Part shown: piece by piece, positions 1 through 64,000 of the stretch | How positions within the stretch are numbered: the first letter of the stretch is position 1 | Layout of the letters: every line of letters begins with the position of its first letter | Assembly: GCF_025149465.1 (NCBI RefSeq) | Contig: NZ_CP102275.1 | Location: 1-64,000, forward strand | From: Thomasclavelia spiroformis DSM 1552 | GTDB taxonomy: Bacteria; Bacillota_I; Bacilli_A; Erysipelotrichales; Coprobacillaceae | Length of the DNA stretch: 64,000 bases | Reading direction: 5' to 3' | The notes under the pieces: generated by a model | The model's input: only the letters and a program-made list of their open reading frames with translations | Database searches by the model: none | Told to the model about the DNA's origin: nothing | Translations under genes and position numbers: made by a program

Positions 1-1347
1 ATGCGCGATAATAGTAAAATTTGGCAATTATGTCTTGATACTCTCGAAAAACAAACTCTTCCAGAGGAACGTAAGATTGATAAAGTAATCATGGAATCGG
101 TTTTTAGAAATGCACAAATTGCGTCTATTAATAATAATAAAGTTACTATTACTACACCTTTTTCATTTAATGTCGAAACAATAAAAAATAATCTTAGCGA
201 TATCGAAGATATTCTTTCAGGTATGCTTGCATCACAAGTTACTGTTGAAATATTAGGTGAGGATGAGTTTAATAAATCTATTATTCAAGCAAAAAAAGAA
301 GTTTTTAAAGATAACCTTAATAAAAGTTTAACATTTGAAAACTTTGTTGTTGGGGGTTCTAACAGAATGGCACAAAATGCGGCCTTACTTGTTTCAACTA
401 ATCCTGGTTCTAATTTCAATCCCTTATTTATTTATAGTAATCCTGGACTTGGTAAAACACATTTATTAAATGCAATTGGAAATTATGCGAAAGAAATTAA
501 TCCCAATCTCAATATTCGATATATTACCAGTAAAGATTTTGTCGATGAAGTAATTGGTGCTATGAAGGGAAAAGATGGTGATGAAATCTATGAAAAATAT
601 AAACAATTAGATATTTTATTAATTGATGATATTCAATTTTTATTTAATAAAGAAAAAAGTAGTGAAATATTTTTCCATATTTTTAATGAATTAATCAATA
701 ATAATAAACAAATTGTTATTACAAGTGATAAAATGCCAGAAGATCTCCAAGGGATTGAATCACGATTGATCAGTAGATTCAATTCTGGATTAAGTTTTGG
801 AATTGATCCCCCAGAATTTGAAACTGCAAGGGCTATTTTAGAGAAAAAAATAGAAAATCTTGATAATCCTTCTTTAATTATTCAAGAAGATGTTATTGAT
901 TTTATGGCTAGTCATTATTGTCGAGATATTAGAAGTCTCGAAGGTGCTTTAAAACGATTATTTTTTTGTAGTATTATGAATTGTACTAATAATATAGATA
1001 TGGCTTTTGCCTTAGAATCTTTTAAAGATGATAAAAAAGTAACTACTCCAAAAACTGCTCTTACTAAAGAAATTATTTTAAAAACAACTGCAGAATTTTA
1101 TTATCTTACTATTGATCAATTAATTTCTAAAAATAAAACTAGAAAATTAACTACTCCAAGAGAGATGTGTATGTATTTAATGCGTGAATTACTAGATATT
1201 ACTTTTTCTGAAATCGGTATGACATTTAGTAATCGCGATCATTCTACGGTTATGAAAGCTTGTGCTAGAGTAGAGGCAAAAATCGCTAAAGATTCAGATT
1301 ATAAACTTGCTATTAATAAACTAAAAGAAAAACTAAATGTGCATTAA
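1..1347 (+). CDS. dnaA: Chromosomal replication initiator DnaA
   Basis: DnaA binds DnaA boxes and melts the origin to start replication. The 448-aa product has the family length. It shows the AAA+ Walker A GLGKT (about residues 149-153), Walker B LLIDDIQF (about 206-213) and the domain IV signature NRDHSTV (about 411-417) that reads DnaA boxes. The N-terminal 100 residues are the divergent domain I/II region. The window begins at this ATG, so its promoter and any upstream boxes cannot be seen. It is followed by an AT-rich gap with DnaA boxes and then dnaN, the standard Firmicutes origin order. Confidence 0.98.
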   Translation: MRDNSKIWQLCLDTLEKQTLPEERKIDKVIMESVFRNAQIASINNNKVTITTPFSFNVETIKNNLSDIEDILSGMLASQVTVEILGEDEFNKSIIQAKKEVFKDNLNKSLTFENFVVGGSNRMAQNAALLVSTNPGSNFNPLFIYSNPGLGKTHLLNAIGNYAKEINPNLNIRYITSKDFVDEVIGAMKGKDGDEIYEKYKQLDILLIDDIQFLFNKEKSSEIFFHIFNELINNNKQIVITSDKMPEDLQGIESRLISRFNSGLSFGIDPPEFETARAILEKKIENLDNPSLIIQEDVIDFMASHYCRDIRSLEGALKRLFFCSIMNCTNNIDMAFALESFKDDKKVTTPKTALTKEIILKTTAEFYYLTIDQLISKNKTRKLTTPREMCMYLMRELLDITFSEIGMTFSNRDHSTVMKACARVEAKIAKDSDYKLAINKLKEKLNVH

Positions 1348-1502
1348 AACACAGTTATTCCACATTTAGTGAATATCTAATGCACATAAAAAACTATGAT
1401 ATTTATTACATTTTTTTAGTTATACACATTATTCACACTATAATAGTAATAATAAAATACTTAAAATAAATATATAAATATAAACTAAAAAGGAGAAAAT
1501 TC
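1348..1502 (+). other. oriC: oriC segment: DnaA boxes and TA-rich trinucleotide tract
   Basis: Seen: two adjacent perfect DnaA boxes (TTATNCACA), TTATACACA at 1420-1428 and TTATTCACA at 1429-1437. They are followed by a phased run TAA TAG TAA TAA TAA at 1441-1455 and then an A/T-only stretch up to the dnaN ribosome binding site. Weaker boxes lie near 1339-1347 and 1379-1386. Known: in Firmicutes the unwinding element lies between dnaA and dnaN, and DnaA boxes next to DnaA-trios direct strand opening. Inference: this is the unwinding half of a bipartite oriC. The orientation of the trio-like tract relative to the boxes does not clearly match the published arrangement. Confidence 0.75.
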
Positions 1503-2612
1503 ATGAATTTTAAAATTAAAAGAATTAAGTTATTAAATGCTTTATCTAAAACAACTAAAGCTGTTTCAATTCGTAGTCCTTTACCTGTACTTACAGGAAT
1601 TAAGTTTGATTTACATGATGATTGTTTAATTTTAACAGGTAGTGATTCTGATATTACAATTCAAACAAAAATAATAAAAGATGAAGATTTAACTATTTAT
1701 GAAACAGGAGGGGTTGTTCTTAATTCACGTTATATTTTAGATATTGTTCGCAAAATTGATAGTGAATATATTAATATTCAAATACTTGATGGAGCTTTAA
1801 CTAGAATTTCAAGTCCTACATCTAAGTTTGATTTAAATGGAACTGATATTTTAGATTATCCTAGAATTGATTTATCTAAAAATGGTATAAAAATTGATAT
1901 TAATTCTTTAGTCTTAAAAAATATTATTTCTCAAACCAAATTTGCTGCAAGCGATAAAGAACATAAACCAATTCTAACTGGAATTAATTTTAAAGCTACT
2001 AACAATCAATTAGAATGTACAGCTACAGACAGTTATCGTTTAGCTAAAAAAGTAGTTTCTTTAAATGAAGATGTTACTTTTAATATTACTATTCCTCAAA
2101 AATCATTAGATGAAATATCTAAGATTATTGAAAAAGATGAAATTATTGAAATGTATGTTTCAGATCGTAAAGTATTATATGTATTTGACAATAATATTAT
2201 TCAAACTAGATTAATTGATGGAAGTTTCCCAGATACTAATCGTTTAATTCCTAATAGTTTTGATTATGAATTAAATATAGATACACATTATTTATTAAAT
2301 GCAATTGATCGTGTTTCTTTACTTACTAATGAACAAAATAATATTATTAAATTAGATATGGATGATAACCAGGTATTATTATCATCATATATGCAAGAAA
2401 TTGGATCTGTGGAAGAAATTTTGGATAAAGCTTTTTATAAAGGAGAACCTCTAAGTATTTCATTTAGTTCAAAATATGTTAATGAGGCAATTAGAGCTTT
2501 TAATAGTTCTAAAATTAGAATATTATTTACAGGAGAAATGAAACCATTTATCATTAAAGATTATGAAAATGAAGATGTTATTCAATTAGTTTTACCTGTA
2601 AGAACATTTTAA
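1503..2612 (+). CDS. dnaN: DNA polymerase III beta subunit (sliding clamp)
   Basis: The clamp encircles DNA and tethers DNA polymerase III. The 369-aa product has the family length and three clamp-like domains in series. Recognisable segments are the N-terminal LPVLTGIKFD and its repeat PILTGINFK in domain 2, the GSFPD segment in the middle, and the conserved end VIQLVLPVRTF. The start follows AAAAGGAGAAAATTC, a good ribosome binding site. A hairpin plus T-run begins at its stop codon, so dnaA-dnaN may form a unit separate from yaaA. Confidence 0.98.
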   Translation: MNFKIKRIKLLNALSKTTKAVSIRSPLPVLTGIKFDLHDDCLILTGSDSDITIQTKIIKDEDLTIYETGGVVLNSRYILDIVRKIDSEYINIQILDGALTRISSPTSKFDLNGTDILDYPRIDLSKNGIKIDINSLVLKNIISQTKFAASDKEHKPILTGINFKATNNQLECTATDSYRLAKKVVSLNEDVTFNITIPQKSLDEISKIIEKDEIIEMYVSDRKVLYVFDNNIIQTRLIDGSFPDTNRLIPNSFDYELNIDTHYLLNAIDRVSLLTNEQNNIIKLDMDDNQVLLSSYMQEIGSVEEILDKAFYKGEPLSISFSSKYVNEAIRAFNSSKIRILFTGEMKPFIIKDYENEDVIQLVLPVRTF

Positions 2613-2637
2613 AACTACAATTTTGTAGTTTTTTTTT
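2611..2637 (+). terminator. Rho-independent terminator after dnaN
   Basis: AAAACTACAA pairs with TTTTGTAGTTTT and runs into a T tract. The stem begins inside the dnaN stop codon. Confidence 0.8.
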
Positions 2638-2761
2638 CGTGAAAGTACTATTTTAATATATGAATTAATTATATGTGGATAAATTTTGTATGTAATCGAA
2701 GTTTATTAAAAACTGACATTTTTATACTTTTTATAAAAAAAGCGTTTATATGCTGATTTTT

Positions 2762-2790
2762 TTGAATTTTAAAATAATTTATGTTATAAT
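2762..2790 (+). promoter_or_regulatory. Sigma-A promoter for yaaA-recF-gyrB-gyrA
   Basis: TTGAAT at 2762-2767 and TATAAT at 2785-2790 with a 17-nt spacer. It lies about 32 nt upstream of the yaaA start and after the dnaN terminator, so it probably drives the yaaA-recF-gyrBA operon. Confidence 0.75.
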
Positions 2791-2822
2791 AGCGCTAGAT
2801 TTTATAAAAAAAGAGGGTCATT

Positions 2823-3028
2823 ATGAAAAAGATAAAAATAAAAGATGAATACATAACTTTAGGACAATTTTTAAAGTTTGCTGGATGTGTTTCTAGTGGA
2901 ATTGATGCTAAAATGGTTATTAAAGATGGTTTGGTTTTAGTTAATGATGAAGTTGAAGTAAGAAGAGGTAAAAAACTGCGAGCTGGTGATCGAATTAATT
3001 TTGATGGAGAAGAGTTTATTATTGATTA

Positions 3029-3029
<1 letters not shown>
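2823..3029 (+). CDS. yaaA: S4-domain RNA-binding protein YaaA
   Basis: A 68-aa protein consisting of one S4 RNA-binding domain: LGQFLKFAG, then the basic VNDEVEVRRGKKLRAGD loop and a short C-terminal strand. YaaA/RlbA-type proteins between dnaN and recF are widespread in Firmicutes and are thought to bind rRNA or ribosomes; the exact role is not visible here. The start follows AGAGGGTCATT. The stop codon overlaps the recF ATG by one base (TAATG), implying translational coupling. Confidence 0.93.
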
Positions 3030-6051
<3,022 letters not shown>

Positions 6052-6066
6052 TAAAGGAGAGAAAAA

Positions 6067-8529
6067 ATGGAAGAACGTGGAATTAGAAAAGTTAAATTAA
6101 CATCTGAAATGAAAAACTCTTTTATGCAATATGCAATGTCAGTTATTGTTGCTAGAGCTTTACCTGATGTTCGTGATGGTTTAAAACCTGTACAAAGAAG
6201 AATTATTTACGGCATGAGTGATTTAGGTTGTACACCAGGAACCCCGTATAAAAAATCAGCACGTATTGTTGGAGAAGTAATGGGGAAATATCATCCTCAT
6301 GGGGATTCTTCGATATATGAGGCATTAGTAAGAATGGCTCAAGATTTTTCTTATCGATATATGTTAGTTGATGGTCATGGAAATTTTGGTTCAATTGACG
6401 GTGATGGCGCTGCAGCGCAACGTTATACTGAGGCTAGAATGTCTAAAATTTCTAGTGAACTAGTTAGAGATTTAAAAGAGGATACGATTGATTTTATTCC
6501 TAATTATGATGGTGAAGAGCAAGAACCATCTGTATTGCCTGCTAGAATTCCTAATTTATTAATTAATGGTTCAACTGGAATTGCAGTAGGGATGGCAACT
6601 AATATTCCACCACATAATTTAGGAGAAGTAATAGATGCAATTCTTGCAGTAGCTAAAAATCCTGATATTTCAATAGTTGAATTAATGGAAAATTATATTC
6701 AGGGACCTGATTTTCCAACTGGTGGATATATTTTAGGTAAAAGTGCTATCAAAAAGGCTTATGAGACAGGAAATGGTTTAATTGTTATGAGGGCTAAGAC
6801 TGAGATAGAGGAAAAAGGTAATAAAAAAGTAATTATTGTTACAGAACTTCCTTATATGGTTAATAAAGCTCGAATGATTGAAAAGATGTCTCAATTAGTT
6901 AGAGATAAAAAAATTGAAGGAATTACAGAAATCCGTGATGAATCAAATCGTGATGGTATTAGAGTTGTAATTGAATTAAGAAGAGATATTCAACCAGAAG
7001 TAATTTTAAATCAATTGTATAAACTTACATCATTACAAACTACTTTTGGTGCAAATTGTATTGCATTAGTAAACAATGAACCAAAAACATTGAATTTAAA
7101 AGAAATGATAAGTTTATATCTTGAACACCAAGAAGAAGTTATTAGACGTAGAACCAAATTTAGATTAAATAAAGCTGAAGATCGCGCTCATATTTTAGAA
7201 GGTTTAAAAAGAGCATTAGACCAAATTGATGCAATAATTGAATTAATTCGTTCAAGTCGCACTACTGACATTATTCAAACAAGATTAATGGAAGAATTTA
7301 ATATGTCTGATAAACAAGCTAAGGCAATTCGTGAAATGCAATTACAACGTTTAGCTGGTTTGGAAAGACAAAAAATTGAAGATGATTTAAATAAGTTATT
7401 AGAAATTATTGCAGATTTAAAAGATATATTAGAAAATAGAGAGCGATTATTATCAATTATTCATGATGAATTAGAGGAAATCAAAGATAAATATGGGGAT
7501 AAACGTAGAACTGAAATAATTCAAGGAACATTTGATTTAGAAGATGAGGATTTAATACCAGTTGAAGATGTTATTATTTCACTTACAAATAATGGTTATA
7601 TAAAAAGAATGCCTGTAGATACATATAAGTCACAAAATCGTGGTGGACGCGGTATTAAAGGTATGTCAACAAATAATGATGATATAGTTAGTTCATTAAT
7701 AAATATGTCAACTCATGATGATTTGTTGTTCTTTACTAATTTTGGAAAAGTTTATCGTTTAAAAGGATATAATATTCCAGAATTTGGACGTTCTGCTAAA
7801 GGATTGCCAGTTGTTAATTTATTGGATCTTGATAAAGAAGAAAGTATTAAATCAATGATTAATATTGATCGAAAACAAATTCAACAAAATAGTAATTATT
7901 ATTTATTCTTTGTTACTAAAGATGGAATAGTAAAGCGTGTTCACATCAATGAATTTCAACTAATCCGTCAATCTGGAAAGATTGCAATTTGTCTAAAAGA
8001 TAATGATCAGCTTGTTCAAGTTAAGCTTACAAGTGGTAATGATCAAATATTAATTGCTGCATCAAATGGTAAACTTGTCCGTTTTGAAGAAAGTAATGTT
8101 CGTCCAATGGGACGTATTTCAAGTGGTGTAAAAGGTATTAATGTTGATGGTAGTGAAGTTGTAGGAATGACAACTGATAAAGAAGGAAAATATATTTTAG
8201 TTGTTACTGAAAGAGGATATGGTAAGATGTCGCCATTAGAAGAATATCGTTTATCTAATCGTGGTGGTAAAGGAGTTAAAACAATTCATACTACTGAACG
8301 TAATGGAAAAATTGTGGCATTACGTGCAGTAAATGGTGATGAAGATTTATTGATTATAACTGATGATGGTATTATGATTCGTTTACCAATGGAACAAGTA
8401 ACAACTGCTGGTCGAGCTACTCAAGGGGTACGTTTGATTAAAGTTAATGAAAATAATAAAGTTTCATCTGTTGAAGTTGTAGAAAAAGCTGTTGAACAAG
8501 ATGATGTTGATGATGAAACTACAAAATAA
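6067..8529 (+). CDS. gyrA: DNA gyrase subunit A
   Basis: GyrA cuts and rejoins DNA. The 820-aa product shows the quinolone-resistance region [17 protein letters not shown] with a serine at the E. coli Ser83 position, and the catalytic tyrosine in [12 protein letters not shown]. The C-terminal beta-pinwheel contains the gyrase-specific box QNRGGRG near residue 525, which separates it from topoisomerase IV ParC. The acidic tail is typical. It is preceded by AAAGGAGAG and followed by hairpins. Confidence 0.98.
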
Positions 8530-8533
8530 TATA

Positions 8534-8565
8534 AAATAATCGGGGAAATTGATCCTCGATTATTT
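8534..8565 (+). terminator. Hairpin after gyrA
   Basis: AAATAATCGGGG pairs with CCTCGATTATTT around an 8-nt loop just after the gyrA stop. A second AT-rich hairpin (AATATTTCC/GGAAATATT) follows near 8576-8595. The first lacks a long T-run, so termination may need both. Confidence 0.6.
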
Positions 8566-8616
8566 CATATATTTAATATTTCCTTGGAAATATTAAATTG
8601 TTTAAAAATAAACACT

Positions 8617-8644
8617 TTGACAATAATTGAATAAAGATTATAAT
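8617..8644 (+). promoter_or_regulatory. Sigma-A promoter for serS
   Basis: Consensus TTGACA at 8617-8622 and TATAAT at 8639-8644, 16-nt spacer, 43 nt before the serS ATG. The leader is too short to hold a serine T-box. Confidence 0.8.
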
Positions 8645-8687
8645 TAATATATAATTCTATAAAAAATATAAACAAGGGAGAATAAAA

Positions 8688-9971
8688 ATGATTGATATTG
8701 CAATATTAAGAGAAAACCCAACCCTAGTTAAAGAAAACATGAAAAAGAAATTTCAAGATGATAAGATTGGGTTAGTAGATGAAGCTTATAAATTAGATAA
8801 AGATTATCGTGAAGTATTAACAAAAGCTAGTGAATTAAGAAGTATGCGTAATAGATTATCTAAAGAAATTGGGCAATTTATGCGTGAAGGTAATAAGGAA
8901 GCTGCTGAAAATAATAAAAAACAAGTAAACGAAATGGCAGATGAATTAAAGCAATTAGAAGAATTAGAAACTAAATATGGTAATGAATTAAAAGATGTTA
9001 TGATGAAAATTCCAAATTTTATAGATGATTCAGTACCATTAGGTAAAGATGATAGTGAAAACGTTGAAATTACTAAATATGGAGAACCAGTAGTACCTGA
9101 TTTTGAAATTCCTTATCATACAGAAATTATGGAAAAATTTGATGGGATTGATATGGATGCTGCAGGGCGAGTTGCAGGACAAGGTTTTTATTATTTAATG
9201 GGAGATGTTGCTCGTTTACATTCGGCAATTCTTTCATATGCACGCGATTTTATGATTGATCGTGGATTTACTTATGTTATTCCACCATATATGATTCGTA
9301 GTAACGTAGTTACAGGAGTTATGAGCTTTGAAGAAATGGATAGTATGATGTATAAAATTGAAGGAGAAGATTTATATTTAATTGGTACATCTGAACATTC
9401 AATGATTGGTAAGTTTATTGATAATATTTTAGATGAATCTAAATTACCATATACATATACATCTTATTCACCATGTTTCAGAAAAGAAAAAGGTGCTCAT
9501 GGTATTGAAGAACGTGGTGTTTATCGAATTCATCAATTTGAAAAACAAGAAATGATCGTAGTATGTAAACCAGAAGATAGTAAGATGTGGTTTGATAAAT
9601 TATGGAATAATACAGTTGATTTATTTAGATCTTTAGATATACCAGTAAGAACATTAGAATGTTGTTCTGGTGATTTAGCTGATTTAAAAGCTAAGAGTAT
9701 TGATGTTGAAGCATGGTCACCTAGACAGAAAAAATATTTTGAGGTTGGATCTTGTTCAAATTTAACAGATGCTCAAGCACGTCGTTTAAATATTCGTATT
9801 AATGGAGAAAAAGGAAAATATTTTGCTCATACATTAAATAATACAGTTGTTGCACCACCAAGAATGTTAATTGCTTTTCTTGAAAATAATTTAAATGAAG
9901 ATGGAAGTGTTAATATTCCAGTAGCATTAAGACCATATATGGGCGGAAAGGAAAAGATAACTACAAAATAG
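8688..9971 (+). CDS. serS: Seryl-tRNA synthetase
   Basis: SerRS charges tRNA-Ser. The 427-aa class II synthetase has an N-terminal antiparallel coiled coil (about residues 25-100, rich in Lys/Glu) that grips the tRNA. The catalytic core follows: motif 2 around FRKEKGAHGIEERGVYRIHQFEK, with serine-site and motif 3 segments ending in NNTVVAPPRMLIAFLENN. The ATG is preceded by AAGGGAG. A terminator hairpin overlaps its last codons. Confidence 0.98.
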   Translation: MIDIAILRENPTLVKENMKKKFQDDKIGLVDEAYKLDKDYREVLTKASELRSMRNRLSKEIGQFMREGNKEAAENNKKQVNEMADELKQLEELETKYGNELKDVMMKIPNFIDDSVPLGKDDSENVEITKYGEPVVPDFEIPYHTEIMEKFDGIDMDAAGRVAGQGFYYLMGDVARLHSAILSYARDFMIDRGFTYVIPPYMIRSNVVTGVMSFEEMDSMMYKIEGEDLYLIGTSEHSMIGKFIDNILDESKLPYTYTSYSPCFRKEKGAHGIEERGVYRIHQFEKQEMIVVCKPEDSKMWFDKLWNNTVDLFRSLDIPVRTLECCSGDLADLKAKSIDVEAWSPRQKKYFEVGSCSNLTDAQARRLNIRINGEKGKYFAHTLNNTVVAPPRMLIAFLENNLNEDGSVNIPVALRPYMGGKEKITTK

Positions 9972-9981
9972 TTATCTTTTT
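9953..9981 (+). terminator. Terminator overlapping the serS 3' end
   Basis: AAAGATAACTA pairs with TAGTTATCTTT and is followed by T's. The stem uses the last serS codons and stop, and the T-run ends 5 nt before the start codon of the next gene. Confidence 0.7.
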
Positions 9982-9985
9982 AGAT

Positions 9986-10804
9986 ATGAAAACTTTATAT
10001 ATAAGTGATTTAGATGGGACTTTATTAAATAAAAAAGGATGTATAAGTAATTATACTATTGAAACAATTAATAAATTAATTGATAAAGGAATGAATTTTA
10101 CTTATGCTACTGCACGTTCTTTAGTTTCAGCTACACCAATAACAAAAAATTTAAATTTAAATTTACCATTGATTATTTATAATGGTACGTTTATTATTGA
10201 TGGAAAAAGTGGTAAATTTATTCATAAGAATATTTTTAATGATTCACAAGTTGAATTTGTTAAAAATGTTATGAAAAAAAATAAAATAAATCCAATGGTT
10301 TATGCTTTGATAGATGGTAAAGAAAGAGTTACAATTATCAATAAAAAATTAAATGATGGGATAAAAGAATATTTAACTAAACGAAAAGATGATCCTCGCA
10401 TTAATTTAACTAATGATTTACATAGTTTATATCAAGGGGAAGTATATTATTTTACAGTGATTGGAAGTTATCAAGAGTTAAATTCAGTATATGAAATATT
10501 GAAAGATAATGTGGATTATAACGTTACTTTTCAACAGGAAATTTATCGTGCTGAATATTGGTTGGAAATTATGCCTAAAACAGCATCAAAAGCTAATGCT
10601 ATTTTAAAACTTAAAGAAATTTTAAAATACGATGAAGTTATTTGTTTTGGTGATGCAATTAATGATTTGGAAATGTTTAAAATTTCTAATCAAAGTTATG
10701 CAGTGGAAAATGCTGTTGATCAATTAAAAGAACAGGCCACAGCTATAATTGATAGTAATGAAAATGATGGTGTGGCAAATTGGCTAATTAAAAAATTTAA
10801 ATAA
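9986..10804 (+). CDS. HAD-superfamily Cof-type phosphatase
   Basis: A 272-aa haloacid dehalogenase hydrolase of the Cof/type IIB group, acting on phosphorylated small molecules; the substrate cannot be read from sequence. Motif I is DLDGTLLN (residues 8-15) with nucleophile and acid Asp. The C2 cap follows. A conserved lysine (about 205, in KASKANAILKL) and motif IV FGDAINDLEMF (about 220) complete the site. The start is fixed by the nearness of motif I, yet there is no Shine-Dalgarno and a serS terminator ends just upstream, so expression may be low or by read-through. Confidence 0.9.
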   Translation: MKTLYISDLDGTLLNKKGCISNYTIETINKLIDKGMNFTYATARSLVSATPITKNLNLNLPLIIYNGTFIIDGKSGKFIHKNIFNDSQVEFVKNVMKKNKINPMVYALIDGKERVTIINKKLNDGIKEYLTKRKDDPRINLTNDLHSLYQGEVYYFTVIGSYQELNSVYEILKDNVDYNVTFQQEIYRAEYWLEIMPKTASKANAILKLKEILKYDEVICFGDAINDLEMFKISNQSYAVENAVDQLKEQATAIIDSNENDGVANWLIKKFK

Positions 10805-11044
10805 AATAGAAATAAGGGGACTAATTTAGTATTGATAAATTATATTTATGTTATAATGTTCTTAGAAATATAAATTTATAATACATATTAAACCCTTAAT
10901 AAATATTATTAAAATATTTTGTAATTGAATTATAGTGAGGTTAAATTTTATATTTACTTCTTTATTTTTATTTCTCAATTTTTTGATATTTATATAAAAT
11001 TTAAAGAAAGGAGAAGTATATTAATAATATACTAGGTAAAAATA

Positions 11045-11548
11045 ATGAATATTGAATATTGTGAAGCAAAATCTAATGATGCAAAAGAAATAATTAATTA
11101 TTTAAATATAGTAACTGGTCAAACTGATAATCTCAATTATGGAAATAATGAAATTAATTTAAACACTATTCAGGAAATGGAATTTATTCAAGAAATGCAT
11201 GAAAATGATCATTCAGTTATGATTTTAGCAAAAGATGGTGATAAGATTGTTGGAATTGCAACTTTAAAGGGTCATAAACAATCTAGATTAAAACATCGTG
11301 CTGATTTAGGAGTTAGTGTTTTAAAAGAATATTGGCATCAAGGAATAGGTAGTAATTTAGTTAGTGCAGTAATTGGATATGGAGTAGAAGCTGGAATCGA
11401 AATAATTGATTTAGAAGTTGTTACAGATAATGAAATAGCAATTGTTTTATATCATAAATTTGGATTCGAAATTATTGGAACATATGAAAATTATATGAAA
11501 TTAAATGATCGTTATTTAGATGTTTATTTAATGAATTTATATCTATAG
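11045..11548 (+). CDS. GNAT-family N-acetyltransferase
   Basis: A 167-aa single-domain GNAT that transfers an acetyl group from acetyl-CoA to an unknown amine. Visible features are the strand IVGIATLKGH, the acetyl-CoA-binding motif A ADLGVSVLKEYWHQGIGSNLV (about residues 92-112; the Q-G-I-G turn is the pyrophosphate loop), and the C-terminal LYHKFGFEIIGTYENY signature with closing YLDVYLM. The long AT-rich leader contains AAAGGAG about 30 nt upstream and a weak AGG nearer the ATG, so the start is a little uncertain. Confidence 0.85.
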   Translation: MNIEYCEAKSNDAKEIINYLNIVTGQTDNLNYGNNEINLNTIQEMEFIQEMHENDHSVMILAKDGDKIVGIATLKGHKQSRLKHRADLGVSVLKEYWHQGIGSNLVSAVIGYGVEAGIEIIDLEVVTDNEIAIVLYHKFGFEIIGTYENYMKLNDRYLDVYLMNLYL

Positions 11549-12026
11549 AAAATTTAAAATAAGAATGATGATTATCATTTTAACAAGTAATAACATAGCT
11601 TTAAAAATTTAATTTATTACTTATAAGGAGCTTATGTGTTTGATATAAAAAGCGAAGGCTATCTGTAATTCACTAAATAGTGATACATAACCTACGCTTT
11701 TTTCATTGAATTTATAAGAAACATTAAAAAATTGATTTTTTTAGAAAAGAATCAATTTTTTAATGTTCGTAAATTGTTTTGATATCTTTTTTTGTTGATA
11801 AAGATTCATATAAATGAATTAAATTAAAATTCATTTACAGTTTGCTTAATTTAGGAAGATATGGAAAATAATTATTTAATAGTTTGATAAAATCTTAATT
11901 TTTCAATTCTACAAAAATAATAGTACTAGAATTTCTTTATTTTATTGTTCTCTTTTAAAATTCTATATAGATTTTATGGTTTCTACAATTTGTTTTTATA
12001 TAAGTTCTTGATAGAATAGAAATTTT
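11549..12026. other. Gene-free region with operator-like and hairpin elements
   Basis: No credible gene. In order it holds a palindrome-like AATGATGATTATCATT (11564-11579), an inverted repeat AAGTAATAA/TTATTACTT (11585-11622), a ribosome binding site AAGGAG followed by a four-codon ORF ATG-TGT-TTG-ATA-TAA (11634-11648), a strong terminator (11647-11703), and an 18-bp perfect inverted repeat (11720-11767). The remainder to 12026 is featureless A/T. Confidence 0.6.
11647..11703 (+). terminator. Strong rho-independent terminator
   Basis: AAAAAGCGAAGGCTAT... pairs with ...ATAACCTACGCTTTTTT, with an inner CACT/AGTG stem. It begins at the stop codon of the four-codon ORF and ends in a T-run. Confidence 0.7.
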
Positions 12027-12470
12027 TTAGTCTAATTTCATGTATAAAAGAGGGTAAGGATTTCCTTGTTCATCATACTCTGTTTTTTTGTAAACTTTAA
12101 ATCCAATATGTTCATAAAAACCTTTAGCAAGAGGATTTTGTTCATTGACTGCTAAATCATTTACTGAATATTTTTCTATTCCATATTTAAGTAATTTTTT
12201 ACCAAATCCTTTGCCTCTTTCTTTGTGAGAAATAAAAAGCATTTCAAGATGTTGTTCTACGATTCCCATAAATCCTACTGGAATATGATTTTCATTTTCT
12301 ATAATTATTAAGTGTGGGATTTCTTGTAATGCCTGTGGAACATATTTCTTAATTTCTTTTATTTCATTTTCAGATAAGAATAAGTGTGTTGCTTTTACTG
12401 AGCTTTCCCATACTTCTAATAACTGTTCTATTAGTGTTGGTTTTCTATCTGTTACTTCAATAATGTTCAT
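12027..12470 (-). CDS. GNAT-family N-acetyltransferase
   Basis: A 147-aa acetyltransferase. Visible are the central strand MGIVEQHLEMLFIS, acetyl-CoA motif A ERGKGFGKKLLKYGIE (about residues 84-99) and the closing FYEHIGFKVYKKTEYDEQGNPYPLLYMKL. The C-terminal pattern resembles YjaB/YiiD-like GNATs, but the substrate is unknown. GGAGG lies 7 nt before the ATG. It is the second gene after the TetR regulator on the same strand, 51 nt away, so it is probably co-transcribed and may be the regulated effector. Confidence 0.85.
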   Translation of the reverse strand: MNIIEVTDRKPTLIEQLLEVWESSVKATHLFLSENEIKEIKKYVPQALQEIPHLIIIENENHIPVGFMGIVEQHLEMLFISHKERGKGFGKKLLKYGIEKYSVNDLAVNEQNPLAKGFYEHIGFKVYKKTEYDEQGNPYPLLYMKLD

Positions 12471-12521
12471 ATTAATCCTCCATAAATTTTAGTTTATAAT
12501 TATTTTGTATTAATTAGTAAG

Positions 12522-13151
12522 CTATTTGTGACATGATAAAATTAATTCATGAATACTACCTTGTTCTATATGTAAAAGTCTTTCTAGATTATAAATAAAT
12601 GCGGTTAATTTTTTTTGTTTACTTTTTTGATCAAGTGCCATAAGATCATCAAACATAATGTTATAATAAATTAGCGCCATCCCAGCTGTTTCTTGTGGAT
12701 AATCCGTTTGACATATTCCTTGTAAAGTTAATTCTTCAATTAATGATGTGATAAGGGGAGTAATTCCTGACAAGATACATTTTTGCATTTTTTGATGCAT
12801 AAGTGCATTTTGTGGTTTATGTACTTGTTCTAAAATTTCATGTCCAAGATTATTATTGTCTATATTGAGTGTAAATGTTATCATTGTAAAACGTTGAAAG
12901 ACAGAAAGTTCTTTTTGATCAAATATTTCTTTTGATTTTTCAACTAACTGATTAGTAATTCGATCAATTACTGCATCTAATATTTCTTCTTTTGACTTAA
13001 AATAATAATATAGTGTTCCTCTGGCAATGCCAATTTCTCGCAATATATCGTTGGTACTAGTATTGTCAAATCCTTTTTCTATAAATAGCTGTTCTGCTAT
13101 ATCCAATATTTCTTTTTTTCGTTCCTCTGCTTCTTTCATTAATCGCATCAC
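12522..13151 (-). CDS. TetR-family transcriptional repressor
   Basis: A 209-aa regulator with an N-terminal TetR helix-turn-helix (about residues 14-60): ILDIAEQLFIEKGFDNTSTNDI, then IGIARGTLYYYFKSKEEIL. The rest is a divergent ligand-binding domain. The start is taken as GTG, 7 nt after AGGAG, with an ATG as the next codon. A 17-bp palindrome sits in its promoter, implying autorepression. Ligand unknown; TetR proteins of this shape often control efflux or detoxification, and a GNAT gene follows here. Confidence 0.9.
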   Translation of the reverse strand: MMRLMKEAEERKKEILDIAEQLFIEKGFDNTSTNDILREIGIARGTLYYYFKSKEEILDAVIDRITNQLVEKSKEIFDQKELSVFQRFTMITFTLNIDNNNLGHEILEQVHKPQNALMHQKMQKCILSGITPLITSLIEELTLQGICQTDYPQETAGMALIYYNIMFDDLMALDQKSKQKKLTAFIYNLERLLHIEQGSIHELILSCHK

Positions 13152-13163
13152 TTACACACTCCT

Positions 13164-13193
13164 ATTATAAATCAAAACCGACAACTTGTCGGT
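13164..13193 (-). promoter_or_regulatory. TetR operator overlapping the regulator's own promoter
   Basis: Perfect 17-bp palindrome ACCGACAAcTTGTCGGT at 13177-13193. On the minus strand a TATAAT (13164-13169) follows, with a -35-like CCGACA 17 nt upstream, so the palindrome covers the -35 and spacer. This is typical for TetR autoregulation. Confidence 0.75.
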
Positions 13194-13262
13194 AAAATTC
13201 TAGCATGATGTGATATATATGTCAATTTATTGAGTTAAATTTATTTAAATTTAAAAATACTA

Positions 13263-13291
13263 TTGAATTTATATTTTAAATATATTATAAT
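13263..13291 (+). promoter_or_regulatory. Promoter of the SRP RNA
   Basis: TTGAAT (13263-13268), 17-nt spacer, TATAAT (13286-13291). Predicted transcription start is about 13298, at the 5' end of the folded RNA. Confidence 0.75.
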
Positions 13292-13298
13292 ATTTTTT

Positions 13299-13377
13299 GC
13301 CATTACAATAGTCGGCTTCGAACCATGTCAGGACCGGAAGGTAGCAGCATTAAGAATAACCGTCTATGTGTAGTGGC
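13299..13377 (+). ncRNA. ffs: Signal recognition particle RNA (short 4.5S type)
   Basis: The universally conserved apical segment GTCAGGACCGGAAGG with AGCAGC lies at about 13327-13348. The ends pair: GCCATTAC (5') with GTAGTGGC (3'), then ATAG/CTAT and CGG/CCG further in, giving one long hairpin. A T-run follows at 13378. The RNA with Ffh targets nascent membrane and secreted proteins. At about 79 nt it lacks the Alu domain found in the roughly 270-nt Bacillus SRP RNA. It precedes tadA and dnaX. Confidence 0.92.
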
Positions 13378-13401
13378 TTTTTTATAAAAAGGAGAATTTA
13401 C

Positions 13402-13848
13402 ATGAATCAAGATATCAAGTTTATGGAGATAGCTTATCAAGAAGCTTTAAAGTGTTTAGAAAAAGATGAAGTGCCTGTAGGAGCTGTAATTGTTAAAAAT
13501 AATGAAGTAATTTCATGTGCACATAATTTACGTGAAACTACAAATCTTGCTACTGCGCATGCAGAAATTTTAGCAATAAATGAAGCATGTAAAAAGTTAG
13601 AGTCTTGGTATTTAGATGAATGTACATTGTATGTTACACTTGAACCCTGTGTCATGTGTTCTGGTGCAATAATAAATAGTAGAATAAAAAAAGTTGTGTT
13701 TGGAGCTTTTGAAAATAGATGGCTTGCTTTAACAAGCATTTATAATTGTAATTTTCCTGTTAATCATAGACCAGAGATTGTAACTGGTATTTTAGGTGAT
13801 AAATGTTCTAAAATAATAAAAGAATATTTTAAAATAAAAAGAAAATAG
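13402..13848 (+). CDS. tadA: tRNA(Arg) adenosine-34 deaminase
   Basis: TadA converts A34 to inosine in tRNA-Arg(ACG). The 148-aa deaminase shows the zinc and proton-shuttle motif HAE within TAHAEILAI (about residues 52-60) and PCVMCSGA (about 82-89) carrying the two zinc cysteines. The ATG at 13402 follows AAAGGAGAATTTAC and gives the normal family N-terminus; an earlier in-frame ATG at 13366 lies inside the SRP RNA and is rejected. Confidence 0.95.
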   Translation: MNQDIKFMEIAYQEALKCLEKDEVPVGAVIVKNNEVISCAHNLRETTNLATAHAEILAINEACKKLESWYLDECTLYVTLEPCVMCSGAIINSRIKKVVFGAFENRWLALTSIYNCNFPVNHRPEIVTGILGDKCSKIIKEYFKIKRK

Positions 13849-13871
13849 GCTAAAATTGAATTAGTATAAAT

Positions 13872-13899
13872 GATTCTATCAATAGATTGAATCTTTTTT
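13872..13899 (+). terminator. Terminator between tadA and dnaX
   Basis: GATTCTATC pairs with GATTGAATC around AATA, followed by six T's. A TATAAT at 13917-13922 downstream may be the dnaX -10. Confidence 0.65.
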
Positions 13900-13946
13900 A
13901 ATGTATAACTATGTAGTATAATAGATTGTATGAGGAGTGATTTTAA

Positions 13947-15728
13947 GTGTCATATAAAGCATTATATAGGTCATATAGACCCCAAACATTTGATGAAGTA
14001 GCTGGACAAGAACATATAGTTACAACTTTAAAAAATGCAATTAAAGAAAATCGTATAGCGCATGCTTATTTATTTGCAGGACCTAGAGGAACAGGAAAAA
14101 CAACTGTTGCAAAGTTACTTGCAAAGGCATTGAACTGTACAGGGGACAATCCACCTTGCGATAATTGTCCTAATTGTAAAGCTATAACTGCATCTCAACA
14201 TCCTGATGTAATCGAAATTGATGCAGCAAGTAATAATGGGGTTGATGAAGTAAGAGATTTAATAGATAAAGTTAAATATGCACCAATTAATGGTAAATAT
14301 AAAGTTTATATTATTGATGAGGTACATATGATGTCTCAAGGTGCTTTTAATGCTTTATTAAAAACTTTAGAAGAGCCTCCAGCACATATTATATTCATTT
14401 TAGCTACAACAGAACCACATAAAATTTTACCAACAATTATTTCTAGATGTCAGAGATTTGATTTTAAAAAAGTTGATGATCAAGATATAGTTTCTAGATT
14501 AGAATATGTTTTAAAAAATGAAAATAAGGAATACGAATTAGATGCCTTGAAGTTAGTTGCAAAATTAGCTGAAGGTGGAATGCGAGATGCATTAAGTATT
14601 CTAGAACAATGCTTAGCTTACAATGATAAATTAAGTATAGATAGTGTTAATAAAGTTTATGGTTTATTATCGATGGATAATAAAATTATATTTATAAAAA
14701 AATTACTTTCACAGGATTTAAAATCTGTTTTACAATCACTGGATAATATGTTAAGTACTAGTATTGATATAAAAAGATTAACGTATGATTTAATAGATGT
14801 TTTAAAAGATGTTATTATTTATAAAAATACACAGGATGCTAGTATTTTATTTGTTTTGACACAAAAAGATGTTGAAAATTTAATATCATATATATCAGTT
14901 GAAGAATCATTTGAAATTATTGATATTTTAGTTGATGCTAGTAATCATTATAATTATTCCTTAAATGCAGATACTTATTTTGAATTGGCTTTATTAAAAA
15001 TATGTAATAAAATTAAAGATGAAAATAAAATTTTAGTTAAGGCAGATAATATTATTGAAAATGCTCCAAATTTAGAAAGTAATATAGCAGAAAATAAAGA
15101 AGATAAAAAAGATAAAGCAGATAAAGATATAGTTGAAAAAACAAATGAGAGTATTCAAGAAGAAATTTTACCTGGTACAATAGAAAAAATCATTGATGAT
15201 AATAAAAATGATCAAAGTGAAAATGTAAGTATAATTGAAAATAAAAACATTGATGTATCTTTTGATGATATATTAAATATTTTAGTTCAGGCTGATCGAA
15301 GAATTCTTAATGATATTCAAGAAAAGTGGCCAGTAATTGCAAGATATAAATTTAATCTTAATACTGCTAAATTTGCTTCAATGCTTTGCGATGGAAAACC
15401 TGTTGCAGCTGCACGAGGTGGAATTATTATTTCATTTGATCATCAACCTAATATTAATGAAGTTAATAGTACAGAAAATTACTATCAATTAAAAAACTTT
15501 TTGCAAGAAGTATTAGGGGAAAGCTATGATTTTATTGCAGTTAAAAGTAATATTTGGCCAGATATAAGAAATAGATATATTGAAATGAATAGAACTCGAT
15601 CTTTACCAAATCCTCAGCCAATTGTTTTACATCATATTGGTGTTTATAAAGAAGAAAAAAAAGAATTGAGTGAAGCTCAAGCAATGGCAATAGAGTTATT
15701 TGGTGATATTGTTGAATTTGAAAAATAA
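13947..15728 (+). CDS. dnaX: DNA polymerase III subunits gamma/tau
   Basis: The clamp-loader ATPase. In the 593-aa product are Walker A GPRGTGKTT (about residues 45-53), a four-cysteine zinc module (C64, then CDNCPNC), DEVHMMSQGAFNALLKTLEEPP, and the sensor/arginine finger ISRCQRFDF. After about residue 365 comes a charged low-complexity linker (Lys/Asp/Glu/Asn) and a tau-like C-terminal domain. The start is GTG after GAGGAG. The gene is followed directly by recR, without the ebfC/ybaB gene usually between them. Confidence 0.97.
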   Translation: MSYKALYRSYRPQTFDEVAGQEHIVTTLKNAIKENRIAHAYLFAGPRGTGKTTVAKLLAKALNCTGDNPPCDNCPNCKAITASQHPDVIEIDAASNNGVDEVRDLIDKVKYAPINGKYKVYIIDEVHMMSQGAFNALLKTLEEPPAHIIFILATTEPHKILPTIISRCQRFDFKKVDDQDIVSRLEYVLKNENKEYELDALKLVAKLAEGGMRDALSILEQCLAYNDKLSIDSVNKVYGLLSMDNKIIFIKKLLSQDLKSVLQSLDNMLSTSIDIKRLTYDLIDVLKDVIIYKNTQDASILFVLTQKDVENLISYISVEESFEIIDILVDASNHYNYSLNADTYFELALLKICNKIKDENKILVKADNIIENAPNLESNIAENKEDKKDKADKDIVEKTNESIQEEILPGTIEKIIDDNKNDQSENVSIIENKNIDVSFDDILNILVQADRRILNDIQEKWPVIARYKFNLNTAKFASMLCDGKPVAAARGGIIISFDHQPNINEVNSTENYYQLKNFLQEVLGESYDFIAVKSNIWPDIRNRYIEMNRTRSLPNPQPIVLHHIGVYKEEKKELSEAQAMAIELFGDIVEFEK

Positions 15729-15739
15729 AGGAGAATTTT

Positions 15740-16333
15740 ATGAACTATCCAAGATCTTTTCAAAATTTAGTTAATTGTTTTAAACGCTTACCGGGTATTG
15801 GTGGAAAAAGTGCAGAACGTTTAGCTTATTATATTTTATCAATGGATAAAGAGTACGTTGATGATTTTTCTAAAACTTTAGCATCTATTCATGATAACAT
15901 TCATTATTGTAAAAAATGCGGACATATTTGTGAGGATGAAATATGCGATATTTGTAAAGATAAGAGCCGTGATCAGAGTGTTATTTGTGTAGTAGAAGAA
16001 TCTAAGGATGTTTTTGCAATGGAAAAGGTAAAAGAATATAATGGATTGTATCATGTTTTACATGGAACAATGTCAATTATTGATGGAAAAACGATGGATG
16101 ATTTGAATATTGCATCATTATTTAATCGATTAGATGATTCAATTAAAGAAGTTATTATTGCCACTAATCCAACAAGAGATGGTGAAACAACTGCTTTATA
16201 TTTAGCTAAATTACTTGCTAAAAGAAATATTAATACGAGTAGAATTGCTAATGGATTACCAATTGGAAGTAATATAGATTATGCAGATGAATTAACATTG
16301 TTAAAATCATTAGAAGGTAGAAAAAAAATATAA
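15740..16333 (+). CDS. recR: Recombination mediator RecR
   Basis: RecR works with RecO and RecF to load RecA. The 197-aa product has the N-terminal helix-hairpin-helix LPGIGGKSAERLA (about residues 16-28), a four-cysteine zinc finger CKKCGHICEDEICDIC (about 57-72) and a TOPRIM domain starting ICVVEE with ATNPTRDGETTALYLAKLL. The length is typical. The start follows AAGGAGAATTTT, 11 nt after the dnaX stop, so the two are co-transcribed. Confidence 0.97.
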   Translation: MNYPRSFQNLVNCFKRLPGIGGKSAERLAYYILSMDKEYVDDFSKTLASIHDNIHYCKKCGHICEDEICDICKDKSRDQSVICVVEESKDVFAMEKVKEYNGLYHVLHGTMSIIDGKTMDDLNIASLFNRLDDSIKEVIIATNPTRDGETTALYLAKLLAKRNINTSRIANGLPIGSNIDYADELTLLKSLEGRKKI

Positions 16334-16364
16334 GCACTTCATATAATGTAATGAGGTGCTTTTT
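16332..16364 (+). promoter_or_regulatory. Hairpin that sequesters the downstream ribosome binding site
   Basis: AAGCACTTCAT pairs with ATGAGGTGCTT, followed by T's. The 3' arm contains GAGGTG, the only Shine-Dalgarno for the ATG at 16366. It may act as a recR terminator, as a translational lock, or both. Confidence 0.6.
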
Positions 16365-16365
16365 T

Positions 16366-16527
16366 ATGCGTAAAATGTTAATGCTATTTTTTAAATCATT
16401 AATAATAATATATATTTTTAATATAATTACTGGAAATTATTTTACTTATAATATTTTAAATATTTTTATTTTAATGATGTTAGGATTACCTGGGATAATA
16501 GTTATATATTTAATAACACTAATATAA
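16366..16527 (+). CDS. Small BofA-like membrane protein
   Basis: A 53-codon ORF with two hydrophobic helices (about residues 4-22 and 31-52) and the C-terminal motif LGLPGIIVIYLI. This resembles the end of BofA (pro-sigma-K processing inhibitor) family proteins. In many Firmicutes bofA lies just downstream of recR, which supports the call. Bacillus BofA is about 87 aa, so this is a short form. The ribosome binding site GAGGTG lies 7 nt upstream but inside a hairpin. In Bacillus BofA restrains the SpoIVFB protease in the forespore outer membrane; that role here is inference. Confidence 0.6.
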   Translation: MRKMLMLFFKSLIIIYIFNIITGNYFTYNILNIFILMMLGLPGIIVIYLITLI

Positions 16528-16553
16528 AATTCCGACATTTAAATGTCGGAATT
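16528..16553. terminator. Bidirectional terminator palindrome
   Basis: A perfect 26-bp palindrome, AATTCCGACATTT and its complement, between the converging BofA-like and hsp20 genes. Confidence 0.7.
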
Positions 16554-16556
16554 AGG

Positions 16557-16973
16557 TTATTCAATTGGTATATAATTATGATTTTCAACTTCTTTAGTTG
16601 TTGTTTTTGGTAAATAAATTTTTAATTCACCATTATCATAATTAGCTTTAATATCTCCTTTTTTAATACTATCACCAACATAGAAACTTCGACTACATGA
16701 ACCCGAATATCTTTCTTGACGAATTATATTACCTTTTGTATCTTTTTCATCATTATTAGTTGATTTATTACCGGAAATTGTTAAATATCCATCGTTTAAC
16801 TCAACTGAGATGTCTTTTTTATTAAAACCAGGCATTTCAATATCAAGTACATACTGATTATCAACTTCTTTTATATCTGTCTTCATATAGCTATTGTAGC
16901 TTCTAAAAAATGAATCATCAAACATATCATCGAATAAATTATTAAAAGTAGTTAACCCAGGAAGTAATTTCAT
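16557..16973 (-). CDS. Hsp20-family small heat-shock chaperone
   Basis: A 138-aa alpha-crystallin-type chaperone that holds unfolding proteins. The short N-terminal arm (NLFDDMFDD) is followed by the alpha-crystallin domain (about residues 30-128), with VLDIEMPGFNKKDISVEL, the RQERYSGSCSRSFYVG strand and the conserved A-x-x-x-N-G-x-L near ANYDNGELKIYLPK. The tail lacks a clear I-x-I motif beyond YIPIE. RBS GGAAAGAGGCG precedes the ATG. Its promoter overlaps a CIRCE element, so it is probably under HrcA control. Confidence 0.93.
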   Translation of the reverse strand: MKLLPGLTTFNNLFDDMFDDSFFRSYNSYMKTDIKEVDNQYVLDIEMPGFNKKDISVELNDGYLTISGNKSTNNDEKDTKGNIIRQERYSGSCSRSFYVGDSIKKGDIKANYDNGELKIYLPKTTTKEVENHNYIPIE

Positions 16974-17052
16974 AATAATCGCCTCTTTCCAAATAAATTT
17001 CGAAATTACTTATAATCGTATGTAATCAATACTCTTTTCTGATTACATTTAT

Positions 17053-17095
17053 AGTATAATACTAATTTTTAGCACTGTCAATAGGAGAGTGCTAA
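17053..17095 (-). promoter_or_regulatory. CIRCE (HrcA operator) overlapping the hsp20 promoter
   Basis: TTAGCACTG (17069-17077), nine bases, GAGTGCTAA (17087-17095): one mismatch from the CIRCE consensus. On the minus strand a perfect TTGACA (17081-17076) lies in the CIRCE spacer, with TATACT (17058-17053) 17 nt on. HrcA binding would block the -35. Confidence 0.88.
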
Positions 17096-17116
17096 AAATG
17101 TATTAAAAGTATTAAA

Positions 17117-17145
17117 TTGTATGAAACTGTTACATATGATATAAT
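17117..17145 (+). promoter_or_regulatory. Promoter for tmk-holB-ricT
   Basis: TTGTAT (17117-17122), 17 nt, TATAAT (17140-17145), 43 nt before the tmk ATG. It faces away from the CIRCE promoter. Confidence 0.65.
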
Positions 17146-17188
17146 CTTGTATAGATTGTATATGATAATAATTTGAAAGGAAATAACA

Positions 17189-17809
17189 ATGAGAGGTAAA
17201 TTCATTACATTAGAAGGTCCTGATGGTAGTGGAAAAACTACTATATCAAAAATTGTATTTGATCAGTTAATGGCTGAAGGATATAAAGTATTATTAACAA
17301 GGGAACCAGGAGGCATAGATATTGCTGAGCAAATAAGAGCTATTATTCTTGATAAAAAAAATATTGCAATGGAAGCTCGTACAGAAGCATTATTATATGC
17401 TGCAGCAAGAAGACAACATTTAATAGAAAAAATTGAACCTGCATTAAATGATGGTTATTTAGTCATTTGTGATCGATTTATAGATAGTTCATTGGTATAT
17501 CAGGGAGTTGCAAGAAATATTGGAATTGATGAAGTATATCAAATAAATTTATTTGCAATAGGTGATGTATTTCCAGATACTACTATATTTTTTGATATAC
17601 CTTATGAAATTGGTTTAGAAAGAATTAATAAAAATCATAGAGATACTGATAGATTAGATTTGGAATCTAATGATTTTCATAAAAAAGTATATGAGGGCTA
17701 TATGAGTATTTGTGAAAAATATGCTGATAGAATAACAAAAATTGATGCAAGTAAATCAATTGATGAAGTAGCAAGTCAAGTTATTGACATTATAAAGAAG
17801 ATAATATGA
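17189..17809 (+). CDS. tmk: Thymidylate kinase
   Basis: Tmk phosphorylates dTMP to dTDP. The 206-aa P-loop kinase shows Walker A GPDGSGKTT (about residues 10-18), the DRX-type motif CDRFIDSSLVYQG (about 92-104, with the substrate-binding Arg), and TREPGG with LID-region basic residues (ERINKNHRDTDRLD). The start follows GAAAGGAAATAACA. The stop overlaps holB by four bases (ATGA), a common Firmicutes arrangement with holB and ricT. Confidence 0.97.
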   Translation: MRGKFITLEGPDGSGKTTISKIVFDQLMAEGYKVLLTREPGGIDIAEQIRAIILDKKNIAMEARTEALLYAAARRQHLIEKIEPALNDGYLVICDRFIDSSLVYQGVARNIGIDEVYQINLFAIGDVFPDTTIFFDIPYEIGLERINKNHRDTDRLDLESNDFHKKVYEGYMSICEKYADRITKIDASKSIDEVASQVIDIIKKII

Positions 17810-18747
17810 AAGAATATTTAAAAGACCATCAGCCGTTATTTTATAATTTAATTTATAATGAATTTTCACAAAATAAGATACCTCATGCGTTTTTATTAGT
17901 TGGGAATAATACTGAAAAACCATTAATTTTTTTAGCTATGTCATTAATTTGTGATCAAACGCTTGCATGTATGCAATGTAATGATTGTAGAAAAGTTGCT
18001 CAAAATAAATATGGTGATATTATTAGATTAAATGGAAAAGATAGTTCAATTAAAAAGAGAGATATTGAGTTAATACAAAATACATTTAAAAAATCATCAC
18101 TAGAAGGAAAAGCTAAAATATATATTATTGAAAATATTGAATATGCTACACTTGAAGCAATGAATACTTTGTTGAAAATGTTGGAAGAACCTACTGAAGG
18201 AATATATGCTTTATTTACTACAAAAAACAAAAACAGAATTTTACCTACTGTTTTATCAAGATGTCAAGTAATTGAAATAAAACCAGATAGTAAAGAAAAT
18301 ATTATTAAGTATTTAATAGATTTAGATATACCTAATGAAGCTGCTACAATTATTTCATATTTATCAAATGATTTAGATGAGGCAAAAAATCTATATGATG
18401 AACGTTTTGAATATATGCAGGTACAAGTTAAAAATTTTATTGAAGATTTGTATTTTAAAAGAAATAATCTAATTATTAATGTACAAACAAATTTATTAAA
18501 AAAATATAAAGAACGTAATGATATTAAATTATTTTTAAATATGTTATTATTAGCAATTAAAGATGTGTTTCACGTGAAACATAATCAAAAAATTATTTTT
18601 AAATCATCTTATGAACTATTTAAACAGGTAAATGTACCAGATCAAAAAATAATAAAACAAATAGAAATTATCTTAGAAGCAATAAATATTATTGAAAGTA
18701 ATGTAAACGTTGCATTGTTGATGGATAGTATAATGTATAGACTATAG
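17806..18747 (+). CDS. holB: DNA polymerase III delta' subunit
   Basis: The stator of the clamp loader. The 313-aa AAA+ protein begins with HAFLLVGNNTEKP, in which the P-loop is degenerate as expected for delta'. It keeps the zinc module CMQCNDC (about residues 48-54), IENIEYATLEAMNTLLKMLEEP and the arginine-finger SRC motif (VLSRCQ). The C-terminal third is the helical collar domain. It overlaps tmk by 4 nt. A perfect parS site lies within the coding sequence at 18566-18581, giving the residues VFHVKH. Confidence 0.94.
   Translation: MKEYLKDHQPLFYNLIYNEFSQNKIPHAFLLVGNNTEKPLIFLAMSLICDQTLACMQCNDCRKVAQNKYGDIIRLNGKDSSIKKRDIELIQNTFKKSSLEGKAKIYIIENIEYATLEAMNTLLKMLEEPTEGIYALFTTKNKNRILPTVLSRCQVIEIKPDSKENIIKYLIDLDIPNEAATIISYLSNDLDEAKNLYDERFEYMQVQVKNFIEDLYFKRNNLIINVQTNLLKKYKERNDIKLFLNMLLLAIKDVFHVKHNQKIIFKSSYELFKQVNVPDQKIIKQIEIILEAINIIESNVNVALLMDSIMYRL
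18566..18581. promoter_or_regulatory. parS centromere site 1
   Basis: Perfect 16-bp TGTTTCACGTGAAACA, the ParB/Spo0J binding palindrome, inside holB. Two more identical copies follow within 5 kb. Confidence 0.93.
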
Positions 18748-18759
18748 AAAGGAGTATTT

Positions 18760-19578
18760 ATGGAAAATCTTAGATTAGCAAGTGTTAAATTTAAAAGTGC
18801 AGGAAAAGTATATTATTTTTCTACAGATTTAGAATTAGAAAAAGGTGAATATGTTGTAGTTGAAACTACTAGAGGGTTAGAATTAGGAGAAATTTCGCAA
18901 GGATTAATGTCAATCGAAGAATTTAATCTTGATACAGAATTAAAATCGATTTTAAGAAAAGCAACTGTCAAAGATATTGAAATATATAAAAAGAATTTAA
19001 TTGATGCTCAAGAAGCTTTAGTTACATGTCGTGATATTATAGCTCGATACGATGTTGATATGCAATTGACTAATTGCGAATTTACTTTAGATAAAGCAAA
19101 AGTAATTTTTATGTATACTTCTGATGAAAGAGTTGACTTTAGAGAACTTTTAAAAGAATTAGCTACTGTATTTAGATGTAGAATAGAACTACGTCAAATA
19201 GGACCACGTGATAAAGCAAAAGTTATTGGTGGAATTGGAACATGTGGATTACCGCTTTGTTGTACAACATTATTGGGAGAGTTTAATGGTGTTTCTATTA
19301 ATATGGCAAAAAATCAAATGTTAGCTATTAATATAGAAAAAATTTCTGGTTCATGTGGAAGACTAATGTGTTGTTTAAAATATGAAGATGAGGTTTATAG
19401 TATTGAAAAACAACGTTTTCCTAAAATTGGTAGTAAGGTAAGATATGAAGATAAAGAAGTTAAAGTATTGGGATTAAACGTAATTAATGATTTAGTTAAA
19501 ATTGATAATAATGGAGCAATTATATTTGTTAATCTTGATGAAATAAAATTCAAAAATGGAGTATCTAAAAATGGATAA
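18760..19578 (+). CDS. ricT: PSP1-domain protein RicT (YaaT)
   Basis: A 272-aa PSP1-domain protein. Visible are the N-terminal KFKSAGKVYYF and GEYVVVETTRGLELGE, a central DERVDFRELLKEL, then the PSP1 core RIELRQIGPRDKAKVIGGIG with the cysteine cluster GTCGLPLCCT and SCGRLMCCLKYE. In Bacillus RicT, with RicA and RicF, binds Fe-S clusters, promotes Y-complex mRNA maturation and stimulates the Spo0A phosphorelay. RBS AAAGGAG lies 6 nt upstream. Its end overlaps trmN6 by 8 nt. Confidence 0.93.
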   Translation: MENLRLASVKFKSAGKVYYFSTDLELEKGEYVVVETTRGLELGEISQGLMSIEEFNLDTELKSILRKATVKDIEIYKKNLIDAQEALVTCRDIIARYDVDMQLTNCEFTLDKAKVIFMYTSDERVDFRELLKELATVFRCRIELRQIGPRDKAKVIGGIGTCGLPLCCTTLLGEFNGVSINMAKNQMLAINIEKISGSCGRLMCCLKYEDEVYSIEKQRFPKIGSKVRYEDKEVKVLGLNVINDLVKIDNNGAIIFVNLDEIKFKNGVSKNG

Positions 19579-20305
19579 AGAAGTAATTAATTATTTATTA
19601 GCATATAATAATTTAAAAATTATTCAAAGAAAGGATATGTTTAATTTTTCTTTAGATACTGTTTTACTAGCTAACTTTTGTACAATCACAAAAGATGTAA
19701 AGAAAATTGTTGATTTTGGAACAAATAATGCAGCTATACCTTTAATTTTATCAAGAAGAACTAATAAACCAATAATTGGTGTTGAAATTCAAAAAGAAGC
19801 AGTAGAATTAGCAAAAAAAAATATAACATTAAATAGTTTAGATAATCAAATAAAAATTGTTCATAGTGATATTAAAGAATTTGTAAATGATTCCATAAAA
19901 GTTGGGTTAGTAGTATGTAATCCACCTTTTTTTAAAGTAGATGAAGATAGTAATTTAAACGATAATGAATTTTTAACTATTGCTCGTCATGAGATAAAAA
20001 TTAATTTAGAAGAAATTATTAAAAGTGCTGCGAAAATTTTAGATAATCGTGGAAAATTTGCCATGGTTCATCGTCCTCAAAGGATGATTGAAATATTAAA
20101 TTTAATGCAAAAATATGATATTGAGCCAAAAAGAATTAAATTTGTATATCCTAAATATAATAAAGAGAGTCATATTTTACTGGTAGAAGGAATTTATAAA
20201 GGAAAAAAAGGTTTAAAAATAGAGCCACCATTATATGCACACAATAATGATGGGAGTTATAGTGATGAAATAAAAAAAATGTTTGGAGAAGAAATAAATG
20301 AATAG
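19571..20305 (+). CDS. trmN6: tRNA1(Val) adenine-37 N6-methyltransferase (TrmN6/YabB family)
   Basis: A class I SAM methyltransferase of about 244 aa. Motif I is the unusual VDFGTNNAAIPLILSRR (G-T-N in place of G-x-G), with GVEIQKEAVELAKKN for the SAM ribose acidic residue. The catalytic NPPF (VVCNPPFFKV) marks an amino-methyltransferase of the TrmN6/YabB type. The ATG at 19571 has GGAG 9 nt upstream and gives a normal N-terminus; an earlier ATG at 19556 has no ribosome binding site. It sits between ricT and rsmI, as yabB does in Bacillus. Confidence 0.88.
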   Translation: MDKEVINYLLAYNNLKIIQRKDMFNFSLDTVLLANFCTITKDVKKIVDFGTNNAAIPLILSRRTNKPIIGVEIQKEAVELAKKNITLNSLDNQIKIVHSDIKEFVNDSIKVGLVVCNPPFFKVDEDSNLNDNEFLTIARHEIKINLEEIIKSAAKILDNRGKFAMVHRPQRMIEILNLMQKYDIEPKRIKFVYPKYNKESHILLVEGIYKGKKGLKIEPPLYAHNNDGSYSDEIKKMFGEEINE

Positions 20306-21152
20306 ACAAAAAAGTTTTGAAAATAAGAAACCATGTATTTATCTTGTTGCAACACCAATAGGTAATCTTGAAGAAATAACATATCGAGCAATAAGAATAT
20401 TAAAAGAAGTTGATTATATTGCAGCAGAAGATACTAGAAATACAATTAAATTATTAAATTATTATAATATTAAAACAAAATTAATTTCTCACCATGAACA
20501 TAATATTAAGCAATCAATTCCAAAGATAATAAACTTATTATTAGAGGGAAATAATATTGCATTGGTTAGTGATGCAGGTTATCCAGCAATCTCTGATCCT
20601 GGTTATGAGCTAGTAAAAGAAGCTATAAAAAAAGAAATAAATGTAATACCAATTAGTGGAGCAAATGCATGTTTAGATGCATTAGTTGTATCAGGAATTT
20701 CACCACAACCATTTATTTTTTATGGTTTTTTAGATCATTCTGATAAAAAAAAGAAGAGAGAATTAGATAATTTAAAAAAAAATCAAGAAACTATAATTTT
20801 TTATGAATCACCACATCGTATTACTAAAACATTGCAGTTAATGTTAGAAATTTTTGGAAATCGAGAAATTGCATTATGTCGAGAAATAACAAAAAAACAT
20901 GAAGAGATTATTCGTGGTAATATTGATGAAATACTTGAGATTAGTCCAAATTTAAAAGGTGAAATAGTTATAGTTGTATCAGGAAATAATGGTGTAATAG
21001 AAGAGCCAGTTTTTGAGCAAACTATTATAGAGCATGTTGATGAATATATTGCAAAAGGGATGTCAGTTAAAGATGCAATTAAAGAAGTAGCAAAAGTTAG
21101 AAATTTAAAAAAGAATGAAGTATATGCTAAATATCATCAAAATAATATTTAA
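20298..21152 (+). CDS. rsmI: 16S rRNA cytidine-1402 2'-O-methyltransferase
   Basis: RsmI methylates the ribose of C1402 in 16S rRNA. The 284-aa tetrapyrrole-methylase-fold protein opens with IYLVATPIGNLEEITYRAIRIL, then EDTRNT and the SAM-binding VSDAGYPAISDPGYELV. Next are ISGANACLDALVVSG, FYESPHRI and ALCREITKKHEE. The C-terminal 45 residues form a small helical domain. It overlaps the previous gene by 8 nt. Confidence 0.97.
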   Translation: MNRQKSFENKKPCIYLVATPIGNLEEITYRAIRILKEVDYIAAEDTRNTIKLLNYYNIKTKLISHHEHNIKQSIPKIINLLLEGNNIALVSDAGYPAISDPGYELVKEAIKKEINVIPISGANACLDALVVSGISPQPFIFYGFLDHSDKKKKRELDNLKKNQETIIFYESPHRITKTLQLMLEIFGNREIALCREITKKHEEIIRGNIDEILEISPNLKGEIVIVVSGNNGVIEEPVFEQTIIEHVDEYIAKGMSVKDAIKEVAKVRNLKKNEVYAKYHQNNI

Positions 21153-21165
21153 ATTATTTTTATAA

Positions 21166-21181
21166 TGTTTCACGTGAAACA
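21166..21181. promoter_or_regulatory. parS centromere site 2
   Basis: Perfect TGTTTCACGTGAAACA between rsmI and the deacetylase gene. Confidence 0.93.
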
Positions 21182-21224
21182 TTGTGAGATAATTATTATA
21201 TAGTTAGGGAGGCATTGAGTTAAT

Positions 21225-22520
21225 TTGTTACACTCATATAAATTAGATCAAAGAAAGAAGAAAATATTATATATAGTGATCCTGTTAATAGCAATCTTAA
21301 TAGTGAGTATTGGATGGTTTATGATTGATAGGAAAAAGTATGATGCTTATAACCAGTATAATGCTGATAATAAACACACTGGTGAAGTAATGCATTATAA
21401 TAAGGACAGCGAAAAACTGTATATCTCTTTATTTTATCCAAAAACTGAAAGTAAAAAACTTAATACTATCATTAATGATTATTATAAAGAATATCTTGAT
21501 AATCAAAAAGCCAGTAAAAACAGTAAAGATATCATTTATATGGATTATTCTATTGATAAAGTATTTGATCAGTATCTTAATCTTTCATTTACAGCACAGC
21601 GATATAATGAAGATAATGAAAAAACAGACACAGAAACTAAACGTTTTGCTTACGATTTAAATAAAGAAAAAATTCTTAGCGTAAATGACTGTTTAAGAAG
21701 ATCTTATAAAAGAACATTGTCAAATATAAATGGCATAGATAAAATTGAACCAGAACACATAGATCTTAGAATTGGAAAAAAGAAGCTTACAATATATAAT
21801 GACAATGAAGAAAAGATAGAAATAGATTATGGTCAAAATAAAGAGCTGATCAGATTAGCCAATAAAAATATTCCATCTGATGCACCATTAGACATAAAAG
21901 AACCGGCAGCGCAGCCAAAAGTAGATCCAAATAAAAAAATGATAGCGATAACGTTAGATGATGGACCACATAAAAGCAATACATTAAGAACAGTAGAACT
22001 GTTTGAAAAATACGACGGAAGAGCAACATTTTTAATGTTAGGGAAGAATGTAAAACAATATCCGGAGATAGTAAAGACCGTCTATGAACAAGGATTTGAA
22101 ATAGGGAGTCATTCATGGGATCATCCGGATTTAAGGAAACTGGATGCAAACGGAATAGAAAAACAGATAGTGGATACACAAAATGAGATATTTAAAATAA
22201 CAGGCTATGAACCAGAAATCATCAGACCCCCATATGGAGCAGTGAATGAAACAGCAAAACAGGTAATAGCAAATAACGGAATGAAGATAGCGCTATGGAA
22301 TGTAGATACCGAGGACTGGAAAGTAAAGAATGCTCAAAAGATAAAAGAAACAATAGTAAACAAAGCATTTGATGGAGCAGTAATATTGATACATGATATT
22401 CATACATTTACGATAGATGGATTAGAGATGGCGTTAGAAGAACTAAGTAGAAATGGCTATCAGTTTGTAACACTAGAAACCTTAAGTCAATATAAAGAAT
22501 TAAAAAATGTTATTAAATAA
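21225..22520 (+). CDS. PdaC-like membrane-anchored polysaccharide deacetylase
   Basis: A 431-aa protein with a short cytoplasmic arm, one N-terminal membrane helix (about residues 14-32), an extracellular DUF4163/DUF3298-like region (about 55-205) and a NodB deacetylase domain (about 238-425). NodB motifs are complete: TLDDGP, HSWDHP (metal His), RPPYGA, LWNVDTEDW and LIHDIH. It probably removes acetyl groups from peptidoglycan, as Bacillus PdaC does. The start is TTG, 11 nt after GGGAGG. Codon use in the second half is less AT-biased (ccg, gcg, cag, ata) than in neighbours, suggesting a different history. Confidence 0.9.
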   Translation: MLHSYKLDQRKKKILYIVILLIAILIVSIGWFMIDRKKYDAYNQYNADNKHTGEVMHYNKDSEKLYISLFYPKTESKKLNTIINDYYKEYLDNQKASKNSKDIIYMDYSIDKVFDQYLNLSFTAQRYNEDNEKTDTETKRFAYDLNKEKILSVNDCLRRSYKRTLSNINGIDKIEPEHIDLRIGKKKLTIYNDNEEKIEIDYGQNKELIRLANKNIPSDAPLDIKEPAAQPKVDPNKKMIAITLDDGPHKSNTLRTVELFEKYDGRATFLMLGKNVKQYPEIVKTVYEQGFEIGSHSWDHPDLRKLDANGIEKQIVDTQNEIFKITGYEPEIIRPPYGAVNETAKQVIANNGMKIALWNVDTEDWKVKNAQKIKETIVNKAFDGAVILIHDIHTFTIDGLEMALEELSRNGYQFVTLETLSQYKELKNVIK

Positions 22521-22560
22521 TTAATTTTAATATTTAATAATTATAAGTATTTACTATGAT

Positions 22561-22612
22561 AACCTTCTAGTAGAAAGTGAAAGTATTTAAATACCGACTA
22601 CAGAAGGTTTTT
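22561..22612 (+). terminator. Terminator after the deacetylase gene
   Basis: AACCTTCT...AGAAGGTTTTT with additional inner pairing (AGTA/TACT-like). It ends in a T-run. Confidence 0.65.
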
Positions 22613-22782
22613 AATAATTTAAAATTTATAATAGGTATGTAAAATAATCTTATTAAATTTTAAATTAAAATGAATAAAAAAGAGAATAAATGTGCATATT
22701 TATAATATGTTTTACATAAAATAACATTATTAATTGTAATTAGTAATAAAATTATTTTTTACAATAATAATGAGGTGAAAAA

Positions 22783-23415
22783 ATGAATCAAAAAATAGAT
22801 AATATATTAGATGAACAAAAAAAATTTCAACAGCTCATGCAACCTTATAAAGCTGCAATAAAAATAATAAAAATAAAATTAGAAATAATAGATCAAAATC
22901 TAGAATTTGAATATGGTCATAGTCCCATACATAATATACAATATAGAATAAAATCACCAAAAAGTATTATAAATAAGTTGGAAAGAAAAAAATTAGAAAA
23001 AAATATAGAAGGTATAAAAAAAATAAATGATATTTCCGGATTAAGGGTAATATGTAATTATATAAATGATATACATTATATTGCACAATTATTAATTTTA
23101 CAAGAAGATGTTGTTTTGATAAAATATAATAATTATATAACTTATCCTAAAAAGAATGGTTATAGAAGTTTACATTTAATAGTGACAGTTCCAGTATATC
23201 AAAATGATTTGTTAATTAATGTACCTGTTGAAATTCAAATAAGAACTATTGCAATGGATTGCTGGGCATCATTAGAACATGAATTAGTGTATAAAGCAGA
23301 TAAAAAAGCTAATGAGGAAATAAAACAAAGATTGAAAAAATGTGCAGAGATGATGGAAAAAACTGATTTGGAAATGCAAAAAATATACATGGAATTAAAT
23401 CATTCATGGCAATAA
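22783..23415 (+). CDS. relQ: Small alarmone synthetase (RelQ/YjbM-like)
   Basis: A 210-aa single-domain RelA/SpoT-type synthetase making (p)ppGpp from ATP and GTP/GDP. Seen: RIKSPKSIINKLERKKLE (ATP-binding basic stretch), ISGLRVICNYINDIHYIAQLL with the conserved ISGLRV, GYRSLHL (the tyrosine stacks on GTP), VEIQIRTIAMDCWASLEHELVYK carrying the catalytic Glu, and a helical tail for oligomerisation. There is no HD hydrolase domain. RBS GAGGTG lies upstream. A parS site follows immediately. Confidence 0.92.
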   Translation: MNQKIDNILDEQKKFQQLMQPYKAAIKIIKIKLEIIDQNLEFEYGHSPIHNIQYRIKSPKSIINKLERKKLEKNIEGIKKINDISGLRVICNYINDIHYIAQLLILQEDVVLIKYNNYITYPKKNGYRSLHLIVTVPVYQNDLLINVPVEIQIRTIAMDCWASLEHELVYKADKKANEEIKQRLKKCAEMMEKTDLEMQKIYMELNHSWQ

Positions 23416-23418
23416 AAA

Positions 23419-23434
23419 TGTTTCACGTGAAACA
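23419..23434. promoter_or_regulatory. parS centromere site 3
   Basis: Perfect TGTTTCACGTGAAACA, 3 nt after the relQ stop codon. Confidence 0.93.
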
Positions 23435-23468
23435 TTAAAAACAAATGAATAGATAAATCGAAAAATAA

Positions 23469-23721
23469 TTGACATTAGTTCTATAGTTTGTTAAAGTTAA
23501 GATTGAAAAAGCAAAGATGGGAAGATGTTAAAGTAGCGCAAATAGAGACTTAGTGGCTGGTGGAAACTAAGAGTTAAGCTTTAAGAGATGGCCCCGGAGC
23601 TGTTATCTTGAATAGTTAAAGATAAACGTCTAACTTGCGTTAAAAGTTTAGAGTGGCACAGTAATGTGTAAAAAAGGTGGTACCGCGATTATTTCGTCCT
23701 TTTATAAGGACGTTTTTTTAT
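23469..23721 (+). promoter_or_regulatory. Methionine T-box riboswitch and promoter
   Basis: Promoter TTGACA (23469-23474), 17 nt, TAAAGT. The leader then has the T-box hallmarks: AGAGA near 23544, the Stem I apex GGTGGAAAC, a probable specifier ATG at 23588-23590 in GAGATGG, and the antiterminator T-box GGTGGTACCGCG (23676-23687). The terminator CGTCCTTTTATAAGGACG with T-run ends at 23719. Uncharged tRNA-Met would base-pair and let transcription continue into metG. Confidence 0.93.
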
Positions 23722-23741
23722 TTTGAAAGGAGAATGAATAT

Positions 23742-25658
23742 ATGAAAAATGAAAAAGATTATTATCTTACAACAGCTATTACATATACTTCAGGAAAACC
23801 ACATATTGGAAATACCTATGAAATTATTTTAGCTGATGCAATTGCAAGATTTAAAAGACAAGAAGGATATAATGTTTATTTTCAAACTGGAACAGATGAA
23901 CATGGTCAAAAAATTGAATTAAAAGCTAAAGAAGCTGGAATTCCACCACAACAGTTTGTAGATGAAAAAGCAGCTGAAGTTAAAAGAATATGGGATTTAA
24001 TGGATACAACATATGACCGTTTTATGAGAACTACAGATGAGTATCATAAAAAACAAGTTCAAAAGATATTTAAAAAATTATATGATCAAGGTGACATATA
24101 TCTAGGACACTATGAAGGTAAATATTGTACTGCTTGTGAATCGTTTTTTACAGAATCACAATTAGTTGATGGTAAATGTCCAGATTGTGGAGGACCTGTA
24201 AATGATGCAAAAGAAGAAGCGTATTTCTTTAAATTATCAAAATATGCAGATCGTCTGATTGAACATATTGAAAAACATCCAGAATTTATTCAACCAGTAT
24301 CACGTAAAAATGAAATGATGAATAATTTCTTAAAACCTGGTTTACAAGATCTATGCGTATCAAGAACATCGTTTACTTGGTCAATTCCAGTAGACTTTGA
24401 TCCAAAACATGTCGTATATGTATGGATAGATGCATTAACTAATTATATCACTGGTTTAGGATATGATGTAGATGGTAATCATGGAGAATTATATAAAAAA
24501 TATTGGCCAGCAGATTTACATTTAATTGGAAAAGATATAGTGCGTTTTCACACAATTTATTGGCCAATCATGTTAATGGCTTTAGATATTCCATTACCAA
24601 AACAAGTATTTGGACATCCTTGGTTATTACAAGGTGAAAGTAAAATGTCTAAATCAAAGGGGAATGTAATTTATGCAGATGATTTAGTTGATATTTTTGG
24701 AGTAGATGCAGTTAGATATTATGTATTACATGAGATTCCATATGATAACGATGGAAGTATTACATGGGATTTATTGGTTGAAAAAATAAATTCTGATTTA
24801 GCAAATGTATTAGGTAATTTAGTAAATAGAACAATTTCTATGTCTAATAAATATTTTGATGGAATAGTTAATAATCCAAAAGTATATGAACCAGTGGATG
24901 AAGAATTAATCAATATTGCATTAGAAATGCCAAAAAAAGTAATAAATAAAATGGATGATTTTAAATCATCAGATGCATTAGATGCAATTTTTACATTACT
25001 TAGAAGAACTAATAAATATATTGATGAAACAATGCCATGGGCATTAGCTAAAGATGAAAGTAAAAAAGAGCGTTTAGCAACAGTTTTATATAATTTAATT
25101 GAAAGTATTCGTTTTAGTGCTATCGCATTAATACCATTTATACCTTCAACGGCAAATAAAATTTTAGATCAAATAAATACAGATCAAAGAGATTACCAAA
25201 CATTAAATGAATTTGGTGCATATAAAGAAGGAACAAAAGTTACAGAAAAACCAGAAATTTTATTTGCACGTTTAGATTCGAAAGAAATTGAAAAGAAAGT
25301 TGCAAAGTTATCTACTGTACAAGAAGTAAAGGAAGATGATTTAATTACAATTGAAGATTTTAAAAAGGTTGAATTAGTTGTTGGAACGGTAGAGGAATGT
25401 AAAAAACATCCTGATGCTGATAAATTACTGGTATCAAAAATTAATTTAGGTAAAGAAACAAGACAGATAGTTAGCGGAATTGCAGATTACTATAATCCAG
25501 AAGAATTTGTAGGTAAAAAAGTAATTGTTGTTGCTAACTTAAAACCTGCTAAGTTAAGGGGAGTAGAATCACAAGGAATGGTTTTAGCAGGCGAAACCAA
25601 AGATTTATTAGAAGTAATTAATGTTGAAAATTTACCTAATGGTACCAAAATTCATTAA
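23742..25658 (+). CDS. metG: Methionyl-tRNA synthetase
   Basis: A 638-aa class I synthetase. The HIGH motif is HIGN (about residues 22-25, PHIGNTYE). One zinc knuckle CTAC...CPDC lies at about 129-149, and KMSKSKGN at about 304. After the anticodon-binding helical domain comes a C-terminal tRNA-binding (EMAP/Trbp111) domain from about residue 535, with VVGTVEECKKHPDADKLL. Expression is set by the methionine T-box upstream. RBS AAAGGAGAATGAAT. Confidence 0.98.
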   Translation: MKNEKDYYLTTAITYTSGKPHIGNTYEIILADAIARFKRQEGYNVYFQTGTDEHGQKIELKAKEAGIPPQQFVDEKAAEVKRIWDLMDTTYDRFMRTTDEYHKKQVQKIFKKLYDQGDIYLGHYEGKYCTACESFFTESQLVDGKCPDCGGPVNDAKEEAYFFKLSKYADRLIEHIEKHPEFIQPVSRKNEMMNNFLKPGLQDLCVSRTSFTWSIPVDFDPKHVVYVWIDALTNYITGLGYDVDGNHGELYKKYWPADLHLIGKDIVRFHTIYWPIMLMALDIPLPKQVFGHPWLLQGESKMSKSKGNVIYADDLVDIFGVDAVRYYVLHEIPYDNDGSITWDLLVEKINSDLANVLGNLVNRTISMSNKYFDGIVNNPKVYEPVDEELINIALEMPKKVINKMDDFKSSDALDAIFTLLRRTNKYIDETMPWALAKDESKKERLATVLYNLIESIRFSAIALIPFIPSTANKILDQINTDQRDYQTLNEFGAYKEGTKVTEKPEILFARLDSKEIEKKVAKLSTVQEVKEDDLITIEDFKKVELVVGTVEECKKHPDADKLLVSKINLGKETRQIVSGIADYYNPEEFVGKKVIVVANLKPAKLRGVESQGMVLAGETKDLLEVINVENLPNGTKIH

Positions 25659-25663
25659 TATTT

Positions 25664-25705
25664 AAAAATAGCTAGTTAACTGATTTAGCAGTTATCTAGC
25701 TATTT
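25664..25705. terminator. Terminator between metG and the ECF gene
   Basis: AAATAGCTAGTTAACTG pairs with CAGTTATCTAGCTATTT around a 7-nt loop. The genes converge, so it can serve both strands. Confidence 0.75.
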
Positions 25706-25720
25706 CATATTAAAATAAAA

Positions 25721-26326
25721 TTATTTATATTTTTTGCTATTGTCTGGTGAGAGCTTAGTTAATAAATTATTTTTAATTAATCTAGGTCTAATGATTAGAT
25801 AAATTGATGATGATAGAATAATAGTAATAATTGCGTTTACTACAGTTGTAATAGCATTCCAACTTGCTAAGGTAGCAGCCGCTTTTTGAGGAGTTCCTAA
25901 GATAATTAAGTTATAAAAATATCCAAATATAGGTTCTCCAATAATATTAAAAAGCATGCCAGCTGATGAAGAAATTATTACATAAACAAATAATTTTGAA
26001 TCATTTTTAGAATTATTAATTTTAAAAATTTGATGAGCAAATAAGCCAGTAAAAATACCAATTAACAATTTTAAAATTATTGTTTTAGGTGCATAAGTGA
26101 CATATGTTGGATCAAGTAAGTCACCAATTCCCATGCCAATAGCTCCAGCTAAGCCACCAGGAATTCCACCTAGTAATAATGCTGCTAAAATACAAAATGT
26201 ATTTCCTAAATGAAATGAAGTAGTTCCGCCAGGAGTTGGTATTTTGATTTGTAAAAAAGTAAAAGATATATAAGCTAGTGCTGACATTAATCCAATTGTT
26301 GCTAGTTTTAATGTTTTATTATTCAT
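25721..26326 (-). CDS. ECF-transporter substrate-binding (S) component
   Basis: A 201-aa membrane protein with about five to six hydrophobic segments. It starts TLKLATIGLMSALAYISF, the short helix with A-x-x-x-A spacing that docks onto EcfT, followed by FHLGNTFCILAALLLGG. This matches the ECF S-component family for vitamin uptake. The vitamin cannot be assigned: no riboswitch is visible, and no ecfA/ecfT genes are nearby, which fits a group II ECF system sharing a module encoded elsewhere. RBS AGGGGG. Confidence 0.8.
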   Translation of the reverse strand: MNNKTLKLATIGLMSALAYISFTFLQIKIPTPGGTTSFHLGNTFCILAALLLGGIPGGLAGAIGMGIGDLLDPTYVTYAPKTIILKLLIGIFTGLFAHQIFKINNSKNDSKLFVYVIISSSAGMLFNIIGEPIFGYFYNLIILGTPQKAAATLASWNAITTVVNAIITIILSSSIYLIIRPRLIKNNLLTKLSPDNSKKYK

Positions 26327-26354
26327 ATATTTATCCCCCTTGATTCAATATATT

Positions 26355-26393
26355 AACATTAATCTGTGTGTTTAAAAATATACAGATTATGTT
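26355..26393. promoter_or_regulatory. Inverted repeat upstream of the ECF gene
   Basis: AACATTAATCTGT ... ACAGATTATGTT, imperfect by one base, 30-70 nt upstream of the ECF S start. It could be an operator or an RNA stem; the regulator is not known. Confidence 0.35.
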
Positions 26394-26500
26394 AAAATAA
26401 AGTGTACAGTTAAATTTAAAATATAAAACTATTATTAAAGCCATGATAATGATATTATATTTTTAGGAAAAATATTTAAATGAGTAAGGAGGATCTTAAT

Positions 26501-27142
26501 ATGGTAGTAAATGAATTGGCAGTTAAAAAAATATTAGATGAATTGAATGATGTAAAATTAATTGCAGCTACTAAATATGTAGGTATAGATGAAATTAATA
26601 AATTAGAGAACTTAGGAGTAATGTATTTTGGAGAAAATCGTGTTCAAGCATTTTTAGAAAAATATCAAAAATATAACGGTAATTGTAAATTTCATATGAT
26701 TGGAACATTACAACCTAATAAAGTAAAATATATAATTGATAAAGTTGATCTAATCCATTCAGTAGATAGCTATTCATTAATAAAAGAAATTGAAAAACAA
26801 GCAAACAAACATAATTTGGTAATGAAAGTTTTAATTCAGGTTAATATATCTAAAGAAGAAAGTAAACATGGTTTTAAGGTTGAAGAGATAGAAGAAGTAT
26901 TTGATACATTAAAAAATTATCCGCATATTGAAGTAAAAGGATTAATGATGATGGCCCCGAATATTGAAGCAGAAAAGACAAGAGAATATTTTAAATTAAC
27001 ACAGGATTTATTTAATCAACTAAAAATTAAATATCCTGAATACTCTTTAACTGAGTTATCAATGGGAATGTCAAATGATTATAAAATAGCTTTAGAATAT
27101 GGGGCAACAATGGTAAGAATTGGAAGTAGTTTATTTAAATAA
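26501..27142 (+). CDS. YggS/YlmE-family PLP-binding protein
   Basis: A 213-aa single-domain, alanine-racemase-fold protein that binds pyridoxal phosphate and keeps B6 and amino-acid pools balanced. Seen: LIAATKYV with the PLP lysine (TK), FGENRVQAFLEK, FHMIGTLQPNKVK, IHSVDS, VLIQVNISKEESKHGF, GLMMMAP and LSMGMSNDYKIALEYGATMVRIGSSLF. The ATG at 26501 follows AAGGAGGATCTTAAT and is preferred to an in-frame ATG at 26480 that contains this ribosome binding site. Confidence 0.93.
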   Translation: MVVNELAVKKILDELNDVKLIAATKYVGIDEINKLENLGVMYFGENRVQAFLEKYQKYNGNCKFHMIGTLQPNKVKYIIDKVDLIHSVDSYSLIKEIEKQANKHNLVMKVLIQVNISKEESKHGFKVEEIEEVFDTLKNYPHIEVKGLMMMAPNIEAEKTREYFKLTQDLFNQLKIKYPEYSLTELSMGMSNDYKIALEYGATMVRIGSSLFK

Positions 27143-27476
27143 AATTATAAGTCTAATTTGGTCTATTAAATATTTTTGATTAAAAGTATTGATTTTATAA
27201 GAAAAATAAGATATTTTAATATAAGAGGAAAATAATGATATATAGTTGATTTATGGGTTTTAACATACATAAAGGGGAAATTAAGTATAAAAATTATTAC
27301 TATATATGTTATTGATAGTACTTAAAAAATTGCGTTAAGTATTGGCAAATTATTTTGATAAATATAAATATTTTATAGAGCATGTATTAAGGTTTTTATT
27401 TATAAATGATGTGTTCAAAATGGGAATAAATTATATGGGGAGGAAAAGTGCATAAAAAGTACTTAAGTTATTTAAA
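27143..27476 (+). other. Long leader upstream of the Spo0A-like gene
   Basis: No full gene. It contains a sigma-H-like promoter (27224-27253), an imperfect inverted repeat AGTACTTAA/TTAAGTATT near 27315-27342 (AGTACTTAA recurs near 27459), a strong GGGGAGG (27437-27443) and the start of a 10-codon ORF overlapping the downstream start codon. Confidence 0.5.
27224..27253 (+). promoter_or_regulatory. Possible sigma-H promoter
   Basis: AGAGGAAAA (27224-27232) matches the sigma-H -35 pattern RnAGGAWWW. Twelve bases on, GTTGATTTA (27245-27253) matches the -10 pattern RnnGAATWW except for one base. In Bacillus spo0A is transcribed from a sigma-H promoter. AT-rich DNA makes chance matches likely. 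Confidence 0.35.
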
Positions 27477-27480
27477 ATGA
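27448..27480 (+). CDS. 10-codon leader ORF coupled to the Spo0A-like gene
   Basis: GTG start 4 nt after the strong GGGGAGG, encoding MHKKYLSYLK and ending TGA at 27478-27480, which overlaps the downstream ATG (ATGA). The downstream gene has no Shine-Dalgarno of its own, so ribosomes finishing this ORF would restart there. Whether the peptide itself matters is unknown. Confidence 0.4.
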   Translation: MHKKYLSYLK

Positions 27481-28220
27481 ATAAGAAGATACGCATTGTA
27501 GTTTTAACAGAAGATTATTTATTGAAAGAAAGTTTAGTTAATAAAATAAATAGTAATAGTGATTATGAAATAATAGGTATATTTGATGATGGTATAAAAT
27601 GTTTGAAGTATTTGATAAATCATGAAAGTGATTTATTTGTAATTGATTTTATGCTTACTAATATTGATGCAGTAGGTCTGATAACACAATTGAAAAAGAA
27701 TAATCCACAATCATTTAAGAAATTGATCTGTATTAGTGATTTTGATATATTAATATTTGATATTCTAAAGGAATTATCAATAGATTACTGTTTAAGAAAA
27801 CCATTTAATTTAGATTATTTTATGGAAATAGTTAAACGTATGTTCGATGATAAATTTGAAAATTCTAAAAAAAAAGATAACAAACTTATAAAAAATGAAT
27901 TGAATAAAATTTTTATCGATATTGGTGTGCCATGTCATCTAAAAGGATATAACTATTTATTAACAGGTATAAGTGAAGTATGTAACAATATTAATTTATT
28001 AGATGAAGTAACTAAAAAGTTATATCCTAGCATAGCTAGAAAATGTGGTACCACAGCATCTAGAGTAGAACAATCAATAAGGCATGTTATCAAAGTAACA
28101 TGGATGAATGGTAATCAAAAAGAATTGGAAAAGATATTTGGAATAAGAGCAAAAAGAAGACCATGCAATTCAGAGTTTATTTCAAAAATGGCAGATACCT
28201 TGTCAACTAGTTATTATTAA
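27477..28220 (+). CDS. Spo0A-like response regulator (divergent paralogue)
   Basis: A 247-aa two-domain regulator. The receiver (about residues 1-120) has acidic ED (in VVLTEDYLL), the phospho-acceptor Asp in FVIDFMLTNID, Ser in CISDF and the Lys-Pro of LRKPFN, so it looks phosphorylatable. The Spo0A C-terminal domain follows (about 135-247): GVPCHLKGYNYL and the recognition region TTASRVEQSIRHVIKVTW. Compared with canonical Spo0A, the recognition helix has changes (ERAIRHAI to EQSIRHVI). It lies convergent to a second Spo0A. It has no ribosome binding site of its own; see the leader ORF. Confidence 0.88.
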   Translation: MNKKIRIVVLTEDYLLKESLVNKINSNSDYEIIGIFDDGIKCLKYLINHESDLFVIDFMLTNIDAVGLITQLKKNNPQSFKKLICISDFDILIFDILKELSIDYCLRKPFNLDYFMEIVKRMFDDKFENSKKKDNKLIKNELNKIFIDIGVPCHLKGYNYLLTGISEVCNNINLLDEVTKKLYPSIARKCGTTASRVEQSIRHVIKVTWMNGNQKELEKIFGIRAKRRPCNSEFISKMADTLSTSYY

Positions 28221-28223
28221 TAA

Positions 28224-28262
28224 AAAAACAGTTTTTAGCTAATTATCTAAAAACTGTTTTTG
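28224..28262. terminator. Bidirectional terminator between the two Spo0A genes
   Basis: AAAAACAGTTTTTAG pairs with CTAAAAACTGTTTTTG; A- and T-runs flank the stem, so it can end both convergent transcripts. Confidence 0.8.
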
Positions 28263-28290
28263 TTTAAAATTTACAAATAGAAATACTTAT

Positions 28291-29106
28291 TTATAAATAA
28301 CTATGACGACTAGCTGCTTTGGTTTGATGTTCTAAACGTAATTTATCAGCAATCATAGCAATAAATTCTGAATTAGTCGGTTTTGATTTAGTAGCACTAA
28401 CTGTATAACCAAAAATATCATCAATAGCATCTGTGTTTCCACGATTCCATGCAACTTCGATTGCATGACGAATTGCTCTTTCGACTCTTGAAGCAGTTGT
28501 ACTATATTGTCGAGCAATATCAGGATAAAGTACTTTAGTAACTTGTCCAAGTAATTCAATATTGTAATAAGTAGATAAAATTGCAGTTCTTAAATACATG
28601 TAACCTTTTATATGAGCAGGAATTCCTACTTCATGAAGAATTTCTGTTATTTCATTTTCTAACTTAATCTTTTTGTATTTTTCAGATTCATTTTGATTCA
28701 TATCTTTCATATCTTCCAATGATACTTTCATAATTGAATTTAAAGTATTTGTGAAATAATTAATATCAAATGGTTGTTTAAAACAGTAGTTAACATTTAG
28801 TTTCTCTAAATTTTCACAAATTAAAGGATTTGTAAAACTAGTGATACATACAACTTTATTATATGCATGACTATTGATTGTTTTTAATTTGTTTAAAACT
28901 CCAATTCCATCAATATTTGTTAACATTAAATCAATAATTAATAAATCACAATTATTAGTTGATAAATAATTTAAACAATTTGTTGCGTTATCACTTGTAC
29001 CAATAACTGTAAAATTATTTGTTTTAATTATACTTTCTTTAATATTATTTAGTAAATCTTTGTTTTCTTCTAAAATATATACAGTATATTTTTTCATGTC
29101 TGTCAT
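28291..29106 (-). CDS. spo0A: Sporulation master regulator Spo0A
   Basis: About 271 aa. The C-terminal DNA-binding domain is canonical: [18 protein letters not shown], as in Bacillus and Clostridium Spo0A, with [13 protein letters not shown] before it and [17 protein letters not shown] after it. The receiver has EE in place of the usual DD, the phospho-acceptor Asp in [12 protein letters not shown] and Thr/Ser in CITSF. Its KP motif reads FKQPF, so the conserved Lys before Pro is Gln. The ATG at 29106 has AAGGGG 9 nt upstream; a TTG 30 nt earlier is possible. The longer form would add ten residues. Confidence 0.93.
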
Positions 29107-29280
29107 CTTTTTATTCCCCTTTCGCTTTGTAGACAAAATTTATTATATTTATACACCATTAAAGATGAAAGACTTTAAGTATAAAAAAATTTTGATTTAG
29201 AAAACTAATGAAAGGAATTTTTTAAATATGTAAATTTTTCGTGTTAATTCGAGAAAAATTAACGAATTGTAAAGGATAAT

Positions 29281-29314
29281 AACGACAGTTGTCGAAAGAA
29301 AAAAATGTTATAAT
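29281..29314. promoter_or_regulatory. 0A-box pair and promoter between spo0A and the LCP gene
   Basis: TTGTCGAAA (29289-29297) is a perfect 0A box. On the other strand the adjacent TGTCGTT is one base from consensus, giving an inverted pair. TATAAT at 29309-29314 follows toward the LCP gene, placing the boxes at its -35, the layout of Spo0A-activated sigma-A promoters. Further AT-rich inverted repeats (GTTAATT/AATTAAC, 29243-29263) lie on the spo0A side. Confidence 0.6.
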
Positions 29315-29388
29315 TTCGATATAAATTTGTATTATAAAACATAATATGATATTATTTAACAAGATAATTAAAGTATAGAGGAGGTCAC

Positions 29389-30894
29389 ATGAAAGAAAAT
29401 AAGTTTGTAAGATTTATAACTTCTAAGTATTTAGTATTAACAGTACAATTAATTGCAACTGCAGTTTTTACATATTTTATATTTGTATTAAATATAATTC
29501 CATTAAAACATTTAATACCGATAATAGTAATTTTAGCATTATTAATAATAATCTTTTTCATTATTATGTATAGTGGACAAAAAAAGCAAAAACAAGGTTT
29601 ACGTAGCAAAAGAGGTGCTATAACTAAAATTATTAGCTTATTGATAAGTATAGTATTAATGATTGGAACCACGTATATTATGAGAAGTGAATCATTTTTT
29701 AATAATGTAACAGATGTTAGTACACAAAAATATTTGGTATCAGTAATTACTATGAAAGATAACGAAAAAACAAAATTAGAGCAATTTGATGGCGATAAAT
29801 TTGGAGTTTCTTATCAACATGATTCGACAACAATAGCTAAAGCTATTTCAGATATGGAAGATGAAATAGGTGAACAAGAGTATACAAGATATGATAAATA
29901 TTCAATGCTTGCCGATGCTTTATATGAAGGTAAAGTAGATGCAATAGTCGTAGGTCAAGAATATAAATCAATGTTAGAAGCAAATCATGAAAATTTTGAT
30001 AATGAAACAAAAGTTATTAAATCATATGAATATGATGCAAAATTAAGCGTAACAACAAAACAAACTGATGTTACAGAAAATCCATTTAATGTATATGTAA
30101 CTGGAATTGATACTTATGGTAGTGTCAACACTGTATCTAGAAGTGATGTAAATTTAATTGTTACAGTTAATCCAAAAACAAAACAGATTTTAATGACAAG
30201 TATTCCACGTGATTGTGAAATAGAATTAGATCGTAATGGAAAAATGGATAAATTAACACATACTGGTATTTATGGTACAAGTGAAACAATTAATACAATT
30301 GAAAATTTCTTAGATATGCAAATCAATTATTATGCAAGAACAAATTTTAGTGGTATAACTAATATTATTGATGCATTAGGTGGAATTACAGTAGAATCAG
30401 ATTATAGTTTTGAAACATTGCATGGTAATTATCAAATTAAAAAAGGTAAAAATGAAATGGATGGCGATATGGCATTATGTTTTGTACGTGAAAGATATGC
30501 ATTGCCAAATGGAGACTTTGATCGTGGTAAGAATCAACAAAAAGTTTTAAAAGCAATGATGGATAAAGCAATGTCACCAAAAATTATTACTAATTTTAAT
30601 AACATTTTAAGTGCAATTGAAGGAAGTTTTGAAACCGATATGTCAAGTAATGAAATTAAATCTTTAATCAATATGCAATTAAATGATATGGCAGATTGGT
30701 CAATATATGATGTTCAAGTTCAAGGAAAAGGCTATATGACTACTAAAACTTACTCTATGCGTGGAAGTGAAGTATATGTAATGAAGCCAGATAAAGATCA
30801 AGTGAAAAAGATAGCAGAGCTTATTAATTCAGTTGAAGAAGGAAAGAAAATAACTGACGAAGATATAGCAGAAATAGATAATTCACAAAATTAA
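29389..30894 (+). CDS. LytR-CpsA-Psr (LCP) family protein
   Basis: A 501-aa membrane protein that probably attaches glycopolymers from undecaprenyl carriers to peptidoglycan. Three membrane segments lie in the first 100 residues. An extracellular region of about 120 residues (about 110-225, with ALYEGKVDAIVVGQEY) resembles a solute-binding fold. The LCP domain (about 228-480) has VTGIDTYG, SRSDVNLIV, SIPRDCEIEL, the NYYARTNFSGITNIIDALGGI stretch and CFVRERYALPNGDFDRGKNQQKVL. RBS GAGGAGG. A Spo0A-box promoter precedes it, and a close paralogue follows. Confidence 0.92.
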   Translation: MKENKFVRFITSKYLVLTVQLIATAVFTYFIFVLNIIPLKHLIPIIVILALLIIIFFIIMYSGQKKQKQGLRSKRGAITKIISLLISIVLMIGTTYIMRSESFFNNVTDVSTQKYLVSVITMKDNEKTKLEQFDGDKFGVSYQHDSTTIAKAISDMEDEIGEQEYTRYDKYSMLADALYEGKVDAIVVGQEYKSMLEANHENFDNETKVIKSYEYDAKLSVTTKQTDVTENPFNVYVTGIDTYGSVNTVSRSDVNLIVTVNPKTKQILMTSIPRDCEIELDRNGKMDKLTHTGIYGTSETINTIENFLDMQINYYARTNFSGITNIIDALGGITVESDYSFETLHGNYQIKKGKNEMDGDMALCFVRERYALPNGDFDRGKNQQKVLKAMMDKAMSPKIITNFNNILSAIEGSFETDMSSNEIKSLINMQLNDMADWSIYDVQVQGKGYMTTKTYSMRGSEVYVMKPDKDQVKKIAELINSVEEGKKITDEDIAEIDNSQN

Positions 30895-30899
30895 AAAAT

Positions 30900-30936
30900 A
30901 AATGGGATGTTTATTTGAACATCTCATTTTATTTTC
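30900..30936 (+). terminator. Terminator between the LCP genes
   Basis: AAATGGGATGTT pairs with AACATCTCATTT, then a T-rich run. Confidence 0.7.
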
Positions 30937-31041
30937 TATAATAAAAACATTTATTCTTAACAATTCAATTATTTACTAATTTTTCTTTGATATGATATTA
31001 TAATATGATAATATAAAACTGTTATTTATGGGGTGAAGATT

Positions 31042-32550
31042 GTGAAAAAGAGAAGAAGAAGAAAAAGTGTATTTTCTAAATTAACTTCAAAAGGAGTAAT
31101 ATTAACAATTCAATTAATTACATCAATAGTATTTTTAACATATATTTTTAATTTAAAAGTTGTTCCACTAAAATACTATATGATTTTGGTAATATTAATA
31201 ATTATGTTGTTTTTAGCAGAGACAATATGGATAACATCAGGATTGAGAAAAAAAAGAAGAACTGGTTCAATAAGCAGGGTATTTTTTAGCAAAATTACTA
31301 GTTTAATATTATCAATATTATTAATAACAGGGAGTGTTTATGCATCCATTGGAGATAATTTCATTAGTAATATTACTGATGCTTTTATGCAGACACGAGT
31401 TATTGCCGTTTATGCTTTGAAAACTAGTAATATTGAAGAAGTAAATGATTTAAATGGTAAATTAATTGGAATTGAAAATAAAAAAAGTACTTCATATATT
31501 ACAAAAGCTTTGGTAGAAATTCAAGATAAGACAAATAAAGAACCCGAAAAGGAAGTATATAAAGATTATATTCAATTAGCAGATGCTTTATATAAAGGTG
31601 ATGTTGATTGTATTATTGCAGATCAATCATATTTAAGTACTTTAGAAACAAATCATGAGGGATTTGTAGATGAAACTAATGTAATTTATACATTAGAGAT
31701 ACAAGAAAAAATAGAAACAGTAACAACTAAAACAGATGTAGTAGATAACCCTTTCATTGTTTATTTAACAGGAATAGATACATATGGTTCTGTATCAACA
31801 ATATCTCGAGCAGATGTTAATTTGGTGGTTTGTGTAAATCCAATCGATAAACAAATATTATTAATTAGTGTTCCACGTGATACACAAATAAATTTACATA
31901 GAAATGGTAAAATGGATAAATTAACTCATTCAGCCATGTATGGAATTAATGAAACAATTCAAACATTAGAAGACTTTTTGGATATGAAAGTTAATTATTA
32001 TGCAAAAACAAATTTTAGTGGTATAATCAATATCATTGATTCATTAGGTGGTGTAGAAGTCGAATCTCCATATGCATTTACTACCTTACATGGCAATTAT
32101 GAAATAAAAAAAGGGATGAATGAAATGGATGGTGAAAAAGCTTTATGCTTTGTACGTGAAAGATATACTTTACCACATGGTGATTTCGATCGTGGAAAAA
32201 ATCAACAACGTCTTTTAAAAGCAATGTTGAAAAAAGCAATGTCACCTAAAATTATTACTAACTATAAAAATATTTTAGCAGCAATTGAAGGAAGTTTTGA
32301 AACCGATATGTCAAGCGATGATATTAAATCATTAATAAATATGCAATTAGATGATATGGCAAATTGGGATATTTTTAATGTACAAATTACTGGTAAAGAC
32401 TCTCAATCATATAATACATATTCACAAAAAGGACAAAAGACATATATTACTATTCCAGATAAAGAAGTTTTAAATAAAATAAAAAAAGTTATTAATAAAA
32501 TAGAAAGTGGCAAAAAACTAACAGAAAAAGATATCGAAGGATTAAACTAG
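31042..32550 (+). CDS. LCP family protein (second copy)
   Basis: About 502 aa, with the same layout as its upstream neighbour: basic N-terminus (KKRRRRKS), three membrane segments, an extracellular solute-binding-like region with ALYKGDVDCIIADQSYL, and a full LCP domain (LTGIDTYGSVSTISRADVN, SVPRDTQI, CFVRERYTLPHGDFDRGKNQQRLL). The two are clearly a tandem duplication with many substitutions, so not recent. The GTG at 31042, 6 nt after GGGGTG, is preferred to the GTG at 31033. Arg and Asp residues of the phosphotransferase site appear intact in both. Confidence 0.91.
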   Translation: MKKRRRRKSVFSKLTSKGVILTIQLITSIVFLTYIFNLKVVPLKYYMILVILIIMLFLAETIWITSGLRKKRRTGSISRVFFSKITSLILSILLITGSVYASIGDNFISNITDAFMQTRVIAVYALKTSNIEEVNDLNGKLIGIENKKSTSYITKALVEIQDKTNKEPEKEVYKDYIQLADALYKGDVDCIIADQSYLSTLETNHEGFVDETNVIYTLEIQEKIETVTTKTDVVDNPFIVYLTGIDTYGSVSTISRADVNLVVCVNPIDKQILLISVPRDTQINLHRNGKMDKLTHSAMYGINETIQTLEDFLDMKVNYYAKTNFSGIINIIDSLGGVEVESPYAFTTLHGNYEIKKGMNEMDGEKALCFVRERYTLPHGDFDRGKNQQRLLKAMLKKAMSPKIITNYKNILAAIEGSFETDMSSDDIKSLINMQLDDMANWDIFNVQITGKDSQSYNTYSQKGQKTYITIPDKEVLNKIKKVINKIESGKKLTEKDIEGLN

Positions 32551-32572
32551 TCGACAACATATGTCGACTTTT
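32549..32572 (+). terminator. Terminator after the second LCP gene
   Basis: AGTCGACA pairs with TGTCGACT around a 5-nt loop, followed by TTTT. The stem overlaps the stop codon. Confidence 0.65.
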
Positions 32573-32620
32573 AAGTATTATCAAATAAGAATAGTTTTTA
32601 ATGTTAATTATGTTTAATAA

Positions 32621-32648
32621 TTGATTCAGTTAATTTTTGTGATATAAT
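32621..32648 (+). promoter_or_regulatory. Promoter of the L,D-transpeptidase gene
   Basis: TTGATT (32621-32626), 16 nt, TATAAT (32643-32648). The predicted start of transcription (about 32655) is only a few bases before the first ATG. Confidence 0.6.
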
Positions 32649-32657
32649 GGTCATAAA

Positions 32658-34181
32658 ATGAAAAAGAGGAGTAGTTATTCGAGTATCATGAAAAAGAAAA
32701 GAAGAAGAGTAAGGACAAGGATTAAAGTTATTGGAGTTCTTTTATTAGGATATATATTATTTTTTGCTTTTACATCAATATACTATCGAGATAAGTGGTA
32801 TCCTAATACTACTGTTAATAGCATAGATGTATCAAATTTAACATATAATGAATCAAAGGAAGAAATTGCTAATAGGGTTAATAATTATAAGTTAGAGATT
32901 ATTGGAAAAAATGATATTTCATTTAAAATAAACGGTAAGGATATTGATTTAAAAGCTACTTATGAAAAAAATCTAGAAAAGAGTTTTTCTAATCATCTTG
33001 ATGGTCGTAGTTTATTTGGAATATTTGCAAATCACGATTATGAAGTTAATTTGAAGATAACTTACAATCAAGATAAATTAGAAAAATTAATTAATAATTC
33101 AGTATTGGTCAATGGAAGTGACGATTATAAAATTGAAGAATCAATTCCAGATCATGTTGAATATGACGAAAAAACTCAAACAGGCAAAATTGTTGAAGGA
33201 GTAAATGGAAATAAATTAGATATAGATGAATTTAAAACAATTATTAAAGAAGCATTAAAAGATGTTCAAACTAAAATTGATTTAACTGATAAAGAAGCAT
33301 GTCCAGATGTTTATGAAAAATCAACTAATAAAAATATTGAAAAACAATTATCTACATATAATAGTTATCTTTTAAATTGGATTACATGGGATATGGGAGA
33401 AGGAGTAACAGAAACTATTACACCTGATGACATTAAAGATTGGCTTATTATTGGTGATTCTGGTAAAGTAACTTTAGATAAGGATGAAATGAGTGAATGG
33501 ATTGAAGATTTTTGTTTGAAATATAAAACAGTAGGAAAAACTCGTCATTTTACTACTCATACCGGACAAGTTATAGAAATTTCGGGCGGTGATTATGGAT
33601 GGCGACTTGATTATGATAAAATAGTAGAACAAGTTTATGATATAATTACTGAAAAAACTGACGAAGATCTAATAAATGCTTATATTGAAAATAAAAATCA
33701 AGAAAATATAGATAAATTAACTACTAAATTAGAACCAATTTATAGCAATAAAGGATATAAAAAAGATTACCAAAATTTTGAAAATGATTGGGATACTAAA
33801 AATTATAGTGAAATTGATTTGACGGAACAAAGGATTTATGTCTATCGTGATGGCCAATTAGCATATTCATGTATTTGTGTCAGTGGTTTACCAACAGAAA
33901 AGCAAGATCGAATTACTCGTACGGGAGTATGGTATATTAAAGAAAAAAGATTAGAAAAAGTTTTAGTTGGTGAAGATTATGAAACGCCAGTAAAATATTG
34001 GATCAGAATTATGTGGACTGGAACAGGGTATCATGCGTTAAATCGTAGTGATTGGGATAAGTGGACACCTGATTTATATAAAACAAAAGGCTCACATGGA
34101 TGTTTAAATTTAAAAGAAGAAGATGCTAAAAAATTATATGAATTAATTAATTCAGGTGATCCAGTATTTATTCATTATTAA
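32658..34181 (+). CDS. Membrane-anchored L,D-transpeptidase (YkuD)
   Basis: A 507-aa protein with a very basic cytoplasmic arm, one membrane helix (about residues 25-43), two extracellular PG-binding_4 (VanW-like) modules (about 55-330) and a YkuD catalytic domain (about 385-507). The catalytic motif is SHGCLNL with Cys about 482, and the upstream His is in GYHALN. It makes 3-3 crosslinks in peptidoglycan. The first ATG has no ribosome binding site and almost no leader; an ATG at 32688 with GAGGAG 16 nt upstream is the alternative and would remove ten residues before the membrane helix. Confidence 0.92.
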   Translation: MKKRSSYSSIMKKKRRRVRTRIKVIGVLLLGYILFFAFTSIYYRDKWYPNTTVNSIDVSNLTYNESKEEIANRVNNYKLEIIGKNDISFKINGKDIDLKATYEKNLEKSFSNHLDGRSLFGIFANHDYEVNLKITYNQDKLEKLINNSVLVNGSDDYKIEESIPDHVEYDEKTQTGKIVEGVNGNKLDIDEFKTIIKEALKDVQTKIDLTDKEACPDVYEKSTNKNIEKQLSTYNSYLLNWITWDMGEGVTETITPDDIKDWLIIGDSGKVTLDKDEMSEWIEDFCLKYKTVGKTRHFTTHTGQVIEISGGDYGWRLDYDKIVEQVYDIITEKTDEDLINAYIENKNQENIDKLTTKLEPIYSNKGYKKDYQNFENDWDTKNYSEIDLTEQRIYVYRDGQLAYSCICVSGLPTEKQDRITRTGVWYIKEKRLEKVLVGEDYETPVKYWIRIMWTGTGYHALNRSDWDKWTPDLYKTKGSHGCLNLKEEDAKKLYELINSGDPVFIHY

Positions 34182-34186
34182 AAAAT

Positions 34187-34232
34187 AAAAAAGAGATTGT
34201 TACACTTAATAAAGTGTGATAATCTCTTTTTT
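34187..34232. terminator. Bidirectional terminator
   Basis: AAAAAAGAGATTGTTACACTT pairs with AAGTGTGATAATCTCTTTTTT, flanked by A and T runs between convergent genes. Confidence 0.85.
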
Positions 34233-34234
34233 GG

Positions 34235-35089
34235 TTATTTTTGTATATATTTTTTTTCTGAAGAAAAGCCCTTTCCACGAACTTCATTAACTTTATTTAT
34301 AATCATAAATGCATCACTATCAATTTGATAAACGTAGTTATTTAAAAGTGTTAATTCACGATTATTAACAACTGTTAATACAATAGGATACTTATTATGC
34401 ATAAAACCTGTTTCACCATGAATTAATGTAGAACCACGATCTAATTTATTAATAATCATATTATTAATTTGTTCAAATTTAGAACTAACAATTTTTACCT
34501 GAATTTGTGATTTTCCAATTACTAAAACTTTATTTAGTACAATAGTATAAATTAGTACCAACAAAATCCCATAGAAAACCATTTCACGTTTGCGAATCAA
34601 CATTTGACCAAGCAAAATAAAAAAATCAAAAGCATACATACTAATAGAAATAGGAATTCCTAATTTTTTATTTAAAATCAACGGAGGAATATCCATACCA
34701 CCAGTACTAGCTCCACATCTAATAACTAATCCAATAGCAACACCAATCATAATTCCCGCAAAAATAACACATAATAAAGTATCATTACTCATTATCTCAT
34801 TTTTAAAAATATTCTCTAAAATTCCTAAGATAAATGGATAATAAAATGAACTTATTAAAGTAGTTAAAGCAAATTTCTTACCCAAAATTTTCCATCCTAA
34901 TAAAAACATACAAATATTAAAGATAGAAACAAATAATGTAACAGGAATATTCAATGTTGTATTTAGAAATAGTGCTATACCAGTTGTTCCACCTGTAATT
35001 AAATCATTAGGAAGGATGAACATTGCCACAGCAAGAGCATAGAGTGTATTTCCAACTAATATCCCTATAATAACTTTTATATCTTTCAT
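34235..35089 (-). CDS. YitT-family membrane protein (DUF161/DUF2179)
   Basis: A 284-aa protein with five to six membrane segments in the first 200 residues: the YitT signature PNDLITGGTTGIALFLN near residue 27, and the related RCGASTGGMDIPPLILNKK near 125. A soluble DUF2179 domain (about 200-280) follows, with IHGETGFMHNKYPIVLTVVNNRELTLL. YitT proteins are common in Firmicutes and their transport role is not established. The start is ATG at 35089 with weak upstream GAAAGTGTGG. Confidence 0.88.
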   Translation of the reverse strand: MKDIKVIIGILVGNTLYALAVAMFILPNDLITGGTTGIALFLNTTLNIPVTLFVSIFNICMFLLGWKILGKKFALTTLISSFYYPFILGILENIFKNEIMSNDTLLCVIFAGIMIGVAIGLVIRCGASTGGMDIPPLILNKKLGIPISISMYAFDFFILLGQMLIRKREMVFYGILLVLIYTIVLNKVLVIGKSQIQVKIVSSKFEQINNMIINKLDRGSTLIHGETGFMHNKYPIVLTVVNNRELTLLNNYVYQIDSDAFMIINKVNEVRGKGFSSEKKYIQK

Positions 35090-35166
35090 CTAACCACACT
35101 TTCTTTAAATATCTTACATATTTTAGCTTATAATTTTCATTTATTCAATAAAAATAAATATAATCC

Positions 35167-35195
35167 TTGACCATTACGTAACGTTAGGGTTTAAT
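35167..35195 (+). promoter_or_regulatory. Promoter for rfbACB
   Basis: TTGACC (35167-35172), 17 nt, TTTAAT (35190-35195), about 30 nt before the rfbA start. Confidence 0.55.
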
Positions 35196-35225
35196 ATAGG
35201 ATATGTAAATAAGGAGGAATATAAA

Positions 35226-36107
35226 ATGAAAGGTATTGTATTGGCAGGAGGATCTGGAACGAGATTATATCCTTTAACGCAAGTAACAAGTAAACAGTTA
35301 TTACCAATTTATGATAAACCAATGATTTATTATCCATTAAGTATTTTAATGGAAGCAGGAATTAAAGATATTTTAATTATTTCTACACCAGATGATACAC
35401 CACGATTTGAAGAATTATTAGGTGATGGAAGTCAATTTGGAATCTCATTACAATATAAAGTACAACCATCACCAGATGGATTAGCTCAAGCGTTTATAAT
35501 TGGTGAAGAATTTATCGATGGAGAAGCGTGTGCAATGGTACTAGGAGATAATATTTTCCATGGACATGGATTAGGTAAACATTTAAGAGCTGCAGCTAAT
35601 AAATTTAGTGGAGCAACAGTATTTGGATATTATGTTGATGATCCAGAAAGATTTGGAGTAGTTGAATTTGATGAAAATGGAAAGGCTATTTCTTTAGAAG
35701 AAAAACCAGCTAATCCTAAATCTAATTATGCAGTAACAGGGTTATATTTCTATGATAAAAATGTTGTTGAATATGCTAAAAGTATAAAACCTAGTGCACG
35801 TGGTGAGTTAGAAATCACAGATTTGAATAAAATTTATTTAGAAAAGGGTAATCTAGATGTAACTTTATTAGGACAAGGTTTTACATGGCTAGATACAGGA
35901 ACTCATGAAAGTTTAGTAGATGCAACTAATTTTGTGAAAACTGTAGAAACACATCAAAATCGTAAGATTGCTTGTTTAGAAGAAATTGCATATAATAATG
36001 GATGGATTACTAAAGATCAATTAAGTAAGTCATATGAATTGTATAAAAAGAATCAATATGGTAAATATTTAAAAGATGTTTTAGATGGTAAATTTATAGA
36101 TCAATAA
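35226..36107 (+). CDS. rfbA: Glucose-1-phosphate thymidylyltransferase
   Basis: RfbA/RmlA makes dTDP-glucose from glucose-1-phosphate and dTTP. The 293-aa product opens with the nucleotidyltransferase signature [13 protein letters not shown] and [18 protein letters not shown]. It then shows the long-form features [30 protein letters not shown] and [11 protein letters not shown]. The length and C-terminal helices match RmlA. First gene of an rfbA-rfbC-rfbB operon with gaps of 11 and 0 nt. RBS AAGGAGG. Confidence 0.97.
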
Positions 36108-36118
36108 GGAGAAATTAT

Positions 36119-36694
36119 ATGAAAGTAATTGAAACTGAAATTCCTGGAGTATTAATTATTGAAACAGATGTTTTTGGTGATCACCGTGGATATTTTACAG
36201 AAACTTATTCTAAACCTAAATATGAGAAATTAGGAATAACTGTTGATTTTGTTCAAGACAATATGTCATTTAGCGGACAAAAAGGAACATTAAGAGGTTT
36301 GCATTGGCAAAATCCACCATATGCTCAATCTAAATTAGTATCATGCACTAAAGGAAAAGTTATAGATGTTGCTGTAGATATTCGTAAAGGAAGTCCTACT
36401 TATGGTAAATGGGTATCTGTAGAATTAAGTGCAGAAAATCATCGTCAATTCTTTATTCCTCAAGGCTTTGCACATGGATTTTTAACTTTAACAGATGATG
36501 TAGAATTTAGATATAAAGTAGATAATGTATATAATAAGGAATCTGAAGGTGGTATGCGTTATGATGATCCTACATGTAATGTTGATTGGGGTAAATTATT
36601 AGATGGAATTGAACCAGTTTTAAGTGAAAAAGATATGACTGGACCAACACTTGAAGAATCAAATAATCAATTTGTATACGAAGGAGATAAATAA
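36119..36694 (+). CDS. rfbC: dTDP-4-dehydrorhamnose 3,5-epimerase
   Basis: RfbC/RmlC epimerises dTDP-4-keto-6-deoxyglucose at C3 and C5. The 191-aa cupin shows GDHRGYFTETYS, the catalytic-His region GTLRGLHWQNPP, VIDVAVDIRKGSPTYGKW and FFIPQGFAHGFLTL. RBS AAGGAGA. Its presence points to L-rhamnose or a related 6-deoxyhexose as end product, although the reductase rfbD is not in the window. Confidence 0.96.
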   Translation: MKVIETEIPGVLIIETDVFGDHRGYFTETYSKPKYEKLGITVDFVQDNMSFSGQKGTLRGLHWQNPPYAQSKLVSCTKGKVIDVAVDIRKGSPTYGKWVSVELSAENHRQFFIPQGFAHGFLTLTDDVEFRYKVDNVYNKESEGGMRYDDPTCNVDWGKLLDGIEPVLSEKDMTGPTLEESNNQFVYEGDK

Positions 36695-37720
36695 ATGAAA
36701 ATTTTAGTAACAGGTGGAGCAGGTTTTATTGGAGGAAACTTTGTTCATTATATGGTTGAAAATCATCCAGAAGATATGATTGTAAACTTAGATTTATTAA
36801 CTTATGCTGGTAATTTAGAAACTTGTAAACCAGTTGAAGGTAAACCAAATTATAAATTTGTAAAAGGTGATATTGCTGATCGTAAGTTTATCTTTGATTT
36901 ATTTGAAAAAGAAAAATTTGATATTGTAGTAAACTTTGCTGCAGAATCACATGTTGATAGAAGTATCACAGATCCTGAAATTTTTGTTAAAACAAATGTA
37001 ATGGGAACTACTACTTTATTAGATGCAGCTAAAGAATTTGGGGTAAAAAGATATCATCAAGTTTCTACTGATGAAGTATATGGTGATTTACCATTAGATC
37101 GCCCAGATTTATTCTTTACAGAAACAACACCATTGCATACTTCTAGCCCATATAGTTCTTCAAAAGCTTCTGCAGATTTATTTGTATTAGCTTATCATAG
37201 AACATATGGCTTGCCAGTAACAATTTCAAGATGTTCTAATAACTATGGACCATATCATTTCCCAGAAAAACTTATCCCATTAATGATTTCTAGAGCATTA
37301 GCTGACGAAGAATTACCAGTATATGGTAAAGGTGATAACGTTCGTGATTGGTTACATGTATATGATCACTGTGTTGCAATTGACTTAATTATTAGAAATG
37401 GTCGAGTTGGTGAAGTTTATAATGTAGGTGGTCATAATGAAAGAACAAATCTAGAAGTTGTTAAAACTATTTTAAAAGCTTTAAATAAACCTGAATCTTT
37501 AATTAAATTTGTTGAAGATAGAAAAGGACATGATAGAAGATATGCTATTGATCCAACTAAGTTAGAAACTGAACTTGGATGGAAACCAAAATACAATTTC
37601 GATACAGGTATTCAACAAACTATTCAATGGTATTTAGATAATAAAGAATGGTGGCAAAATATCTTATCTGGTGAATATCAAAATTATTTTGAAAAAATGT
37701 ATGCTGGAAAAGTAAAATAA
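36695..37720 (+). CDS. rfbB: dTDP-glucose 4,6-dehydratase
   Basis: RfbB/RmlB converts dTDP-glucose to the 4-keto-6-deoxy sugar using bound NAD. The 341-aa SDR enzyme has the Rossmann motif GGAGFIGGNF, FAAESHVDRSI, STDEVYGDLP (catalytic Thr-Asp-Glu), the YSSSKASADL Tyr-Lys pair, SRCSNNYGPYHFPEKLIPL and RKGHDRRYAID. The start codon directly abuts the rfbC stop. A strong terminator follows. Confidence 0.97.
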   Translation: MKILVTGGAGFIGGNFVHYMVENHPEDMIVNLDLLTYAGNLETCKPVEGKPNYKFVKGDIADRKFIFDLFEKEKFDIVVNFAAESHVDRSITDPEIFVKTNVMGTTTLLDAAKEFGVKRYHQVSTDEVYGDLPLDRPDLFFTETTPLHTSSPYSSSKASADLFVLAYHRTYGLPVTISRCSNNYGPYHFPEKLIPLMISRALADEELPVYGKGDNVRDWLHVYDHCVAIDLIIRNGRVGEVYNVGGHNERTNLEVVKTILKALNKPESLIKFVEDRKGHDRRYAIDPTKLETELGWKPKYNFDTGIQQTIQWYLDNKEWWQNILSGEYQNYFEKMYAGKVK

Positions 37721-37752
37721 TAAAAGAGCTAATTTTTAGCTCTTTTATTATT
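37716..37752. terminator. Bidirectional terminator
   Basis: Perfect 17-bp stem (AATAATAAAAGAGCTAA and complement) with a 3-nt loop, spanning the end of rfbB and the stop codon of the converging gene. Confidence 0.85.
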
Positions 37753-38911
37753 TAGTACATATAAATAATCCACAATCTTTAGTTATTTTAATACCATTTT
37801 GTTTATTTATTAAATCATTGATATAGTGTTTAAATTCTTTTAAACGATTACTAAGATATTCATTTTGATTACCATGACAACTAAGTATATAATCAATCAA
37901 TGGTTGTGCTTCATTAACTAATAAATAATCATCATATTTTTTTAGTTCAACAAAGCTAAAATATTTTGATAAAATCTCCTTTCCATTTTCCAATCCAAAA
38001 TGATCAGGTAGAAAATTTATTGATAAAGAAATCCTGTTATCGAATTGTTTAACTATTTCAGTTATTTCTTTCATATGCAATTTACTATATGTACTACAAT
38101 AAAAAGTACCTCCAGATTTTAATACCCTAGTTATTTCTTGTAAACCACGATTAAGATCGTTTAAGTAAAATAAAACATGATTAGCAATTATATTATCAAA
38201 ATAATTACTTTTAAAAGGAATATCATTGCAATCAATTATTAAATAGTTATAATCATCACCTAAACGTTGTTTTGTCTCTTCTATCATACCAGCAGAATTG
38301 TCTGATAGAAATATTTCTCGATTACGTAAATTATAATGATTATTTTCCCAAAGTTTACCATTACCACATCCAATTTCTAGCAGTCGATAAACAGTTGAAA
38401 AATCAATTTGTTCAAATATCCAAGAAAACCAATCATTTTTGTTAACTGAGAAAGTATCATGAAAACTTATTCGAGTATCTAAGTTATTTGTATTCATATA
38501 GTGTTCAATTATTTTATCTTCAATTGATGATAGATTGATTAATTCAATAATTTTATCCCAAGGAATTTCTTCTTTATTTAATAATTTTTTTGTTGATTTA
38601 AGTGATTCTTTTAAAGCATTTAATTTTTGGATTTTTTGATCTAATAAAGAAATTTGTAGTTGAATTGATTTTTTAAAACTGTTTTTATCATTATCTTGAA
38701 TTAAAGGATAAATTTCTTCTAATGAAAATCCTAATTGTTTTAAAGATACAATTTTTTGTAATGTAATTAAATCGTTATTACAATATCGTCGATAACCATT
38801 ATTGAGTACTTTTGTTGGCTTTAAAAGACCAATTTTATCATAGTATCTAATTGTTCTTATTGTTACACCGGCAATTTTAGCAAATTCACCTGTCGAATAT
38901 AATTTTTCCAT
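37748..38911 (-). CDS. MerR-family regulator fused to a SAM-dependent methyltransferase
   Basis: About 387 aa. The N-terminal MerR helix-turn-helix (about residues 1-70) reads YSTGEFAKIAGVTIRTIRYYD and GLLKPTKVLNNGYRRY, followed by a coiled-coil helix (about 75-115, lysine-rich). From about 160 comes a class I methyltransferase: LLEIGCGNGKLWE (motif I), LSDNSAGMIEETKQRL, IIDCNDIPFKSNYFDNIIANHVLFYL and VLKSGGTFYCSTYS. The methylated substrate is unknown. An ATG at 38929 is also in frame; the inner ATG matches the usual MerR start, but neither has a clear ribosome binding site. Confidence 0.88.
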   Translation of the reverse strand: MEKLYSTGEFAKIAGVTIRTIRYYDKIGLLKPTKVLNNGYRRYCNNDLITLQKIVSLKQLGFSLEEIYPLIQDNDKNSFKKSIQLQISLLDQKIQKLNALKESLKSTKKLLNKEEIPWDKIIELINLSSIEDKIIEHYMNTNNLDTRISFHDTFSVNKNDWFSWIFEQIDFSTVYRLLEIGCGNGKLWENNHYNLRNREIFLSDNSAGMIEETKQRLGDDYNYLIIDCNDIPFKSNYFDNIIANHVLFYLNDLNRGLQEITRVLKSGGTFYCSTYSKLHMKEITEIVKQFDNRISLSINFLPDHFGLENGKEILSKYFSFVELKKYDDYLLVNEAQPLIDYILSCHGNQNEYLSNRLKEFKHYINDLINKQNGIKITKDCGLFICTK

Positions 38912-39017
38912 ATTTATATTATAAGTCATTTTATAAATAAATGAAAGTTATTGCCCAGGAAATTAATTGTATATAAATGCTTTCTAATATATACTAAATA
39001 TGATAGGGGAATGTATT

Positions 39018-39800
39018 ATGAAAAAAGTAATAAATAATATTTATATCCAAATAAACTATAAAATATCTAATTATAGAAGAAAGGTTAGTAAAAATGCCAG
39101 TATTTCTTTAGCATATTATTTGATTATGTCAATAGTTCCAATCTGTTCATTATGCGCATTTTTATCTTCATTATTTAATATTGATTTAAGTAATTTAGAA
39201 GTATTACTTACTGAATATTTAACACCGGAATTTTCAAATATTGTTACAAGTTCACTAACAGCTAAACATATTAGTATTTCATCAATGGTTGTGCTTATAA
39301 TTTCTTTGTATGTAGTTAGTAAAGGAATCAATCAAATGTATGAAATTTCAAAAACACTATTTAATTACACAAGTAATCGAAATTTTATAGTTGAAAGAAT
39401 GATAACAGTCTTTAAAACATTAATAGTACTTATTTTACTAATGCTAATAACTTCATTATTAGCATTTATACCAATTATTAATAGTTTTATTAATCTTAGT
39501 AATATATTTATTTTTGATAATACATATTTGTTTTTAGTATTATTTATTTTGTTATCATTAATATATAAAATAATACCAGGAGTAAAAGTAGCTTGGATCG
39601 ATACTATGAAAGGAACAGCTATAGCAAGTATTTTATTATTATTATTAATATTAGGTTTGAAATATTATTTTAGTATTAGTGATTATACTACTGTATATGG
39701 TCCTTTAGCATCATTTGTTGTAATTATGATTACATTCATGTTTGTATCTGAGATAATTTATATTGGGATGTATGTGGTAGCTAAGGGATATAAGAAATAG
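39018..39800 (+). CDS. YihY/BrkB-family membrane protein
   Basis: A 260-aa protein with six predicted membrane segments. The YihY/BrkB pattern is visible in SLAYYLIMSIVPICSLCAFL near the start, the amphipathic stretch LTEYLTPEFSNIV, and YKIIPGVKVAWIDTMKGTAIASILLLL, then the last two helices. These inner-membrane proteins are widespread and of uncertain function (earlier misnamed RNase BN). The ATG at 39018, 7 nt after AGGGGA, is preferred to an ATG at 39000. Confidence 0.87.
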   Translation: MKKVINNIYIQINYKISNYRRKVSKNASISLAYYLIMSIVPICSLCAFLSSLFNIDLSNLEVLLTEYLTPEFSNIVTSSLTAKHISISSMVVLIISLYVVSKGINQMYEISKTLFNYTSNRNFIVERMITVFKTLIVLILLMLITSLLAFIPIINSFINLSNIFIFDNTYLFLVLFILLSLIYKIIPGVKVAWIDTMKGTAIASILLLLLILGLKYYFSISDYTTVYGPLASFVVIMITFMFVSEIIYIGMYVVAKGYKK

Positions 39801-39965
39801 TATTGTTATGAAATAAATATCAAAATTTTTGATAATGTTATTTATAGGTGTAGTATTAAATAATGCTAGACATTTTAACAAATTATGTGATTAATAAAAT
39901 GATATAGTATTTTAGACAAATCATTGATATAATGCCAACGGAGAGAAAAAAAGGAGGATTATTAG

Positions 39966-42900
39966 ATGCAAAATATCTTTAAAAAGATTTTAGCGGTATT
40001 AATTGTAATAACCGTATGTATTTCAAATAGTTATTTTTTGATAGATGTTTCAGCAAAAGAAAAAGCAGCATCTACTCTTGATGATTACAAAGATAAAACA
40101 GAAGTAGGAGCAATACTCGATACTAATCAAGAAATAACGACAATGGATGAAAATGGAAATGTTCATCCATTAGAAGAAACGGATGTTATAAATAGAAGAC
40201 AAGTAATGGATGCTCAACCAAGAATTAGTAATTCATCTGTTGCGGTAGTAAATTTTAGAACTAAAAGTTCATCATCATATAATACCGAATATACAGAGGT
40301 TACTACTGGTAGAGCTGGGTATACAAATGGTTACTATGCAGCTGATGGAGCATTTTTAGGATATGATAATGAATCAAATCCAACAAAAGTAAAATTTATG
40401 CAGGCTGGTGTAGTTGGTTGGGTTAATGTTAATGAAGTTCAAGTTTTAGAATATACAAGCTCTGCAGTAAACACATTAAGTAAATATTACGTGAAAAATG
40501 GTAGAATATATCATGGTATTAGTACTAATCTAGCAAGTAGTAATTATGGATCAGCCTTAGATTATGGACCTAAACCATCGTATTTAAAAGAAGGTGTGGA
40601 TTATTATAGCTACGATGGTCACTATTTTTATGAAGGAAGTACATATGCAAGCTATGCAAAAATGTTGAATGATTATCGTAATAATACTAGAGCTAATTCA
40701 GTGAATAGCTCTTCACCATACTATAATTATTATGAGTATCTTTCTCATCGAAGTATTACTGCTTATAGTGCAGTTGAGTTAAATAATGCTATAGCTTCAA
40801 TGGTTACAGCATCAGAAAATAGTTATGGACGTACGTCAAAATTGAGAAATATGGCTGATGCCTTTATTGAAAATCAAAATAAATATGGAACTAATGCTTT
40901 ACTTATGATTGGAGTAGCAGCAAATGAAAGTGCATGGGGTTGTAGTAGAATTGCAGCAGAAAAAAATAATTTATTTGGGCATGCAGCATATGATAGTGAT
41001 CCTGGAGGAAGCGCAAATGGATATTCGTCTGTAGAATATAGCATTTATTATCATTCATCACAATTCATATCTAAAGGATATTTAGATCCTGTTACAGATG
41101 GTAGATATTTTGGAGCTAATTTAGGAGATAAAGGTAGTGGAATTAATGTTAAGTATGCTTCTGATCCTTATTGGGGAGAAAAAGCAGCAGCAGTATGTTG
41201 GAAAATAGATAGCTATTTAGGATCAAAAGATTCATATAAATATACAATTGTTATTAAAGATACGATCAATGCTAATCATAGCGTTATAAATATAAAAAGC
41301 GATGCAGTATCAAATTCAAATACACTTTATTCAACTTATCCCAAAAGTAAAACAACTACTTTAAAAAATCAAGCACCTGCTAATTATCCATTTATTATTT
41401 TAAAAAATGGAGAAAAAAATAATTATTATAAAATACAATCAGATGGTGCGGTAAATAGTAATCGTACAGGAATTATAAATATGCCTAGTCAGGCTGAATA
41501 TTCTTTTGATAAAGATTATGGATATATTCCAAAATCAAGTGTAACAGTAGTAAGCAACGGTTTTAATTCTAGTTCATCAATAGCCCAAAATACTGAAAAT
41601 GTTACTGGACAGCCAACAGGAAAAGATAGTAGTGAACCAACTATTTCATATAGTGCTAATAGTCAAGATATTGGTTGGTTAGAACAAGTAACGGAACCAA
41701 ATACAGCAGGTACTACAGGAAGATCATTGGATTTATATCAAATTAAAATATCTTTAGCAAATGCTGTGAAATCGGCAAAACTATCAGCTAAAGTTTATAG
41801 TGATGGTAAATGGCTAACCTATGATAAAATTACCGCAGACACAGAAATTGGAAATGCTGATAAAGCATTACAAATTGTTAACTTTAATTTAAGTAATCAA
41901 GCTGGATATCGATTACAGTATCGAGTTCATAGTGCTGATATCGGTTGGCAACCATGGGTTAATCAAGGTGAAGATGCAGGAATAAGTGGAAAAAATATTC
42001 AAGCAATTGATTTTAAATTAGTAAGAGATGGTTCTGTAATAATTACAAAACCAAGTATTTATTATCAAGCTCATATAAGCCAAGACGGTTGGTTAGATTA
42101 TGTAGGTGATAGTGAAATAGCTGGGAATATTGAAAAATCTTATGCACTAGAAGCTTTTAAAATTGGAATTGATAATATCAGCAGTAATTATCAATTGAAT
42201 GTAAAAACATATGATAAAGTAAATGGTTGGGTAAATTATGATAATGTAAAAGGAGATACAATTATTGGTAGTACAGGTAAATCATTATCATTACAAGCAA
42301 TCAATGCTACGTTAAATAATAATGATGGATACAAATTACAATATCGAACATATTTATCTAATCAAGGATGGTCAGATTGGACTAATCAGGGTTCAGTAAG
42401 TGGAGTTACATCAGGAGATAATGAAATAAAAGCAGTAATGTTTAGAATTATTCAAGATTTATCAATTTCTAGTGTAACATTGAACAAACAAGAAACAACA
42501 CTTGTAAAAGGGACAACTGAAACACTAAAAGCAACGATCAATCCAAGTGATACAACAGACAGCAAAGCATTGACATGGACAACAAGCAACAGTAAAGTAG
42601 CAACAGTAGACAGTAATGGAAAAGTAACAGGAATATCAGAAGGAGAAGCTACAATTACAGTAAGAACAAGTAATGGAAAAACAGCAAGCTGTGAAGTAAC
42701 GGTAATAGAACAAGAACCAGAATTGGTTTATCAGGCACATGTAGCTGATTATGGCTGGTTAGAAACAGTTGGTGATGGAGAAACAGCAGGAACAACTGGC
42801 AAAAACAAACAGATGGAAGCCATTAAGATAAATTTGATAAATAATGTATATAAAGGTACAGTGGAATACAGTGCACATGTAGCTGATTATGGCTGGATGG

Positions 42901-43625
42901 CATGGACAGATAATGGAAACCAGGCAGGAACAACTGGTGAAAACAAACAGATGGAAGCTATCAAAATTAAATTAACGGGTGAGCTTGAAGAGAAATATGA
43001 TATATATTATCGAGTACATGCAGAGGAATTAGGATGGCTAGATTGGACATCAAATGGAAAAGCAGCAGGGACAGCAGGATATTGTTATCAGATTGAAGCA
43101 ATTGAAATAAAATTGGTAGAAAAAGGAAGCAGGGCACCCGGAGCAACAGAAAGAGCATATGTGCAGAAAAGATATATAAAATATGCTTCGCATGTAGCTG
43201 ATTATGGATGGCTATCAGATGTATATGATGGAAGTATTTCAGGAACAATAGGAAAATGCAAACAGATGGAAGCAATAAGCATTTCATTAGAAAATCAGCC
43301 ATATGGAGGGAATATCGAATACCGAACACATAGTGCAGATATTGGATGGCAGGAATTTAGAAGCAATGGAACGGTTGCAGGAACAGTAGGAAGAAATAAG
43401 CAGATGGAAGCGATAGAAATCAAGCTTACAGGAGAAATGGAAAAAGAATATGACATCTACTATCGTGTACATATAGCCGATTATGGCTGGTTAGATTGGG
43501 CAAAAAATGGAGCAAGTGCCGGAAGTGAAGGAATGTCCAAAAGAATAGAGGCAATAGAAATAAGGATTGTTCAAAAAGGAGGAAGCGAGCCAGGGAATAC
43601 AGTAAGACCGTTTATAAAAAAATAA
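39966..43625 (+). CDS. Secreted N-acetylglucosaminidase with 12 ChW repeats and a BIG2 domain
   Basis: A 1219-aa exported protein. It has a signal peptide (about residues 1-30) and an SH3-like region. The glucosaminidase domain (about 290-420) contains LMIGVAANESAWGCSRIAAEKNNLFG, with the likely catalytic Glu about 321. Six ChW repeats (about 559-830), a BIG2 Ig-like domain (about 835-915) and six more ChW repeats (about 919-1210) follow. It probably cuts glycan strands of peptidoglycan. The repeats fall into four ordered triplets. The last third is nearly identical in DNA to the end of the next gene. RBS AAAGGAGG. Confidence 0.9.
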   Translation: MQNIFKKILAVLIVITVCISNSYFLIDVSAKEKAASTLDDYKDKTEVGAILDTNQEITTMDENGNVHPLEETDVINRRQVMDAQPRISNSSVAVVNFRTKSSSSYNTEYTEVTTGRAGYTNGYYAADGAFLGYDNESNPTKVKFMQAGVVGWVNVNEVQVLEYTSSAVNTLSKYYVKNGRIYHGISTNLASSNYGSALDYGPKPSYLKEGVDYYSYDGHYFYEGSTYASYAKMLNDYRNNTRANSVNSSSPYYNYYEYLSHRSITAYSAVELNNAIASMVTASENSYGRTSKLRNMADAFIENQNKYGTNALLMIGVAANESAWGCSRIAAEKNNLFGHAAYDSDPGGSANGYSSVEYSIYYHSSQFISKGYLDPVTDGRYFGANLGDKGSGINVKYASDPYWGEKAAAVCWKIDSYLGSKDSYKYTIVIKDTINANHSVINIKSDAVSNSNTLYSTYPKSKTTTLKNQAPANYPFIILKNGEKNNYYKIQSDGAVNSNRTGIINMPSQAEYSFDKDYGYIPKSSVTVVSNGFNSSSSIAQNTENVTGQPTGKDSSEPTISYSANSQDIGWLEQVTEPNTAGTTGRSLDLYQIKISLANAVKSAKLSAKVYSDGKWLTYDKITADTEIGNADKALQIVNFNLSNQAGYRLQYRVHSADIGWQPWVNQGEDAGISGKNIQAIDFKLVRDGSVIITKPSIYYQAHISQDGWLDYVGDSEIAGNIEKSYALEAFKIGIDNISSNYQLNVKTYDKVNGWVNYDNVKGDTIIGSTGKSLSLQAINATLNNNDGYKLQYRTYLSNQGWSDWTNQGSVSGVTSGDNEIKAVMFRIIQDLSISSVTLNKQETTLVKGTTETLKATINPSDTTDSKALTWTTSNSKVATVDSNGKVTGISEGEATITVRTSNGKTASCEVTVIEQEPELVYQAHVADYGWLETVGDGETAGTTGKNKQMEAIKINLINNVYKGTVEYSAHVADYGWMAWTDNGNQAGTTGENKQMEAIKIKLTGELEEKYDIYYRVHAEELGWLDWTSNGKAAGTAGYCYQIEAIEIKLVEKGSRAPGATERAYVQKRYIKYASHVADYGWLSDVYDGSISGTIGKCKQMEAISISLENQPYGGNIEYRTHSADIGWQEFRSNGTVAGTVGRNKQMEAIEIKLTGEMEKEYDIYYRVHIADYGWLDWAKNGASAGSEGMSKRIEAIEIRIVQKGGSEPGNTVRPFIKK
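42527..43625 (+). repeat. 1.1-kb direct repeat, copy A (BIG2 plus six ChW repeats)
   Basis: Matches 46339-47437 at a constant offset of 3812 bases with no indels. I saw about six substitutions, several of them silent. It begins within the BIG2 domain and ends at the stop codon in both genes. Confidence 0.95.
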
Positions 43626-43637
43626 TTGAGATAAAAA

Positions 43638-43687
43638 AGAGGAAGATTTAAATTTATTGATTTTTAATAAATTTTAAATCTTCCTTT
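43638..43687 (+). terminator. Terminator after the glucosaminidase gene
   Basis: AGAGGAAGATTTAAATTTATT pairs with AATAAATTTTAAATCTTCCTTT in a long stem. Confidence 0.75.
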
Positions 43688-43737
43688 ATTTATGTCTTAT
43701 AAGAATCTAAAATATGTTTTAACTTATCTTTTTTGTA

Positions 43738-43766
43738 TTAAAAAGTATGATTATATGTAGTAAAAT
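43738..43766 (+). promoter_or_regulatory. Promoter of the metalloprotease gene (shared ChW-gene motif)
   Basis: TTAAAA (43738-43743), 17 nt, TAAAAT (43761-43766). The 30 nt 43738-43767 differ by one base from 50732-50761 upstream of the ChW L,D-transpeptidase, including the spacer, so shared regulation is likely. Confidence 0.6.
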
Positions 43767-43786
43767 ATAATCAGGAGGAATGTAAT

Positions 43787-46700
43787 ATGAAAATTAAATT
43801 AGTTATTGCAATGTTAATAGGTTCATTAATTATGGGGTCATTTACAGTTATATCTGTTTATGGAAAAAATGATGAACTTGATACAACATTATTAGAAGAA
43901 CATGCGGGGGGATTATTGGATTATACTAAAATGTATGGTTTAGAAAAAGAGGAGGTAAAACCAATAACACATAATCGTTATTTACGTTCAAGTGCACCTC
44001 AAGAAAACAATTATCTTGCAATAATGGTTGAATTTCCTGATAAAACAGGAACAAGTCTTGATGATGTACAAACATTAAGCAAGGCCGAGGCTGTAATGAA
44101 TAAGGGTAATCGAAATATGGAAACACCCAACGGTAGCGTACCGATTATTTCATTAAAAGAATATGTTGAAAAATATACATATCATAAAATGACTACTAAA
44201 ACTACTTTTTTTCCACAAGATAAAAGCGGTAATGTAGTATCAGTAATGTTATCAAAAAATCGCAGTTATTACATGAAAAAATCTGCTAGTAATCCAAATG
44301 GTTACACATTAACTCAAGCTCGTGAAAGAGAAGAAGAGTTAGTAAATGAAATTCTATCTAAAGCTAAAGAAAGTATCGAAAGAGTTTTTAATGCAAGTGA
44401 TTTAGATAAAAATAATGATGGTAATGTTGATGCTATTTCTTTTTTTATTGAGGCTGATAAAGTAACTGAGGATAAAGTAGAATGGTCTGATTTATTATGG
44501 TCTCATAAAATTAGTGGGATGAATTTAAATGTTACTTTAGAAGGAAAGAAAGTTAATACATATAACTTAATTAATACTTATGATAGTAATTATTTAGGTG
44601 GCGTTTTTTCAATGAACCAAGGTACTTATGGTACAATTATTCATGAGTATATGCATGTTTTAGGATTACCTGATTTATATCGTTATAATAGCGGTGGTGA
44701 TCCAGTTGGATTTTATGATATTATGGCTACTACAACAAATTATAACCCACAGGGTATATTGGCATATATGACAAGCGAGTATAACAATTTAGGATGGAAT
44801 AGCTTATCGGAGGTAAAATCGTCTACAAGTGTTACTTTGAATAAGCCACAATATTCTAACCCAAGTGAAAAAAGAGCTGTTAAAATAGTTTCACCAGTTA
44901 ATGAAGATGAGTTTTTTATTGTGGAATATTATGAAAAACGAGATAAAGTTTATGCATCTGATACAAGTATTAGTGATGGACTTGTTGTATATCGAATTAA
45001 TTCTAAAGTAAAAAATGGAAATATGAATGGTACTTCAACTGGGAAAAATGATTATTTATATGTTTTTAGGCCAAATGAAACTGGTTGTGGTAAAGGAGAA
45101 GGAAATCTAAATCAAGCAGTATTAAGTAAAAATGGTCGCAGTAGCATTGGTAAACCACTTAATACAACGTATAGTTGGAATAATGATACATTATTTTATA
45201 GTAATGGTACAAATAGTGGGATTACTATTAATATCACTAGTAGTAGTAGCAATAGTATAACTTTTGATATTAATGTACCAATAGTTCAAGGTGATGGAAG
45301 TACTGCTAAACCATATTTAATTAGTAGTGTTGATGATCTTGATTTAATTAGAAAAAATAGTACAAAAGTATTTAAATTACTAAATGATATTGATTTAAGC
45401 GGTGTTAGTAATTTTCAAACAATTTCCAATTTTAGTGGAACTTTAGATGGAAATGGTTTTGCTATTAAAAATTTAACACTTAATAATCAATCAAGCTTTA
45501 TAAACACCTTATCAAGTAGAGGAGTTGTTAAGAATTTAAATTTTGAAAATATTTCAATTACAAATAGAAATTCTTCACATACTGGAATCTTTGGAACAGT
45601 TAGTGGTCAATTGGAAAATATTGCAATTAAATCAGGAAAAATATCTAATCAATCAAGTAATAATGGTCAATATTTAGGGACTGGAGCATTAGCAGGAGTA
45701 TTATCTAGTGGAGGAGCGATTAAAGATTGTTATAGTAGTGCCAATGTAACTCAAGGAATAAATGTAGGTGGTTTAATTGGTTTAAATCAAAATGGAACAA
45801 TTCAAGATTGTTATGTTAATGGTGTTGTAAGCAGTGGTAAGAAAAGTAGTGGAGCTGTAGTTGGAACACAATATTTTACAAGTTATGATCGATATAAACA
45901 ACCTGAAAATGTATTGTATGATATTAATAAAACTAAACAAAATGAAGCAATTGGAACAGTTTATGGAAGTGATAAATTAATTGATAACAAAACAGGTAAA
46001 GAAGGATTTATTGGAGTTGATTTATTAAAAGAGATAACATTAGATATATCTGGTATAAAAGAAAAGGAACTTGGTCTAACGATTAAAGCTAATCCAATAA
46101 TAAGTCTATCAAAAAAAGTGACTATTAAAGATACTAGTATTGCTACTTATAATAGTATTACCAATAGAATTCAAGCACATAAGAGAGGAAAAACAGAATT
46201 AACAGTATCATTACCAGTCGGTAATAATACAATGATACTTTCATCAACGATAAATGTTATTAATTCAAATATACCAATAACAAGAGTTACATTAGATAGA
46301 TCATTATTAACTCTAAATTTAAATCAATCTACTAATTTAAAAGCAACGATCAATCCAAGTGATACAACAGACAGTAAAGCATTGACATGGACAACAAGCA
46401 ACAGTAAAGTAGCAACAGTAGACAGTAATGGAAAAGTAACAGGAATATCAGAAGGAGAAGCTACAATTACAGTAAGAACAAGTAATGGAAAAACAGCAAG
46501 CTGTAAAGTAACGGTAATAGAACAAGAACCAGAATTGGTTTATCAGGCACATGTAGCTGATTATGGCTGGTTAGAAACAGTTGGTGATGGAGAAACAGCA
46601 GGAACAACTGGCAAAAACAAACAGATGGAAGCCATTAAGATAAATTTGATAAATAATGTATATAAAGGTACAGTGGAATACAGTGCACATGTAGCTGATT

Positions 46701-47437
46701 ATGGCTGGATGGCATGGACAGATAATGGAAACCAGGCAGGAACAACTGGTGAAAACAAACAGATGGAAGCTATCAAAATTAAATTAACGGGTGAGCTTGA
46801 AGAGAAATATGATATATATTATCGAGTACATGCAGAGGAATTAGGATGGCTAGATTGGACATTAAATGGAAAAGCAGCAGGGACAGCAGGATATTGCTAT
46901 CAGATTGAAGCAATTGAAATAAAATTGGTAGAAAAAGGAAGCAGGGCACCCGGAGCAACAGAAAGAGCATATGTGCAGAAAAGATATATAAAATATGCTT
47001 CGCATGTAGCTGATTATGGATGGCTATCAGATGTATATGATGGAAGTATTTCAGGAACAATAGGAAAATGCAAACAGATGGAAGCAATAAGCATTTCATT
47101 AGAAAATCAGCCATATGGAGGGAATATCGAATACCGAACACATAGTGCAGATATTGGATGGCAGGAATTTAGAAGCAATGGAACGGTTGCAGGAACAGTA
47201 GGAAGAAATAAGCAGATGGAAGCGATAGAAATCAAGCTTACAGGAGAAATGGAAAAAGAATATGACATCTACTATCGTGTACATATAGCCGATTATGGCT
47301 GGTTAGATTGGGCAAAAAATGGAGCAAGTGCCGGAAGTGAAGGAATGTCCAAAAGAATAGAGGCAATAGAAATAAGGATTGTTCAAAAAGGAGGAAGCGA
47401 GCCAGGAAATACAGCAAGACCGTTTATAAAAAAATAA
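43787..47437 (+). CDS. Secreted M6-type metalloprotease with BIG2 domain and six ChW repeats
   Basis: A 1216-aa exported protein. A signal peptide (about 1-26) precedes an M6 (immune inhibitor A-like) zinc protease domain: LAIMVEFPDK, the calcium-loop-like DLDKNNDGNVD (205-215) and zinc site HEYMH (286-290) followed by GLPDLYR and a methionine turn YDIMATT. Beyond lie GLUG-like motifs (about 580-700, GGLIGLNQNGTIQDCY), a BIG2 domain (about 830-913) and six ChW repeats (about 916-1207, two triplets). It would degrade extracellular proteins; the target is unknown. RBS AGGAGGAATGTAAT. Confidence 0.9.
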   Translation: MKIKLVIAMLIGSLIMGSFTVISVYGKNDELDTTLLEEHAGGLLDYTKMYGLEKEEVKPITHNRYLRSSAPQENNYLAIMVEFPDKTGTSLDDVQTLSKAEAVMNKGNRNMETPNGSVPIISLKEYVEKYTYHKMTTKTTFFPQDKSGNVVSVMLSKNRSYYMKKSASNPNGYTLTQAREREEELVNEILSKAKESIERVFNASDLDKNNDGNVDAISFFIEADKVTEDKVEWSDLLWSHKISGMNLNVTLEGKKVNTYNLINTYDSNYLGGVFSMNQGTYGTIIHEYMHVLGLPDLYRYNSGGDPVGFYDIMATTTNYNPQGILAYMTSEYNNLGWNSLSEVKSSTSVTLNKPQYSNPSEKRAVKIVSPVNEDEFFIVEYYEKRDKVYASDTSISDGLVVYRINSKVKNGNMNGTSTGKNDYLYVFRPNETGCGKGEGNLNQAVLSKNGRSSIGKPLNTTYSWNNDTLFYSNGTNSGITINITSSSSNSITFDINVPIVQGDGSTAKPYLISSVDDLDLIRKNSTKVFKLLNDIDLSGVSNFQTISNFSGTLDGNGFAIKNLTLNNQSSFINTLSSRGVVKNLNFENISITNRNSSHTGIFGTVSGQLENIAIKSGKISNQSSNNGQYLGTGALAGVLSSGGAIKDCYSSANVTQGINVGGLIGLNQNGTIQDCYVNGVVSSGKKSSGAVVGTQYFTSYDRYKQPENVLYDINKTKQNEAIGTVYGSDKLIDNKTGKEGFIGVDLLKEITLDISGIKEKELGLTIKANPIISLSKKVTIKDTSIATYNSITNRIQAHKRGKTELTVSLPVGNNTMILSSTINVINSNIPITRVTLDRSLLTLNLNQSTNLKATINPSDTTDSKALTWTTSNSKVATVDSNGKVTGISEGEATITVRTSNGKTASCKVTVIEQEPELVYQAHVADYGWLETVGDGETAGTTGKNKQMEAIKINLINNVYKGTVEYSAHVADYGWMAWTDNGNQAGTTGENKQMEAIKIKLTGELEEKYDIYYRVHAEELGWLDWTLNGKAAGTAGYCYQIEAIEIKLVEKGSRAPGATERAYVQKRYIKYASHVADYGWLSDVYDGSISGTIGKCKQMEAISISLENQPYGGNIEYRTHSADIGWQEFRSNGTVAGTVGRNKQMEAIEIKLTGEMEKEYDIYYRVHIADYGWLDWAKNGASAGSEGMSKRIEAIEIRIVQKGGSEPGNTARPFIKK
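46339..47437 (+). repeat. 1.1-kb direct repeat, copy B
   Basis: Partner of 42527-43625. Differences noticed include tgtgaag/tgtaaag (Glu/Lys), acatcaaat/acattaaat (Ser/Leu), tattgttat/tattgctat (silent) and acagtaaga/acagcaaga (Val/Ala) near the end. Confidence 0.95.
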
Positions 47438-49041
47438 ATGTAAAATAATAAAAGAGGCTCTAAATAATCAGGCGCTTTAATAAAAATTGCTCTAAAATAC
47501 CTATCGGTTTTGGTGAATAATTTGGAGGATGTTTAGACCTAATTTTTTCTCCTTTGTTTATATAAGTAATCAAAAATAACTTTGAGTTATAGGAGTTTAG
47601 ATAATCTTCATTTAATACGGAGTGATTAATCACTCCGTATTTTAAAAATGTCTGAAGAATTACTATCTGTAACAGATAATGATTTTTTGTATTATAAATA
47701 TTTTCATTTAGCATAAGTGCATATGTATTTCTTTGTACCATTTTATATAATATGTAGTATGGTATTATTGAATGGGATGCATTCTTTTTATTTTCTAAAG
47801 ATTTCAAAATATAGATTAATGGAATAATTGTATCTTAATCCCATGTTTGTAAGACAGATAAAAATTATTATAACAAAATAATACATTATATATTAGATAA
47901 TGTCCTAAAATCCAATGAAACTTTAGTTAGTCTTATATGTTTTTATTATTTTTTATAGGGTTTTCTCTAAGGTTAATTGTAGAGTTAATTTTGTTTTTTA
48001 AAATTGTTTCATATTTGTTTTGAGAGTATAAAATTTTGCTTTTTTTATATGTTGAAAATTAGTTATTATCATGAATTGATTAAAAGAGTGATAAAACATA
48101 TTTAAGATTATAAATTATGAATATCTACATAGTCTAATATTTGAATATATAAAAGGTTTCTATAATTTCTATAATATGATAAGAGTATATTTACATTATG
48201 ATTTTAAATCATCTAATAAATAAATATATTTAATTAGCAGCAATTAATTAAATTTCTTACATTTATGTAGTCAAAAATCTTGGCATAGTAGCATATTTTA
48301 TTTAAATAGTAATATGGAGTCAATCAGGTGGCAGTTTATTTGATGTTGAGATAAATTATAAAAAAGTGTATACTAAAAATAGTTAGTATAAGTATAATAA
48401 TATGAAAACAAATAATTTTATTAATTTGTTGAAAATAATAAAGTTTAACATATATAAAAGAATAATTGATTAGAGTTTTGATGTATTACAATAAATATAA
48501 ATAGCATTTATACTGAAAATAAGAAATATAAAAAATTTATTATATTATAAAGTGAATAAGTGAGTGTTTTAAAACTATTAAATTATAATCTAAAATAGAT
48601 ATGACTATTTTTATTTTATAATCATAATTTATGATATAGTAATATAAAATTTTTATTGCCACATATTGATATTTAAGATTTGTAATATTAGTATAAGAGA
48701 AATAAAATTTGTTAATATTTATCTTATGTTATAAATAATTTTATTATGTATGAAGTTTTTAAAAATAGTATATAAGAAGATATCAAATCATAAAAAAATA
48801 AATATTAAAGGAGGTTAGTATAAGTAAGTTTTAAAGTTAGCACATTTATTATTGAAGAGATAATATATTATATAAAATAAACTATTAAATAAAAGACATA
48901 TGATAAATAAAATAGTATTAAAGCATATATTCACTTTTACAATTATAAATAAAATTAAGGAAAGGGAATTATATCAAATATTTCATAATCGTTATTTTAT
49001 AATAATAGATTATAAATAATGATATATTGGGAAAGAATCTT
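47438..49041. other. 1.6-kb AT-rich region without a credible gene
   Basis: No convincing gene. A 115-codon minus-strand frame (47807-47460) opens with TTG without a ribosome binding site and has no family signature I know. An orphan AAAGGAGG at about 48807 has no start codon in range. Stops are dense in every frame. The rest is A/T-rich DNA with many chance TATAAT-like words. It may be a long leader, decayed genes or an old insertion site. Confidence 0.5.
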
Positions 49042-50391
49042 ATGAAAAAGTTTTTAAAGCTATTTGTGAAAGTAATGCTTATATGTACAATAATTATTTT
49101 AACTTTAGGATTTTTAACACCATCTTTTGCATTAAAAGCAATGGAGGCACCTGAGATAACTTATCAAGCATATGTCGAAGACAAAAAATGGCTAGAGATA
49201 GTCTCTAATGGTGAAATAGCGGGAACCACAGGTCAAAGTAAGAGGCTAGAAGCATTAATTATTAATCTTAAAGAAAATGAAAATAGTATGATAAAATATC
49301 GTGCTCACGTAGCTGAAATTGGATGGCAAACATGGGTAACATCAGGGATTCAAGCTGGTACTACTGGTAAGTCATCTGCTATAGAAGCAGTACAAGTTGA
49401 ATTGACAGATGAATATATTGATAAATATGATATATATTATCGAGTACATGTTCCAAGTAAAGGATGGTTAGGTTGGGCAAAAAACGGAGAAACCGCTGGA
49501 TCAGTGGGGATTTCTCTTCGAACAGAGGCATTTCAAATTAGATTGGTTACCAAAGGAAGTGAATTTTTAACAGGAGGTAAATCTTTATTAACAAAACCAA
49601 TTTTAAACTATAGTGCACATGTACAAAATATTGGATGGATGAATTATGTTGGCGAAGGGACAACAGCAGGAACTACAGGTCAAAGTAAGAGAATGGAGGC
49701 TATTAGGATAAATTTAAGTGATTTTGAAGGAAATAACGGAATATTATATAGAGCGCATGTTTCTGATATAGGTTGGCAAAATTGGGTTTCTAGTAGTCAA
49801 GTGTCTGGGACAGAAGGTCAAGATAGAGCTATAGAAGCGGTAGAAATAAAATTATCGCCAACATTATCTGATTTTTTTGATATATATTATAGGGTGCATG
49901 TTTCACAAAATGATTGGCTAGGCTGGGCAAAAAATGGTGAACCAGCAGGGACAACAGGAGGTAGACTTCAATCAGAAGCTATTGAAGTTAGACTGATTGC
50001 TAAAGGAGACGATTTTAATAGAGGAGGCCCAGCTTATAAAAAAATAACACCGACAATACGTGATAAGATTGTTGATGCTGCGTATTCTAGATTAGGATGT
50101 CCGTATGTGTGGGGAGGAAATGGACCTAATTCGTTTGATTGTTCGGGCCTTGTTAGATGGTGCTACGCACAAGTAGGAATTTCAATTCCAAGAACTTCTG
50201 GGGATCAAGGTAATTGTGGAACCAAAATAAGTGTTTCACAAGCGCAACCAGGTGATATATTATGGAAATCTGGACATGTAGGGATTTATATTGGTAATGG
50301 GCAATATATACATGCACCTCATTCAGGTGAGGTGGTTAAAATTTCTTCCGTATCCAGTGGAAAATTTACACATGCTGTAAGGGTAGTGTAA
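49042..50391 (+). CDS. Secreted NlpC/P60 endopeptidase with six ChW repeats
   Basis: About 449 aa. A signal peptide (about residues 1-35, ending near SFALKA) is followed by two ChW triplets (about 40-175 and 190-330). The C-terminal NlpC/P60 domain (about 342-449) has catalytic Cys about 367 in FDCSGLVRW, His in KSGHVGIYIG and a second polar residue in YIHAPH. It should cut D-gamma-Glu-diamino acid bonds in peptidoglycan stem peptides. The ATG at 49042 is preferred to a TTG at 49027; the only ribosome-binding-like sequence is a weak GGGAAAG. Confidence 0.91.
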   Translation: MKKFLKLFVKVMLICTIIILTLGFLTPSFALKAMEAPEITYQAYVEDKKWLEIVSNGEIAGTTGQSKRLEALIINLKENENSMIKYRAHVAEIGWQTWVTSGIQAGTTGKSSAIEAVQVELTDEYIDKYDIYYRVHVPSKGWLGWAKNGETAGSVGISLRTEAFQIRLVTKGSEFLTGGKSLLTKPILNYSAHVQNIGWMNYVGEGTTAGTTGQSKRMEAIRINLSDFEGNNGILYRAHVSDIGWQNWVSSSQVSGTEGQDRAIEAVEIKLSPTLSDFFDIYYRVHVSQNDWLGWAKNGEPAGTTGGRLQSEAIEVRLIAKGDDFNRGGPAYKKITPTIRDKIVDAAYSRLGCPYVWGGNGPNSFDCSGLVRWCYAQVGISIPRTSGDQGNCGTKISVSQAQPGDILWKSGHVGIYIGNGQYIHAPHSGEVVKISSVSSGKFTHAVRVV

Positions 50392-50581
50392 TATAAATTA
50401 TTTTATTAAAAATAGATAAATTTTATAATTGAATATATACATTTAAAGAATATTAGTGATTGTTAAAATAAATTTCGAATATATTTAACAGCAAAGTAAT
50501 AGTTTATAAAATCATAAAAAGATAGGGTGATAATGAAGCTAAATTTATTGATACTAATTTAATTTTTAAACAGATAATAAG

Positions 50582-50620
50582 GATTGATTCCTGCATTGCA
50601 TAGGGGTTAATCTTTTTATT
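50582..50620 (+). terminator. Terminator after the NlpC/P60 gene
   Basis: GATTGATTCCT pairs (with G-U pairs) with AGGGGTTAATC, followed by TTTTT. It lies about 190 nt past the stop codon. Confidence 0.6.
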
Positions 50621-50731
50621 TTTATTCGTTGAATATTTAATGATAAGACATTAGTTTTATCTTTTTTATTATAAATAAGTAATATTTTTAAAAATAAAAA
50701 TCAAAATATGTATTTAACTTTTAGAATGGGC

Positions 50732-50760
50732 TTAAAAATTATGATTATATGTAGTAAAAT
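50732..50760 (+). promoter_or_regulatory. Promoter of the ChW L,D-transpeptidase gene
   Basis: TTAAAA (50732-50737), 17 nt, TAAAAT (50755-50760). It is 29/30 identical to the metalloprotease promoter at 43738-43767. Confidence 0.6.
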
Positions 50761-50844
50761 AGTATTAAAGAGTAGTGTGCAAGTAATAAATTTAATTTCG
50801 TAATATTAAAGTATAATATTTTTGATTAATGTGGAGGGATAATT

Positions 50845-51972
50845 ATGAAAAAGGTAATATGTTTATTGATTAGTTTTGGGTTGATTTTTACTGCAATGTT
50901 AAATTTTGTATATGCTATAAATGGTAATGAAGATAATATAGAGACTGTTCAACAAACTGATGATACTATACCAAATATTTTTTATAATACTCATGTACAG
51001 GATTATGGCTGGTTAGGTACAGTTACTAATGGAAATGTAAGTGGGATGAGTGAAGAATCAAAAAGGTTAGAAGCAATTCAAATATCTTTAAATGAAAATA
51101 ACTATGCTGGAAAGATTGAATATAGTACTTACATAGAAGATTACGGATGGCAAGATTATGTAGGTAATGGAGCTATTAGTGGTACAACCGGTGAATCTAG
51201 AAGGCTTGAAGCGATAAAAATCAGATTAAGTGGCGAAATATCAAATTATTATGATGTGTATTATCGGGTATATTGTCAAAATATTGGTTGGTTAGATTGG
51301 ACAAGTAATGATAAAGTTGCAGGAACAGTAGGTGGTTCCTATAGATTAGAAGCAATTGAAATTAAACTCTATTCAAAAAATGCTGATAAACCAGTAGAAA
51401 CAAATAAATCATCATTAACTTTTTCATATAGAAATGGATTTAAAGTTTGCTATGATGCTAATGATAATTTGTGTGAGGATTTAGAAAAACTAATAGGGTT
51501 ACAAAACTCATATGCATTAAGGGTAAATAAACAAACTAATGTAGTAACGGTTTTAATACAAAATGGTGAAGGTGAATATGAAATAGCGTATAAACGTTTT
51601 ATATGTTCAGTTGGGAATGATACGCCAACAGGGACATTTTATACACCTGCTAAATATCGTTGGCGAGCATTGGTAGAATCAAGCTATGGGCAATATTCTA
51701 CAAGAATAGTTAATAGAATTTTATTTCATTCTGTTCCATATGATAAAATGAATCCATATACATTATTAACAGAGGAATATAATAAGTTAGGAACAACGTG
51801 TTCACATGGATGTGTAAGATTAACTTGTGAAGATGCTAAATGGATATATGATAACTGTACTTTGAAAACAAAAGTAGAAATAGTAACAAGAAGATTTGAT
51901 CCATTAAATAAACCAAAGACTCAAAAAATTCCATCAAGTCAAACATGGGATCCAACTGATCCAAATATATAA
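50845..51972 (+). CDS. Secreted L,D-transpeptidase with three ChW repeats
   Basis: A 375-aa exported enzyme. The signal peptide (about 1-25) precedes one ChW triplet (about 45-185). A linker leads to a YkuD domain (about 225-352): YALRVNKQTNVVTVL, the GTFYTPAKYRW substrate region, HSVP, and the catalytic SHGCVRL with Cys about 323. It would form 3-3 peptidoglycan crosslinks or attach proteins. It has no membrane anchor, unlike the L,D-transpeptidase at 32658; the ChW repeats may hold it at the wall. RBS GGAGGGATAATT. Confidence 0.92.
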   Translation: MKKVICLLISFGLIFTAMLNFVYAINGNEDNIETVQQTDDTIPNIFYNTHVQDYGWLGTVTNGNVSGMSEESKRLEAIQISLNENNYAGKIEYSTYIEDYGWQDYVGNGAISGTTGESRRLEAIKIRLSGEISNYYDVYYRVYCQNIGWLDWTSNDKVAGTVGGSYRLEAIEIKLYSKNADKPVETNKSSLTFSYRNGFKVCYDANDNLCEDLEKLIGLQNSYALRVNKQTNVVTVLIQNGEGEYEIAYKRFICSVGNDTPTGTFYTPAKYRWRALVESSYGQYSTRIVNRILFHSVPYDKMNPYTLLTEEYNKLGTTCSHGCVRLTCEDAKWIYDNCTLKTKVEIVTRRFDPLNKPKTQKIPSSQTWDPTDPNI

Positions 51973-51986
51973 AAAATAGAATATTA

Positions 51987-52032
51987 AAAATCCTGTTTAA
52001 ACTAAAATAAATAATAGTTTAAACAGGATTTT
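51987..52032. terminator. Bidirectional terminator
   Basis: Perfect 18-bp stem AAAATCCTGTTTAAACTA and its complement around a 10-nt loop, between convergent genes. Confidence 0.85.
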
Positions 52033-52043
52033 ATTCTATATAA

Positions 52044-52526
52044 TTAGATAAAAATCATGTTAATAGCAAATGCAATACATATACTGACAATTACATCACT
52101 TAAATAATGAACACCAGATAGAAATCTAGAAATAGTTAATGCAATTGCTAATGTTGATAATAGTAGTCCCATATTAGGACCATATCTAAGAACTGTAAGA
52201 GCCACAGAAACAGCAAAGGCAACTTGAATACTTGGAAAAGAATAGTTTCTTCTTTTTAAATCATCTACAGGTTTTATATTATATTTTTGAATTGGACGTT
52301 TTCTATTAATTATTAATTTTAATACAATTACAATTAAAATAGAATATAAAGGATTCTTAATAAAGAAAAAAAGATGACTTTGCCATTCAATATAAATTTT
52401 TAATAAAAATAAAGAATAGAAAATTATTATCATATATGGGCAAAATCTAGATGTAAAGTGTATACATCCTTTAATAAATGGATGTTGCCAAATAAAATTA
52501 TTCATATGTTTATAAAAAGTTTCCAT
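52044..52526 (-). CDS. PAP2-family membrane protein with altered catalytic motif
   Basis: About 160 aa with four or five membrane segments. PAP2 motif 1 is visible as KLIINRKRP and motif 3 as SRFLSGVHYLSD. Motif 2, normally PSGH, reads PSIQ, so the first catalytic His is replaced by Gln. The family removes phosphate from lipid carriers such as undecaprenyl pyrophosphate; this copy may be inactive or act differently. The ATG at 52526, preceded by AGGAGG, is preferred to a start near 52625 that would add 33 residues. Confidence 0.8.
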   Translation of the reverse strand: METFYKHMNNFIWQHPFIKGCIHFTSRFCPYMIIIFYSLFLLKIYIEWQSHLFFFIKNPLYSILIVIVLKLIINRKRPIQKYNIKPVDDLKRRNYSFPSIQVAFAVSVALTVLRYGPNMGLLLSTLAIALTISRFLSGVHYLSDVIVSICIAFAINMIFI

Positions 52527-52547
52527 TAAGTTAATCCTCCTTTTACT

Positions 52548-52577
52548 ATTATAGCTTATATATGAATATTTGTCGAT
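52548..52577 (-). promoter_or_regulatory. Promoter of the PAP2-like gene
   Basis: Minus strand: TCGACA (52576-52571), 17 nt, TATAAT (52553-52548). The -35 overlaps TTTGTCGAT, one base from a 0A box, so a Spo0A link is possible but weak. Confidence 0.5.
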
Positions 52578-52712
52578 TTTAAGAAATAGTAGAAAGCAGA
52601 CAAATGATAGAGGTAAAAATGACAAATATTCTAATATATGATATTATTAATGCGAGAACTTTGTAGAAATTTATAAAAAATATTAATCAATAAAACGATG
52701 AGAGGTGAAACA

Positions 52713-54077
52713 GTGAATAGAAAATTAATGCCTATTATGCTTTTTGCAATTGAGATAGTAATGTATTACTTTATTTGTCTGTATTTTCATATGGATACTA
52801 AATTAATAATAGGTTCAGGAACATTATATTTTTTATTTATGTTTATTTATGGGCACTATTCTTTAAAAACATGTTTAATTTGGAATGAGATTAAGCAATT
52901 AGTAAAAACAAGTTTTTGCTTTTTTATTGCTTTATTAGTTTTAGTACCTAAAAGTTATGGATATGATCGAAGAATTCATTTAACAGTTATGGTTGTTGCA
53001 ATGTTTATTATAAGTTTACTTGCATCAAGATTTTTAAGAATTGCATTTAGAGAAATTTTTGCAAGAAAAACTTTAGTAATTGGCACAGGTTATGAAGCTG
53101 CACGACTTGGAAAAATATCTAATAATAATAGATTTGCATTAACTAGCGTAAAGGGATATGTAGATGTAAATAACACTAAAGATTTATTTGGTTTTAAACA
53201 AGAAAATATTATTAAACATAGTAGAGTATATGATTATGATAATTTAAATGAGGCTATTGAAAATAATGAAATTGAACAAATAATCATTGCTTTACCTGAA
53301 GCTAATCAACAAGTAATTGATAAAGTTATGAGTGATATTTATGGAAAAGTTGCCTCTGTAAAGTATCTTCCAAATGTTAATGGAACAATGACTTTTTCAT
53401 CAGAAGTACAAGATTTTGATGGACAATTATTAATAGCTACATCAAATGATACAATTGGTATATTAGATAAGTTTATTAAAAGATTTATTGATATTTTAGC
53501 AGGAATTGTAGGGGTAATAACATTATTGCCATTAATGGTGTATGTAAAATATAAATATGTAAAAAGTGGAGATTATGATAATATCATGTTTTCACAGTAT
53601 CGAATAGGTAAAAATGGTAAGTTAATTAAAATTTATAAATTTAGATCAATGATACCAAATGCTGAAAAAGAATTAGAAAGATTAATGAAGGAAGATTCTA
53701 AAATAAAAGAAGAATATTTGACTAATAAAAAATTAAAAGATGATCCTAGAATTACTCCAGTTGGTCATTTTTTAAGAAAAACTTCTTTAGATGAATGGCC
53801 ACAGTTTATTAATGTTTTAAAAGGAGAAATGAGTTTTATTGGCCCTAGACCTTATCTTCCTAGAGAGAAAGAAGATATGGGTCAATATTATGATTCAATT
53901 ATTAAGCTAAAACCAGGTGTTACGGGAATGTGGCAGGCTAATGGTAGAAGTGATGTTGAATTCAGTTATCGATGTAAATTGGATGATTATTATTATCATA
54001 ATTGGTCAATTTGGTTAGACTTTACAATTATGTATAAGACTGTAAAAAGTGTAGTTTATGGAAAAGGATCATTATAA
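52713..54077 (+). CDS. Initiating undecaprenyl-phosphate sugar-phosphate transferase
   Basis: About 454 aa, WbaP/CpsE-type polyprenyl glycosylphosphotransferase. Four membrane helices occupy the first 110 residues. A CoA-binding-like domain follows, then the bacterial sugar transferase domain (about 255-454) with IYKFRSMIPNAE, DDPRITPVGHFLRKTSLDEWPQ, MSFIGPRPYLPRE and LKPGVTGMWQANGRSDVEF. It starts repeat-unit synthesis by moving a sugar-1-phosphate to undecaprenyl phosphate. The GTG at 52713 has AGAGGTG 5 nt upstream and is preferred to an ATG at 52698. Confidence 0.93.
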   Translation: MNRKLMPIMLFAIEIVMYYFICLYFHMDTKLIIGSGTLYFLFMFIYGHYSLKTCLIWNEIKQLVKTSFCFFIALLVLVPKSYGYDRRIHLTVMVVAMFIISLLASRFLRIAFREIFARKTLVIGTGYEAARLGKISNNNRFALTSVKGYVDVNNTKDLFGFKQENIIKHSRVYDYDNLNEAIENNEIEQIIIALPEANQQVIDKVMSDIYGKVASVKYLPNVNGTMTFSSEVQDFDGQLLIATSNDTIGILDKFIKRFIDILAGIVGVITLLPLMVYVKYKYVKSGDYDNIMFSQYRIGKNGKLIKIYKFRSMIPNAEKELERLMKEDSKIKEEYLTNKKLKDDPRITPVGHFLRKTSLDEWPQFINVLKGEMSFIGPRPYLPREKEDMGQYYDSIIKLKPGVTGMWQANGRSDVEFSYRCKLDDYYYHNWSIWLDFTIMYKTVKSVVYGKGSL

Positions 54078-54102
54078 AATAAACCCTGAAAGGAAATTGA
54101 TA

Positions 54103-54972
54103 ATGAAAATTGCTTATATTATTTTATGTCATAAAAATGCAAAACAGATAAACATGATGATAGATGCATTAAATGATAAAGAAAATATTTTCTTCATTCA
54201 TTTAGATAAAAAATCTAATATCGAAAACTTAATAAAAATGGGGTCTAATATTCATATATTACCTGAAGATAAAAGAATTGATATCAAGTGGGGAAATATT
54301 TCAATGATTAAAGCTACTAAAAATTTATTACAAGCAGTTTTTAATAGCAAGGAAAAATATGATTACGTTTGGTTATTAAGTGGGCAGGACTTTCCTTTAA
54401 AGAATCAAAGCGAGATAAAAAAATATTTAGAAGAAAATAGAGGAAAAAACTTTATTGAAGTAATAGATCAAAGTGATTTGACATATAATCGACTTCTAAA
54501 AAGAAATGAATTATATTATCCAGAATGGCTGATGAAAATATCTTTATTTTCTAGAGTAACGAAAATTATTTATATGATTGTTACCGGTGGTTTATCTAAA
54601 ACATTATTTTTAAAGCGTAAAAATTTTTTGAATGTGAAATTTTATTTTGGTAGTCAATGGTGGGTTTTAACATATGACTGTATATTTGATATTTATAGTA
54701 GATTAGATTTATTTTCAAGCTATTATAAAAATTGTCTTGTACCTGATGAGTCAATATTTCAAACATTATTTATGAATAGTAACTATAAAGATACTTGTGA
54801 AGATAAGTTGACATTAGTGGATTGGAATGGACAGGTAAATCATCCTAAAACATTTACCATAAATGATTATGATGAGCTAATTAATTCAAATTATTTAATG
54901 GCGAGAAAATTTGATGAAAATATAGATGATAATATAATAAAAATGTTGTATGATAATTTAAAAAATAATTAA
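54103..54972 (+). CDS. GT14-family (core-2/I-branching-like) glycosyltransferase
   Basis: About 289 aa. The GT14 pattern is visible: IAYIILCHKNAKQINMMIDAL, FFIHLDKKS, WLLSGQDFPLKNQSEIKKYL, GSQWWVLTYDC and VPDESIFQTLF. Bacterial GT14 proteins of this type transfer GlcNAc or xylose-like sugars in capsule synthesis; the donor is unknown here. The ATG at 54103, after GAAAGGAAATTGATA, gives the normal domain start; an upstream in-frame ATG at 54058 overlaps the previous gene. Confidence 0.87.
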   Translation: MKIAYIILCHKNAKQINMMIDALNDKENIFFIHLDKKSNIENLIKMGSNIHILPEDKRIDIKWGNISMIKATKNLLQAVFNSKEKYDYVWLLSGQDFPLKNQSEIKKYLEENRGKNFIEVIDQSDLTYNRLLKRNELYYPEWLMKISLFSRVTKIIYMIVTGGLSKTLFLKRKNFLNVKFYFGSQWWVLTYDCIFDIYSRLDLFSSYYKNCLVPDESIFQTLFMNSNYKDTCEDKLTLVDWNGQVNHPKTFTINDYDELINSNYLMARKFDENIDDNIIKMLYDNLKNN

Positions 54973-54989
54973 AAATTGAGGAGAATAAG

Positions 54990-55913
54990 ATGTGTTTAGT
55001 ATCAATTATTATGTCTACTTATAAAGAGGAAGAAATTTTTTTAAGACAGGCAATAGAATCTATATTAAATCAGTCATATAAAGATTTTGAATATATAATA
55101 ATTTTAGATAATCCTGACAATAATTTACATATAAGAATTATTAAGGAATATGCAAACCTAGATAAGAGAATTAAATTTTATGTTAATGAAAAAAACATGG
55201 GACTTACAGCATCTTTGAATAAAGGGCTTGGATTGGCTAAAGGTAAATATATTTGTAGGATGGATGCTGATGATATTTCAATCAATAAACGTATAGAAAA
55301 TCAAAAGAGGTATTTAGAAGAAAATAATTATGATTTAATTGGTGGAATATCTCAAATGATAGATGAAAATGGAAAAAGCATTTATTCAATAAAAAAAGTA
55401 CCTACAAATATGGATAAGATAAAAAAAGCATTAAGATATAATCAAATTATTTCACATCCAACATGGTTTGGAAAAAAAGAAGTATTTGAGAAATTAAATG
55501 GTTATCGAAATATGCCATTATGTGAAGATTATGATTTTACATTAAGAGCAGTTTTAAATGGGTATAAAATATCTAATATTGATGAAACGGTGTTAAAGTA
55601 TCGAATGACATCTTCTAGTATTTCTAGAAGCAATTTATATGAGCAATATCTTTTTGCAAGATTTATAACAAAAAAATATTCTAAAAATAAAATTGCAGAT
55701 ATTAAAGAGGCAAAGCAATATGTAAATAATCATAATGATGATAGAAAAGCTAAACGTTATTTAAAGGCAAATGCAAGATTTAATATTGCATTGAAAGATA
55801 TTGAAGAAAAGAGATATTTTAAATTTATTATAGATGGAATTTTGTTGACTTTTACATCTTTTAATTATCTTGATAAAATATATCGATTTGTGAAAGTTAG
55901 TTCTTATAGCTAG
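54990..55913 (+). CDS. GT2-family glycosyltransferase
   Basis: A 307-aa GT-A enzyme. It opens VSIIMSTYKEEEIFLRQAIESILNQSY, then shows NEKNMGLTASLNKGL and the metal-binding DxD in RMDADDIS. HPTWFGKKEVFEKLNGYRN and CEDYDFTLRA (acceptor and catalytic acidic residues) follow. There are no membrane helices. It is probably one of the repeat-unit transferases of the cluster. RBS GAGGAG lies upstream; the gap from the GT14 gene is 17 nt. Confidence 0.9.
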   Translation: MCLVSIIMSTYKEEEIFLRQAIESILNQSYKDFEYIIILDNPDNNLHIRIIKEYANLDKRIKFYVNEKNMGLTASLNKGLGLAKGKYICRMDADDISINKRIENQKRYLEENNYDLIGGISQMIDENGKSIYSIKKVPTNMDKIKKALRYNQIISHPTWFGKKEVFEKLNGYRNMPLCEDYDFTLRAVLNGYKISNIDETVLKYRMTSSSISRSNLYEQYLFARFITKKYSKNKIADIKEAKQYVNNHNDDRKAKRYLKANARFNIALKDIEEKRYFKFIIDGILLTFTSFNYLDKIYRFVKVSSYS

Positions 55914-55950
55914 TTATGTTGTAAAATATAAAATTATAAAGGAGAAAGAA

Positions 55951-56622
55951 ATGAAAGTTTTAGTAATAATTCCTGCTTACAATGAGGAGGAGAATATTTT
56001 AAGAGTTGTTAGACAGCTAGAAGCTGCTAATACAGGTTGTGATTACGTGGTAATTAATGATTGTTCAAAAGATAGCACACCCAAAATTCTTGATGAAAAT
56101 AAAATAAATCATATTGATTTACCAGTTAATTTAGGACTAACTGGTGCAGTACAAACAGGATATAAATATGCTTACGAGAATGATTATGATGCAGCAATTC
56201 AATTTGATGGTGATGGTCAACATTTACCAGAATATATACCTGCTTTAGTAAAAGAAATTGAAAATGGGCATGATATTGTGATTGGTTCAAGATTTGTTGA
56301 TGTGAAAAAACATATGTCTGCTCGTATGGTAGGCAGTCGTTTAATTACTACAATGATTAAATTAACAACTGGACAAAAAATAAATGACCCTACAAGTGGG
56401 ATGCGGATAATTAATCGTAAATTAATTAAAGATTATGCATATGAATTAAATCGAAAACCAGAACCGGATACTTTAGCATATCAAATGAAAAAAGGTTTTA
56501 AAGTGAAAGAAATTCAAGTAAAGATGGAAGATCGTGTTGCAGGAACAAGTATTTATGCTGGAATAGGTAGTTCGATTCAGTATATGTTAAGAGTTCTTAT
56601 AACAATTATATTTTTTAATTAA
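55951..56622 (+). CDS. DPM1-like GT2 glycosyltransferase
   Basis: A 223-aa enzyme of the dolichyl/polyprenyl-phosphate sugar synthase type: VIIPAYNEEENILRVVRQLE, VVINDCSKDST, LPVNLGLTGAVQTGY, the DxD in FDGDGQH, and IGSRF, with a short hydrophobic C-terminus. Such enzymes charge undecaprenyl phosphate with a sugar for outside-facing transferases. The next gene is a DUF2304 protein, a frequent partner of this subfamily. RBS AAAGGAGAAAGAA. Confidence 0.9.
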   Translation: MKVLVIIPAYNEEENILRVVRQLEAANTGCDYVVINDCSKDSTPKILDENKINHIDLPVNLGLTGAVQTGYKYAYENDYDAAIQFDGDGQHLPEYIPALVKEIENGHDIVIGSRFVDVKKHMSARMVGSRLITTMIKLTTGQKINDPTSGMRIINRKLIKDYAYELNRKPEPDTLAYQMKKGFKVKEIQVKMEDRVAGTSIYAGIGSSIQYMLRVLITIIFFN

Positions 56623-56639
56623 GAGTAGGAGGAAAAAAA

Positions 56640-56987
56640 ATGACATTGACATTACAATTAATTTTAATTATTTTATCAGTTTTTTTATTTTTAATATTGA
56701 TAAAAAGTGTAAAGAAAGGCAAATTACGTTCTGACTATGCTCTCGTATGGTTATTATGTTCTATTGCTTTAATTATTGTAGCTATTTTTCCTCAAATAGC
56801 ATATTTTGCTGCAAATTTTATTGGGGTAATTTCAACAGCTAATATGGTATTTGCTTTTATAATTTTTTTATTAATTATTGTAGTTTATACATTGTTTGTT
56901 AGAGTGTCAACATTAGAAGAAAAACAGAAAAATTTAATTCAACATATAGCGATATTAGAAAAAAAATTGCATGATAAAGAGGTGTAA
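56640..56987 (+). CDS. DUF2304 small membrane protein
   Basis: A 115-aa protein with three hydrophobic segments (about residues 3-22, 33-52 and 60-88) and a C-terminal coiled coil (LEEKQKNLIQHIAILEKKL). The spacing and the KGKLRSDYALVWLLCSIALI segment match DUF2304. These genes sit next to DPM1-like transferases, so a role in anchoring or polyprenyl-sugar handling is inferred. RBS AGGAGG. Confidence 0.82.
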   Translation: MTLTLQLILIILSVFLFLILIKSVKKGKLRSDYALVWLLCSIALIIVAIFPQIAYFAANFIGVISTANMVFAFIIFLLIIVVYTLFVRVSTLEEKQKNLIQHIAILEKKLHDKEV

Positions 56988-56989
56988 AT

Positions 56990-57982
56990 GTGAAAGTATC
57001 AGTTGCAATGTGTACCTATAATGGTGAAAAATATATCGAAGAACAATTGAATAGTATTTTACATCAAACAAAAAAAATAGATGAGATTATTATTTGTGAT
57101 GATGGTTCTAAAGATAAAACATTAGAAATTTGTAATGAAATTTTAAAATCGAGTAATGTTGAATATACATTAAAATTGAATAAAAAAAATTTAGGGTTTG
57201 CTAAGAATTTTTATCAGGCAATTACATTATGTTCAGGAGATATAATCTTCTTTTGCGATCAAGATGATATTTGGAAAGAAAATAAAATAGATCTAATGTG
57301 TCAGGTATTTAATAATGATCCAGATACATTGTTAGTATTTTCTAATGCATATATTACAAATGAAAATTTAGAAGTTACAGGAAACCTTTTTGAAAGTTTA
57401 AGTTATCAAGATAAATATTTGAATAATCAATATGATGCACTTTACTATATATTGAACGATAATTTTGTTACTGGAGCAACTACTGCAATAAAAAAAGAAA
57501 TATTGAATTATATTGGTGATTTAAATAATAGCTGGGCCCATGATTATTGGTTTGGAGTTATTGCAGCTCTATACGGTGGTTTAAAAAGTATTAATGAGCC
57601 ATTGATTTATTATCGACAACATGAAAGTAATACAATTGGAATTGGAAAAAAATATGGATTTGATAAAATAAAAAAATTATTTTCTAAAAACAAAGAAAAT
57701 AATAGAGAAAATCAATATGCTGAATTGCGATTACCGCAATTAATTTACTTAAATAAATTTATTAAAGAGCAAAAAATAGATATTCGTTATCAAAAAATCT
57801 TAGAAAAAAAAATAAATTTTTGGAGAAAAAGGGAACATTTTGGACAACAAGGAATTATAACAAATGTATTGATTGTAATTAAGGGGATGTTAAAAAAAGA
57901 ACAAATAAATAATCGGAATGTTAATAATGCAATTTTAAAGGATTTGATAAAAGCAATTGCATTAGCAAAGAGGGATAAATAA
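56990..57982 (+). CDS. GT2-family glycosyltransferase (rhamnosyltransferase-like)
   Basis: A 330-aa GT-A enzyme: VSVAMCTYNGEKYIEEQLNSILHQT, IICDDGSKDKT, NLGFAKNFYQA, and FFCDQDDIWKENK with the DQDD metal motif typical of WsaF/RgpB-like rhamnosyl- and galactosyltransferases. AHDYWFGVIAALYG and a basic C-terminal region follow. It begins 2 nt after the DUF2304 stop. The rfb genes at 35-38 kb could supply a dTDP-6-deoxyhexose donor, which is inference. Confidence 0.9.
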   Translation: MKVSVAMCTYNGEKYIEEQLNSILHQTKKIDEIIICDDGSKDKTLEICNEILKSSNVEYTLKLNKKNLGFAKNFYQAITLCSGDIIFFCDQDDIWKENKIDLMCQVFNNDPDTLLVFSNAYITNENLEVTGNLFESLSYQDKYLNNQYDALYYILNDNFVTGATTAIKKEILNYIGDLNNSWAHDYWFGVIAALYGGLKSINEPLIYYRQHESNTIGIGKKYGFDKIKKLFSKNKENNRENQYAELRLPQLIYLNKFIKEQKIDIRYQKILEKKINFWRKREHFGQQGIITNVLIVIKGMLKKEQINNRNVNNAILKDLIKAIALAKRDK

Positions 57983-57983
57983 A

Positions 57984-59402
57984 ATGAAAAAAACAATTAG
58001 TAATATTTTTTATAATTGTGCTTCACAATTATTAGCAATTATTGTACCTTTAATAACTTCTCCATATATTTCTAGAGTTTTACTTCCTACTAATTTAGGA
58101 ATTTATAGTTATATTGATTCAGTTGCCCAAATATTTGCAGTAATTGGGGCCTTAGGTTTGACTAATTATGGTATACGTGAAATAGCTTATGTGAAAGATG
58201 ATAAAGAAAAACGATCTCAAATATTTTTTGAGATTATGATTCTAAAAATTATCCTTTTAATAGTTACATTCATACTTTATTATATGTTTTTTATAGGAAC
58301 TCAGTATGAAAAATACTCAATGTATCAATTAATTTGGTTTATAGGAAGTTTTTTAGATGTAATTTGGTTTTATAATGGTTTAGAAGATTTTAAAACAGTT
58401 GTTTTAAGAACATGTATAATTAAAACATTTAACGTTTTATTAGTCTTTTTATTAGTAAAATCACCACAAGATATTACTAAATACATCTTGATTATGGGAT
58501 TTTGTCAAGTACTTGGTGTATTAATTTGCTATCCAAGTATGACTAAACTAATTTGTAAACCTAATTGGAAAAAAATAAAAATTATTCCGCATCTTTTAGC
58601 AACATCAAAGATAGCATTACCTCAAATTGTAATTTTAGTATATTATCAAATGGATAAGATTATGATTGAATATTTTACACATGACTCTGCTATTATTGCA
58701 TTTTATGATCAATCTGACAAAATTGTAAAAATTCCTGTTACAGCAATAACTGCAGTTTCTGCAGTGATGTTACCAAGAAGTGCGAATTTATTTGCTAGTA
58801 ATGATAAAAATCAATTAAGTGAAAGTATTCGAATTACAATAAAATATACACTTTTATTAGTTTTTCCAATGACTTTAGGACTAATTAGTATTGCTCATAG
58901 TTTTGTACCATGGTTTTATGGCCCTGGATATGATGAAGTGGCACCGATTATTATCTCATTATGTCCTGTTATTATTGCTAGGGGATTATCAAGTATATCT
59001 AGTACACAATATTTAGTGCCAACTAAAAATACAAAATATCTTACAATTTCCAGTATCTTTTCAGCAATTTTAAATGTAGTTATAAACTATTTAACGATTC
59101 CAATTTGGGGAGTTTATGGAGCAGCATTAGGAACAATTTTTGCAGAGTTTAGTGTGACGATCATTCAATATTATTATATGGCAAAAGATATTGAACTAAA
59201 TGGATTATTTAAAGGAGTATTAAAATATTTATTATTTGCATTAATTTCTACAATACCATGTTATTTTATTTTTATTACTTTAGGGACACATATATATACT
59301 ACACTATTACAGGTTTTTGTAGCTATTATTATTTATATGTTTTTATTAATTGTCACTAAAGATGAGCTTTTAATGATTTTTACAAAAAAGGGAGCTAAGT
59401 GA
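57984..59402 (+). CDS. Wzx-type oligosaccharide flippase
   Basis: A 472-aa MATE/MOP-superfamily membrane protein with about 12-14 helices. The polysaccharide-synthase start is clear: NIFYNCASQLLAIIVPLITSPYISRVLLPTNLGIYSY, followed by FAVIGALGLTNYGIREIA. It flips lipid-linked repeat units across the membrane. The stop codon overlaps the next gene's ATG by one base. RBS AAGAGG. Confidence 0.93.
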   Translation: MKKTISNIFYNCASQLLAIIVPLITSPYISRVLLPTNLGIYSYIDSVAQIFAVIGALGLTNYGIREIAYVKDDKEKRSQIFFEIMILKIILLIVTFILYYMFFIGTQYEKYSMYQLIWFIGSFLDVIWFYNGLEDFKTVVLRTCIIKTFNVLLVFLLVKSPQDITKYILIMGFCQVLGVLICYPSMTKLICKPNWKKIKIIPHLLATSKIALPQIVILVYYQMDKIMIEYFTHDSAIIAFYDQSDKIVKIPVTAITAVSAVMLPRSANLFASNDKNQLSESIRITIKYTLLLVFPMTLGLISIAHSFVPWFYGPGYDEVAPIIISLCPVIIARGLSSISSTQYLVPTKNTKYLTISSIFSAILNVVINYLTIPIWGVYGAALGTIFAEFSVTIIQYYYMAKDIELNGLFKGVLKYLLFALISTIPCYFIFITLGTHIYTTLLQVFVAIIIYMFLLIVTKDELLMIFTKKGAK

Positions 59403-60532
59403 TGAAAAAATTATATTTCGTTTTTGATCAAATTCCTTCTGCTCAAAGTGGGGGATTAATTGGAATGTATTTGAATATTTGTGAAATATTAAAATATGAT
59501 TATGATATAGAAATTGTGAGTATTTATAATTGCGATAAGGATAATTTAAAATTATTTGAAAATTATAATATAAAGATTATGAACAAATTTAATATTGATA
59601 ATCGCTTTTTTAAAGTTATTCAATATATAAGAGATAAACAAATTAAAAAAACTTTTAAAGCAGTAATTAGTGCTATAGTATTCTTTTTATATATTCCAAT
59701 TTGTCGTTATAAAATGGCAAAAATGTTTAAAAATGAACGAAGGATAATTGTTACATCTCCAGCTGCTGGAATATTTATGAGTAAAAAAAATAAATTTATT
59801 TTAGAGATACATACAAAATATGAATATTTTTGGAGTGGAAATTTTGGAGCAAGATTACAAATAAAATTAATGACAAGACCTAGTTTGATTCTTTTTAGAA
59901 GTCAAGCGGATGCAAAAAAAGCATTGAATAAAGGATATAATGCAAACTATATTTATAATTTTGCAGGAAATATAATTGAACCTGAATATGATTTTAATCA
60001 AAGAAAGAATAATTTTTTATTTATGGGAAGATTAGATAAAAATAAAAATCCACTACGACTAATTAAAATATTTGAGAAAATAAAATCAAAAGGATATTTA
60101 TTACATTTAGATATATATGGTTCAGGTGAATTAGAGAAAGAATTAGAAAAATATATTGATGCACATAATCTAGAAAAAATTGTTTCTTTAAAAGGATTTA
60201 CAACAAATAAAGAAATATACACTCAATATACAGCACTTCTATCAGCATCAATTAATGAAGGATTGCCATTGACAGTATTAGAGGCAAAGCGTTGCGGAGT
60301 TCCAATCATTACTTTTAGTTGGGGAGATTCAACAAATGAAGTTGTAAATAATGATATTGATGGATATATAGTTGATAGCGATGAAGAGTTTATCAATAAA
60401 ATTATTTTATTAACTAAACAGCAGGAATTATTAAAAGAAATATCAATTAAAGCAAAGAATAATTATAATAATTTTTCACCAGATAGTTTTAAAGATAAAT
60501 ACATTAATTATATTGAAAATTATTGCAGTTAG
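59402..60532 (+). CDS. GT4-family glycosyltransferase
   Basis: A 376-aa GT-B enzyme. The C-terminal GT4 domain (about residues 195-360) has FLFMGRLDKNKNPLRLI, LDIYGSGELEKELEKYI, VSLKGFTTN and the nucleotide-sugar motif SASINEGLPLTVLEAKRCGVPII. The N-terminal half is divergent with one hydrophobic stretch (about 85-105), perhaps membrane association. It is coupled to wzx by a TGATG overlap. No terminator is obvious after it. Confidence 0.9.
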   Translation: MKKLYFVFDQIPSAQSGGLIGMYLNICEILKYDYDIEIVSIYNCDKDNLKLFENYNIKIMNKFNIDNRFFKVIQYIRDKQIKKTFKAVISAIVFFLYIPICRYKMAKMFKNERRIIVTSPAAGIFMSKKNKFILEIHTKYEYFWSGNFGARLQIKLMTRPSLILFRSQADAKKALNKGYNANYIYNFAGNIIEPEYDFNQRKNNFLFMGRLDKNKNPLRLIKIFEKIKSKGYLLHLDIYGSGELEKELEKYIDAHNLEKIVSLKGFTTNKEIYTQYTALLSASINEGLPLTVLEAKRCGVPIITFSWGDSTNEVVNNDIDGYIVDSDEEFINKIILLTKQQELLKEISIKAKNNYNNFSPDSFKDKYINYIENYCS

Positions 60533-60857
60533 TGAATAGTAAGAGAAAAATAAAACTAGTATTTTGAGAATTATTAAAATGATTTGAATATATTTTTCAT
60601 AAAATACATTAATTATAGTACTGTTTTATTGGTTTATTACCATAAATTTTAAAACATCTAAGTAGTAGTATATATTATTTTATTGGATTATGAGACATTA
60701 GATATTTTTTCTTTATTTTGTAAGAATTTTAAATTGAAAGAATTCAAAAAAGATTAGAACATTAATATTTTGTAGTTCAAAAAAATAATTTATTATAAGT
60801 AAATTAGTAAAAAATTATTTTGATATAAAATATAAATATGGAGAAATGGAGGAAAAT
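60533..60857. other. AT-rich gap in the polysaccharide cluster
   Basis: About 325 bases with no ORF, tRNA or clear hairpin. Several TATAAT-like words could serve as the promoter for the membrane protein gene that follows. Confidence 0.5.
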
Positions 60858-62828
60858 ATGGATTATATATTAGGTATGTTTTTTTTAATTTTTATATTTT
60901 TCTATTACTATATTTTAGGTGATTTTGTCCTTGATAAAGTTGGAGCAAAATATACAAAATTTAGATCTTTTAGAATACTAACAGGTTTTATTTTTTGTTA
61001 TTTTATATCGTTTGTTGTAGGTTTACCTTGCCAACTATTTAAGGTGAATTGGAGCATATTTTTTTGGAGTCTATTAATTATAAATATAATTTTATTTATT
61101 TTTGTGAATAAATATAAATTTAAAAATCTTAAGAATTTTTTTGAATTTATGCGCAGTAGATTTAATAAAAATTACATTATGAAATGGATAAAAAACAACT
61201 GGGTATGTTTGGTTTTTGTATTAATTTTTATGTTTTTATCGATTTCAAATGTAATGGTACTATATCAATTGAATTATGATGATACTTATTATATAAGTAA
61301 AATTATAAATTCTATTGGAGCACCAGCACTACAAAATGAAGATTATTTTAATGGTATGCTACTTAATCAAGGATCCATTGATTTAGGAAGAATATTAAAT
61401 ACATATGAAATTAGTTATGGTTTTTGGGCAAGTTTGTTTCATATAAAAGTATCTATATTTTGTAGATTTGTAATGAATTTACATAACTATATTATATTTA
61501 CAATTGTTATTAAAAATTTAGCATCATTATTTTTAAAGAAAGATAAGTGTCAATATGTAATATTACCTTTTTTTATTTATTTGATTTCATCAGGATACTT
61601 AATGGAAGGAAATGCTGATTATCATATACGTTCATTTGATTTATGGCAATTTCAAACAGCAATGTGGTATGGTGGATCAGTTGTAAGAACACTAACAATA
61701 CCAATTATGTTTCTTTATAGTGTACCATTACTATTAGATAAAATTAAAATAAAGCCATTTTTTATGATAAGCGTTGTTGCAATTACGATGGTATCCTTTT
61801 CATCAGTAGCTATACCGATAATAGTAGTATTATTTTTTGTATTATACATTTTAAAGTTCATATTAAATGTAAAAGATGCAATATTAGAAAAAAATATCAA
61901 AAAAATATGTATAAATATATTAGGTTTATTATTTATAGTTGGGCTATTATTAATGACAAAAAAATTAGATCGTACATTTTTATTAGATCCAAGTACAATA
62001 GATTCTTGGAAAGAAACTATATACCCATATAAATTATATTATGTCAATAATGATATGATTTTTAAATATAGCTGGATAATTATATTAATAGGTTTTTTAA
62101 TTTTATTAAAAACAAAATGGTTTGTATTTCCTTTGTTTATAAGTTTATTGGGCTTAATTGTATTAACTGGTTATTTTTCAGAGTTATTATGTTTGACATC
62201 GGTTAATTTCTTTTTTGTTACAGTAAGATTTTTCTCAGCAATTCAATTCATGGTAATGTTTTTAATAGGATTAATAATTATAATATTATTTTCAAAATTA
62301 AATAAAAATATAGTTAATAATTTAATATCATTAGGAACAATAATAGCAGTAATGAGTTTTATTGTAATCAATTATTATTCTATTATTCAATATGAATTTT
62401 TGGCTTCGGGAATAAATAGAGAAGGGTATGATATTCAAGAAGCTGTTAAAAATGAGACATTGATTTTAGATATTTATAATGATATAGGAGAATATTTTAA
62501 TACTTTACCATATGGGAATTATACATTATTAGCACCTGCTGAATTTTCAATCAATGGTCATACGGTGATATATCCTGGTTTTGTTATGGGATCAAATAGG
62601 ATACAAATAGTTTATAGATTTGATGATGAAAAAATGAATCAAAATTATAATATTATAAATAAATATTTAAATAATGAGATATCGTATAACGAAGCAAAAG
62701 ATGCATTACAATATTTTCAGGATAGCTATGTTTTAACTTTTTCAAAAAAGCAAGCTGATGAATTAGAAAATAATGGATCAAAACAGGTTTATAAACAAGA
62801 TAATTATTATTTAATGAAATTGAATTAA
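60858..62828 (+). CDS. Large multi-pass membrane protein (DUF6077-like)
   Basis: About 656 aa with some 13 hydrophobic segments through residue 530, then an extracellular C-terminal domain of about 120 residues (YNDIGEYFNTLPYGNYTLLAPAEFS). The extracellular loop NYDDTYYISKIINSIG contains paired acidic residues after the third or fourth helix, as in GT-C glycosyltransferases. It may be a DUF6077 protein, a polymerase or a GT-C enzyme using lipid-linked sugars; I cannot decide. The ATG at 60858 follows GGAGG by 5 nt, and is preferred to the ATG at 60846. Confidence 0.8.
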   Translation: MDYILGMFFLIFIFFYYYILGDFVLDKVGAKYTKFRSFRILTGFIFCYFISFVVGLPCQLFKVNWSIFFWSLLIINIILFIFVNKYKFKNLKNFFEFMRSRFNKNYIMKWIKNNWVCLVFVLIFMFLSISNVMVLYQLNYDDTYYISKIINSIGAPALQNEDYFNGMLLNQGSIDLGRILNTYEISYGFWASLFHIKVSIFCRFVMNLHNYIIFTIVIKNLASLFLKKDKCQYVILPFFIYLISSGYLMEGNADYHIRSFDLWQFQTAMWYGGSVVRTLTIPIMFLYSVPLLLDKIKIKPFFMISVVAITMVSFSSVAIPIIVVLFFVLYILKFILNVKDAILEKNIKKICINILGLLFIVGLLLMTKKLDRTFLLDPSTIDSWKETIYPYKLYYVNNDMIFKYSWIIILIGFLILLKTKWFVFPLFISLLGLIVLTGYFSELLCLTSVNFFFVTVRFFSAIQFMVMFLIGLIIIILFSKLNKNIVNNLISLGTIIAVMSFIVINYYSIIQYEFLASGINREGYDIQEAVKNETLILDIYNDIGEYFNTLPYGNYTLLAPAEFSINGHTVIYPGFVMGSNRIQIVYRFDDEKMNQNYNIINKYLNNEISYNEAKDALQYFQDSYVLTFSKKQADELENNGSKQVYKQDNYYLMKLN

Positions 62829-62858
62829 TAAAATAATTTTATTTAATATATTTAAATC

Positions 62859-62889
62859 AAAAGAGTCAAGTACTAAAATTGACTCTTTT
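62859..62889 (+). terminator. Terminator after the membrane protein gene
   Basis: AAAAGAGTCAA pairs with TTGACTCTTTT around a 9-nt loop. Confidence 0.8.
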
Positions 62890-62972
62890 AAGCATATTAG
62901 AATAATATTGAAAGAATGGGTAACAGAATAATGGTTTTTGCCTTTTATTATGGTACAATATTACTGATAAAT

Positions 62973-63000
62973 TTGATTTTATATACAACTATGATATAAT
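62973..63000 (+). promoter_or_regulatory. Promoter of the ABC ATPase gene
   Basis: TTGATT (62973-62978), 16 nt, TATAAT (62995-63000) with a TG two bases before the -10. It lies 26 nt before the ATG. Confidence 0.65.
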
Positions 63001-63026
63001 ACGAACGTATAAAAAGTGGAGGACTT

Positions 63027-64000
63027 ATGAATACGAATAATGCAATCGAAGTTAGAAATATGACCAAATATTTCAAAATGGAATATGATAAAGCACATAC
63101 ATTAAAAGAAAGACTAGTATCTTCTAGAAAGAATAAAAGAGAGGTACATACTGTTTTAAAAAATATTAATTTGGATATAAGAAAAGGAGAAAGTGTTTGC
63201 CTAATTGGAACAAATGGTAGTGGTAAATCAACTCTTTTGAAATTGATGACAAAAATTATTTATCCAAATGAAGGTACAATTGAAACAAATGGAAAATTAA
63301 CGTCTTTATTAGAATTAGGAGCAGGTTTTCATCCGGATTTTACTGGGAGAGAAAATATATATTTTAATGCGGCAGTATTTGGATTAACTAGAAAAGAAAT
63401 AGAAAAGCGTGTAGATGATATTATTGAATTTTCTGAATTAGGCGATTTTATTGATAATCCAATCCGTACATATTCGTCAGGTATGTATATGAGATTAGCT
63501 TTTTCAATTGCAATAAACGTAGATGCTGAGATATTATTAATTGATGAAATCTTAGCAGTTGGTGATCAACATTTTCAAGATAAATGTTTTGATAAGCTAA
63601 GAGAATTACGTGATAGTGAAAAAACAATTGTAATTGTTTCCCATAGCTTAGATACGGTAAAAGATTTATGTAATCGAGCAGTATGGATTTATAAGGGTGA
63701 ATTTAGGCTAGATGGAGATCCAGTTTATGTTATTGATGAATATTTAAAACAGGTTAAAATAGATCATAAAGAAGAAGCAAAAAAGAAACAAAAGGATGAT
63801 GGTAATTATCATGGAATTATTGTTTTAGATGTTCCTAAATCGTTTGAAGAAATAGATTCTAAAACACATAGATTTGCAATTTCAGGATGGTGTTTAAGCG
63901 ACTGCATTGATCGAAAATTAAAAGTATTTTTTGATGATAAAGAAATACCATTACATCACTTAGTAAAGCGTGAAGATGTATTAATGGCATATCAAGAAAA
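63027..64000 (+). CDS. ABC-transporter ATPase for polysaccharide/teichoic acid export (partial)
   Basis: The frame is open from ATG 63027 (RBS GTGGAGG) to the window edge, 324 codons, so the 3' end is missing. The Wzt/TagH type is shown by Walker A GTNGSGKST (61-69), LLELGAGFHPDFTGRENIY, the signature YSSGM, Walker B LLIDEILAVGD and VSHSLDTV. After about residue 255 an extra C-terminal domain begins; its AISGWC and REDVLMAYQ motifs suggest a substrate-recognition or sugar-binding module as in Wzt. No permease is seen upstream; it may lie beyond the window. Confidence 0.92.
   Translation, partial: MNTNNAIEVRNMTKYFKMEYDKAHTLKERLVSSRKNKREVHTVLKNINLDIRKGESVCLIGTNGSGKSTLLKLMTKIIYPNEGTIETNGKLTSLLELGAGFHPDFTGRENIYFNAAVFGLTRKEIEKRVDDIIEFSELGDFIDNPIRTYSSGMYMRLAFSIAINVDAEILLIDEILAVGDQHFQDKCFDKLRELRDSEKTIVIVSHSLDTVKDLCNRAVWIYKGEFRLDGDPVYVIDEYLKQVKIDHKEEAKKKQKDDGNYHGIIVLDVPKSFEEIDSKTHRFAISGWCLSDCIDRKLKVFFDDKEIPLHHLVKREDVLMAYQE

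Follow-up and report, generated by a model that had tools for sequence, protein, structure and literature searches.

The locus raises the question of how translation is started on a Spo0A-like gene whose ATG has no Shine-Dalgarno sequence (SD) of its own. No AGGAGG-, GGAG- or GGTGA-like sequence is present within 20 nt 5' of this ATG in the window, by which is meant the whole 64,000-nt stretch of DNA that was analysed from the 2.53 Mb genome of Thomasclavelia spiroformis DSM 1552. A strong SD is found at about -34, followed by a short open reading frame (ORF), and according to the original prediction this ORF encodes a ten-codon leader peptide which is coupled to the gene through an ATGA overlap and may sense tRNA charging or ribosome state. 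The gene upstream of the leader terminates at 27142. The two genes downstream are:

27477..28220, + strand: Spo0A paralog with receiver and Spo0A_C domains (domain and ortholog searches)
28291..29106, - strand: true spo0A (TIGR02875 equivalog), with an ordinary close SD (AAAGGGGAATAAAAAG-ATG)

The product of the gene at 27477 has 247 amino acids, with a clear Spo0A_C domain and a receiver domain slightly below the Pfam cut-off. It scored 167.9 bits against the Spo0A equivalog TIGR02875, below the curated cut-off of 200, whereas the convergent gene scored 279.5 bits, above the cut-off, so that the former was assigned as a Spo0A paralog and the latter as the true Spo0A. Protein searches identified orthologs of the paralog in all eight other Thomasclavelia genomes (43-67 % identity), it is convergent with spo0A in every Thomasclavelia genome, and as far as the searched sequences indicate it is specific to Thomasclavelia. 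At the position expected to hold the conserved Lys-Pro of the receiver, the true Spo0A of this family has Gln, Tyr or His (CFKQPF, CFKYPF or CFKHPF), and the paralog keeps RKPF. Elsewhere in the window, two adjacent large proteins (39966-43625 and 43787-47437) are nearly identical over several hundred C-terminal residues composed of repeated 'HVADYGWL...GTTG...EAI.I.L' units, which suggests a recent duplication.

The predicted letters of the leader were exact, with the following features:

27437..27443, + strand: GGGGAGG Shine-Dalgarno sequence, 33 nt 5' of the ATG, the only strong one for the paralog (alignment, parsimony)
27448..27480, + strand: leader ORF GTG...TGA of 10 codons (MHKKYLSYLK), overlapping the ATG; the frame is not conserved, the RTG codon is conserved

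The ORF reads GTG CAT AAA AAG TAC TTA AGT TAT TTA AAA TGA, with 10 sense codons that include two for Tyr and two for Leu, and its TGA (27478-27480) shares the letters ATGA with the ATG of the paralog (27477-27479). The leader was compared in ten sequences from a single genus, namely nine Thomasclavelia species, the window included, and a duplicate in genome G006. The strong SD is kept in the nine species and in the paralogous copy, as is an RTG 4-6 nt downstream of its GAGG (10/10), and the sole change in this codon, from G to A, still leaves a start codon. The RTG frame comprises 10 codons in the window and 1, 1, 1, 7, 2, 2, 7, 4 and 6 codons in the other sequences (e.g. GTG-TGA or GTG-TAA). 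Five of the ten have it in the frame of the gene, the window alone has the ATGA overlap, and no codons are common to the ten ORFs. Because the length and frame relation vary and the overlap is confined to the window, the leader peptide is not a conserved feature, and relatives that lack the leader frame are what the original prediction had itself named as evidence against it. The missing close SD, the distant SD and the RTG thus stood, whereas the coupled ten-codon peptide did not, and its role as a tRNA-charging sensor is unsupported, since relatives do not keep the frame.

Base rates pointed the same way. They rest on 464 kb sampled from the source genome and on a simple ORF-based list of 269 genes. 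A short out-of-frame ORF that ends at or next to the gene start was found at 40 of the 269 sampled genes, and at 2 of the 269 with an SD in front, so that such ORFs are common by chance. In the alignment, conservation of the SD in ten sequences far exceeds what chance would give, which does not hold for the length of the ORF or its stop overlap. The 4-nt gap from GGGGAGG to the GTG is also poor, as gaps of 4 nt were seen at 3 of about 70 GGAGG sites, with a peak at 7-8 nt. Although the window does contain this ORF with its SD and the ATGA, the translated, ATGA-coupled sensor peptide was judged the least probable of all explanations. Leader-peptide attenuators of the trpL or ermC type have a short ORF with its own SD, and in this respect the window resembles them, with such an ORF placed before a regulator gene; unlike in those systems, neither the peptide nor its codons and length are conserved here, and conservation of the frame and of regulatory codons, which marks such attenuators, was not found in the ten sequences. 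The original prediction had missed that the GTG lies within a conserved inverted repeat, and the locus illustrates how another conserved element can give rise, as a by-product, to a leader ORF in a single genome.

The distant SD is the only credible ribosome entry for the paralog. Nearer candidates are weak or misplaced and occur only in the sequences E0 (AGGA) and MAG139 (GAGG, 1 nt from the ATG). The SD-to-ATG distance of 29-33 nt in the ten sequences is, taken linearly, far outside the range of the genome, in which gaps of 12-14 nt were already limited to 3 of about 70 sites. The ATG could alternatively be reached with no SD at all, either on a leaderless or processed mRNA or by SD-independent initiation in an A/T-rich region. 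The 10-12 nt before the ATG are indeed A/T-rich, and 25 of the 269 sampled genes lack any SD-like sequence, but this route would leave the conservation of the SD, of the adjacent arm of the repeat and of the distance to the ATG unaccounted for. A promoter between the SD and the ATG was also rejected, as no sigma-70-like consensus match was found on the + strand of this interval and none is conserved. In several species a promoter-like TGnTATACT box lies well upstream, and initiation free of an SD was therefore considered very improbable.

The promoter-like box (TGnTATACT/TATATT) is conserved about 115-180 nt 5' of the paralog ATG in leaders L004-L011 and L054 and is preceded by TATACACATAAGTTTTATATTC in several species; the window has only a weak version of it, near 27356. 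The TGnTATACT-like box of these relatives would place the 5' end of the mRNA. The sequence GGAGGAAAA was considered as a SigH promoter and rejected, since it fits a -35 element by eye but a matching -10 element is absent. Downstream of the promoter box, a second strong SD (of the AGAAAGGGGG type) with a short upstream ORF was observed in L008, L054, L009, L010 and L011, and is absent from the window; the two upstream ORFs of G006 are alike (MSSLNMKLILNHKFLANYETGSDMMF and MNYFDIKNILRYKFLVKYKVISG).

The SD is part of a module with the same order in all ten sequences: a GGGATAAAG-like block, a link of 4-6 nt, GAGGA, 1-3 nt, AARTGY, a loop of 4-7 nt, a complementary arm, 10-12 nt and the ATG. Its further parts in the window are:

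27422..27430, + strand: GGGAATAAA, the window form of the GGGATAAAG-like block, 5' of the SD (alignments; 0.78 changes per site)
27446..27451, + strand: left arm of the predicted spacer hairpin, AAGTGC, which contains the GTG (covariation counts, RNAalifold)
27452..27458, + strand: predicted hairpin loop, 7 nt in the window and 4-6 nt in relatives (alignment)
27459..27464, + strand: right arm of the predicted spacer hairpin, GTACTT (covariation counts, RNAalifold); pair 6 is C-G (U-A in relatives) and pair 5 is G-U
27465..27476, + strand: A/T-rich tail from the hairpin to the start codon, 10-12 nt in 10/10 (parsimony comparison)

In the ten sequences, 91.7 % of the helix cells are paired, compared with 25-43 % when the partner is slid. 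Four cells changed on both sides, a number reached by one of 500 shuffles, and the inner four pairs are unbroken in 10/10. Among the compensatory changes, one clade has A-U in place of G-C at pair 3, and the window has C-G in place of U-A at pair 6; RNAalifold placed the same helix unprompted. The paralog family is limited to one genus, so that few independent changes are on hand. As a six-pair stem arose in 290 of 1000 resamplings of the A/T-rich spacer of the window, and is thus frequent by chance in a single spacer, the case for a hairpin rests on the comparison. The predicted energies of the isolated hairpins were -1.9 to -6.1 kcal/mol (-4.7 kcal/mol in the window), with the weak ones in An173, MAG139 and E0. 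In ensembles of the 130-nt leader the inner pairs had a probability of at least 0.7 in five sequences, and the hairpin was improbable in S24, the G006 main copy, the G006 duplicate, MAG139 and E0; with this split of five to five, structure prediction alone is not decisive. The SD was predicted to be unpaired at 56-89 % across the sequences and at 79 % in the predicted UTR of the window, where its duplex with the anti-SD was calculated at -10.4 kcal/mol.

The preferred reading, which was given a probability of about 0.45, is that conservation acts on a module for ribosome entry and not on a leader peptide, and that the hairpin brings the distant SD to the ATG. The 30S subunit would bind GAGG(A), 29-33 nt 5' of the start, and the spacer would fold into a hairpin which starts 2-4 nt past the SD and stops 10-12 nt short of the ATG. 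The path from SD to ATG would thereby shorten to about 12-15 nt (up to 18 nt with the outer pairs lost), an effective spacing at or beyond the tail of the distribution in this genome, which usually has 7-8 nt, and with the path so shortened the ATG of the paralog would come within reach. The hairpin would also hide the nearer RTG in its left arm, which could otherwise act as a decoy start. We infer that the repeat folds in the cell and that its folding promotes initiation at the ATG.

To our knowledge, most of the documented ribosome-binding sites split by a hairpin are from phage T4, and in Escherichia coli thrS the SD adjoins the AUG and the hairpin lies upstream of the SD. The thrS gene has a split ribosome binding site, and its likeness to the present locus is that a hairpin is accommodated in the ribosome-binding region (PMC3936740), with the difference that here the hairpin would lie between SD and AUG. 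According to PMC3014915 (citing Nivinskas 1999; Malys and Nivinskas 2009), structure cuts the SD spacing from 22 to 5 nt in T4 gene 38 and from 27 to 11 nt in T4 gene 25, and disruption of the hairpins lowers translation. The window appears to share the features of this type of site, namely an SD far outside normal spacing and a putative path-shortening hairpin between SD and AUG, and as in that account of the T4 genes (PMC3014915) close relatives keep the arrangement and distant ones lack it. Unlike in T4, the gene is a chromosomal Firmicute regulator and not a phage structural gene, the site is predicted here from sequence, a start codon lies within the stem, and the effective spacing is predicted to be 12-15 nt, compared with 5-11 nt for the two T4 genes as they are described there. 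A search for a distant SD combined with a stem of at least five pairs was negative for all 25 sampled genes that lack an SD-like sequence.

The rates of change within the module bear on what else the left arm may do. Parsimony gave 0.33 changes per site for the left arm, 0.38 for the SD, 0.78 for the GGGATAAAG block, 1.5 for the right arm, 2.6 for the tail and 3.75 for the loop, on a paralog tree in which several nodes are weakly supported. As the left arm changes as little as the SD, and far less than the right arm, pairing is not its only constraint, and the RTG that it contains would be the obvious source of the rest. This RTG is central to the main rival, ranked second after the hairpin-spaced site and considered possible though unlikely, in which the RTG starts a frame-independent minigene of 1-10 codons, with its stop at the ATG or short of it, and ribosomes reinitiate at the ATG; the peptide would be irrelevant, as all that would count is the delivery and release of a ribosome nearby, and the hairpin would tune access to the RTG. 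Cis-acting minigenes independent of frame are known, such as axe-txe mg2 and the mini-ORFs of Bacillus subtilis ycbK, the latter sharing one SD with the gene (PMC8708949). The present locus is like them in having an SD, an RTG and a very short ORF that ends near the gene start in any frame (PMC8708949), and unlike them in that a covarying hairpin encloses the RTG, which follows the SD at a short distance, and in that the gene has no second SD. In 10/10 a stop in the RTG frame is reached no later than the ATG, but two control frames also closed early, in 8/10 and 5/10, which makes the placement of stops weak evidence. The gap from GAGG to the RTG is the short one of 4 nt in eight sequences (5 and 6 nt in the other two), the distance from the stop to an ATG that lacks an SD reaches 24 nt, and a minigene alone leaves the co-varying right arm unexplained.

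A third explanation is that the inverted repeat is recognized by a regulator that controls the paralog, which might be an sRNA, a protein that binds RNA or a dimer that binds DNA, with the nearby SD used less directly. The symmetric changes of the two arms are also compatible with a DNA operator, the loops are exactly 5 nt in seven of the ten sequences and the GGGATAAAG-like block is conserved, but the arms are unequally conserved and their spacing varies from 4 to 7 nt, and a loop that varies while the stem is kept is more in line with RNA than with an operator in DNA. Searched with a covariance model of the element, each of the nine Thomasclavelia genomes gave one copy and no second site, save for the duplicate in G006 (48.9 bits), which lies directly 5' of a truncated Spo0A-like gene of 140 amino acids that has lost its receiver domain. 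Weaker matches in the genus (26 bits and less) occurred at unrelated genes and look like chance on their scores and positions, and 34 genomes from other genera in the family yielded nothing comparable. The duplicated gene belongs to a second convergent spo0A / spo0A-like pair in G006 (L054, 557-1054 on the + strand and 1087-1509 on the - strand), with products of 165 and 140 amino acids, both of which have lost most of the receiver and kept Spo0A_C, and the element is retained before the paralog. The restriction to single sites, together with the absence of CsrA, the obvious candidate for binding GGA, from all nine genus genomes, which also excluded CsrA control via GGA motifs, made a recognition site improbable. 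The region 27143-27600 gave no Rfam match at E values up to 1, and a known riboswitch or other Rfam element was thus ruled out. The element was also rejected as a general feature of Spo0A genes, since the true spo0A genes and the third Spo0A-like copies of some species have ordinary close SDs.

The hairpin-spaced site and the minigene can be combined, as a closed hairpin would expose the gene and an open one the decoy. The locus would then be a two-state translational switch, in which the closed form hides the RTG decoy and brings the SD to the ATG, and the open form diverts ribosomes to a dead-end minigene. That opening and closing regulate the paralog is something we infer, and the full switch was regarded as a speculative extension, somewhat less probable than a recognition site. 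If it were true, the output of a sporulation-type regulator would depend on a tiny RNA thermometer, or on a ligand- or protein-responsive hairpin, inside the ribosome-binding site.

If the hairpin-spaced reading is correct, a hairpin-split site has been conserved before a chromosomal response regulator in gut Firmicutes, and the arrangement would be one that selection keeps in bacteria. The module is kept even in the duplicate that lost its receiver domain, and would provide a compact, testable control point for the Spo0A paralog of Thomasclavelia.
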